Below, piece by piece: positions 1 through 36,949 of a DNA stretch of 36,949 bases. The notes beneath the pieces were generated by a model, which ran no database searches, was not told the origin of the DNA, and was given only the letters and a program-made list of their open reading frames with translations. The position numbers and the translations under genes were made by a program. The stretch comes from Rhodocyclaceae bacterium (GTDB lineage: Bacteria > Pseudomonadota > Gammaproteobacteria > Burkholderiales > Rhodocyclaceae): assembly GCA_020445665.1 (NCBI GenBank), contig JAGRGD010000074.1:1-36949 (forward strand). The letters run 5' to 3'. Position 1 is the first letter of the stretch; each line of letters starts with the position of its first letter.

Positions 1-1893
1 TGCCAGCTTCCTGACCAGCTTCTTCATGCCCTCCGATTCGACCTGGAAGATCGACGTCGTGTTGCCGTCCTTGAGGATCTGGTAGGCCTTCGGATCGTCG
101 AAAGCCAGCGTCGCCAGATCGGGACGCTCGCCACTCAGCTGTTCGACGTAGTCGAGCGCCAGTTCGATGATCGTCAGGTTGCGCAGACCGAGGAAGTCGA
201 ACTTCACCAGCCCGACCGCTTCGACGTCGTCCTTGTCGTACTGGGAGACCGGCGTCGCGTCGTCGCCGTCGGCGATATAGAGGGGGCAGAAGTCGGTGAG
301 CTTGCCCGGCGCGATCAGCACGCCCCCGGCGTGCATGCCGACGCCGCGGGTCAGGCCTTCGAGGGGCAGGGCCAGCTCCCACAGCTCGGTCACCGACTCG
401 CCGTCGCCCGGATCGTTCATCAGCTCGCCGATCTGGGGTTCCTGCTCGCGGGCGTCGGTCAGGGACAGGGGCTTGTTCTGGACCACCGGGACCAGCTTGG
501 AGAGCCGGTCGCACAGGCCGTAGGGCAGGTCGAGCACCCGGCCCACGTCGCGCACCACGGCCTTGGAGGCCATGGTGCCGAAGGTCGCGATCTGCGAGAC
601 CGCATCGGCGCCGTAGCGGCTGCGGACGTACTCGATGACCTTGTAGCGGTTGTCCTGGCAGAAATCGATGTCGAAGTCGGGCATCGACACCCGCTCCGGA
701 TTCAGGAAGCGCTCGAACAGCAGCGCGTATTCGAGGGGATCCAGGTCCGTGATCCGCAGGCTGTACGCCACCAGCGAGCCGGCACCCGAGCCCCGCCCGG
801 GGCCGACCGGCACGCCGTTGTGCTTGGCCCAGTTGATGAAGTCCGCGACGATCAGGAAGTAGCCCGGAAAACCCATCTGCACGATGGTGTCGGTCTCGAT
901 CTTCAGCCGTTCGTCGTAGCGCGCGCGCTCGGCTTCCCGCTCGACCTCGTTGGGGTAGAGCTCCTGCAGGCGCACTTCGAGGCCGGCTTTCGCCTCGGCC
1001 ACCAGGAAGTCGTCGAGGGTCATGCCCTCGGGCGTCGGGAACAGCGGCAGGAAGTTGGTGCCGAGCTGCACCTCGAGGGAGCAGCGGCGGGCGATCTCGA
1101 CCGCGTTCTCGAGGGCCTCGGGCAGGTCGGCGAAGAGCTCGCACATCTCCGCCTGGCTCTTGAAGTACTGCGCCTCGGTGAAGTCCTTCGGCCGCCGTTT
1201 GTCGGCCAGCACGAAGCCCTGGGCGATGCACACCCGCGCCTCGTGGGCCTTGAAATCGTCCCGCGTGGCGAACTGCACCGGATGGGTCGCCACCACCGGC
1301 AGGCCCAGCCGATCGGCCAGCACCACCGCGTCCCGGATATAGGCCTCGCCGCCGGCGTGGCCGGCCCGCTGCACCTCGATGTAGAAGGCCTGCGGGAACA
1401 GCCGCGCCCAGTCGCTGGCGAGCTGCTCGGCCAGGGCCTGGTTGCCGTTGCCGAGCGCCACGCCGATATCGCCCGCCATCGCCCCGGACAGGCAGATCAG
1501 GCCGGACGCGGCGCCGTTCTCGAGCCACTCGCGGCGCAGCTCGGCCCGGCCACGGATCTTGTTCTCGAGGTAGGCGCGGGTCAGCAGCTCACACAGCTGG
1601 CCGTAGCCCGCCCGGTCGCGGCAGATCAGCAGCACCCGCGTCGGCTTGTCCCGGTCGGCGTCGTTGGTGATCCACACGTCGCAGCCGACGATCGGCTTGA
1701 TGCCCTTGCCGCGCGCCCCCTTGTAGAACTTGACCATGCCGAACAGGTTGCCCAGGTCGGAGATGCCGAGCGCCGGCATGTGGTCTGCGGCGGCTGCGGA
1801 GAGGGCCTGGCCGATGGTCGCGATGCCGTCCACCACCGAGTATTCGGTGTGCAGGCGGAGGTGGATGAAGCGGGGGTCGGGGGTCTCGGTCAT
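1..1893 (-). CDS. dnaE: DNA polymerase III subunit alpha (N-terminal part; gene runs off the left edge)
   Basis: Catalytic alpha subunit of the replicative DNA polymerase III. I translated 631 codons from the ATG at 1893; the frame stays open to base 1, so the C-terminal roughly 45% (fingers, OB fold, clamp binding) lies outside the window. The N-terminus (FIHLRLHTEYS) is the start of the PHP domain. The palm motif PDFDID places two catalytic aspartates at about D406 and D408, and KFDFLGL at about D566 supplies the third; these match E. coli D401, D403 and D555. No strong Shine-Dalgarno precedes the ATG. It is a housekeeping gene in the same orientation as the AEC transporter upstream, with 72 bp between them. 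The assignment to DnaE1 rather than an error-prone DnaE2 rests on the intact PHP start and overall similarity and is less certain than the family call. Confidence 0.96.
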   Translation of the reverse strand, partial: MTETPDPRFIHLRLHTEYSVVDGIATIGQALSAAAADHMPALGISDLGNLFGMVKFYKGARGKGIKPIVGCDVWITNDADRDKPTRVLLICRDRAGYGQLCELLTRAYLENKIRGRAELRREWLENGAASGLICLSGAMAGDIGVALGNGNQALAEQLASDWARLFPQAFYIEVQRAGHAGGEAYIRDAVVLADRLGLPVVATHPVQFATRDDFKAHEARVCIAQGFVLADKRRPKDFTEAQYFKSQAEMCELFADLPEALENAVEIARRCSLEVQLGTNFLPLFPTPEGMTLDDFLVAEAKAGLEVRLQELYPNEVEREAERARYDERLKIETDTIVQMGFPGYFLIVADFINWAKHNGVPVGPGRGSGAGSLVAYSLRITDLDPLEYALLFERFLNPERVSMPDFDIDFCQDNRYKVIEYVRSRYGADAVSQIATFGTMASKAVVRDVGRVLDLPYGLCDRLSKLVPVVQNKPLSLTDAREQEPQIGELMNDPGDGESVTELWELALPLEGLTRGVGMHAGGVLIAPGKLTDFCPLYIADGDDATPVSQYDKDDVEAVGLVKFDFLGLRNLTIIELALDYVEQLSGERPDLATLAFDDPKAYQILKDGNTTSIFQVESEGMKKLVRKLA

Positions 1894-1965
1894 GGATGCG
1901 GATTCTACCCCCGCCGGCGTCGGGTCGCCGCCGCGGGCGACGGCCGCACCGTGGCGAGCAAGGCG

Positions 1966-2916
1966 CTACATCAGACCCAATCCCCGCAGCACGAGAACCC
2001 CGACGCTGGTGGTCAGGATCGAGCCGACCGTGGTGATCGCGATGATGTTGGCGGCGAGCGTGGCGTTGCCGCCCATCGCCCGAACCATCACGTAGCTCGC
2101 CGCCGCGGTCGGGGCCGACGACATCAACAGCAGCACGCCGAGGTCAATGCCGCGGAAGCCCACGGCGAGCCCGGCCAGCACGAACAGCACCGGGACGCCG
2201 ATCAGCTTGGCACCACTGGCGAGGGCGGTACCGGCGACCTCCTGGCGCAGCCGCCGGAAGTTCAGGGCCGCGCCGGTACACAACAGGGCCAGCGGCAGGG
2301 TCAGGTTGGCGAAGTACTGACCGGACTGGAGCACCCAGCCCGGCAGGTCGAGATCGAGCCAGGAGACCGGCAGCGCCAGGCCGATGGCGATGATCAGCGG
2401 GTTGCGCGCGATGCCCTTCACCATTGCCAGCGCGCCCTGACTGCGGTCGAGGGCGCGGCTGAGGGTGATCACCGCCAGGATGTTGAACAGGATCGTGACC
2501 AGGCCCAGGTACAGCGAGGCCGCACCCAGCGCTGCGTCGCCATAGGCATTGACGCAGTAGGCGAGGCCGACGATGCCCATGTTGGAGCGAAAGCCCCCCT
2601 GCACGACGACGCCCCGGTCGCGCGGCACCGGCACGAAGCGCGTGGCGAGCCATTCGAGCAACAGATACACCACCACCGTGCCGCCCATGCCGAAGGCGAT
2701 GAGCTCGAGGTTGGCCGCGTCCGACAGCGGCGTCTTTCCGATGCTGATGAACAGCAGGGCCGGCAAGGCGACGTTGAACACCAGCCGGGAGCCGGTATTG
2801 ACGAACGCGTCGTCGATCAGCCCGCGGCGCATCAGCCAGTAGCCGAGGGCCAGCACGACGAAAATCGGTCCGGTGACCGATAAGGAAAAGTCGACCACCG
2901 CGACAAAGGCGTTCAC
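1966..2916 (-). CDS. AEC-family (auxin efflux carrier-like) transporter
   Basis: Inner-membrane carrier of the AEC/BART superfamily, whose bacterial members move organic anions such as malonate or malate or export small molecules; the substrate cannot be read from sequence. 316 residues, the usual family length, with about 8-10 hydrophobic segments in two halves. The N-terminus (GPIFVVLALGYWLMRRGLI) and the C-terminal stretch with SSAPTAAASYVMVRAMGG are typical. I start at the GTG at 2916, which overlaps the RND permease stop (GTGA). The frame is open further upstream, but that part is a shadow of the permease gene. It is the last gene of the tetR-adaptor-RND run and so is probably co-transcribed with an efflux system, which favours an export role. 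That is inference. Confidence 0.85.
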   Translation of the reverse strand: MNAFVAVVDFSLSVTGPIFVVLALGYWLMRRGLIDDAFVNTGSRLVFNVALPALLFISIGKTPLSDAANLELIAFGMGGTVVVYLLLEWLATRFVPVPRDRGVVVQGGFRSNMGIVGLAYCVNAYGDAALGAASLYLGLVTILFNILAVITLSRALDRSQGALAMVKGIARNPLIIAIGLALPVSWLDLDLPGWVLQSGQYFANLTLPLALLCTGAALNFRRLRQEVAGTALASGAKLIGVPVLFVLAGLAVGFRGIDLGVLLLMSSAPTAAASYVMVRAMGGNATLAANIIAITTVGSILTTSVGVLVLRGLGLM

Positions 2917-5900
2917 GCGGCCGACTCCGATGCCTCGGGCCGTCGTACCCGGTACCACGCCGCATAGAGCGAAGGCAGGAAAATCAGCGTCAGCACCGTC
3001 GCGACCGCCAGCCCGCCCATGATCGCGACCGCCATCGGGCCGAAGAAGTCGCTGCGGGTCAGCGGGATCATCGCCAGGATCGCGGCGGCCGCGGTCAGCA
3101 TGATGGGGCGGAAGCGGCGAACCGTGGATTCGACGATGGCCTCCCACAGCGGCAGGCCGGAGGCGAGGTCCTGCTGGATCTGGTCCACCAGGATCACCGA
3201 GTTGCGCATGATCATGCCGGAGAGGGCAATCGAGCCGATCATCGCGACGAAGCCGAAGGGCTTGCCGAACAGCAGCAGCGCCGCGGTGACCCCGATCAGC
3301 CCCAGCGGCGCCGTCAGCATCACCATCGCCACCCGCGAGAAGCTCTGCAGCTGGATCATCAGGACGGTGAGGACGACGATGAACAGCAGCGGCACGCCGG
3401 CCGCCACGGAGCCACCGCCCTTGGCCGACTCCTCGACGGCGCCGCCGACCTCGATGCGATAGCCCAGGGGCAGGGATGTGCGGATCGCATCGATCGCGGG
3501 CGCCAGCTGATCCACGATCACCGCGGGCTGCACCCCGCCATACAGGTTGGCGCGCACCGTCACGGTCGGCAGGCGATTGCGCCGCCAGATGACGCCCTCT
3601 TCAAAGTCCGGACGGATCGTCGCTACCTGGGCCAGTGGCACGATGCGCCCATCCGGGCCAGGAATCGACAGGTCGGCAAGATTGGAGGGGCGCTCCCGCT
3701 CGAACTCGGAGCCACGGACCAGCACGTCGATGGTTTCGGTTCCCTCGCGAAACTGGGTCACCGTGACCCCCTTCAGGGCGGCATCGAGAATCTGCGCAAT
3801 CTCCTGGCTCGACAGCCCGACCAGCCGCGCCCGATCCTGGTCGATGTGTACCCGCATGACCTTGGAGGGCGTCGCCCAGTCGGTCTGCACGTTGGACAGC
3901 TCGGAGTGCCCCCGCATTGCCTCCGCGACACGACCGGCGATGGCGCGCAGGGTGTCGAAATCCGCCCCGCTGACCCGGTACTGAACCGGGAATCCGACCG
4001 GTGGCCCGTTCTCGAGCCGGTTGATGGCCGCCGTGATCCCGCCCGGATGGTCGGTGTAGAAGTCGATGAGCTGTCGTCGCAGGGCCTCCCGCGCAGCCGA
4101 CCCGTCCGTCAGGATCACGAACTGGGCCAAGCTGGTCTGGGGCAGTTGCTGATCGAGCGGGAGATAGAAGCGGGGGCTGCCGGAAGCCACGTAGGCCACA
4201 AAGTTGTCGATCCCCTGCGCGTCCTTAAGGACCGCCTCCAGCTCCTCGACGGCGGCCAGCGTCGCACGGCGCGAGGCGCCTTCGGCGAGGCGCAGGTCCA
4301 CCAGCAGTTCCGGCCGCGTCGAGTCCGGGAAGAACTGCTGGGGCACGTAGCGGAAAGCGTAGATCGAGCCCGCGAAGACCAGCAACGTGGCAGCGATCAC
4401 GAGCCAGCGGAAGCGCACGCACCCATCGACGAAGCGCCGGAAGGCGCGATAAAAGGCCGTATCGTAGTGGGCCTCGCCGTCGTGCCCCGCTGGCGCGTGC
4501 CCGGCGCCGGGCAGCAGACGCGCCTTTGCCCGCTGCAGCAGGCCCGGGGTATGTCGTCGCTTGGCGAAGTCGGGCAGCAGATGGAAGCCCAGGTAGGGCA
4601 CGAACAGCACCGCGGCGACCCAGGAGACCAGCAGGGCGATCACCGTGACCTGAAACAGCGAGCGGGTGTACTCGCCGGTGCTCGAGGCCGCGGTCGCGAT
4701 GGGCAGGAAGCCTGCCGCCGTGACCAGGGTGCCCGACAGCATCGGCATGGCGGTGGAGGTGAACGCAAAACTCGCGGCCTTGGCGCGTGCCCAGCCCTGC
4801 TCCATCTTGGTAGCCATCATCTCGACCGCGATGATGGCGTCGTCCACCAGCAGGCCCAGCGCGAGGATCAGCGCGCCGAGCGAGATCTTGTGCAGGCCGA
4901 TGCCGAAGAGCTGCATGAACAGGAAGGTGATCGCCAACACGACCGGAATCGAGATCGCCACCACGATGCCGGTGCGCAGCCCCAGCGAGAGCAGGCTGAC
5001 CGCCAGCACGATGACGACCGCCTCGGTCAGCGCCTTCATGAACTCGTTGATCGAGCGCTGCACGGCCCGCGGCTGATCCGCCACCCGCGCCAGCTCGAGG
5101 CCGGCCGGCAGTTGCGTCTCGATGCGCGCGACCGCCTCGTCGAGGTGGCGCCCCAGCGCGATGATGTCGCCGCCGTCGCGCATCGATACGCCGATCCCCA
5201 GCGCCTGGCGCCCCTCGTAGCGCAGGGTGTCCGACGGGGGGTCGACAAAGCCCCGCTCGACGCGGGCAATGTCGCCCAGGCGCAGGCTGCGCTCGCCTAC
5301 GCGCAGCACAGTTGCCCGGATCGCATCGAGGCTCTGGTACTCGCCGTCCGGGCGCAGGAAGATGCGCTCGGAGGCGGTCTCGAAGAAACCGGCACCGACC
5401 TTGGCGTTCTGGGCATTGATGGCGGCGATGATGTCCACCGCGCGGATACCGAGGGTCGCCAGACGCGCGGCAGACAGCTCGATGAAGACCCGCTGGTCCT
5501 GCTCACCGAAAAACGCCACCTTGCCCACGTCGGGCACCCGCAGCAGTTCATTGCGGATCGCCTCGGCGAAGCGCTTCAGTTCCGCATAGTCGAGGCCCTC
5601 GCCAAGCAGCGCGAAGATATTGCCGAACGTGTCGCCGAACTCGTCATTGAAGCTCGGCCCGATGACCCCGGCTGGCAGGGTGTGGCGAATGTCGCCGATC
5701 TTCTTGCGCACCTGGTACCAGATCCCGGGGATCTCTCCCGAGGGAGTCGAATCCTTGACCGTGAAGAACACCATCGCCTCTCCCGGCCGGGAGTAGGAGC
5801 GAATGAAATCGGCCTGGGCGACCTCCTGGAGCTTGCGCTCGATCTTGTCGGTAACCTGCAGTTCGATTTCACGGGCCGACGCGCCCGGCCATTCCGCCCG

Positions 5901-6050
5901 CACCACCATGACCTTGAACGTGAAGGGCGGGTCCTCGGACTGGCCGAGGCGGCCGTACGACGCCATGCCGATCGCGGTCAGGACGATCAGGAAGAAGAGC
6001 ACCAGGGTCTGGTGCCGCAGCCCCCAGTCCGACAGGTTGAAGCGGCTCAT
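2913..6050 (-). CDS. RND-family efflux transporter, permease subunit
   Basis: Proton-driven inner-membrane pump of the resistance-nodulation-division superfamily that hands substrates to a periplasmic adaptor and an outer-membrane channel. 1045 residues, the normal AcrB-like length. The N-terminal helix is followed by SEDPPFTFK, a hallmark of the AcrB-like subgroup that includes TriC/MexK-type pumps. TM4 carries the paired aspartates (LLVDDAIIAVE, D403/D404). The position aligned with the TM10 lysine of AcrB (AKNAIL) is an arginine here (MRNSVIL, R949), which I believe is common in this subgroup. The ATG overlaps the adaptor stop (ATGA) and the stop overlaps the AEC start (GTGA), so translation is probably coupled. 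No outer-membrane factor gene is adjacent, so the pump must borrow a TolC-like channel. Substrate unknown. Confidence 0.95.
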   Translation of the reverse strand: MSRFNLSDWGLRHQTLVLFFLIVLTAIGMASYGRLGQSEDPPFTFKVMVVRAEWPGASAREIELQVTDKIERKLQEVAQADFIRSYSRPGEAMVFFTVKDSTPSGEIPGIWYQVRKKIGDIRHTLPAGVIGPSFNDEFGDTFGNIFALLGEGLDYAELKRFAEAIRNELLRVPDVGKVAFFGEQDQRVFIELSAARLATLGIRAVDIIAAINAQNAKVGAGFFETASERIFLRPDGEYQSLDAIRATVLRVGERSLRLGDIARVERGFVDPPSDTLRYEGRQALGIGVSMRDGGDIIALGRHLDEAVARIETQLPAGLELARVADQPRAVQRSINEFMKALTEAVVIVLAVSLLSLGLRTGIVVAISIPVVLAITFLFMQLFGIGLHKISLGALILALGLLVDDAIIAVEMMATKMEQGWARAKAASFAFTSTAMPMLSGTLVTAAGFLPIATAASSTGEYTRSLFQVTVIALLVSWVAAVLFVPYLGFHLLPDFAKRRHTPGLLQRAKARLLPGAGHAPAGHDGEAHYDTAFYRAFRRFVDGCVRFRWLVIAATLLVFAGSIYAFRYVPQQFFPDSTRPELLVDLRLAEGASRRATLAAVEELEAVLKDAQGIDNFVAYVASGSPRFYLPLDQQLPQTSLAQFVILTDGSAAREALRRQLIDFYTDHPGGITAAINRLENGPPVGFPVQYRVSGADFDTLRAIAGRVAEAMRGHSELSNVQTDWATPSKVMRVHIDQDRARLVGLSSQEIAQILDAALKGVTVTQFREGTETIDVLVRGSEFERERPSNLADLSIPGPDGRIVPLAQVATIRPDFEEGVIWRRNRLPTVTVRANLYGGVQPAVIVDQLAPAIDAIRTSLPLGYRIEVGGAVEESAKGGGSVAAGVPLLFIVVLTVLMIQLQSFSRVAMVMLTAPLGLIGVTAALLLFGKPFGFVAMIGSIALSGMIMRNSVILVDQIQQDLASGLPLWEAIVESTVRRFRPIMLTAAAAILAMIPLTRSDFFGPMAVAIMGGLAVATVLTLIFLPSLYAAWYRVRRPEASESAA

Positions 6051-7147
6051 CGCGAGACGTCCAGCTGAACCGGCGCGTGCTCGGCCACGGCGCGAACCCG
6101 CTGACCGGGCGTCAGCCGGTGGGTACCGGCGACAACGACCTGCATGCCTGCCTGAAGTCCGTCCCCGACCAGCGCACCGTCCTCGCGGATTCCCAGCAGC
6201 TCGACCGGTGCCGGCTGGACCACGCCGTCGGGTCCGACCGACCAGACCACGGTCCGGCCGTCTTGCTGGACCACGGCGGGCAGGGGCAACAGCGTCCCCT
6301 TCGCGTCGGTTTCGATGAAGCCGGCCACGGCTGATGCGCCCAGCGGCAGGCGCTCGTCGGCGCCTTCGATGGACAAGCGCACGGCGAAGGTGCGTGTCGC
6401 CGCATCGGCGGCGGCGGCCATCTCGCGCACCTGAGCTGCGTAGTGCCGCTCGGTGTCGGCCAGCGGGCGCACCTGGGCCGGCATGCCGACCGAAATGCCC
6501 GCGACACGGCCCTCCGGCACGTGAATCAGCACCTCACGCTCGTCCTGGCGCGCCAGTCGGAGCACCGGCTGGCCAGCGGCGACGACTTCTCCCCTGTCCG
6601 CCAGCACGGCCAGCACCACCGCATCGTGTTCGGCCTTCAGCACGGTATAGCCAGCCTGGTTGGCGGTCAGCTCGGACTGGGCGCGGGCCTGGCGCACCCG
6701 CGCCTCCGCCCCTTCAACGGCCGTTCGACGGCTGTCGAGAACCGACTCGCTCATGAAGTTCTGCGCCACCAGCTGTCGCGCGCGATCGAGTTCGGAGCGG
6801 GCCAGGCTGAGCTCTGCTTCGGCAGCGGAGAGCTGGTCTCGGGCGGCTTCCGCCGACAGTCTCAGATCCTGGGGATCCAGGCGGGCCAGGGCGGCGCCCT
6901 TGCGCACGGCATCGCCCACCTCGACATTGCGCGCGACCAGCTTGCCGCCGACCCGGAACGACAGATCGGTCTCGTGGCGAGCGCGGACTTCACCCGTGTA
7001 GATCGTCAGCGGAACGGCTGACTGCTGCCCGACTTCGCGCACCAGCACGGCCAGCGGCGGCGGCGCTTCGGCGGTTGGCTTGTCGCAGGCTGTCAGCAGC
7101 GACAGGTACAGGGTGGCGGCCACGGTCGCGAGGGCCCGGTTCGTCAT
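6047..7147 (-). CDS. RND efflux periplasmic adaptor (membrane fusion protein), lipoprotein
   Basis: Periplasmic adaptor linking the RND permease to an outer-membrane channel. 366 residues from the ATG at 7147. A GTG two codons upstream (7153) overlaps the tetR stop, but AGGAG sits 7 nt before the ATG and only 1 nt before the GTG, so I prefer the ATG. The lipobox LLTAC gives a lipidated Cys21. Downstream are the first barrel/lipoyl half (TYTGEVRARHETDLSFRVGG region), an alpha-helical hairpin around residues 90-165, the second lipoyl half (LADRGEVVAAGQPVLRL) and the beta-barrel and membrane-proximal domains. It lies between its repressor and its permease with 4-nt or near-zero spacing. Only one adaptor is present. 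Confidence 0.93.
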   Translation of the reverse strand: MTNRALATVAATLYLSLLTACDKPTAEAPPPLAVLVREVGQQSAVPLTIYTGEVRARHETDLSFRVGGKLVARNVEVGDAVRKGAALARLDPQDLRLSAEAARDQLSAAEAELSLARSELDRARQLVAQNFMSESVLDSRRTAVEGAEARVRQARAQSELTANQAGYTVLKAEHDAVVLAVLADRGEVVAAGQPVLRLARQDEREVLIHVPEGRVAGISVGMPAQVRPLADTERHYAAQVREMAAAADAATRTFAVRLSIEGADERLPLGASAVAGFIETDAKGTLLPLPAVVQQDGRTVVWSVGPDGVVQPAPVELLGIREDGALVGDGLQAGMQVVVAGTHRLTPGQRVRAVAEHAPVQLDVSR

Positions 7148-7149
7148 CG

Positions 7150-7800
7150 TCACGCTCCTGCTTGCGGCTGCACGCGCAGGCCGCTCAGCATCAGGTCGAA
7201 ATAGGCCGGCAGGTACTTCTCCGGACGGCAGGCATCGGCATCACAGACGGCAAAGGAGGTCCGCCAGATGCTCAGAAGAATCAGGGGTGCCATCAGCACC
7301 TGTACGGTGGCCGGCACATCGACGGGGCGGAACAGCCCTTGTTCGATGCCGAGCCGCAAGGCCCCTTCTACCAGCGCGCGCCCCCGCGAGATGACCTCCT
7401 CGTAGTAAAAGCGTGCGAGTTCCGGGAAATTGCGCGCCTCGGCAATCATCAGCTTCGGCACACCCGCCAGTTCGGTCGATCCGATCATCTCCCACCATCC
7501 GGCGAGAATGGCCTTCAACAGTCGGTCCGGTTCGTCCCGCAGGGCTTCGAAGGTCGCCTCGCCCTGCTCCATCACCGGCAGGATCCCCTCCGTGATCACT
7601 GCCTTGAAGAGGGCCTCCTTGCTGTCGAAATACAGGTACAGGGTCCCCTTGGATACGCCGGCCCGGGCCGCGACCTCCTCCAGCCGTGTCGCGGCGTAGC
7701 CCTTCTCGGCAAACAGGCTCAGCGCCGCGGCGGTCAATTCGCCCGGTCGCGCCGCCTTGCGCCGCCGCCCGCGGGTCGCGGGTCCTGGATCCTGCTTCAT
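7150..7800 (-). CDS. TetR/AcrR-family transcriptional repressor of the RND operon
   Basis: DNA-binding repressor, 216 residues from the ATG at 7800. Residues about 20-65 form the TetR helix-turn-helix (AALSLFAEKGYAATRLEEV, then AGVSKGTLYLYFDSKEALF); the rest is the variable ligand-binding and dimerisation domain. The open frame extends upstream to 7866, but that start would lie over the promoter and operator, so I reject it. The gene is first in the adaptor-RND-AEC operon. A perfect 6-2-6 palindrome lies 24 bp upstream of the ATG, immediately downstream of a good -10 box, consistent with autorepression relieved by a pump substrate. The local partnership is well supported; the ligand is unknown. 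Confidence 0.93.
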   Translation of the reverse strand: MKQDPGPATRGRRRKAARPGELTAAALSLFAEKGYAATRLEEVAARAGVSKGTLYLYFDSKEALFKAVITEGILPVMEQGEATFEALRDEPDRLLKAILAGWWEMIGSTELAGVPKLMIAEARNFPELARFYYEEVISRGRALVEGALRLGIEQGLFRPVDVPATVQVLMAPLILLSIWRTSFAVCDADACRPEKYLPAYFDLMLSGLRVQPQAGA

Positions 7801-7823
7801 GAATGTGGAAGCCCGTTTTAATG

Positions 7824-7837
7824 ACTGACTGGTCAGT
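7824..7837. promoter_or_regulatory. Putative TetR-family operator
   Basis: Perfect inverted repeat ACTGAC-TG-GTCAGT in the intergenic region upstream of tetR. It begins just past the -10 hexamer of the predicted tetR promoter, where a bound repressor would block initiation. Core size and position fit TetR-family autoregulatory sites upstream of efflux operons. Binding is inferred. Confidence 0.7.
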
Positions 7838-7838
7838 A

Positions 7839-7866
7839 AGTATAGCGATACGGGCGGCGCTGGCAA
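7839..7866 (-). promoter_or_regulatory. Predicted sigma-70 promoter of the tetR-adaptor-RND-AEC operon
   Basis: On the minus strand, TTGCCA (7866-7861) and TATACT (7844-7839) are separated by 16 bp. Transcription would start inside or next to the palindrome at 7824-7837, leaving a short leader before the ATG at 7800. Confidence 0.6.
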
Positions 7867-7979
7867 GCCGGAGCATCGCGCCCGTAGCCGCCCTCACGAG
7901 CCGGGCGTGCGTTAAAGATTGGACAGGTCCCTCCCGTAATTGCGCTAATGCGGTGAATCCGACCGCGCCCGGAGCCCCG

Positions 7980-10900
7980 ATGCCCTTTTTCCGTGCCGCC
8001 CTATCCCTGCTGATCGGCCTGCTGATTGCCATGAGTTGCGGCGCCACGCAGCCGACGGCGGCACCCCGCGTCCTGATCATCAATTCCTATCACGACGGCT
8101 ATAAGGGGTCGGACGATCTGGTTGCCGGTTTCAAGACGGCTCTGAAAGCAGCGGTACCCACGGCCGACGTGCGCATCGAGTACCTGGACGGCAAGAATTT
8201 CTCCGGCGAGACATACGACCGACGCGTCCTGGACACCCTGCACTACAAATTTTCAGGCGCCCGGTTCGATCTCGTCGTCACAACCGACGACTACGCCTTC
8301 AATCTCGTCGAAGCGGAAAAGATTGCCCTGTTCGGCGACACGCCGATTGTCTTCATCGGCACCAACAATTTCGACCCCGAGCGGGTCGCGTCGCGCCCGG
8401 AGTTCGTCGGCGTCGACGAGCGCCCGAGCTTCGGCGACACGATCGACCTGATCCTGCGGCTGCATCCGGATGTGCGCCGGATCGTCGCGATTCGCGACGC
8501 CGGCACCACCGGCGAACTGAACCACACCCTGTTTCGCGAGGCCGCCAAGCAGTTTGCAGACCGCGTCAGCTTCGAGGACATGGCGGGCGACCCCATCGAC
8601 GTGCTGCTCGATCGCGTCGCGGGGCTGCCACCGGATGCGGTCGGCGTCTATTTCGCCTCCTTTGTCCCCACCGGCGATGGCCAGCCGATCTCGAGTGTTG
8701 ACGCCCTGCGCCGCATCGCCGCGATCACACCGGTCCCCCTGTACGGCGGATGGGAGTTCACGCTCGACCACGGCATTGCCGGGGGCCGTCTCATCGATCT
8801 GCGCGAGCACGGGCGGCTCGGGGGAGAACTGGCCGCTGCCATCCTGCTGGGCACCGCGTCGACTGGCACGACGCCCCAGGTATCCGGCAGCCCGAACCGC
8901 CACATGTTCGACTATCGGCAACTCGAACGCTTCGGCATCGACACGGACGCCCTGCCGGCGGGCAGCGTCGTCCGGCACCGCCCACCAAGCTTCCTGCAAC
9001 GCCACCATGTCGCGCTGCTGTTGCTGCTCTCCGGCGTTCTGCTCGCCCTTGCCCTGTTCGCATCGCAAAGGGCCATTGCCCACCACCGCGCCCTGGAGCG
9101 CTCGCAGCGCAAGTTCGCGACCATCTATCGCAACTCGCCCGACCTGATCGCGATGTCCGACCGGGAGACCGGCCGCTTCCTCGACATCAACGAGGCCTTC
9201 ACACGCGTGATGGGCTATTCGGCCGAGGAGACGATTGGTCGCACCTCTGCCGAACTTGACACCTGGGGCCGCCCCGATGGCCGCCAGGCCATGCTCGCGG
9301 CCCTCGCGGATGGCCGCCGGCTGGAGAGTCATGAGACCTTCTTCCGGCGCAAGAACGGCGAAGTCTTTCCGGCCCTGATGTCACTGGAAGTCCAGCACCT
9401 CGACGGGCGCGACGTACTGATCCTGACCGCCCGTGACATCGGCGAACTCAAGCGCATGCAGGCGGCCTTCAACCGATTCTTCGAACTGCCCACCCAGATC
9501 CACGCGATCACGGCTATCGACGGGACGCTGCTCAAGACCAACCAGGGCTGGGTCCAGGTGTTCGGCCCGTTTGACGAGAACGCGAGCCAGCCGTCGCTCT
9601 TCGATTTTGTCGTCGAACGCGAGCGGGCCACCATGCGGGCGGCATGGGAGCGGCACGCACAGGGCCAGGCCGGCGGCTTCCAGCTCGAAACGCCGTGCAT
9701 CGCGGCCGACGGGCGCGAGCGCGTCGTCGCCTGGTCGGCCTTTTCGTCGGTCGAGGATGGGCGGGTCTACGCGTCAGCCCTCGACGTCACCGAGCAGCGC
9801 CGCATCGAGCGGGAGCTCGCCAGCCACCGCGAGCATCTCGAGGCCGAGGTGGCCCAGCGAACCGAGGAGCTGACCCTGGCCAAGAACATGGCAGAGGCCG
9901 CCAATCGCGCCAAGAGCACCTTCCTCGCCAACATGTCGCACGAGCTCCGGACGCCGCTGAACGGAATCATCGGCATGACGATCCTCGCCACGCGTCGCGC
10001 GCGCGTCGCGGCCCTGCAGGATGCCCTCGCCAAGATCGATCGAGCTTCAAAGCACCTTCTGGAAGTCATCAACGACATCCTCGACATCTCCAAGATCGAG
10101 GCCAACCAGCTGCGCCTGGAGGCGCGTCCGTTCACGCTGGCCCAGGTGACCGAACAGGTCGAAGCGCTACTCGGTCAGCGCGCGGCCGACAAGGGCCTGT
10201 CGCTGAACATCGCGCTCAATGACCACCTCGACGAGATCGAACTGCTGGGCGATGCGCTTCGCGTCAGGCAGATCCTGCTCAATCTGGTCGGCAATGCGAT
10301 CAAGTTCACCGAGCACGGCCACGTCTCGATGGCGGCCTCCTGCGAGCAGACAAATGCCACCTCCCTGCATGTCCGCTTCGTGGTAGCGGACACCGGCATC
10401 GGCATCCGGCCGGAGGACCGGCCCCGGCTCTTCAACCCCTTCGAACAGGCAGACAGTTCGACCACCCGCGAGTACGGCGGGACCGGCCTGGGGCTCGCGA
10501 TCTGCAAGCATCTCGTTGAAATGATGGGCGGCCAGATATCGCTGCAGAGTACGCCCGGCGAAGGCAGCACGTTCTGGTTCACCCTCGCACTTGCCGTCCG
10601 CGCCGAAGAGGGTGCCCGGCCGGAGACGCCGCCCCCGAGCTTCGAGCGGACCCTGGTGGAACGCCACGGCGGGGCGCGCATACTGCTGGCCGAAGACGAG
10701 CCGATCAGTCGCGAGGTTGCCGAGGGCCTGCTGCAGGAGGTCAACATGCGTATCGACCTGGCGGTCGACGGCCAGGAGGCAGTGGAGCTGGCTTGCGCCC
10801 GGCGCTACGACCTGATCCTGCTGGACATGCAGATGCCCCGCCTGACCGGTATCGACGCTGCGCAACGGATCCGCACCGCCTCACGCAATCTGGACACGCC

Positions 10901-11087
10901 CATCATTGCCATGACCGCGAACGCATTCGAAGAGGACAGGCGGGCCTGCCTCGACGCGGGCATGAACGCCCACCTGGCCAAACCGGTCGAGCCCGACACG
11001 CTGTTCGAAGCCCTGCTGAACTGGCTGCCGAACGCGAACACGACCCGGCCAGATCCCGCGACCGCGGTGCGGGCCAAGGGCGTGTAG
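7980..11087 (+). CDS. Hybrid sensor histidine kinase with periplasmic ABC-substrate-binding-like sensor, two PAS domains and a receiver
   Basis: Membrane hybrid kinase, 1035 residues. It has an N-terminal hydrophobic signal/anchor (residues 6-20), then a periplasmic domain at about 30-338 starting [12 protein letters not shown]. That domain resembles the ABC transporter substrate-binding-like family (PF04392 type) and not a Cache or 4HB sensor. A second transmembrane helix (about 341-362) is followed by two PAS domains (about 372-490 and 490-610), a short coiled coil, and HisKA with [10 protein letters not shown] (phospho-acceptor H654). The ATPase domain has an N box [13 protein letters not shown] near 768 and DTGIGI near 804. 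The C-terminal receiver has LILLDMQMP with D949. I start at the ATG at 7980 (GGAG 5 nt upstream); the frame opens earlier but crosses the tetR promoter. No HPt or partner regulator is adjacent. Ligand unknown. Confidence 0.93.
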
Positions 11088-11095
11088 CGACCCGC

Positions 11096-11605
11096 CTACC
11101 AGACGTTGCCGGCGCCAGGCGAGTAGGTTGCAGCCACCACGTTGGTCGCCGTGAGCGTGGCGCACTTGAGCACGCTCGAAAAGTCGGCCAGCGGGGCATC
11201 GACCCGGTAGCTGCTCGACGAGATCGCGATCGTGGTCGCGCTCACCGTGCAGGACACGTTCCCGCTCAGCTCGACCGCCCCGGTGCTCCCCAGGGTCAGC
11301 CGCGCACTCTGGCTGCCGGCCGTTGCCTCGGCCGAGGCGGTCCCGTGCAGATGCAGCGCACCGCCCGCGCTCAAGGTGATATGTCCCGGCACGGCGACCG
11401 TGAGGTTGCCGCCAGAGTCCACGGCGATCACCTGTCGCAGCAATTCAAGCTGACCCTCGAGGGCTGCGATCCGCTCGTGCAGCGCCTTCAGGACCGTTTC
11501 CGTCGACGGCCCGCCCTTGGGTGGCGGGAGCGATCCGAGGGACACGCCCGTGGCGAGTCCGCCGATTTCTGCCCGGGTCGTCGACAAACGGGTGTTCCTG
11601 ACCAT
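11096..11605 (-). CDS. Uncharacterised beta-rich protein with short coiled coil (spike/baseplate-like?)
   Basis: 169 residues, function not recognised. A well-placed AGGAGG 7 nt before the ATG supports real translation. The N-terminal 40 residues are Gly/Pro/Thr-rich and have no signal peptide. Residues about 38-60 (TVLKALHERIAALEGQLELL) look like a trimeric-type coiled coil. The rest alternates short beta-strands rich in Ser, Thr, Gly and Ala (GGNLTVAVPGHITLSAGGAL, later AVELSGNVSC), a pattern like the C-terminal beta-prism or helix of VgrG/gp5-type spikes and tail-fibre proteins. It contains two cysteines. It converges with the histidine kinase gene (8 bp apart), and no phage or secretion gene is nearby. 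An orphan spike-like or surface fibre protein is a guess from composition only. Confidence 0.6.
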   Translation of the reverse strand: MVRNTRLSTTRAEIGGLATGVSLGSLPPPKGGPSTETVLKALHERIAALEGQLELLRQVIAVDSGGNLTVAVPGHITLSAGGALHLHGTASAEATAGSQSARLTLGSTGAVELSGNVSCTVSATTIAISSSSYRVDAPLADFSSVLKCATLTATNVVAATYSPGAGNVW

Positions 11606-11737
11606 CGCGTCGCCTCCTCACCTGATCGAGTGCCTCGATGATAGCCGCCTGCCGACGGCATGGCGTCATCATCGACCGTCCGGAGTCGGAACAGGGCTGC
11701 GTGATGGCGGCGGGCATTCAGCGGCCGGCCGCGCCGC

Positions 11738-13429
11738 TCAGCGGCCCGAAAAGTAGCGCACGAAGTCGTCGGCTTCGACGGCCCGACCGAGCAGGTAGCC
11801 CTGGAATTCGTTGCAACCCTCGTCACGCAGGAAGCCAGCCTGCCCCTCGGTCTCGACGCCCTCCGCGACGACGGTCAGGCCGAGGGTCTGGGCTACCCGC
11901 ACGATGGCGCGGATCAGCGTGTCGTTGTCCTGGTCCTGACCGATCAGGCCAACGAAACTGCGATCGATGTTGAGCTTCGAGACCGGCAGGGACTGGAGGT
12001 TGGAGAGGGGCGAGAAGCCGGTTCCGAAGCCATCGATCGACAGGCGGATGCCGAGATCGCTCAATGCCTCGAGTGCCGACACCACGTAAGCGACATCGAG
12101 CAGGACAGATTCGCGGAACTCGAATTCGAGATGCGCTGCCTCCATGCCGGTCTCGTGCAGGAGCGCGGCGACACTCTCGACGAAATCCGCCCGCTCGAGC
12201 TGGCGTGCGGACACGTTGATCGAGAGCACCGGTGGCGCCACGCCTTTTTCGCGCCAGCCCCGATAAGTTGTGAAGGCCTCTCGCATCACCCACTCGCCGA
12301 GCGCATGGATCAGCCCCACATCTTCGGCCAGGGGCACGAAGCGCTCCGGACCGACCACGCCCAGCTCCGGATCGTGCCAGCGGACAAGCGCCTCTGCAGC
12401 CACCAGCCGCTGACCGAGGCTGTCGAACAGGGGCTGATACACCAGGGACAGGGACTTGTTGGCAATCGCGACCCGGAGGCGGCGCTCAAGGAGCATGCGC
12501 TCGTTGGCGTAGGCCGTCATCTCTGCCGAATAGAAGCTGTAGGCATGGCGGCCCCGGCTCCTGGCCTGCAGCATTGCGGTATCCGCCGCCGTCATCAGCG
12601 ATTCCATGTCGTGCCCGTCCATCGGGTAGAGGCTGATGCCGATGCAGACCGAGGGATAGACCGCGGCACTGCCCACCTGGATCGGTCGCTCAAGCGCCTT
12701 GAGCAGGTGGTTGGCGGTCACGCTGGCGCTCCGTGGCCCGTCGATGCCCTCAATGAGCACCAGGAACTCGTGCTCACCGACCCGCGCCAGGGTGTCGGTC
12801 TCCCGCAGTTCCGCGAGCAGGATGTCGGCAAGCGCCTTGGTGAAGTCGTCGCGCGATTCGAGCTCTGTGTGGCCGACGACCTCGATCATCAACATGCCCA
12901 GTTGCTTCATCTCGCGCAAGGCCCGACGCGCCACCTGCTCGAAACGATCCCGGAAGAGGGTCCGGTTCGGCAGACGGGTCAGCGGATCGAAGTAGGCCAG
13001 TTCCCGCAGCTGTGCCTGCTCCGCCATGATCTGCCCGATGTCAGTGAGCACTCCCACGTAATGCAGGGGCTCGCCGGCTGCATCGCATACCGCGCTGATC
13101 GACAGCCACTCCGGATACACCTCGCCATTCTTCCGGCGATTCCAGATCTCGCCCTGCCAGCGCCCTGTCTCGCCGATGGTCTGCCACATGTTCTCGTAGA
13201 ACTCGGGACCATGGCGCCCGGACTGGAGCATCGAGAGCTTGCGCCCCTTGACCTCCTGGGCACTGTAGCCGGTCAGTCGGCAGAAGGCGTCGTTCACTGC
13301 GAGCACCCTGGCCTCGGTGTCGGTGATACAGATCCCCTCGGCAGCACTGCTGAAGACGATATGGGCCAGTTCCAGGTCGGTGGTTGCCACGCGCGTCACC
13401 CCAAATGCGAAGGCTCCCATTATGCCCAT
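11738..13429 (-). CDS. PAS-GGDEF-EAL protein with degenerate GGDEF and altered EAL metal site
   Basis: Predicted cytoplasmic cyclic-di-GMP signalling protein, 563 residues, no clear transmembrane segment. Order: PAS (about 17-135), GGDEF-like (about 140-300), EAL (about 310-560). The GGDEF signature reads GEHEF (218-222), so the second glycine and the catalytic aspartate are lost, while the upstream RETD I-site pattern is kept. The EAL domain keeps EALVRW (E346), INVSARQ, the loop-7 region KLNIDRSF and AEGVETEGQ, but the DDFGTG motif reads DGFGTG (D466, G467), losing one metal-ligand aspartate. It is therefore unlikely to make c-di-GMP and may hydrolyse it poorly or act as a binding effector. 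The start is uncertain: ATG at 13420 is an alternative and neither has a strong ribosome binding site. Its neighbours give no clear partner. Confidence 0.9.
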   Translation of the reverse strand: MGIMGAFAFGVTRVATTDLELAHIVFSSAAEGICITDTEARVLAVNDAFCRLTGYSAQEVKGRKLSMLQSGRHGPEFYENMWQTIGETGRWQGEIWNRRKNGEVYPEWLSISAVCDAAGEPLHYVGVLTDIGQIMAEQAQLRELAYFDPLTRLPNRTLFRDRFEQVARRALREMKQLGMLMIEVVGHTELESRDDFTKALADILLAELRETDTLARVGEHEFLVLIEGIDGPRSASVTANHLLKALERPIQVGSAAVYPSVCIGISLYPMDGHDMESLMTAADTAMLQARSRGRHAYSFYSAEMTAYANERMLLERRLRVAIANKSLSLVYQPLFDSLGQRLVAAEALVRWHDPELGVVGPERFVPLAEDVGLIHALGEWVMREAFTTYRGWREKGVAPPVLSINVSARQLERADFVESVAALLHETGMEAAHLEFEFRESVLLDVAYVVSALEALSDLGIRLSIDGFGTGFSPLSNLQSLPVSKLNIDRSFVGLIGQDQDNDTLIRAIVRVAQTLGLTVVAEGVETEGQAGFLRDEGCNEFQGYLLGRAVEADDFVRYFSGR

Positions 13430-13469
13430 GCTGTGGCGCCCGCCCTACCCTCTGCGACGCATGACTTGA

Positions 13470-13493
13470 TCGGCGCCAAGGCTTTGGCGCCGA
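13470..13493 (-). terminator. Terminator-like hairpin after the small lipoprotein gene
   Basis: Perfect 10-bp stem: TCGGCGCCAA (13470-13479) and TTGGCGCCGA (13484-13493) around a 4-nt loop, starting 5 nt past the lipoprotein stop in the minus direction. No clear U-run follows, so it could also be a processing or protection hairpin. Confidence 0.45.
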
Positions 13494-13498
13494 CCGGC

Positions 13499-13972
13499 TC
13501 AACTGCGGGGTGTCGCTTGCGACGGATGCCGCGCCGAACGCACGGGAAGCGGCTCGAGGACCTGCCCCGCCAGCACATAGCGGGACTCCCCGAGCGAGAC
13601 GATGCCGTCCGCGCCCAGAGTCAGGGGACCGCCGCCTCCCTCGCCGACTGCCCGCTGCGCGAAAAGCTCCAGTTCGGGAAACGTCAGCGCCTTCAGGGAG
13701 GCGCCATCCCGCACCCAGACGATCGCCCGCTCACGATCTATCGCAATGTCGCCCATGGCGACCCGCGCGTCGGTGCGGTGCCGTGCGACGAGCGCCACCC
13801 CCTTCCGGACCCACAGGGACTCCACCTGGCGACCGCCGTCGATCGGCAGGACGACGACCTCGCGCGCCTGCCAGACCAGCGGAGCCGGCACGTCTCCGGA
13901 GCAGGCCACGAGCAGCGAGACTGTCGCAACCGCGAGGATGCGTCTAACGAGGGGTGGGGCGGCGTTGTACAT
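13499..13972 (-). CDS. Small lipoprotein of unknown function
   Basis: 157 residues. The signal sequence (positively charged RR at 10-11, hydrophobic stretch to 23) ends in a lipobox LLVAC, so Cys24 should be lipidated. The mature part is a run of short hydrophobic strands with no recognisable catalytic motif (VVVLPIDGGRQVESLWVRKG, then ALVARHRTD), suggesting a small beta-sheet domain; the tail is Arg/Pro/Ser-rich. TAAGGAG 7 nt before the ATG is a strong ribosome binding site. It is divergent from the MocR-type regulator gene, sharing a 137-bp AT-rich intergenic region with inverted and direct repeats, so it is a candidate regulated target. I do not recognise a family. Confidence 0.75.
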   Translation of the reverse strand: MYNAAPPLVRRILAVATVSLLVACSGDVPAPLVWQAREVVVLPIDGGRQVESLWVRKGVALVARHRTDARVAMGDIAIDRERAIVWVRDGASLKALTFPELELFAQRAVGEGGGGPLTLGADGIVSLGESRYVLAGQVLEPLPVRSARHPSQATPRS

Positions 13973-13984
13973 GGCGATCTCCTT

Positions 13985-14016
13985 ATTGACAACTCACCAA
14001 TACAATATCTGTCAAT
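13985..14016. repeat. 7-bp inverted repeat in the lipoprotein/mocR intergenic region
   Basis: ATTGACA (13985-13991) and TGTCAAT (14010-14016) are perfect inverted repeats with an 18-bp spacer inside unusually AT-rich sequence. Each arm contains a -35-like TTGACA reading in opposite directions, so these may be promoter elements of the two divergent genes or a regulator site. Confidence 0.4.
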
Positions 14017-14040
14017 TTTTCTGTTGCTCATATACACTTC

Positions 14041-14083
14041 ACCGGTCAATGCATGGACTGTACCGGCCAACTCACCGGGCCAG
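14041..14083 (+). promoter_or_regulatory. Direct repeats upstream of the mocR-type gene (possible operator)
   Basis: ACCGGTCAAT (14041), ACCGGCCAAC (14062) and ACCGGGCCAG (14074) are direct repeats; the first two are 21 bp apart, two helical turns. MocR/PdxR-type regulators commonly bind direct repeats near their own start. A TATACA hexamer at 14031-14036 just upstream could be the -10 box. Binding is inferred. Confidence 0.4.
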
Positions 14084-14109
14084 TTCCTGCGCCATGAACG
14101 AGACACCTC

Positions 14110-15510
14110 ATGCAGATTCAGGTCGACAGCACACGCCCCCAGCCCCTCGTCGAACAGATCGTCTCGGCCATCCGGGGCCAGATCGACGATCGCATCCTCC
14201 GCCCCGGCATGCGGCTTCCGCCCATCCGGCGCCTGGCCGAGCATCAGGGTGTCAGCCGCTTCACGGTGGTGGAGGCGTACGACCGGCTGGTCGCCCAGGG
14301 ATACCTGGACTCCCGCCGCGGCTCCGGCTTCTATGTCGCGCCCCGCAAGCTTCCTGAACCGGAGCACGAAGATCCGGACCGCGTCGAGCGCGCCATCGAC
14401 GCCGCCTGGCTGATGCGGGAACTGGGCAACGTCGATGGCGAGCGGGTGATGGCCGCCTCCGGCAGCCTGCCGCCCAGCTGGATGGAGGAGGACGCGGTGA
14501 TGCGCAATCTCCGACAGCTGGCACGAAGTCCCGACGCCCGGGTCACCTCCTATGGCACGCCACAGGGCTTCGCCCCCCTGCGGGAGCAACTCCAGGTCCG
14601 CCTCGCGGAGGCGGGCATCCGGGCCCTGCCATCGCAGATCCTGCTGACCTATGGCGCCACCCAGGCCCTCGATCTGGTGGCCCGCTACTTCCTCAAGGCC
14701 GGCGATGCGGTGCTGGTGGACGACCCGGGCTACTGGAATGTCTTCGCGAGCTTCAGGCTGCAGGGATTCCGGCTTCTGGGCGTACCGCGGCGGGAAGACG
14801 GGCCCGACCTGGAGGCCCTCGAGGCCCTGCTGGCCCACGAGCAGCCACGGCTGTTCTTCACCCAGTCCCTGCTCCACAACCCGACGTCGAGCTGCCTGAG
14901 CGCGGCGACCGCCTTCCGGCTGCTGCAACTGGCCGAGAAGCACGACTTCATGATCGTCGACGATGACATCTATGGCGACATGCTCGCCGGCAGCGGGACC
15001 CGTCTGGCCGCGCTCGATCAACTCCAGCGCGTGATCCATGTCGGCAGCTTCTCGAAGACCATCTCGGGCAACCTGCGCGTCGGCTTCCTGGCGGCACGCC
15101 CTGACCTGGCAAGAGCGCTGACCGACGTGAAGATCACCACCACCCTGTCGAGCCCGGAACTCGCCGAGCGCATGGTGCACCTGATGCTGACCGAGGGCCA
15201 TTACCACAAGTACATCGATCGCCTGCAGTCCCGGCTGCTGAGGGCCACCGAGCGCACCAGCCGGATGCTTGAGCAGGTTGGCCTGGTACCGGATTTCGAG
15301 CCACGGGGCGGCCAGTTCGTGTGGATGGCCGTACCCGGTGTCGCAGATACCACGGCGATGGCGCGGCAGGCGGTCGAAGTAGGCATCATCCTCGCCCCCG
15401 GCTCGGTTTTCCGGAGCAATGCCCAGCCTTCAAACTACCTGCGATTCAATGTGGCCACCTGCGAGCATCCGCGCCTCGCGCGCTTCCTGGCCCAGCAGGT
15501 CGGCGCTTGA
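14110..15510 (+). CDS. MocR-type (GntR/aminotransferase-fusion) transcriptional regulator
   Basis: PLP-dependent transcription factor, 466 residues, normal MocR length. Residues about 10-75 are a GntR winged helix (PLVEQIVSAIRGQI, then RLAEHQGVSRFTVVEAYDRL and GSGFYV). Residues about 110-465 are a fold-type I aminotransferase-like domain with the PLP lysine in GSFSKTISG (K316), DDPGYWN and an asparagine in LLHNPTSS. Members of this family (PdxR, GabR, TauR, EhuR) sense PLP, PLP adducts or amino compounds. No pdxST, gab or tau genes lie nearby, so the regulon is open. The divergent lipoprotein gene and the repeats between them are the obvious local candidates. It converges with the pseudouridine synthase gene, 6 bp away. 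Confidence 0.92.
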   Translation: MQIQVDSTRPQPLVEQIVSAIRGQIDDRILRPGMRLPPIRRLAEHQGVSRFTVVEAYDRLVAQGYLDSRRGSGFYVAPRKLPEPEHEDPDRVERAIDAAWLMRELGNVDGERVMAASGSLPPSWMEEDAVMRNLRQLARSPDARVTSYGTPQGFAPLREQLQVRLAEAGIRALPSQILLTYGATQALDLVARYFLKAGDAVLVDDPGYWNVFASFRLQGFRLLGVPRREDGPDLEALEALLAHEQPRLFFTQSLLHNPTSSCLSAATAFRLLQLAEKHDFMIVDDDIYGDMLAGSGTRLAALDQLQRVIHVGSFSKTISGNLRVGFLAARPDLARALTDVKITTTLSSPELAERMVHLMLTEGHYHKYIDRLQSRLLRATERTSRMLEQVGLVPDFEPRGGQFVWMAVPGVADTTAMARQAVEVGIILAPGSVFRSNAQPSNYLRFNVATCEHPRLARFLAQQVGA

Positions 15511-15516
15511 GGCGGA

Positions 15517-16347
15517 TCAGAAGCGCTCGTCCGGGCGAAGCACCCGCCATTGCCCGGCCGGCAGCTCGCCCAGCCGGACGCGGCCGATCCGGATGCGCTT
15601 GAGACCGACCACGCGGAGTCCGACGAGCTCGCACATACGGCGAATCTGCCGCTTGCGCCCTTCCCGCAGCACGAAGCACAACTGATCCGCGTTTTGCCAG
15701 CTGACCCGCGCCGGTCGCAATGCCTTGCCGTCGAGCGTCAGCCCATGATTGAGCAGCGCCAGTCCGTCCTTGCCCAGGCTCCCTTCGACCCGAACGAGGT
15801 ACTCCTTGTCGACGGAGGAGTCATCGCCAATGAGCTGGCGTGCGACGCGCCCATCCTGGGTCAGCACCAGCAGACCGGTCGAATCGACGTCGAGGCGGCC
15901 GGCCGGTGCCAGCCCCTTGAGCATCGCCGGACGGAAGCTCGGCCCACCCTCGGAGCCCTGCCATTGGGTCTCAGGCCGGATCAGCTTGACCGCAGGCGTG
16001 CAGCCGGGTTCCGGTTGGCCCGACACATAGCCGACCGGCTTGTTCAGCACCAGCGTGATGCGCTGGGCCTGCTGTCGCTGCGCGCGAGGATCGAGTTCGA
16101 TCCGGGCGTCCGGCGAGACCCTGGAACCCAGTTCATCGATGACGCGTCCGTCAACGCGCACCCAGCCGCTGGCGATGAACTCGTCTGCCTCGCGCCGGGA
16201 ACACATGCCACGGCCGGCCATGACCTTCGACAGGCGCTCGCCGTCGGCGGGGCTCGCATCCGGCACGGCGGCAGCAGGGTCGGCCGCGCGCTTGACGACA
16301 CGCAAGCGGCGACGTGGCGGGGTGTCGTCGTTCGAGGGTCCGGACAT
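15517..16347 (-). CDS. RluB/RluF/RsuA-family pseudouridine synthase
   Basis: Converts a specific uridine in rRNA to pseudouridine. 276 residues. After a charged N-terminal 35 residues come an S4 RNA-binding domain ([21 protein letters not shown], about 38-85) and then the catalytic domain. The hallmark [11 protein letters not shown] carries the nucleophilic aspartate D153, and the C-terminal [11 protein letters not shown] is the family motif III. Between KPVGYVSG and the active site lies an insertion (about 110-145) seen in RluF-like members. I cannot tell from sequence whether the target is 23S U2604/U2605 or 16S U516, so no symbol is given. It stands alone, transcribed toward the mocR gene; 78 bp separate its start from the mrp operon end. 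Confidence 0.92.
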
Positions 16348-16425
16348 GGTGCACTCGCGGCGGGTAATCGGGCCTGCAGTGTAGCGCCTCGACCGGCCCT
16401 TCGGCCTCGGCGTGCGCCGACGGGC

Positions 16426-16770
16426 TCAGGAATCCCGATCCGGACCGGGATGGTCGGCGTCGGCAACCTGGTCGCGTCGCGCGGCCAGGAACAGCGCGCA
16501 CTTGGCCATCAGGTGGGCGGAGACGGGCGCCGTCAGGAAGAGGAACAGGGTGATCAGCAGTTCATGGACACTGATCCCGGGGTCGGTCAGCGAAAAGTAC
16601 AGCGCGGACGCGACGAGAATGCAGCCGACGCCCAGGGTGCCCGCCTTGGTCGGCCCGTGCAGGCGCAGCAGCACGTCCGAGAAACGCACCAGCCCGAGGG
16701 AGCCGAGTAGCGAGAACGCGGCACCGATGACGAGCAGCAGGGCGACGGCGATGTCGGCAAGCGCAGCCAT
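16426..16770 (-). CDS. mrpG: Mrp-type Na+/H+ antiporter subunit G (operon 1)
   Basis: Small membrane subunit of a multisubunit cation/proton antiporter (Mrp/Mnh/Sha/Pha). 114 residues with three hydrophobic segments and the MnhG core GLVRFSDVLLRLHGPTKAGTLG; the C-terminal tail is charged. I start at the ATG at 16770, which overlaps the mrpF stop by one base (TGATG); the open frame extends upstream inside mrpF but is a shadow there. Last gene of operon 1. No U-tract terminator was found after the stop. Confidence 0.94.
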   Translation of the reverse strand: MAALADIAVALLLVIGAAFSLLGSLGLVRFSDVLLRLHGPTKAGTLGVGCILVASALYFSLTDPGISVHELLITLFLFLTAPVSAHLMAKCALFLAARRDQVADADHPGPDRDS

Positions 16771-17048
16771 CAGTCGATCACCTCCCCGTTGAGCAGGTAC
16801 TTGGTCAGCGCCACGGTTCCGACGAAACCCAGCAGCGCAATGATCAGCGCACCTTCGAAGTAGAGCACGCTGTCGTAGGCGATGCCGCCGACGACAAGCA
16901 GGGCGATGGTATTGATGTAGAGCGTATCGAGGGCAAGGATGCGGTCCACCCGGGTCGGGCCCCGCACCAGGCGCCAGGCGCAACAGAGCATGGCCATCAC
17001 CAGCATGGCCACCGCGGCGGGCAACGCCAGGGCCGTCAGGCTGTTCAT
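16770..17048 (-). CDS. mrpF: Mrp-type Na+/H+ antiporter subunit F (operon 1)
   Basis: 92 residues, three predicted transmembrane helices. Contains the MnhF signature RLVRGPTRVDRILALDTLY. In solved Mrp complexes E, F and G form a membrane block that contacts MrpA and has been implicated in the sodium route. Start overlaps the mrpE stop (ATGA); stop overlaps the mrpG start by one base. Confidence 0.95.
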   Translation of the reverse strand: MNSLTALALPAAVAMLVMAMLCCAWRLVRGPTRVDRILALDTLYINTIALLVVGGIAYDSVLYFEGALIIALLGFVGTVALTKYLLNGEVID

Positions 17049-17563
17049 TGCAGCATCTCCAGCAGTGGATCTTCGTAGCGCCTGCGGATCTCAGCCACCA
17101 GGGAATCGGGATCCGGTGCGTCAAGGGCGTGCACCAGCAGCCGATACACCCCGTCCGACTCGGGCTCGATGATGTCGGCTGACAGGGTGCCGGGCGTCAG
17201 CGTGACAATGCCGGCCAGCGCGGCGATCGCCGCCGGCGTGGTCAGCCTCAGGTCGATCGTGACAAGCGTCGGGGCAAGCGAGGCCTCCCGGGCAGACAGA
17301 ATCAACCGGGCCACAACCAGGTTCGACATCAGAATGTCACCAAGCACGGTCGCGCCCAGGCGAAAGCCAAGACCCAGGCGACGCGCGGGCCGGCGCCGGG
17401 GCACTTGCGCGCCATGACTCAGCGCCGGGCGCGCCAGCCAAGGCACGACCACGCCGATCACCAGGGCCAGCAAGACATGGCCGACCGCTGCGGTGTTGTT
17501 GAGCGCCAGCCACAGCAGCACCAGCGCAGCCGACAGGATGGGATAGGGAAACCAGCGCGTCAT
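17045..17563 (-). CDS. mrpE: Mrp-type Na+/H+ antiporter subunit E (operon 1)
   Basis: 172 residues: two to three N-terminal transmembrane helices, then a soluble alpha/beta domain with the MnhE signature (TLTPGTLSADI and LLVHALD). I start at the ATG at 17563 because AGGAGG lies 8 nt upstream; the frame is open to 17833 but overlaps mrpD there. The 13-bp gap after mrpD is one of the few non-overlapping junctions in operon 1, and the strong ribosome binding site suggests independent initiation. Confidence 0.94.
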   Translation of the reverse strand: MTRWFPYPILSAALVLLWLALNNTAAVGHVLLALVIGVVVPWLARPALSHGAQVPRRRPARRLGLGFRLGATVLGDILMSNLVVARLILSAREASLAPTLVTIDLRLTTPAAIAALAGIVTLTPGTLSADIIEPESDGVYRLLVHALDAPDPDSLVAEIRRRYEDPLLEMLQ

Positions 17564-17576
17564 GGCCTCATCCTCC

Positions 17577-19106
17577 TCAGGGTTGCCGGCCATACTGGGG
17601 CCGCGGCTGGGTGTCCAGGATCGCCCTGGCATCTGCGCGCGTCGCGTCGACCTGCTCCGCCAGCTGCCCCACGTAGCGTTGAGCCGGTCCCGCGGCGACG
17701 ACCAGCGCCAGCAGCCCACCCAGCAACATGCCCGCGCCATAGAGGCTGCCGCGCCCGCCACGCCGGACATGTTCGCCTGGGGCGTGTGGCTCCGCATGCC
17801 AGAACAGGGTGCTGCCGGCGCGTGACAGAGCAATGAGCGTGGTCAGGCTCCCCAGCAGCACTGCAGCGGCCAGGTGGCCGCGCCCGTCGTGCGAAAACAA
17901 CTCGGCGATCAGCATCGACTTGCCGATGAAGCCGGACAGCGGTGGGAGGCCGGCAATCGCCACGGCTACCACGAAGAACATGCCACCGATCAGACCCGCG
18001 CGACCGACCGCGGGGGCCGGCTCGAGCCGGTCCTCGACCCGACCCCGGCCTCGGCGGATCACGTCGGCGACAAGGAACAGCGCGGCGCCGGCAAGCGTGC
18101 TGTGGGCGGCGTAGTACATGGCTGCGGCGACGCCGCCCGGCAGCCCGGTTCCGATCAGCAGGGTGCCGGCGGAAGCGAGCACCAGACTGGCGGCCAGGCC
18201 GCGCAGGTGGTGCGCCGCCAGCGCGCCGAGGGCGCCGAACAGCAAGGTCAGGGCGCCCACCCAGGGGATAGCCGAGGAAAGATAGATCCAGGGGGAATCC
18301 GGGGCCATGGTGCCGAAGACCCCGACGAAGACGCGAACCACGGCATAGATGCCGACCTTGGTCAGCAGCGCGAAGAGCGCCGCGACAGGCGCATCAGCCG
18401 CACCGTAGGTCGCCGGCAGCCACAGGCCGAGGGGCAGCGCCGCCGCCTTGATGGAGAAAACGACCAGCAGGAGCAGCATCGCTGCCTGCAGCATCGGCAT
18501 GTCGTCGGCGGAGACCTTGCCACCGATGGTCGCCAGTTCGGCGAACGAGAGGGTACCCGCAATGCCGTAGATGAGCCCGGCGGCGATCAGGAACAGCAGC
18601 GAGCCGACCAGATTGAAGATGATGTAGTGCAGGCTCGCGCCGCGGGTCTGGCGCTCCCCGGAATAGAGCAGCAGGCCATACGAAGCGGCCAGCAGGACTT
18701 CGAAAAAGACGAACAGGTTGAACAGGTCGTTGGTCAGGAAGGCGCCAGCGACGCCCGCCAGCTGGGCCTGGAACAGCGCGTGGAAATGCAGGGCGCGCGC
18801 CTGCCCGCCGCCGATGGCCGCGAGGAGGGCAGCCACGCCGACGAAGCCGGTCAACAGCAGCATCCACGCCGACAGGCGGTCGAGCAGCAGTGCGATGCCG
18901 AAGGGCACACGCCAGTTGCCGACGAGCAGCACCTCGCTACGCCCGTCGGCGGCGTGGGCGAACAGCACCACCGCAATCGCAAGAAACGTCAGCGTGGCGG
19001 CGATACCGACGGCGTGACGAGCCGTCGCGGATGCCCCCCTCATCACCACCAGGGCTGCCGCAGCAACGATCGGGATCACCACCGGGGCGGCAAGCAGCAG
19101 GTTCAT
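17577..19106 (-). CDS. mrpD: Mrp-type Na+/H+ antiporter subunit D (operon 1)
   Basis: NuoL/M/N-like proton-translocating subunit, 509 residues, about 14 hydrophobic helices. The key charged residues of the family are present: TM5 glutamate in FFEVLLAAS (E136) and TM7 lysine in SIKAAALPLGLWLP (K220), followed by a further lysine in LLTKVGIYAVVR. Later segments include PPLSGFIGKSML, another family landmark. Start overlaps the mrpC stop (ATGA). Together with MrpA it supplies the two pump-like units of the operon 1 complex. Confidence 0.96.
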   Translation of the reverse strand: MNLLLAAPVVIPIVAAAALVVMRGASATARHAVGIAATLTFLAIAVVLFAHAADGRSEVLLVGNWRVPFGIALLLDRLSAWMLLLTGFVGVAALLAAIGGGQARALHFHALFQAQLAGVAGAFLTNDLFNLFVFFEVLLAASYGLLLYSGERQTRGASLHYIIFNLVGSLLFLIAAGLIYGIAGTLSFAELATIGGKVSADDMPMLQAAMLLLLVVFSIKAAALPLGLWLPATYGAADAPVAALFALLTKVGIYAVVRVFVGVFGTMAPDSPWIYLSSAIPWVGALTLLFGALGALAAHHLRGLAASLVLASAGTLLIGTGLPGGVAAAMYYAAHSTLAGAALFLVADVIRRGRGRVEDRLEPAPAVGRAGLIGGMFFVVAVAIAGLPPLSGFIGKSMLIAELFSHDGRGHLAAAVLLGSLTTLIALSRAGSTLFWHAEPHAPGEHVRRGGRGSLYGAGMLLGGLLALVVAAGPAQRYVGQLAEQVDATRADARAILDTQPRPQYGRQP

Positions 19107-19465
19107 TCTGCCTCTCCCCTGCCCTGCGCGGCACTCCGCTGCTCGCCCCGCTGTCCGTCCACATGGTCGGTTCTCTCGGCGACGTAGTCGGCCAGCGCGA
19201 CCGCGAGCAGGAGCGCGGTCATCGCGAAACCGATGACGATCGCCGTCAGCGTCAGCGCCTGGGGCAAAGGGTCGGTGTATCGCACGACCCCGTCACTGAT
19301 GATCGGCGCGGCACCGCCGATGCGGCCCACCGAGAACAGGAACAGGTTCACGCCGTAGGACATCAGCGTCAGCCCGAGTACGACATCGAACGAGCGCGAG
19401 CGGAGCATCAGGAAAACGCCACAGGCGATCAGCACCCCGATGCCGCTGGCAAGCAGGATCTCCAT
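19103..19465 (-). CDS. mrpC: Mrp-type Na+/H+ antiporter subunit C (operon 1)
   Basis: NuoK-like small subunit, 120 residues, three transmembrane helices, with the MnhC signature VVLGLTLMSYGVNLFLF and TDPLPQALTLTAIVIGFA. The C-terminal 25 residues are hydrophilic and Gln/Arg/Glu-rich. Its ATG overlaps the mrpA stop by one base (TGATG) and its stop overlaps mrpD (ATGA), so expression should be coupled. Confidence 0.95.
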   Translation of the reverse strand: MEILLASGIGVLIACGVFLMLRSRSFDVVLGLTLMSYGVNLFLFSVGRIGGAAPIISDGVVRYTDPLPQALTLTAIVIGFAMTALLLAVALADYVAERTDHVDGQRGEQRSAAQGRGEAE

Positions 19466-22290
19466 CAGTGCTCCCCCCGAACCGGAACCGACCCGTCACC
19501 AACGGCCCGCAGGCGTCCGAGCGCCACGATCGCCGCGAGCGAGCCTCCCACCACCACGGCGAACACGCCAAGATCGAACAACGCCGCACTGGCCAGCGGA
19601 AGCTCGCCAATCAGGGGCAGCACCGGATGGCCGAAGGTGCTGGTCAGGAAGGGGTAACCGAGCACCATCGCGCCAGCGCCGGTTGCGGCGGCGATCAGCA
19701 GCCCCCAGCCGAGCCATCCCTGCCAATCCGAAGAGAGCCTCGCCTCCACGTGCTGACGGCCGAAGGCGAGATACAGCGTGACGAGGCCGATCGCGTAGAC
19801 CAGGCCAGCGATGAAACCACCGCCCGGCAGGTTGTGGCCTCGCAGGAAGAGGAACAGCGCCACGACCCATGCCATCGGCAGCAGCGTGCGCGCGACGACG
19901 CGCAGCAGCAGCGGGTGGCGCACCGGATCGGCCGCCTCGGGGTGCGTCACCGAGGCCGGCGGCGGATGCAGATGGCGAAGCAAGGCGACGATCGTCAGCG
20001 CCGCGATCGCCAGGACAGTGACCTCGCCGAAGGTGTCGAAGCCGCGGAAGTCCACCAGGATCACATTGACCGCGTTGGTACCGCCCCCCTCCGGCACCGC
20101 GCGGGTGAGGAAGAAGTCCGCCAGGGACTCACGCGGGAAATGGCCCGCCGGCGCCCGCGTCAGCACCGCGAAGGCCAACAGCGCTGCGCCGCCACCGGCG
20201 GCAACCGCGAGTGCCACGTCACGGACCAGCCGAGGCATGCGGACGGGTCGCGGGTCGGGGCGCGACCACTGGGGCAGGTGGTGAAGAGCCAGCATCATCA
20301 GAACGATGGTGACCACCTCGACGAGCAGCTGAGTGAGCATCAGATCGGGTGCCGACAGGTGCTCGAAGGTCAGCGCGACGACCACGCCCACCGCGCCGAC
20401 GAAGACCAGCGCGGTCGAGCGGGCGCGATGGGCGACGACGGTCCCGACGGCCGCGCCGACCCCGATCGCCCACAAGGTGAGTTCGAAGGGGTCGGGCCAC
20501 GCTGGCGCCAGCGTCCCGAGTCGGTAGGGCCCGACCAGGAATGGCGTCGCACCGGCGACGAGAATGACCGCCAGCAGCAGCGCCACATAGCGCTGCAGGC
20601 TGCCATTGCGGAATCGGCTGACCTCGTCCGCGAAGCGGCCGAAACGACTGAGTACGGTATCGAATGCGCGCTTGCCGTGCGCCTGCATGAGCCGCTGGTG
20701 CAGGCGAAACAGCCGTTGCAGGCTGAAGTAGAGTACCGCCCCGACGACCATCGCCAGCACGCTCATCGCCAGCGGCAGGTTGAAACCGTGCCAGATCGCC
20801 AGGTCGTAGTCGGGCAAGCCCTGGGGCAGCAGCGGTCCGGCGGCGACGTTCAGGATCCGGCCGACGGCAAGGTCCGGCGCCAGCCCGACGACCAGGCACA
20901 AGGCCACCAGCAAGGCGACCGGCACGCGCATCCACAGCGGCGGTTCGTGCGGGGTGCGGGGCAGGTCCTCCGGCTCGCCGTTGAAGAAGACATCGTGCGC
21001 GAAGCGCAACGAGTAGGCGATCGCGAACGCGCCGGCCAGCGTCGCGGCAGCCGGCGTCAGGAACTCGAGCAGCCGGTGCCCCTCGACGAACAGGGTTTCG
21101 GCGAAGAACATCTCCTTGGAAATGAAGCCGTTGAGCAGCGGCACGCCGGCCATCGCCGCGGCCGCGGTCATGGCCAGCGTCGCGGTGACCGGCATGAAGC
21201 GCCAGAGACCATTGATGCGGCGCATGTCGCGGGTACCGCATTCGTGGTCGACGATGCCGGCCGCCATGAACAGGCTGGCCTTGAAGGTCGCATGGTTCAT
21301 GATGTGAAAGACCGCTGCGACGGCGGCGAGCGGCGAGTCGAGGCCCAGCAACAGGGTGATCAGGCCGAGATGACTGATCGTCGAGTAGGCGAGCAGGCCC
21401 TTGACGTCGTGCTGGAAGATCGCCACCGCCGAACCCAGCAGCAGGGTCGCCATACCGGCCGTGGAAACGATCCAGAACCACATCTCGTTGCCCGCCAGGG
21501 CCGGGTAGAGCCGGGCCAGGAGAAACACCCCCGCCTTGACCATTGTGGCCGAATGCAGGTAGGCCGAAACCGGCGTTGGCGCGGCCATCGCGTGGGGCAG
21601 CCAGAAATGGAAGGGGAACTGGGCGCTCTTGGTGAAGGCGCCGAGGAGCACCAGACCCAGCGCCGCCGGGAACGCGGGATGGGCCTGCAGCAGGTCGCGC
21701 GCCGCGAGCACGTCGTCGAGCGCGAAGCTGCCCACGATGTGCCCGATCAGCATGACGCCGGCAAACAGGCAGAGGCCGCCCGCGCCGGTGATCGCCAGGG
21801 CCATGCGTGCCCCCTGACGAGCATCCTGCCGGTGCCGCCAGAAGCCGATCAGCAGGAAGGACGAGAGACTGGTCAACTCCCAGAAGATCACGAGCAGCAG
21901 CAGGTTGTCGGCGGTGACCACGCCGAGCATCGCACCCATGAACCCCGCCAGCATGGCGTAGAAGCGAGGTGCCGGCTCGGAGGCGTCGAGGTAATAGGAC
22001 GCATAGAGCACCACCAGCATGCCGATGCCGCCGATCAGCGCGATGAACAGCCAGGCCAGGCCGTCGATGCGAAAACCGAAGGCAATGCTCGGCGCGTCCA
22101 GCCAGGCGATCTGCCATCTGAGCACCTCGCCACCGAACACCGCGGGCGCCAGCGCCAATGCCCCCAGCAGGACGGTGAACGCGGTCAGCCCGGTGATCAT
22201 GGCCGCGAGCCTGCGGGAACGCACGCTGCCCGCCAGCGCGGCGGCGGCAAAAGGCAAGGCGACGAAGAAGGCGATGAGATCGTCGGGCAT
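19465..22290 (-). CDS. mrpA: Mrp-type Na+/H+ antiporter subunit A fused to subunit B (operon 1)
   Basis: Largest subunit, 941 residues, corresponding to PhaAB/ShaA-type A-B fusions. The N-terminal about 500 residues are NuoL-like, with TM5 glutamate in FWELTSLSSF (E138), TM7 lysine in FTKSAQFPFHFWLP (K221) and MVKAGVF after it. The C-terminal MrpA part follows, with RGFDTFGEVTVL near 748. From about 800 an MnhB domain follows (LPGGGFIAGLVYAIGL), so no separate mrpB is needed. I start at the ATG at 22290; the frame is open to 22536 but upstream residues do not look like a membrane protein. No clear ribosome binding site precedes the ATG. First gene of operon 1, which probably exports Na+ (or K+) in exchange for protons and supports pH and salt tolerance. 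Confidence 0.95.
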   Translation of the reverse strand: MPDDLIAFFVALPFAAAALAGSVRSRRLAAMITGLTAFTVLLGALALAPAVFGGEVLRWQIAWLDAPSIAFGFRIDGLAWLFIALIGGIGMLVVLYASYYLDASEPAPRFYAMLAGFMGAMLGVVTADNLLLLVIFWELTSLSSFLLIGFWRHRQDARQGARMALAITGAGGLCLFAGVMLIGHIVGSFALDDVLAARDLLQAHPAFPAALGLVLLGAFTKSAQFPFHFWLPHAMAAPTPVSAYLHSATMVKAGVFLLARLYPALAGNEMWFWIVSTAGMATLLLGSAVAIFQHDVKGLLAYSTISHLGLITLLLGLDSPLAAVAAVFHIMNHATFKASLFMAAGIVDHECGTRDMRRINGLWRFMPVTATLAMTAAAAMAGVPLLNGFISKEMFFAETLFVEGHRLLEFLTPAAATLAGAFAIAYSLRFAHDVFFNGEPEDLPRTPHEPPLWMRVPVALLVALCLVVGLAPDLAVGRILNVAAGPLLPQGLPDYDLAIWHGFNLPLAMSVLAMVVGAVLYFSLQRLFRLHQRLMQAHGKRAFDTVLSRFGRFADEVSRFRNGSLQRYVALLLAVILVAGATPFLVGPYRLGTLAPAWPDPFELTLWAIGVGAAVGTVVAHRARSTALVFVGAVGVVVALTFEHLSAPDLMLTQLLVEVVTIVLMMLALHHLPQWSRPDPRPVRMPRLVRDVALAVAAGGGAALLAFAVLTRAPAGHFPRESLADFFLTRAVPEGGGTNAVNVILVDFRGFDTFGEVTVLAIAALTIVALLRHLHPPPASVTHPEAADPVRHPLLLRVVARTLLPMAWVVALFLFLRGHNLPGGGFIAGLVYAIGLVTLYLAFGRQHVEARLSSDWQGWLGWGLLIAAATGAGAMVLGYPFLTSTFGHPVLPLIGELPLASAALFDLGVFAVVVGGSLAAIVALGRLRAVGDGSVPVRGEH

Positions 22291-22785
22291 CGATGCTGAG
22301 GCGCTTGTTCTTGGTTTTGGAACCGGGCCGAAGCTGGACACCTGCGCGTCAGCAGCCTCCCCTGGCGTGCACCCGACACTCTGACGGTTTCGGAGTCCCA
22401 CGCCCGCAGTCTGACTTGTGCTCCGCCGAAGGAGTTCCGCCAGCCGCCCGCAACGCACGGCTCGTGTCACGCCCTGGCGCAGCGAAAATCGCCGGCCAAG
22501 GGGGCGGCCCTGACCGAGAGCGGTGACAAGGCGCACCCCGCATCGGGATGCTCAGGCTGGGGATCTGGGTCGGCGCGGTGCGCCCGGGCAAGCGCACGAT
22601 CCGTCTGCGATCAGACTGCGCGACGCCCCCCACGCCCGGTGGGCGTCAGAACAGGGGAAGCTGAATCCCGGAAGCGTCAGTCGGCGGCGCGTGAGGCACA
22701 CAACACCAGCCATCGCGCGCCGCGCCAGACGCCGCCGACCGCCCGGCGCGGGTCGCGCGACGGCAGTCTGTCGGACGGGCAGGCG
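22291..22785. other. 495-bp spacer between the two Mrp operons
   Basis: Lies between the stop of operon 2 (22786) and the start of operon 1 (22290), both minus. No open frame here has membrane-protein composition, a plausible ribosome binding site or a recognisable motif. I found no convincing terminator with a U-tract and no clear -35/-10 pair, so whether operon 1 has its own promoter here or receives read-through is open. Confidence 0.5.
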
Positions 22786-24486
22786 TCAGTCCGGTACGTA
22801 GAACAGGACGAGGTAGCCCAGCAGCAGAATCGCGACCCACAACACCATATGGCCGGACAGCCAGGTGCGGGCAAGTACGCCAGTGGGGCCATAGTGGCGG
22901 TAGAGGCCGACGCCGAACGCGCCCAGACGAATCGCCAGCCCCCGCGCGGACGCGGCGAGGGCGGAGGACGTGCCAGCCGCCAGCCCCGAGGCAATGCCCG
23001 TGCCCAGGACGCGATAGAACCAGTCCAGATCCAGCGTAATGGTCAGCGTGCGCTTGAGATAGTTGAGCAGCAGGAAGAAGGCGAGGCCGGAGAACAGCAG
23101 CAATTGCAGCTGGAAGACCACGTGGGCGCCGGTATAGGGCTGGTAGTCCACCGGATAGGGCAGGATCGCGTAGAGCGGGTCGGGATAGCATCCGACGACG
23201 ATGCAGAAGGCCGAGAAGATCACCATCGCCCAGCTCATGCTCGACGGCGGATCCTTGGGCCGCATGCCCGAATCCTTCTGGAAGAACACGAACCACGGGA
23301 ACTTGATGCCGGCGTGGAGGAAGACCCCCGCCGACGCGGCCGCGAGCAGCAGCCAGACGATCATCATGTGCTCGTTGGCCGCCGACTGGGAAATCATCGA
23401 CTTGGTCACGAAACCCGAGGTGAACGGGAAGGCCGAGATCGCCAGCGCCCCGATGGTGCCGCAGATGGTGGTGAGCGGCATGCTCTGGAACAGGCCGCCC
23501 AGATCCGTGCACTTGCGCTTGCCAGTGCGGTACAGCACCGCCCCCGCCGACATCAGCAGCAGCGCCTTGTAGATGATGTGCGCGAAGGCGTGGGCCGCGG
23601 CGCCGTTGAGGGCCATCTCGGTGCCGATGCCGATGCCGGTCACCATGAACCCGACCTGGTTGATGATGGAGTACGCCAGAATCCGGCGCATGTCGTTCTC
23701 GAGGATCGCGTAGACGATCCCGTAGAAGACCATGTAGAGGCCGATCGGGATCAGGATCTCGGTGCCGGGAAAGCCTCTGAGCAGCACGTACACGGCGGTC
23801 TTGGTGGTGAACGCGGAGAGGAACACGGTGCCGCTCCACGAGGCCTCCGGGTAGGCGTCCGGCAGCCACGCCGAGAACGGCGGCGCACCGGCGTTGATCA
23901 GGAAGCCGATCAGGATCAGCCAGTGGGCCAGGGAGTCGGGCTTCATGGCCTCGAAGGTGAGGCTGCCACCGTCGACGACGTGGCCGGTGATGCCCGCCAT
24001 CAGGATCACGCCACCAAACAGGTGGACCATCAGGTAGCGCATCGAGGCGGCCCGCGCCGAAGCGCCTCCGGCCCAGATCACCAGCGTCGAGCCGACGGCC
24101 ATCAGCTCCCAGAACAGGAACAGCGTGATCAGATCCCCGGCGAAGACGGCCCCGACCGCCGAGCCAGCGTAGACAAAGGCGGCCGGCACCTCGATGCGGC
24201 TCTCCTGGCGCAAGGCGAAGAGGCCGCCGACCAGCGCCATCAGCGTGAAGATCGTCCCGAAGATCCGGGCCAGCCGGTCGCCGCGGACGAACTCGAGGGT
24301 GTAGTCGAGGAAGCCGACCCGACCGAAGATGCCGTCGCCCACCTGCCAGACCATGAACAGGGCCACGGCAGGCACGATGACGGCGAGCGCGGAACGAGCC
24401 GAACCGCGGACGAAGGCCATCAGGATGCCGCCGGCGATCAGCAGCAGGCCGGGGTGCAGCATCATGTCATTCGTCATAGTAATCAT
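22786..24486 (-). CDS. NuoL/M/N-like antiporter subunit D3 lacking the TM7 lysine (operon 2)
   Basis: Third pump-like subunit of operon 2, 566 residues, about 14-15 hydrophobic segments. TM5 glutamate is present (LFWELMAVGS, E127). At the TM7 position the usual lysine and histidine (as in KAALMPFHRWLP of D2) are replaced: INAGAPPFSAWLP, with N198 and a serine at the histidine position. The second lysine (FTTKTAVYVL, K229) sits exactly 31 residues later, as in D2, so the alignment is unambiguous. It has a longer C-terminus (about 470-566) than MrpD. The ATG at 24486 overlaps the 79-residue gene by about 20 bp; ATG at 24477 is an alternative. Last gene of operon 2. It may be structural, or use another proton route. 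Confidence 0.9.
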   Translation of the reverse strand: MITMTNDMMLHPGLLLIAGGILMAFVRGSARSALAVIVPAVALFMVWQVGDGIFGRVGFLDYTLEFVRGDRLARIFGTIFTLMALVGGLFALRQESRIEVPAAFVYAGSAVGAVFAGDLITLFLFWELMAVGSTLVIWAGGASARAASMRYLMVHLFGGVILMAGITGHVVDGGSLTFEAMKPDSLAHWLILIGFLINAGAPPFSAWLPDAYPEASWSGTVFLSAFTTKTAVYVLLRGFPGTEILIPIGLYMVFYGIVYAILENDMRRILAYSIINQVGFMVTGIGIGTEMALNGAAAHAFAHIIYKALLLMSAGAVLYRTGKRKCTDLGGLFQSMPLTTICGTIGALAISAFPFTSGFVTKSMISQSAANEHMMIVWLLLAAASAGVFLHAGIKFPWFVFFQKDSGMRPKDPPSSMSWAMVIFSAFCIVVGCYPDPLYAILPYPVDYQPYTGAHVVFQLQLLLFSGLAFFLLLNYLKRTLTITLDLDWFYRVLGTGIASGLAAGTSSALAASARGLAIRLGAFGVGLYRHYGPTGVLARTWLSGHMVLWVAILLLGYLVLFYVPD

Positions 24487-24706
24487 CCGGGCGCTTGAGC
24501 CACATCCCGAGCAGCTTCGAGCCGAACACCAGGATCACGCAGCCGATGAAGCCGAACCACGCATTGAAGGCCGGCAGCGCGTCGATGCCGAAGTGCGGGT
24601 GCGACTCGACGAAGAACTCCGCCACGACGGTCAGGGCCAGGATCGCGATGAAGGCAATCCAGAGCTTGCGAATGGATTCCGGACGAACCAGCCAGTGCAT
24701 GGTCAT
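24467..24706 (-). CDS. Small two-helix membrane protein inside the second Mrp operon
   Basis: 79 residues, family not assigned. The N-terminus is amphipathic (MHWLVRPESIRKLW), followed by two predicted transmembrane helices (about 16-30 and 50-67) separated by a conserved-looking loop (ESHPHFGIDALPAFNAWFGF). The tail is charged and aromatic (KRPDDYYDE). ATG at 24706 overlaps the D2 stop (ATGA); an in-frame ATG at 24700 is possible. Its 3' end overlaps the D3 start. This tight coupling on both sides argues that it is a real subunit or assembly factor of the complex. It does not match MrpC, E, F or G in size or motif. From memory, similar small proteins occur beside D-like subunits in other genomes, but I cannot confirm that here. 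Confidence 0.75.
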   Translation of the reverse strand: MTMHWLVRPESIRKLWIAFIAILALTVVAEFFVESHPHFGIDALPAFNAWFGFIGCVILVFGSKLLGMWLKRPDDYYDE

Positions 24707-26208
24707 TCCCCTCCGGCGACGGCCCGCGCGAGTCGCAGCACGGGCTCGTGATAGATGAACAGGAGGACGGTCAGCGAGGCGGTGACGGTCTGGGCCAGCA
24801 CCATCGGCCACGGCGCCTCGCCGTGATCGCCGTGGTGATCGTCGTGACCATGCCCGCCATGGCCGTCGTCGTGGTGCGCCTCTGGTGCCGGCTCGCGGAA
24901 GAAGGCGCGCCACACGATCGGCAGGAAGTAGCCCGCGTTGAGCAGGGTGCTGGCCACCAGCACGCCGACCGCGATCCAGTGCTCGGTACTCATCGCCGCC
25001 GACAGGATGTACCACTTGGAGATGAAGCCGGCGGCCGGCGGCAGGCCGATCATCGACAGCGCGCCGATGGCGAAGGCGACCATCGTCCAGGGCATCTTGC
25101 GGCCAATGCCGTCGAGCTGGCTGACCTCGGTCTTGTGGGCCGCCGTGTAGATCGAGCCGGCCGCGAAGAAGAGCGTGATCTTGCCCACCGCGTGGGCCGC
25201 GATGTGCATCGCCGCGCCAATGATCGAGATCGGCGCCAGCAGCGTGGCGGCGAGCGTGACATACGAGAGCTGGCTGACTGTCGAATAGGCCAGGCGGCGC
25301 TTCAGGTTGTCGGCCCGCAGCGCGACGATCGATGCCGCGACGATCGTGTAGCCGGCGATCAGCGGCACCCAGTCGGCGCTGCCCAGGTTCATCAGGTTCT
25401 CGGCACCGAAGACGTAGACGATGACCTTGACGATACTGAACACGCCGGCCTTGACCACCGCCACCGCGTGGAGCAGCGCCGAAACCGGCGTCGGCGCCAC
25501 CATCGCCGCCGGCAGCCAGCGGTGGAACGGCATCAGTGCCGCCTTGCCGATCCCGAACATGTAGAGAGCCATCAGCACCGCGGTGCCGGTCGCGCCGACC
25601 TGCCCCGCGAGGATGCCGCCCTGGCGGAAATCCAGGGTGCCGGCCAGCACCCAGGTGGCGAGCATGCCGGTGAGCAGGAAGACGATCGAGGTGCCCATCA
25701 GCACGCCGAGGTAGATGCGGGCGGACTTCTTCGCGTGATCGGTGCCGTGGTGCGTGACCAGCGGATAGGTGATCAGCGTCATCGCCTCGTAGAACAGGAA
25801 CAGCGTCAGCATGTTGCCGGCGAAGGCGATGCCCTGGGCGGCGAAGATGGCGCCGGCGAAGCAGACGAAGAAGCGGGTCTGGTTGCCCTCCTTGTTGCCG
25901 CGCATGTAGCCGATCGAGTAGATCGAGCTGATGATCCACAGGCCCGAGGCGATCAGGCCGAAGAGCATGCCGAGGGGTTCGGCGGTGAGTTGCAGCGACA
26001 CCTCGGGCAGCATCGGCAGCAGGAGCAGCTCGGGCCGCGCACCGGCGGCGACATCGCCGTAGAGGGCGAGCACCTGGGCGAAGAGCACGAGCGCGGTGGT
26101 GAGCGTGACGCCCTCCCGCAGGTTGGGGCTGCGGCCGCTCAACGAGACCAGGATCAGGCCAACCAGCGGCGTGGCGAGAATGCCGGCGAGTGCCATCGAG
26201 CCGCTCAT
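24703..26208 (-). CDS. MrpD/NuoM-like antiporter subunit D2 with a His-rich loop (operon 2)
   Basis: 501 residues, about 14 hydrophobic helices. TM5 glutamate in LFYEAMTLIT (E141), TM7 lysine in GIGKAALMPFHRWLP (K222) and a second lysine in VVKAGVF (K253) are all present, so it should be pump-competent. Near the C-terminus a hydrophilic loop at 445-462 contains eight histidines among Asp and Gly residues, then a last helix. Start at the ATG at 26208 overlaps the D1 stop (ATGA); the frame runs further upstream but only as a shadow. The other two operon 2 pump subunits lack the His-rich loop. Confidence 0.92.
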   Translation of the reverse strand: MSGSMALAGILATPLVGLILVSLSGRSPNLREGVTLTTALVLFAQVLALYGDVAAGARPELLLLPMLPEVSLQLTAEPLGMLFGLIASGLWIISSIYSIGYMRGNKEGNQTRFFVCFAGAIFAAQGIAFAGNMLTLFLFYEAMTLITYPLVTHHGTDHAKKSARIYLGVLMGTSIVFLLTGMLATWVLAGTLDFRQGGILAGQVGATGTAVLMALYMFGIGKAALMPFHRWLPAAMVAPTPVSALLHAVAVVKAGVFSIVKVIVYVFGAENLMNLGSADWVPLIAGYTIVAASIVALRADNLKRRLAYSTVSQLSYVTLAATLLAPISIIGAAMHIAAHAVGKITLFFAAGSIYTAAHKTEVSQLDGIGRKMPWTMVAFAIGALSMIGLPPAAGFISKWYILSAAMSTEHWIAVGVLVASTLLNAGYFLPIVWRAFFREPAPEAHHDDGHGGHGHDDHHGDHGEAPWPMVLAQTVTASLTVLLFIYHEPVLRLARAVAGGE

Positions 26209-27686
26209 TTCCAGGCCCCCGCGAGCGCTTCCGCAGCCGCCCGGGCCATCGAGCCCGACCAGGTCGCGTCCAGGCCGAACCACAGGCAGGCGGCGATCAT
26301 CGCCAGGCCTGGCAGCAGCATCGAGAGGGGCGCCTCACCGCGACTCGGGCTGCCTTCCGGGGGCTCCCGGAAGTAGGCGACCTCGACGAAACGCCAGACG
26401 TAGATCACGGCCAGCAGCGAGGACAACATCACCGCGCCGGCAAGCCACCACTGGCCCTCCTCCATCGCGGCCGTCACGAGGTACCACTTGCTGATGAAAC
26501 CAGCCGTCCCGGGAATGCCGATCAGGGAAAGGCCTCCGAGCACGAAGGCAAAGGCCGCAATCGGCATCGTACGCCCGAGCCCCGCCATGCGCTCCAGGCT
26601 GGCACCACCGTATCGCAGCACCACCCCTCCGAGGATCAGGAACATGCCGCCCTTGGTCAGGGCGTGGTTGAACAGGTGCGCCACGGCCGCGGTCAGGCCA
26701 CCCACCGAACTCAGGCTGATCCCGAGCGTGATATAGCCGATCTGCGACACGCTGGAATAGGCCAGCAGGCGCTTGACGTCCTTCTGGAAGATCGCCACCA
26801 CGGCCGGGATGAACATCGCCGCCAGGGAGAGCGCGAGCAGCAAGGTGCCGGTGTAGCGCGCATCGAACACCACGGTCTCGCCGAAGATCGTGAAGAAGTA
26901 GCGCATCAGCACGTAGATCGAGACCTTGGTGGCCGTTGCCGCCAGGAAGGCCGACACCGCCGACGGCGAGTAGGCGTAGGCGTTCGGCAACCACAGATGA
27001 AGCGGGAACAGCGCGATCTTGAGGGAGATACCGACGGTGATGAAGGCCAGCGCCGCCAGCGTGGCCCGCACGTCCCCCATCACGGGCAGGCGCTGGGCCA
27101 GGTCGGCCAGGTTCAGGGTGCCGGTCTGCAGGTAGAGCAGACCGATGCCGATCACGTACAGGGTCGCGCCGATCGTCCCCATCAGCAGGTACTGGTAGGA
27201 CGCGACCAGGGCACGCCGGTCGCGCCCCATCGCGATCAGGACGTAGGTCGCCAGGGACGAGATCTCGAGGAAGACGAACAGGTTGAAAGCGTCGCCGGTG
27301 AGCAGGATGCCCAGCAGGCCGGCGAGGCACAGCATCATCATCGCGTAGAAGAGGTAGTGCTCCTCGGAGCGCACCTCGGCGGCGATGCCGGTCCGGCAGT
27401 AGGGCATCACGAACACCGCCATCAGGGCGACGATCAGCGCCACGAAGGCGTTGGCGGCGTCGACCCGGTACTCGATGCCCAGCGGCGCGGGCCAGGTGCC
27501 GATGGCGTAGCTGATGACCCCCTGGTCCACCGCCTGCTGCAGCAGCGGAATGGCGATGATCAGCGTCACGACGCTCGCCAGCATGGCGGCCATCCAGCTC
27601 AGGAGGGGCCGCCGCAGCAGCACGATGAGCGGTGCCGTGATCAGCGGGACAATGACCAGGAGGATCGGAAGGTGTTGTTTAAGCAA
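26205..27686 (-). CDS. mrpD: Mrp-type antiporter subunit D1 (operon 2)
   Basis: 493 residues, NuoM/N-like, about 14 helices. Key residues are present: TM5 glutamate in VFLEISSLAT (E141), TM7 lysine in ISLKIALFPLHLWLP (K223) and the following lysine in ATKVSIYVLMR. Of the three pump-like subunits in operon 2 it is closest in pattern to operon 1 MrpD. The start is a TTG at 27686, three bases past the mrpC stop, with no strong ribosome binding site; the protein is hydrophobic from residue 6, so there is little room for a later start. Translational coupling to mrpC is likely. Confidence 0.93.
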   Translation of the reverse strand: MLKQHLPILLVIVPLITAPLIVLLRRPLLSWMAAMLASVVTLIIAIPLLQQAVDQGVISYAIGTWPAPLGIEYRVDAANAFVALIVALMAVFVMPYCRTGIAAEVRSEEHYLFYAMMMLCLAGLLGILLTGDAFNLFVFLEISSLATYVLIAMGRDRRALVASYQYLLMGTIGATLYVIGIGLLYLQTGTLNLADLAQRLPVMGDVRATLAALAFITVGISLKIALFPLHLWLPNAYAYSPSAVSAFLAATATKVSIYVLMRYFFTIFGETVVFDARYTGTLLLALSLAAMFIPAVVAIFQKDVKRLLAYSSVSQIGYITLGISLSSVGGLTAAVAHLFNHALTKGGMFLILGGVVLRYGGASLERMAGLGRTMPIAAFAFVLGGLSLIGIPGTAGFISKWYLVTAAMEEGQWWLAGAVMLSSLLAVIYVWRFVEVAYFREPPEGSPSRGEAPLSMLLPGLAMIAACLWFGLDATWSGSMARAAAEALAGAWK

Positions 27687-27689
27687 GGC

Positions 27690-28067
27690 TCAGGCGCGAT
27701 CGGTGGCGTTCAGTTCGTCGGCGGCATCCCGTTCGAGAATCTCTTCCTCTTCGATGCTGCCGTAGGCTTCCTTGATGCGCACGACCAGCGCCAGGCCCAG
27801 GGCGAGCGTGGCGACCCCCACCACAATGGCGGTCAGGATCAGGACGTGGGGGAGCGGGTTCGAGTACACGTCGAAGCCCTCGCCGATGATCGGCGCGACG
27901 CCGCCGATCAGTTTGCCGGGCGCGATATAGAGCAGATAGACCGCGGTCTGGAACAGCCCCAGTCCGACCAGCTTCTTGATCAGGTTGCTGCGTGCGATGA
28001 CGATGAACAGCCCCACCATCAGCAGCAGGATCGTGACGAAGTAGGTGTAGTGACTGGCGAGGTTCAC
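27690..28067 (-). CDS. mrpC: Mrp-type antiporter subunit C (operon 2)
   Basis: NuoK-like subunit, 125 residues, three transmembrane helices with the family pattern KKLVGLGLFQTAVYLLYI and NPLPHVLILTAIVVGVA. The C-terminus is acidic (EEEEILERDAADE). The GTG start overlaps the MnhB-like gene stop (GTGA). Compared with MrpC of operon 1 it keeps PLP..L-LTAIV but has a different tail and a longer N-terminal helix. Corresponds to MbhG in the archaeal membrane-bound hydrogenase order. Confidence 0.93.
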   Translation of the reverse strand: MNLASHYTYFVTILLLMVGLFIVIARSNLIKKLVGLGLFQTAVYLLYIAPGKLIGGVAPIIGEGFDVYSNPLPHVLILTAIVVGVATLALGLALVVRIKEAYGSIEEEEILERDAADELNATDRA

Positions 28068-28507
28068 GACGCGTCCTCGCTGTCGACCGGGCTGCGCGAA
28101 CGCCCGGCGAACACATAGAAGATCTTCAGCATCACGGCGAACACGGTGACCAGGACTCCGACCTCAACCCAGAAGATGCCGCGGTGCTGGCCATGCACCG
28201 GATCGTGGGCGAGCACGAAGTAGTCGAGAAAGTTGCCCCCCAGGAGCAGGCCGGCAACGCCGACCCCGGCGTAGATCAGGACGCCCAGGGCGATCATCGC
28301 CTCGACCAGGGCATCGGGCACCACCTTGCGCGCGCTCGGCAGGCCGTAGATCAGGGCATAGAAGATCACTGCCGCGGCGGCGATCACGCCCGCCTGGAAG
28401 CCACCGCCGGGCCCGAAGTCACCGTGGAACTGCACGTAGGAGGCGAACATTACGGCGAACGGAATCAGCAGCTTCGCCAGCACGCGCAGAATGATGTCGA
28501 GCCTCAC
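28064..28507 (-). CDS. mrpB: Mrp-type antiporter subunit B (MnhB domain; operon 2)
   Basis: 147 residues, four predicted helices, with the MnhB signature FGPGGGFQAGVIAAAAVIFY. In operon 1 the same domain is fused to MrpA (LPGGGFIAGLVYA). GTG start overlaps the A' stop (GTGA), and its stop overlaps mrpC (GTGA). Corresponds to MbhF in membrane-bound hydrogenase. Confidence 0.92.
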   Translation of the reverse strand: MRLDIILRVLAKLLIPFAVMFASYVQFHGDFGPGGGFQAGVIAAAAVIFYALIYGLPSARKVVPDALVEAMIALGVLIYAGVGVAGLLLGGNFLDYFVLAHDPVHGQHRGIFWVEVGVLVTVFAVMLKIFYVFAGRSRSPVDSEDAS

Positions 28508-29064
28508 GACGCGCCTCCTCCGTCGCCCGCCTTGGCGGAATCGCGCGACTTGAAACGCTTGCGGGGCTTGCCCCTTCGCAGCAGGGCGATCACCCCGATG
28601 CCGGCGGTGAACACCACGGTCGTCTCGCCCAGGGTGTCGAAGCCCCGGTAACTGGCGAGCACCTCCGTCACGACGTTCGGCACTCCCGTCTTCTCCGGCC
28701 CCTCCTTGAGGTACTGCGGCGCGACGTGCTGGTGAATCGGCGCCTGCGGATCCGAGAAGGCGGGAAGACCGAGGGTGCCGTAGACCAGCACCCCGCCCGT
28801 CACGGCAACCACGAACAGGGGCAGCCAGGGCTTGTGGATCGGCTTCGACTCGGTGCTTCCGGCCAGATAGATGGCGCCAAGCAGCAGGACCGTGGAAATC
28901 CCCGCGCCGACGGCGGCCTCGGTCATTGCCACGTCCACGGCGTCGAGCACGACGAGCAGCGTCGCCATCAGGAAACTGTAGATGCCGGACAGCAGCACGA
29001 CGCCGAACAGGTTGCGTTGCCGCGCGATCCCGATCGCGGCGGCTCCCATCAGCGTGAGCAGCAC
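28504..29064 (-). CDS. Truncated MrpA-like protein (A', C-terminal MrpA region only; MbhD+MbhE-like)
   Basis: 186 residues from the first ordinary start codon (GTG, 29064). It contains two units: an MbhD/DUF4040-like part (LLSGIYSFLMATLLV, then DAVDVAMTEAAVGAGISTVL) and an MbhE-like part with VLASYRGFDTLGETTVVF, which aligns with DFRGFDTFGEVTVL near residue 748 of the full MrpA in operon 1. The NuoL-like N-terminal 500 residues of MrpA are absent. The similarity seems to begin earlier, near 29091 (IILTTLTAVV), where only ATC or CTG codons are available; AAGGAG lies 7 nt before the ATC at 29088. The true start may therefore be non-canonical and overlap the mrpG stop. Tail is basic (KPRKRFKSR). 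Confidence 0.85.
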   Translation of the reverse strand: MLLTLMGAAAIGIARQRNLFGVVLLSGIYSFLMATLLVVLDAVDVAMTEAAVGAGISTVLLLGAIYLAGSTESKPIHKPWLPLFVVAVTGGVLVYGTLGLPAFSDPQAPIHQHVAPQYLKEGPEKTGVPNVVTEVLASYRGFDTLGETTVVFTAGIGVIALLRRGKPRKRFKSRDSAKAGDGGGAS

Positions 29065-29081
29065 GACGGCGGTGAGCGTGG

Positions 29082-29405
29082 TCAGGATGATGCTTCTCCT
29101 TCGTCTTCTGCCAGCACCGGCTTGACGCCCCGTTCGAGGGCCGCGCTGGCGAGCGAGTGCGAAGCCGTGGGCGAGGTGAAGAAGATCAGCAGGCCCAGAA
29201 TCACGAGCTTGACACTCGCCAGCGAGAAACCGGACTGAAGGATGAGCCCGAGAATGATCAGCCCGGCGCCGAGGGTGTCGATGACGCTGGCCGCGTGCAT
29301 GCGGGTGAAGAAATCCGGCATGCGCAGCATGCCGACCGCGCCGATGACGCAGAACACGCCGCCCAGAGACACGAGGATCCAGGTCAGGATGTCGAGGGGG
29401 TTCAT
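29082..29405 (-). CDS. mrpG: Mrp-type antiporter subunit G (operon 2)
   Basis: 107 residues, three helices, with the MnhG core AVGMLRMPDFFTRMHAASVIDTLG and the C-terminal FFTSPTASHSLASAAL. ATG at 29405 overlaps the mrpF stop (ATGA); the open frame upstream is a shadow of mrpF. Corresponds to MbhC. The operon 1 paralogue is clearly related (GLVRFSDVLLRLHGPTKAGTLG) but differs at most positions. Confidence 0.94.
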   Translation of the reverse strand: MNPLDILTWILVSLGGVFCVIGAVGMLRMPDFFTRMHAASVIDTLGAGLIILGLILQSGFSLASVKLVILGLLIFFTSPTASHSLASAALERGVKPVLAEDEGEASS

Positions 29406-29689
29406 GACTCGTCCGCCTCGCTGCGCCCGGGCTCGCCGAGGTTTCCGTAGCGGAAGAACTTCTGCAGGGCAATCGTCCCGATGATGTTGAGCAGGCCGTA
29501 GACGAGCGCCAGATCGACGAACTCGGGACGCCCGGCCATGAACTGGAAGATCGCCAGCAGCATCATCGTCGCGGTACCGACCGCATTCCCGGCCAGCGCG
29601 CGATCGAATACCGTCGGTCCCTGGAACGCCCGGACCAGGGCAAGTGCCAGCGTGACAAGCAGCGCGAGGACGGTAACCGCATAGATCAT
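29402..29689 (-). CDS. mrpF: Mrp-type antiporter subunit F (operon 2)
   Basis: 95 residues, three helices, MnhF signature RAFQGPTVFDRALAGNAVGT. The C-terminus is acidic (EPGRSEADES). Overlaps mrpE2 and mrpG2 with ATGA junctions on both sides. Corresponds to MbhB. Confidence 0.94.
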   Translation of the reverse strand: MIYAVTVLALLVTLALALVRAFQGPTVFDRALAGNAVGTATMMLLAIFQFMAGRPEFVDLALVYGLLNIIGTIALQKFFRYGNLGEPGRSEADES

Positions 29690-30168
29690 GACAGCCCCTC
29701 GAATTCGGTAACGCGGCGGTCCATGTCACCGTCGGCGACACCAGCGGCTCCTTCCCGGGTCAGTGCGTGCACGAGGATCTCGTCGCCATTGATGTCGACC
29801 GAGATCGTGCCGGGCGTCAGGGTGATCGAGTTGGCGTAGGTCACCTGGCCAATGTGGCTCTTCTGGGTGGACTTGACGCGAACCATGGTGGGGCTGATGG
29901 GCAGCGCCGGGTTCAGGATGATCTTGCTGACGTCGATCGCCGACTTGAAGATCTCCTTGAGCAGCCAGGGCCAGTACAGCACGGCACTGCGGCTCAGGTG
30001 CATCGGGTGGCCTTCGTGGTCGATGACGTCCATGCGATGGGCAAACCACAGCACGGCGACGGCCGACACCACGCCCATGGTCAGCAGGAACGGCGTGAAA
30101 TAGCCGGACAGCACGACCCAGAAGGCGAACAAGGTGATGATGACGCTCAGCGACCGGAAGATGCTCAT
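29686..30168 (-). CDS. mrpE: Mrp-type antiporter subunit E (operon 2)
   Basis: 160 residues: N-terminal helices (about 5-50), then the MnhE soluble domain with SITLTPGTISVDI and ILVHAL. I start at the ATG at 30168. A GTG in frame at 30240 would add 24 non-hydrophobic residues and would begin on the base next to the predicted -10 box, so I reject it. No Shine-Dalgarno is visible before the ATG, which is odd for the first gene of a ten-gene operon. Corresponds to MbhA and leads the operon. Confidence 0.92.
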   Translation of the reverse strand: MSIFRSLSVIITLFAFWVVLSGYFTPFLLTMGVVSAVAVLWFAHRMDVIDHEGHPMHLSRSAVLYWPWLLKEIFKSAIDVSKIILNPALPISPTMVRVKSTQKSHIGQVTYANSITLTPGTISVDINGDEILVHALTREGAAGVADGDMDRRVTEFEGLS

Positions 30169-30240
30169 TGAATTGTCTGGATTATTTCTGAGCCCGGACT
30201 CTTGTGGCGATGCACAAGAACGACCCCCCTCGGGTGCCAC

Positions 30241-30269
30241 ACTATAGCTTCGAGCCGCCGATCGAACAA
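30241..30269 (-). promoter_or_regulatory. Predicted sigma-70 promoter of Mrp operon 2
   Basis: On the minus strand TTGTTC (30269-30264) and TATAGT (30246-30241) are separated by 17 bp. It would give a leader of about 65 nt before the mrpE ATG at 30168. No other pair in this 241-bp intergenic region scores as well by eye. Confidence 0.5.
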
Positions 30270-30338
30270 CGCCAAACGCGATTCGGCCTCAACCGTCGGC
30301 CGCCTGCAGGGTGCCCGAAACCACCTGATGATTCAGAG

Positions 30339-30353
30339 TTTCACTGTGCGAAA
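30339..30353. promoter_or_regulatory. Possible IclR-family operator
   Basis: Near-perfect inverted repeat TTTCAC-TGT-GCGAAA (one mismatch in six) between the divergent Mrp operon 2 and the iclR-type gene, 57 bp before the regulator ATG. IclR-family regulators often bind short TTTC/GAAA palindromes beside their own genes. Binding is inferred. Confidence 0.45.
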
Positions 30354-30409
30354 TGTAGCGGAGCGGGTACCATCGGGGAACTAGGGAATCCCACAACGAA
30401 TGCGCCGCG

Positions 30410-31186
30410 ATGACTGCACCCGAACAGAAGAATTCCATCCAGGTCATCGAGCGGATGATGCGCCTGCTTGACGTGCTGTCCGAGCATCCCGACCCCGTTC
30501 CCCTCAAGACCCTGGCCCTCGAAACCGGGCTGCACCCATCCACCGCGCACCGGATCCTGGCCGCGATGTCGGCCAGTGGATTCGTCGAACGCTCCGACAA
30601 CGGCGTCTACCGGCTGGGCATCCGTTTGCTCGAACTCGGCTCCCTGGTCAAGTCGCGCATTTCCCTGCGGGACACGGCCATGCAGGCCATGCTGCAGTTG
30701 CACCAGAAGACCGGCGAGAGCGTGAACCTGGGCATCCGCGACGGGGACGAAATCGTCTATGTCGAGCGCACCTCGAGCGGACGCTCGGCGGTCCGCGTGG
30801 TGCACATCGTAGGGGCCCGGGCGCCCCTGCACGTGACCGCATCGGGCAAGCTGTTCCTGGCTGAAGACGGCCCTGTGAAGGTCAGGGAGTACGCCCGCCG
30901 CACCGGCCTGCCTCGCCTGACGTCGACCTCCATCGTGAGCCTCGAGACGCTGGAAAAGGAAATCGACAAGGTACGCCGCCACGCGGTGGCATACGACCTC
31001 GACGAAGTGGAAAACGGGGTGCGCTGCATTGCCGCCGGCATCCGTGACGACAGCGGTTCGCTGGTGGCGGGGCTGTCCCTGTCGACCCCGTCGGAACGCT
31101 TCAACCCGGATCTGGCGCCGATCATCCGCGACACCGCCGAGCAGATCTCGCGCGCGCTTGGCTACGTTCCGCCCATCGCGCGCTGA
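30410..31186 (+). CDS. IclR-family transcriptional regulator
   Basis: 258 residues. N-terminal winged helix at about 8-70 (SIQVIERMMRLLDVL, then LKTLALETGLHPSTAHRIL and NGVYRLG) and a C-terminal IclR effector domain at about 80-250 (MLQLHQKTGESVNLGIRDG, LHVTASGKLFLA, the latter being the family ligand-pocket segment). Relatives respond to small organic acids such as glyoxylate, pyruvate, protocatechuate or acetate. No catabolic operon is adjacent. Its 5' neighbour, divergent by 241 bp, is Mrp operon 2, and a palindrome lies between them; pckG and maeB are 4-6 kb away. The target could be the Mrp operon, itself or remote genes. It converges with pbpG (6 bp). Confidence 0.94.
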   Translation: MTAPEQKNSIQVIERMMRLLDVLSEHPDPVPLKTLALETGLHPSTAHRILAAMSASGFVERSDNGVYRLGIRLLELGSLVKSRISLRDTAMQAMLQLHQKTGESVNLGIRDGDEIVYVERTSSGRSAVRVVHIVGARAPLHVTASGKLFLAEDGPVKVREYARRTGLPRLTSTSIVSLETLEKEIDKVRRHAVAYDLDEVENGVRCIAAGIRDDSGSLVAGLSLSTPSERFNPDLAPIIRDTAEQISRALGYVPPIAR

Positions 31187-31192
31187 GCCCGC

Positions 31193-32104
31193 TCAGCCCG
31201 AGCGATCGCGCGGAATGCTGGCCTGCTGGTGGACGGCGCCGGACTCGATCCAGCGCTTGATCCGCCGCGCGTCGGCCGTGCGGGTGTATTTGCCGAACGA
31301 GTCGAGCAGCACGACGATCATCGGGCGATCCATGATCCATGCCTGCATGACAAGGCAGCGGCCGGCCTCGCGAATGTAGCCGGTCTTCGACACGCCGATG
31401 CGCCAGTCCGGGCTCTTGACCAGCCCGTTGGTGTTGCCGAAGCGTCGCGACCGGCCATTGATATTGACCTCGTAGGACTCGGCCGTCGAAAACGCGCGGA
31501 TCAGCGGATAGCGGGCCGCGGCGCTGACCAACCGCGCCAGATCCCTTGCGCTGGAGACATTGCGGGCCGACAGTCCGGTCGGCTCGACGAAGCGGGTGTC
31601 CTCAAGCCCCAGCAGCCGCGCCTTGACGTTCATGGCCTCAATGAATCCGGCCGTACCACCGGGATAGTAGCGAGCCAGGGCCGACGCCGCCCGGTTCTCC
31701 GATGACATCAGCGCCAGCTGCAGCATGTCCTCGCGACTGAGCCGTGCACCGACCGGCAGGCGGGAGCGGCTGCCGCGCAGGGTGTCGACGTCATCCCGCG
31801 CGACGCGCAGAACGTCGGACAGGCCCTGGGATGCATCGAGCACGACCATCGCCGTCATCAGTTTGGTAATCGAGGCGATTGGCACGACCTCGTCGGCGTT
31901 GCGCTCGAGCAGCACCTGGCCGGTGGCCTGGTCGGCCAGCAGGAAGGCCTCGGAGCGGAGCGCCGGCCGGCTGTCGTCGACCTCGAGGGTCACCCTGGAG
32001 GGCGCACCACCCGCCGCCCACGGCGACCCCGGGATCGCCAGCGCCATGCCGGCGGCCAGTAGGAGGGCACGGCCCCACTGCTTCGAACTCATCGATCGCC
32101 TCAT
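31193..32104 (-). CDS. pbpG: D-alanyl-D-alanine endopeptidase (PBP7-like)
   Basis: Periplasmic low-molecular-weight penicillin-binding protein that cleaves peptide cross-links in peptidoglycan. 303 residues, usual PBP7 length. The signal peptide (about 10-30) ends near SPWAAGG. All three catalytic motifs are present: SITK (S78, K81), SEN (135-137) and KTG (240-242). There is no C-terminal amphipathic anchor of the PBP5/6 kind. Two starts are possible: ATG 32104 (used here) or ATG 32092, which has GAGG 6 nt upstream; both keep the signal peptide. Downstream of the patatin gene on the same strand, with 94 bp between. Confidence 0.93.
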   Translation of the reverse strand: MRRSMSSKQWGRALLLAAGMALAIPGSPWAAGGAPSRVTLEVDDSRPALRSEAFLLADQATGQVLLERNADEVVPIASITKLMTAMVVLDASQGLSDVLRVARDDVDTLRGSRSRLPVGARLSREDMLQLALMSSENRAASALARYYPGGTAGFIEAMNVKARLLGLEDTRFVEPTGLSARNVSSARDLARLVSAAARYPLIRAFSTAESYEVNINGRSRRFGNTNGLVKSPDWRIGVSKTGYIREAGRCLVMQAWIMDRPMIVVLLDSFGKYTRTADARRIKRWIESGAVHQQASIPRDRSG

Positions 32105-32157
32105 GTGTTCCAGTAAAACGGCCTGGCCCCGCCGAATTGGCAGGGTCAGACCGTGTA

Positions 32158-32172
32158 CGGCATATTGTGCCG
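32158..32172. repeat. Short inverted repeat upstream of pbpG
   Basis: CGGCA-TATTG-TGCCG, a perfect 5-bp palindrome with 5-bp spacer, lies in the AT-richer part of the 94-bp gap between the patatin stop and the pbpG start. No T-run follows on the minus strand, so an operator is as likely as a terminator. Confidence 0.25.
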
Positions 32173-32198
32173 AAAAATGAAGCCCCTAGGGTGCAGAT

Positions 32199-33365
32199 TT
32201 AATGTAACACCTGCGCCTCGTCGCCGTGACCGGCGTCACACCGCAGGAAGGCGGCCAGTTCCGCCCGTCGCGCCATCGCATCGCGGTAGCCCAGTTCGAT
32301 CAGCGCCCGCGTATAGCCGGATTCGAAGAGCAGGTACGACAGGATCGTCGATCCGTTGCGGCGCGTTGCGCCGACCCCGTGCATGACCGAGCGGAGGACG
32401 GTCGGCAGGGTGTGCCGATAGCGCGCGGCGATGGATTCGAGCTTGCGCGACGGCGCGATGACCAGCGTCTCGATCGGCTTCAGGCGAATGCCGAGCGCCT
32501 CGCGCTGCCCCAGGGAAATCGAACCGACCGTGTCGTTGATGCGTGCCAGCCGCTCCAGGTCCACCTCGAGGCTATCCAGGAAGATGCTCGACAGGGCGTG
32601 GCCAGCGATCTGGGCCGGCGAGGGGTAGCGGTCGGTTCGCTGGCGGGGCTCCAGTCCGGCACGGCCGGCGCCGATCACCAGGATGCGATCGGCGCCCAGG
32701 TGGATGGCCGGGCTGACCGGGGCGAGCTGACGCATCGAGCCGTCACCGAAGAACTCCCGGTTGATCTTGATGGCCGGGAACACGAAGGGGATCGCGCTCG
32801 ACGCGAGCAGGTGTTCGACGGTGATCCGCGAGCGCACGCCCACCCGCTGGGTGCGCCGCCAGCCCGCCATTGCCTCCTCGGCCTGGAAAAAGCTCAGGCT
32901 CTCGCCGGTGGCGTAGCCCGACGCAGTAACGCTGAGCGCCGTCAGATGCCCCCGCTCGATGTTGCGCTGTATTGCGTCGAAGTCCAGCGCGTGGCCGAGC
33001 AGCTGGCGCAGGGGGTCGTTGTCGAGGAGGGATGTCGGGCTCTGTCGCACCAGCCAGCCCAGCATCAGGGCAGAGCCCCAGCGCAGCCCGGAGGCGACGA
33101 TGGAGAGACCGTCCGCGCGATAGACCTGGCTGACCGTGAAGTTGCGCCAGATCCACGACAGCTTGCGCACCGCAGCGTCGAAGTTATCGCAGTACACGGC
33201 CAGCGCGGTCGCATTGACGGCGCCGGCCGAGGTCCCGCAGAGGATGGGAAAGGGGTTCGCCCCGCCCCGCCCGCGAATGTCGCGAATGGCGTTGAGCACC
33301 CCCACCTGGTAGGCGGCGCGCGCACCGCCCCCGGTCAACACCAGCGCCGCCTTGCCCTCGGACAC
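32199..33365 (-). CDS. Patatin-like phospholipase
   Basis: Predicted cytoplasmic Ser-Asp acyl hydrolase of the patatin family, 388 residues. The oxyanion-hole motif GGGARAAYQ is at 12-20, the nucleophile elbow GTSAG at 44-48 (S46), and the catalytic aspartate in FGDGSMRQ (D208). The C-terminal 150 residues are Arg-rich and mostly helical, as in bacterial RssA/NTE-like members without cyclic-nucleotide domains. No signal peptide. Start is GTG at 33365, preceded by a G-rich stretch. It lies 74 bp downstream of maeB and could be co-transcribed with it. Substrate is unknown; lysophospholipid or polyhydroxyalkanoate-granule lipids are possibilities seen in relatives, not shown here. Confidence 0.92.
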   Translation of the reverse strand: MSEGKAALVLTGGGARAAYQVGVLNAIRDIRGRGGANPFPILCGTSAGAVNATALAVYCDNFDAAVRKLSWIWRNFTVSQVYRADGLSIVASGLRWGSALMLGWLVRQSPTSLLDNDPLRQLLGHALDFDAIQRNIERGHLTALSVTASGYATGESLSFFQAEEAMAGWRRTQRVGVRSRITVEHLLASSAIPFVFPAIKINREFFGDGSMRQLAPVSPAIHLGADRILVIGAGRAGLEPRQRTDRYPSPAQIAGHALSSIFLDSLEVDLERLARINDTVGSISLGQREALGIRLKPIETLVIAPSRKLESIAARYRHTLPTVLRSVMHGVGATRRNGSTILSYLLFESGYTRALIELGYRDAMARRAELAAFLRCDAGHGDEAQVLH

Positions 33366-33439
33366 GCTCCCCCCCGGCTCGAGACCGAATGGGCGCTAGC
33401 TTACCGGGCAACGCGCCGACGCGCTCGCGATTCGCCCCC

Positions 33440-35722
33440 TCAGCCCCCGCTGTGGCCGTGGCCCGCCTCGACCACCGTCAGCGCGGTCATGTTGACCACC
33501 CGCCGCACGGTCGTGCTGGCGGTCAGGATGTGCACCGGCTTGGCCGCACCGAGCAGGACCGGACCGATGGTCATGCCCTCGCCGGAGGACGTCTTGAGCA
33601 GGTTGAAGGCGATGTTCGCCGCGTCCAGCGTCGGGAAGATCAACAGATTGGCGTCCTCGCGCATCCTTGCGTTGGGGAAGATCTGCTTGCGCAGGCCCGC
33701 GTCGAGCGCGGCATCGCCGTGCATCTCTCCCTCGACATCCAGTTCAGGATGATCGGTGTGCAGCATCACCAGGGCCCGTCGCATCTTCTCGGCGGTCGGC
33801 GAATCCTCGGAACCGAATGAGGAGTGCGAGAGAAGCGCAACTTTCGGCGTTACACCGAAGCGCCGCATCTCGGCAGCAGCCAGCACGGTCATCTCGACGA
33901 TCTGCTCCGGCGTCGGGTCGTAGTTGACGTAGGTGTCGCACAGGAAGAGCGTCCGCCCCGGCAAGCTGAGGATGTTCATCGTGTAGAAGTTGCGCACACC
34001 GCGCTGGCGCCCGAGCACCGTCTCGATGAAGCGCAGGTGCAGGCGGTGCATGCCGTAGGTGCCGCAGATCAGGCCGTCGCCATAGCCGAAGTGCAGCAGC
34101 AGCGCGCCGATCAGGGTCGAGCGACGGCGCACCTCGCGCTTGGCGTACTCGACCGACACGCCCTTGCGTTCCATCAGGCGGTGATAGTGGCTCCACAGTT
34201 CCTTGAAGCGGGGGTCCGAGTCCGGATTGACCAGGTCGAAGTCGATGACCGGCTTCATGCGCAGGCCGAAGCGCTCGATGTTGTTCTCCACCACCTCGGG
34301 CCGCCCGATCAGCACCGGGCGGGCGATGCCCTCGTCCAGAACGGTCTGCACCGCGCGCAGTACGCGCTCGGCCTCGCCCTCGGCGAAGATGATCCGCTTC
34401 GGCGAACGCTTGGCCGCCGCAAACACCGGCTTCATGATCAGCCCGGAATGCCAGACGAAGTTGTTGAGCTGGCTCCGATAGACTTCCATGTCGATGATCG
34501 GGCGCGTCGCGACACCCGAATCCATGCCGGCCTGGGCCACCGCCGGCGCGATCTTGACGATCAGGCGCGGATCGAAGGGCCGCGGGATGATGTAGTCCGG
34601 GCCGAAGCCGGACACCTTTTCCCCATAGGCCATCGCGACAATGTCGCTCTGCTCGGCGCGGGCCAGTTCGGCAATGGCCTTCACGGCTGCCAGCTTCATC
34701 TCATCGGTAATCGTCGTGGCGCCGACATCCAGCGCGCCACGGAAGATGAACGGGAAACACAGCACGTTGTTGACCTGGTTCGGGTAGTCCGAGCGGCCGG
34801 TCGCGATGATCGCGTCGCTGCGCACCGCCTGCACGTCCTCCGGCAGGATCTCCGGACGGGGGTTGGCCAGCGCCAGGATCAGGGGCCGCTCGGCCATGCG
34901 CGCCACCATGTCCTGCTTCAGCACGCCGCCGGCCGACAGGCCCAGGAAGACGTCAGCGCCGTCGATGATCTCGCCCAGCGAGCGGGCATCGGTGGCCTTT
35001 GCATAGCGCGCCTTGATGGGGTCCATCAGCGTCGTCCGCCCCTCGTAGACCACACCTTCGATGTCCGACACCCAGATGTTCTCGACCGGAATGCCCAGCA
35101 TCACCAGCAGGTCCAGGCAGGCCAGCGCTGCGGCACCTGCACCCGAGGTCACCACCTTGACCCGCTTGAGGTCCTTGCCGACGAGGTGCAGGCCGTTGAG
35201 CACCGCGGCGCCAACGACAATGGCCGTGCCATGCTGATCATCGTGGAAGACCGGGATCTTCATGCGCTCGCGCAGTTGCTTCTCGATGTAGAAGCACTCG
35301 GGCGCCTTGATGTCCTCGAGGTTGATGCCGCCGAAGGTCGGCTCGAGGGAGGCGATGGTCTCGATCAGCTTGTCCGGGTCGGGCTGGTCGATCTCCAGAT
35401 CGAAGACGTCGATGCCGGCGAACTTCTTGAACAGCACCCCCTTGCCTTCCATCACAGGCTTGGAGGCCAGCGCACCAATGTTGCCGAGACCGAGCACCGC
35501 GGTGCCGTTGGTGACCACGCCGATCAGGTTCGAGCGCGCTGTCAGTTCGGCCGCCTGGGCCGGGTCCTCGACGATCGCATCGCAGGCCGCGGCGACGCCC
35601 GGCGAGTAGGCCAGCGACAGGTCCTGCTGGTTCGTCAGGGCCTTGGTCGGGCTGATGGCGATCTTGCCGGGGCGGGGGTGGCGGTGATACTCGAGGGCTG
35701 CTTCGCGAATGCGCTCGTCCAT
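33440..35722 (-). CDS. maeB: NADP-dependent malic enzyme (malic enzyme-phosphotransacetylase fusion)
   Basis: Oxidatively decarboxylates malate to pyruvate, giving NADPH. 760 residues, the usual long MaeB form. The malic enzyme N-domain ([34 protein letters not shown] split by its linker, and HDDQHGTA) and NAD(P)-binding domain ([13 protein letters not shown]) fill about 1-425. A phosphotransacetylase-like domain (from about 430; [12 protein letters not shown]) follows; in characterised homologues it has no transferase activity and serves allosteric control, for example by acetyl-CoA. I start at the ATG at 35722 with GGAG 5 nt upstream; an upstream in-frame start at 35749 is less likely. Divergent from pckG, so two enzymes of the C3/C4 node share one intergenic region. 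Confidence 0.95.
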
Positions 35723-35872
35723 GACGTCTCCAGGGAGGAGCACACCCATTGGCCGCGCGTCAGGGTATGCCCCGATTGTTCAGTTCGGACGAAAACGCCC
35801 CAGCGGCGGGCGATTCCGTGGAAATGCCTGACACACCAATGACTTTCGTTCATCCCCTGTTGCAGATGCACG

Positions 35873-35902
35873 TTTTCAGGAGCGGGCCGGACATGGCATA
35901 AT
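35873..35902 (+). promoter_or_regulatory. Predicted pckG promoter
   Basis: TTTTCA (35873-35878) and CATAAT (35897-35902) with an 18-bp spacer. It would give a leader of roughly 155 nt, long for a bacterial mRNA and covering the repeat block and hairpin below. Confidence 0.4.
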
Positions 35903-35909
35903 CTTAGGC

Positions 35910-35965
35910 TTTCGAAGTTTCGGAAGCATCTTCGTAGTTTCCGCAGATTTCGAGCGCTTCGGCAG
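35910..35965 (+). repeat. Degenerate TTTCG-AG tandem repeat in the pckG leader
   Basis: Six related units: TTTCGAAG (35910), TTTCGGAAG (35918), CTTCGTAG (35930), TTTCCGCAG (35938), TTTCGAG (35948) and CTTCGGCAG (35957). Start-to-start steps are 8, 12, 8, 10 and 9, so alternate units fall about 20 bp apart. The two adjacent 20-bp blocks 35910-35929 and 35930-35949 agree at 14 of 20 positions. Confidence 0.5.
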
Positions 35966-35991
35966 GCTGCGGCCACGTCGGAGCACGTCGT

Positions 35992-36021
35992 CTTCACGCC
36001 GGGAGGGAAAACCGCGTGAAG
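35992..36021 (+). other. Inverted repeat (possible mRNA hairpin or operator) in the pckG leader
   Basis: CTTCACGC (35992-35999) and GCGTGAAG (36014-36021) are perfect inverted repeats around a 14-nt purine-rich loop (GGGAGGGAAAA), 44 nt before the pckG ATG. It could be a transcription factor site or an RNA hairpin. Confidence 0.45.
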
Positions 36022-36065
36022 CCGTCGCGACCAGCCAGCTTGCTTATCCTGGAGATCCGCCAATC

Positions 36066-36949
36066 ATGAATCAACGCATTGCCGAGGCCGCCATCGCAGC
36101 CGCACCGGAGTACGTCCGCCACGAAAGACTCAAGAACTGGGTCGCCGAAATCGCTGCCCTGACCGAACCGGATCGGGTCGTCTGGTGCGATGGATCGCAG
36201 GAGGAGTACGACCGGCTGTGCGCCGAGATGGTCGAGGCTGGCATGCTCATCAAGCTGAATCCGGAGAAGCGCAAGAACTCCTACCTCGCCTGGTCGGATC
36301 CCTCGGATGTAGCACGCGTCGAAGACCGCACCTTCATCTGCTCCGAGAAACCCGAGGACGCCGGCCCGACCAACAACTGGGAAGACCCGGCCAAGATGCG
36401 CAAGACCCTGGCCGAGCTCTACAAGGGCTGCATGCATGGCCGCACCATGTACGTCGTCCCGTTCTCGATGGGTCCGCTGGGCTCGCCGATTGCCCACATC
36501 GGCGTCGAGATCTCCGACAGCCCCTACGTCGTGACCAACATGCGCACGATGACCCGCATGGGCAAGGGCGTCTTCGACGTTCTGGGTACCGACGGCGAGT
36601 TCGTGCCCTGCGTGCATACCGTCGGCGCCCCGCTCGCCCACGGCGAGAAGGACAGCCGCTGGCCGTGCAACCCGGACACCAAGTACATTGTCCACTACCC
36701 CGAGACGCGCGAGATCTGGTCCTACGGCTCGGGCTACGGCGGCAATGCCCTGCTCGGCAAGAAGTGCTTCGCGCTGCGCATCGCCTCGACGATGGCCCGC
36801 GACGAGGGCTGGCTCGCCGAGCACATGCTGATCCTCGGCGTCGAGAGCCCCGAAGGCGAGAAGACCTATGTTGCCGCGGCCTTCCCGTCGGCCTGCGGCA
36901 AGACCAACTTCGCGATGCTGATCCCGCCCAAGTCCTTCGGCGGCTGGAA
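36066..36949 (+). CDS. pckG: Phosphoenolpyruvate carboxykinase (GTP), N-terminal part (runs off the right edge)
   Basis: Interconverts oxaloacetate plus GTP with PEP, CO2 and GDP, the entry step of gluconeogenesis. The first 294 codons are in the window, about half of the usual 600-residue enzyme. Landmarks of the GTP class: [29 protein letters not shown] as adjoining N-terminal segments, [14 protein letters not shown], the PEP/oxaloacetate-binding region with [15 protein letters not shown], and the kinase-1 loop [12 protein letters not shown] with its reactive cysteine (C277). The ATP-type enzyme is different in sequence, so the cofactor call is firm. GGAG lies 11 nt before the ATG, a little far. 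Divergent from maeB, consistent with growth on acids or acetate. Confidence 0.96.

Follow-up and report, generated by a model that had tools for sequence, protein, structure and literature searches.

Which machine is built by an operon that follows the gene order of a membrane-bound hydrogenase (MBH) antiporter module, with three antiporter-like subunits and no hydrogenase gene in view, is the question raised by this locus. The window, i.e. the whole stretch of 36,949 nucleotides that was analysed, is one entire contig of the 341-contig draft genome of a Rhodocyclaceae bacterium; the chromosomal location given in the sequence-only reading goes further than such a contig can show. Ten genes lie on its minus strand at 22786-30168 in the order E-F-G-A'-B-C-D1-D2-X(79 aa)-D3 (gene calls and Pfam). 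With a probability of about 0.62, judged from the sequence, they encode a cation/proton antiporter of the stand-alone group 3 Mrp (CPA3) type, in which the three antiporter-like subunits would share one membrane arm.

Gene content and class of the operon

By its sequence the cation module is complete. It comprises E (MrpE/MbhA-like, 160 aa, 29686..30168; Pfam MNHE, 3.3e-31), F (MrpF/MbhB-like, 95 aa, 29402..29689; MrpF_PhaF, 3.5e-14), G (MrpG/MbhC-like, 107 aa, 29082..29405; PhaG_MnhG_YufB, 5.8e-26), A' (the C-terminal part of MrpA, equal to MbhD plus MbhE, ~194 aa, 28504..29088; MbhD, 4e-16, and MbhE, 3.6e-12), B (MnhB, 147 aa, GTG start, 28064..28507; MnhB, 1.1e-27) and C (MrpC/MbhG/NuoK-like, 125 aa, GTG start, 27690..28067; Oxidored_q2). 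The best PDB match of F is 6u8y_B (MBS), followed by MrpF 6z16_F; that of C is 6u8y_G (MbsG, 1.3e-20). The arm genes are D1 (493 aa, 26205..27686; Proton_antipo_M, 3.5e-66), on the MrpD/MbhH/MbsH/NuoN side, D2 (501 aa, 24703..26208; Proton_antipo_M, 1.4e-53), X (24467..24706), which belongs to no known family, and the distal D3 (22786..24486; Proton_antipo_M). The D2 searches began at 26193, five residues inside the protein; its start is the ATG at 26208, where an ATGA overlaps the D1 stop. Curated NCBI cut-offs were exceeded by A' (NF009159, 186.1 vs 141), B (NF009162, 181.5 vs 120), C (NF005624, 123.2 vs 95), G (TIGR01300, 84.7 vs 63.1) and D3 (NF009310, Na(+)/H(+) antiporter subunit D, 691.2 vs 564).

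Eight of the nine junctions overlap, by 4, 4, 7, 4, 4, 4, 4 and 20 nt when A' is taken from 29088 and D2 from 26208, and the C/D1 junction is a 3-nt gap. Gene content, order, strand and near-universal overlap are thus as the sequence-only reading had them, and its description of an MBH-like order in an Mrp-like module with three antiporter-like subunits was borne out when all ten genes were searched against Pfam. So was its remark that no hydrogenase or NADH-module gene is in view: none was found in the ten genes or in ten other window ORFs, nor was a sulfane-reductase gene (Pfam, 1e-6; small ORFs and positions 1-1893 lay outside the scan), which sets the operon apart from MBH and MBS. A neighbouring operon downstream in the window has a full-length MrpA.

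Group 3 Mrp operons are by definition without mrpA and with mrpD, at times in several copies (PMC8415708). The ten-gene operon agrees with this: E, F, G, B and C are all present (Pfam), A' consists of MbhD/MbhE with no antiporter N-domain, and there are three separate Proton_antipo_M proteins. The full-length MrpA of groups 1 and 2, with the N-domain fused to the C-terminal part, is lacking. The operon thus belongs by sequence with the stand-alone group 3 Mrp (CPA3) systems, known in kind, for which antiport would be the function. The claim that the arrangement is new could not be upheld, since the group 3 definition covers it (PMC8415708) and haloarchaea share the order with three D genes.

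The operon type is widespread and not unique. Of 568 confirmed matches the best 80 were taken as named loci, and 66 of these have all ten genes in the same order; in one of the 66 (L055) the D2 match is in two pieces. Of the 14 shorter loci, 11 are truncated by a contig end that falls within the operon, two (L032, L073) have N gaps and L084 is the remaining one. Among 398 sampled Pseudomonadota genomes, 21 have D3, and X occurs in exactly these 21. The ten-gene order stands at 17 of the 23 D3 places of this sample, window excluded: 14 with all ten genes by BLAST, two with X detected by profile only, and one without E at a contig start. Such conservation across relatives excludes a chance arrangement. 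A free D2-X-D3 triplet is carried by L133. In haloarchaea the same order without X was seen in 3/3 complete operons having separate D2 and D3. Two candidates were set aside: L052 as evidence for Nitrospirota, because the operon-bearing genomes sampled for its phylum are those already sampled for the window's phylum, as judged by matching size, contig numbers and scores, and L032 as a third gene context, because its scaffold has regular N gaps.

The antiporter-like arm and the cation module

D1, D2 and D3 each form one group in a tree (supports 94, 93 and 100) made by a quick method, with several long branches, from 90 of 108 aligned rows, six loci having been dropped for all three subunits. 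D1 matches 6u8y_H (MbsH) best in the PDB, then 7qru_D (MrpD), and D3 matches 6u8y_X (MbsH'). The best matches of D2 are NuoL-type chains, but the tree does not join D2 to them; it groups with the D2 of haloarchaea and Rubrobacter in a clade of its own. The fork uniting the Asn-class and Lys-class D3 of ten-gene operons, apart from D3 of the rhizobial "green" complex I, has a support of 25.

The canonical coupling set is complete in D1 and D2 and incomplete in D3. In the window, D1 and D2 carry all four residues, Glu5, Lys7, Lys8 and Lys12; each key residue is found in at least 104 of 105 D2 rows and in 93-96 of 97 D1 rows, where four rhizobial rows are NuoM/NuoN picked as best match. In haloarchaeal D1 the position aligned with the TM8 Lys is filled by T, T, A and T instead. 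In window D3 the TM7 Lys position is occupied by Asn198. Asn stands there in 95/112 rows (89/105 distinct sequences) and in 6/6 haloarchaeal D3; Lys7 is retained in 17 rows (16 distinct), and Glu5, Lys8 and Lys12 are kept in 112/112. LysTMH7 has been called absolutely conserved and essential (PMC7419157), so the suggestion that the complex has more pumping units than Mrp is doubtful here and lost ground.

The enlarged arm itself fared better. The TM15-TM16 spacing of D3, measured with one consensus profile per family, is 92 in the Asn class (n=89) and 95 in the Lys class (n=17), compared with 65 in MrpA (n=25) and 99 in NuoL (n=26). The long C-terminal lateral-helix region predicted for D3 resembles that of the three-unit NuoL and not that of the two-unit MrpA, and fits a single arm D3-D2-D1. 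The length rule is inexact: haloarchaeal D3 (104, n=6) exceeds NuoL, and green D3 reaches 110 (n=4). The structure model of D3 is weak (mean pLDDT 63).

X is a small membrane protein with two predicted helices (AF2, residues 9-30 and 47-70, mean pLDDT 86). The window's X matches no Pfam or NCBIfam family and nothing in the PDB at 0.001 (best 0.53, limit 1). In Halobaculum D2 and D3 are fused in one 1,096-aa gene, suggesting that the two subunits are probably adjacent in the complex, and X, which would form a two-helix hairpin, probably holds D2 and D3 together. In complexes with D2-X-D3, X is probably a new core subunit. The literature searched held no description of X, of D2-X-D3 replacing NuoL, of the D3 spacing, of the D3 Asn or of the non-standard A' start.

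At the position indicated by its ribosome-binding site, A' lacks a standard start codon; it is predicted to start with AUC at 29088, or at 29091. By a strict count that leaves aside five rows with an upstream ATG and ribosome-binding site, 60 of 85 distinct sequences have AUC, AUA or AUU here; haloarchaeal A' begins with ATG in 4/4. As an alternative, G and A' might be joined by a programmed -1 frameshift: the G stop is in the same relative frame in 79/83 rows, and no classical slippery heptamer was seen by eye. If confirmed, the non-AUG start would be an unusually widespread conserved non-standard start codon. Within the cation module, A' residues D53, E58, D152 and E156 (numbered from 29091) are present in 89/89 rows and 4/4 haloarchaea. 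C has Gln40 in 90/90 rows where MbsG has Glu37, and in window C the two His of MrpC are replaced by Thr and Tyr, so that the cation site differs from that of studied Mrp.

Coupling, redox partners and alternative readings

The most likely product of the operon is a cation/proton antiporter in which two coupling units are complete and the distal one is altered. The subunits would be ordered D3-D2-D1-C-A'-F-G-E in the membrane, with B at the side and D2 and D1 braced by the D3 helix. The passage of protons along the D arm would be coupled electrogenically to the opposite movement of Na+ (or K+) through E-F-G-A'-B-C, most likely with protons moving in and the cation out. For P. furiosus Mrp its authors inferred the reverse direction, with Na+ entering and H+ leaving as the pH falls (PMC8415708). 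As Asn replaces Lys7 while Glu5, Lys8 and Lys12 are kept, D3 would most likely let protons in from the periplasm and brace the arm mechanically, without being coupled as a third unit.

It is distinctly less probable that all three D subunits pump, moving about three H+ per cation. Three antiporter-like subunits are there, the lateral helix is long enough for three, and D3 retains its other key residues throughout, with Lys7 as well in the minority class. Moreover, the Lys7/Glu5 pairs are coupling points and not the proton path itself in the model of PMC7419157, and MbsH, which has Glu at the Lys7 position, is still described with a proton pump (PMC7684303). The essential lysine is nevertheless Asn in the window, in most other rows and in every haloarchaeal D3. 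The opposite extreme, in which D2-X-D3 is a structural or sensory add-on that pumps no ions and D1 alone drives the antiporter, is the least likely of the readings weighed. The P. furiosus stand-alone Mrp does function with a single D (PMC8415708), D3 has lost Lys7, and the triplet occurs free in L133; D2 nonetheless keeps its key residues almost without exception, and the cassette is conserved with the operon.

It is improbable that the operon supplies the membrane arm for a redox enzyme like green complex I, with the genes for electron transfer located elsewhere, and the redox partner suggested earlier is weakened. The case for it is that orthologues of D2-X-D3 are built into the complex I clusters of S. 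meliloti and three genomes that share 82-96% identity with it in these genes, in the order J-K-D2-X-D3-M-N-A-B-C-D. There D2-X-D3, to go by gene order and orthology, stands in for NuoL, in line with the report that two MrpD-like subunits replace NuoL in green complex I (PMC9040806). In addition, when eight operon-bearing genomes were searched for the 49-kDa family, the one redox family covered, four (G001, G005, G034, G046) had at least one extra divergent member. These, however, lie within ~7 kb of other antiporter-like genes and so seem to have their own pumps. No relative of NuoA-G, J, K, M or N, the S. meliloti queries used, was found within ~20 kb (12 kb for one) of the 17 ten-gene loci, which also speaks against complex I, and G107 (100% complete) and G141 (93%) carry the operon with one 49-kDa-family protein each. 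In G000 and G002 no 49-kDa-family match was obtained although NuoN is present, which marks a gap, so that the window's own genome cannot decide. A genus-wide lack of nuoL was rejected. NuoL was unfound (E 1e-120) in G000, G001, G002, G003 and G005, but the contigs break there: in G001, C185 starts 18 b from the nuoK end and C68 starts inside nuoM; in G005, C195 ends ~30 b upstream of nuoM; and in G003, the C267 fragment carries NuoL positions 366-629.

Beyond the antiporter with two coupled units, a wider and speculative proposal is that D2-X-D3 is an exchangeable arm-extension cassette which, on Mrp or complex I, replaces the single NuoL/MrpA-N unit. The distal unit might be deliberately uncoupled in most lineages seen (Lys7 to Asn, plus partner changes) as proton inlet and brace, X might be its new core clamp, and assembly of the Mrp version might be throttled by the conserved AUC/AUA start of A'. 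Lys7 and Asn7 classes of D3 occur within the same operon type, and D3 on two machines, Mrp and complex I. They are natural variants for the open question of whether each antiporter-like subunit moves a proton and whether Lys7/Glu5 couples, and H+/cation ratios compared between the classes would test current models.

Comparison with known systems

Among the known systems close to the operon are the haloarchaeal Mrp operons (Natronorubrum, Haloterrigena and Haloarcula plasmids), which share the order E-F-G-A'-B-C-D1-D2-D3, orthologous D1-D3 and the Asn at D3 TM7. They differ in lacking X, in the ATG start of A', in a TM7 His kept by D3 and in the Halobaculum fusion. The stand-alone group 3 mrpEFGBB'CD of P. 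furiosus has the same first seven genes in the same order, with no MrpA and no hydrogenase (PMC8415708). It has one D compared with three here, and no X is named for it; Na+ is its coupling ion, and it affects the pH dependence of growth (PMC8415708). In the group 3 Mrp of 'Ca. Nitrospira alkalitolerans', mrpD is followed by two NuoM/NuoL-like genes, read as extra mrpA/mrpD-like genes; the likeness is one of description, and X is not mentioned for it in the part of PMC7784846 consulted.

Rhizobial green complex I has the D2-X-D3 orthologues in the same order as the operon, but attached to NuoA-G, J, K, M and N, without E-F-G-A'-B and with a longer lateral-helix spacing. Pyrococcus MBH/MBS have the same antiporter-module order (that of MBH as given in the sequence-only reading; subunit equivalences from PMC7419157 and PMC8415708), and by PDB matches D1 is near MbsH/MbhH, D3 near MbsH' and C near MbsG. 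The operon differs from both in having neither hydrogenase nor sulfane-reductase genes, and in its extra D2 and X.

The ten-gene operon and its distribution

The ten genes E-F-G-A'-B-C-D1-D2-X-D3 proposed in the sequence-only reading were confirmed, spanning 30168 to 22786 on the minus strand, with overlaps at 8 of the 9 gene junctions when the D2 start is taken as the ATG at 26208. Pfam recognises E, F, G, B and C, finds a short A' composed of the MbhD and MbhE domains, and places D1, D2 and D3 in Proton_antipo_M; the 79-aa protein X between D2 and D3 matches no family. The curated NCBIfam cut-offs are passed by A' (NF009159), B (NF009162), C (NF005624), G (TIGR01300) and D3 (NF009310; score 691, cut-off 564), thus several subunits are already named at NCBI; D1, D2, E and F score below theirs. 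Long open frames rich in Q, R, H and D lie antisense to the operon on the plus strand (e.g., 22639-24498, 24748-26376 and 26190-28118) and most likely result simply from the high G+C content of the coding sequence.

A D3 protein search gave at least 568 confirmed matches, and the best 80 of these were used as named loci. They belong mainly to Rhodocyclaceae, Burkholderiales and Hyphomicrobiales MAGs; isolates are represented too, among them Hydrogenophaga, Rhodoferax and Bradyrhizobium. The complete set of ten genes occurs in identical order in 66 of these best 80; of the other 14, 11 are cut off within the operon by a contig end, two contain N gaps, and one lacks an explanation. One locus (L052) is from a MAG labelled Nitrospira sp. 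MohnsGC08_bin011, but the sample of its phylum consists of the same genomes as that of the window's phylum, which makes this label doubtful. In L055 (9199-16000) the D2 match is split in two pieces and an extra D3-like match lies downstream. A second Mrp-type operon with a full-length MrpA lies directly downstream of D3 in the window (~16426-22300, minus strand); among the 80 loci, many of them too short to tell, such genes were seen downstream only in L077, and upstream in L065, L069 and L092.

D3 exceeds its cut-off in 21 of 398 evenly drawn Pseudomonadota genomes, and in 6 of 61 relatives' genomes, the window's own counted. The 23 places in the Pseudomonadota sample are: the window; 17 further ten-gene operons; three complex I clusters that share 82-96% identity with that of S. 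meliloti; a free D2-X-D3 triplet; and a contig of 3 kb. Fourteen of the 17 operons are complete by BLAST; in L142 and L143 X was detected by profile only, and L136 is without E because its contig begins there. The free triplet (L133:10751-14316) is without Mrp or complex I genes and has flagellar-looking genes nearby (by eye); its genome additionally carries two ten-gene operons. Three haloarchaeal plasmids (Natronorubrum, Haloterrigena and Haloarcula) carry E-F-G-A'-B-C-D1-D2-D3, without X, and on a Halobaculum marinum plasmid D2 and D3 are fused in one open gene of 1,096 aa (L190:7288-10578).

Three antiporter-like subunits and protein X

In a tree of 90 antiporter-like proteins, made by a quick method, bacterial and haloarchaeal members fall together in a single group for each of D1, D2 and D3 (supports 94, 93 and 100). 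The three-D content is therefore either old or exchanged between the domains, and not the product of a recent duplication. D1 is placed with MbhH, MbsH and NuoN, with open forks, and D3 adjoins MbsH' (support 92). D2 is joined to a Rubrobacter protein (99), even though it is NuoL-type chains that match it best in the PDB.

The key residues of D2, Glu in TM5 and Lys in TM7, TM8 and TM12, are kept in at least 104 of 105 rows, and those of D1 in the window and in 93-96 of 97 rows (this set includes four rhizobial NuoM/NuoN); haloarchaeal D1 has no Lys at the aligned TM8 column (0 of 4). D3 keeps Glu127, Lys229 and Lys362 in all 112 rows, and its TM7 position is Asn198 in 95 rows (89 of the 105 distinct sequences) and Lys in the other 17 (16 distinct). 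A His seven residues further on is found in exactly the 17 Lys rows; haloarchaeal D3 has the Asn yet retains the His (6/6). Lys occupies TM7 in every other antiporter-like reference compared, except MbsH, which has a Glu, reported as E219 (PMC7684303). The Mrp structure paper describes this lysine as absolutely conserved and essential, and locates the Lys7/Glu5 pair at coupling points, not on the proton path (PMC7419157). Within the tree of 90 proteins, three clades with no resolved branching order are formed by the ten-gene Asn class of D3 (7 rows), the Lys class (10) and the D3 of rhizobial "green" complex I (2, likewise Asn). One relative (L009/L144) combines a D2 of the window's clade with a Lys-class D3, which suggests that part of the cassette was exchanged. 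The C subunit has Gln40 in 90/90 rows and in 4/4 haloarchaea; the corresponding residue in MbsG is Glu37, and MrpC has His residues nearby.

The spacing between the last two membrane-helix peaks (in MrpA, the pair flanking the same region) was used as a measure of the lateral helix. Among D3 proteins it measures 92 in the Asn class of the ten-gene type (n=89), 95 in the Lys class (n=17) and 104 in haloarchaea (n=6). For comparison, MrpA, with two units, has 65 (n=25), NuoL, with three, has 99 (n=26), and the D3 of green complex I, with four units by gene content, has 110 (n=4). The C-termini of D1 and D2 are without such an extension (three rows). This correlation of lengths, which is not a structure, supports a putative single arm D3-D2-D1 with D3 outermost. 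The rule is imperfect, the haloarchaeal D3 spacing exceeding that of NuoL, and the predicted D3 model is weak (mean pLDDT 63).

For X, AF2 confidently predicts two helices, at residues 9-30 and 47-70 (mean pLDDT 86). Twenty-eight X proteins gave no NCBIfam match at 0.01 and only scattered weak Pfam matches (best E 0.0024), and X had no PDB match passing 0.001. A profile built from the 28 finds X in 21/398 genomes, exactly those with D3 and none other at E 1e-4; a second X in genome G228 directly follows D2 on a stretch ending there. In the sampled bacteria X thus constantly accompanies D3, in Mrp and complex I contexts alike, but the haloarchaeal operons have no X between D2 and D3.

The start codon of A'

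The Shine-Dalgarno sequence of A', AAGGAG, points to an ATC (window 29082-29100, minus strand), with no ATG, GTG or TTG there. By a strict count, requiring a Shine-Dalgarno core before the aligned start and no in-frame upstream ATG, GTG or TTG before a stop or for 60 codons, the start is ATC, ATA or ATT in 60 of the 85 distinct A' sequences, among them that of the window. Five more have a non-standard codon with an upstream standard codon that is without a core before it or is further away; 13 have a standard codon in the start column, five use an upstream ATG, and two have neither. The core usually ends 6-8 nt 5' of the codon (55 rows). A standard start is missing from the RBS-indicated site in 65/85 A' sequences, as against 0-5 of 87-104 rows for the other operon genes (E excluded). 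Haloarchaeal A' starts with ATG (4/4). The stop of G lies in a constant relative frame in 79/83 rows; translational coupling is therefore possible and a frameshift less likely. None of the papers listed in the literature searches deals with the start codon of this gene; a studied parallel is the GTC start of Streptomyces sigR, repressed by IF3 (PMC5472188).

Probable function and relation to known systems

No relatives of NuoA-G, J, K, M or N, the redox-complex queries used, were found beside the 17 ten-gene loci. The 49-kDa family was searched in eight operon-bearing genomes. Two of these, G107 (100% complete) and G141 (93%), have one such protein each. Four others have one or more further, divergent members, each within ~7 kb of other antiporter-like genes (G001:C17:85137-91396, G005:C90:48444-54700, G034:C23, and G046:C40 and C101); these clusters are probably group 4 hydrogenase-type complexes with their own pumps. 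G000 and G002 gave no 49-kDa match, but NuoN is present in both, so the absence must be a gap and the window's own genome cannot decide. Loss of nuoL in the window's genus was considered and rejected: five draft assemblies break at or next to this gene (G000:C169, G001:C68/C185, G002:C178, G005:C195 and G003:C267), most likely an assembly effect.

With this gene content, conservation, residue pattern, helix spacing and X-D3 linkage, the operon product is most likely an electrogenic Na+ or K+/H+ antiporter, its activity, direction and stoichiometry being predictions from sequence. D1 and D2 would form two complete coupling units and D3 an altered distal unit still offering Lys8 and Lys12; the position of X within the complex is likewise putative. 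In P. furiosus, Na+ uptake with H+ export at dropping pH is inferred by the authors (PMC8415708), so the direction of antiport may depend on conditions.

The MBH-like gene order without a hydrogenase, pointed out in the sequence-only reading, is of a known kind. Group 3 Mrp is defined by absence of mrpA and presence of mrpD, at times in multiple copies, and the stand-alone P. furiosus mrpEFGBB'CD, which shares its order with the first seven genes of the operon here, contributes to how growth depends on pH and uses Na+ as the coupling ion (PMC8415708). The group 3 operon of "Ca. Nitrospira alkalitolerans" has two NuoM/NuoL-like genes after mrpD (PMC7784846). The open-licence papers listed hold no description of the ten-gene form as such and no name for X. 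In rhizobial green complex I, NuoL is replaced by two MrpD-like subunits (PMC9040806), which by sequence are orthologous to D2 and D3 and likewise flank X, in identical order. Given these parallels, the ten-gene form is a widespread sub-type of a known kind of antiporter.
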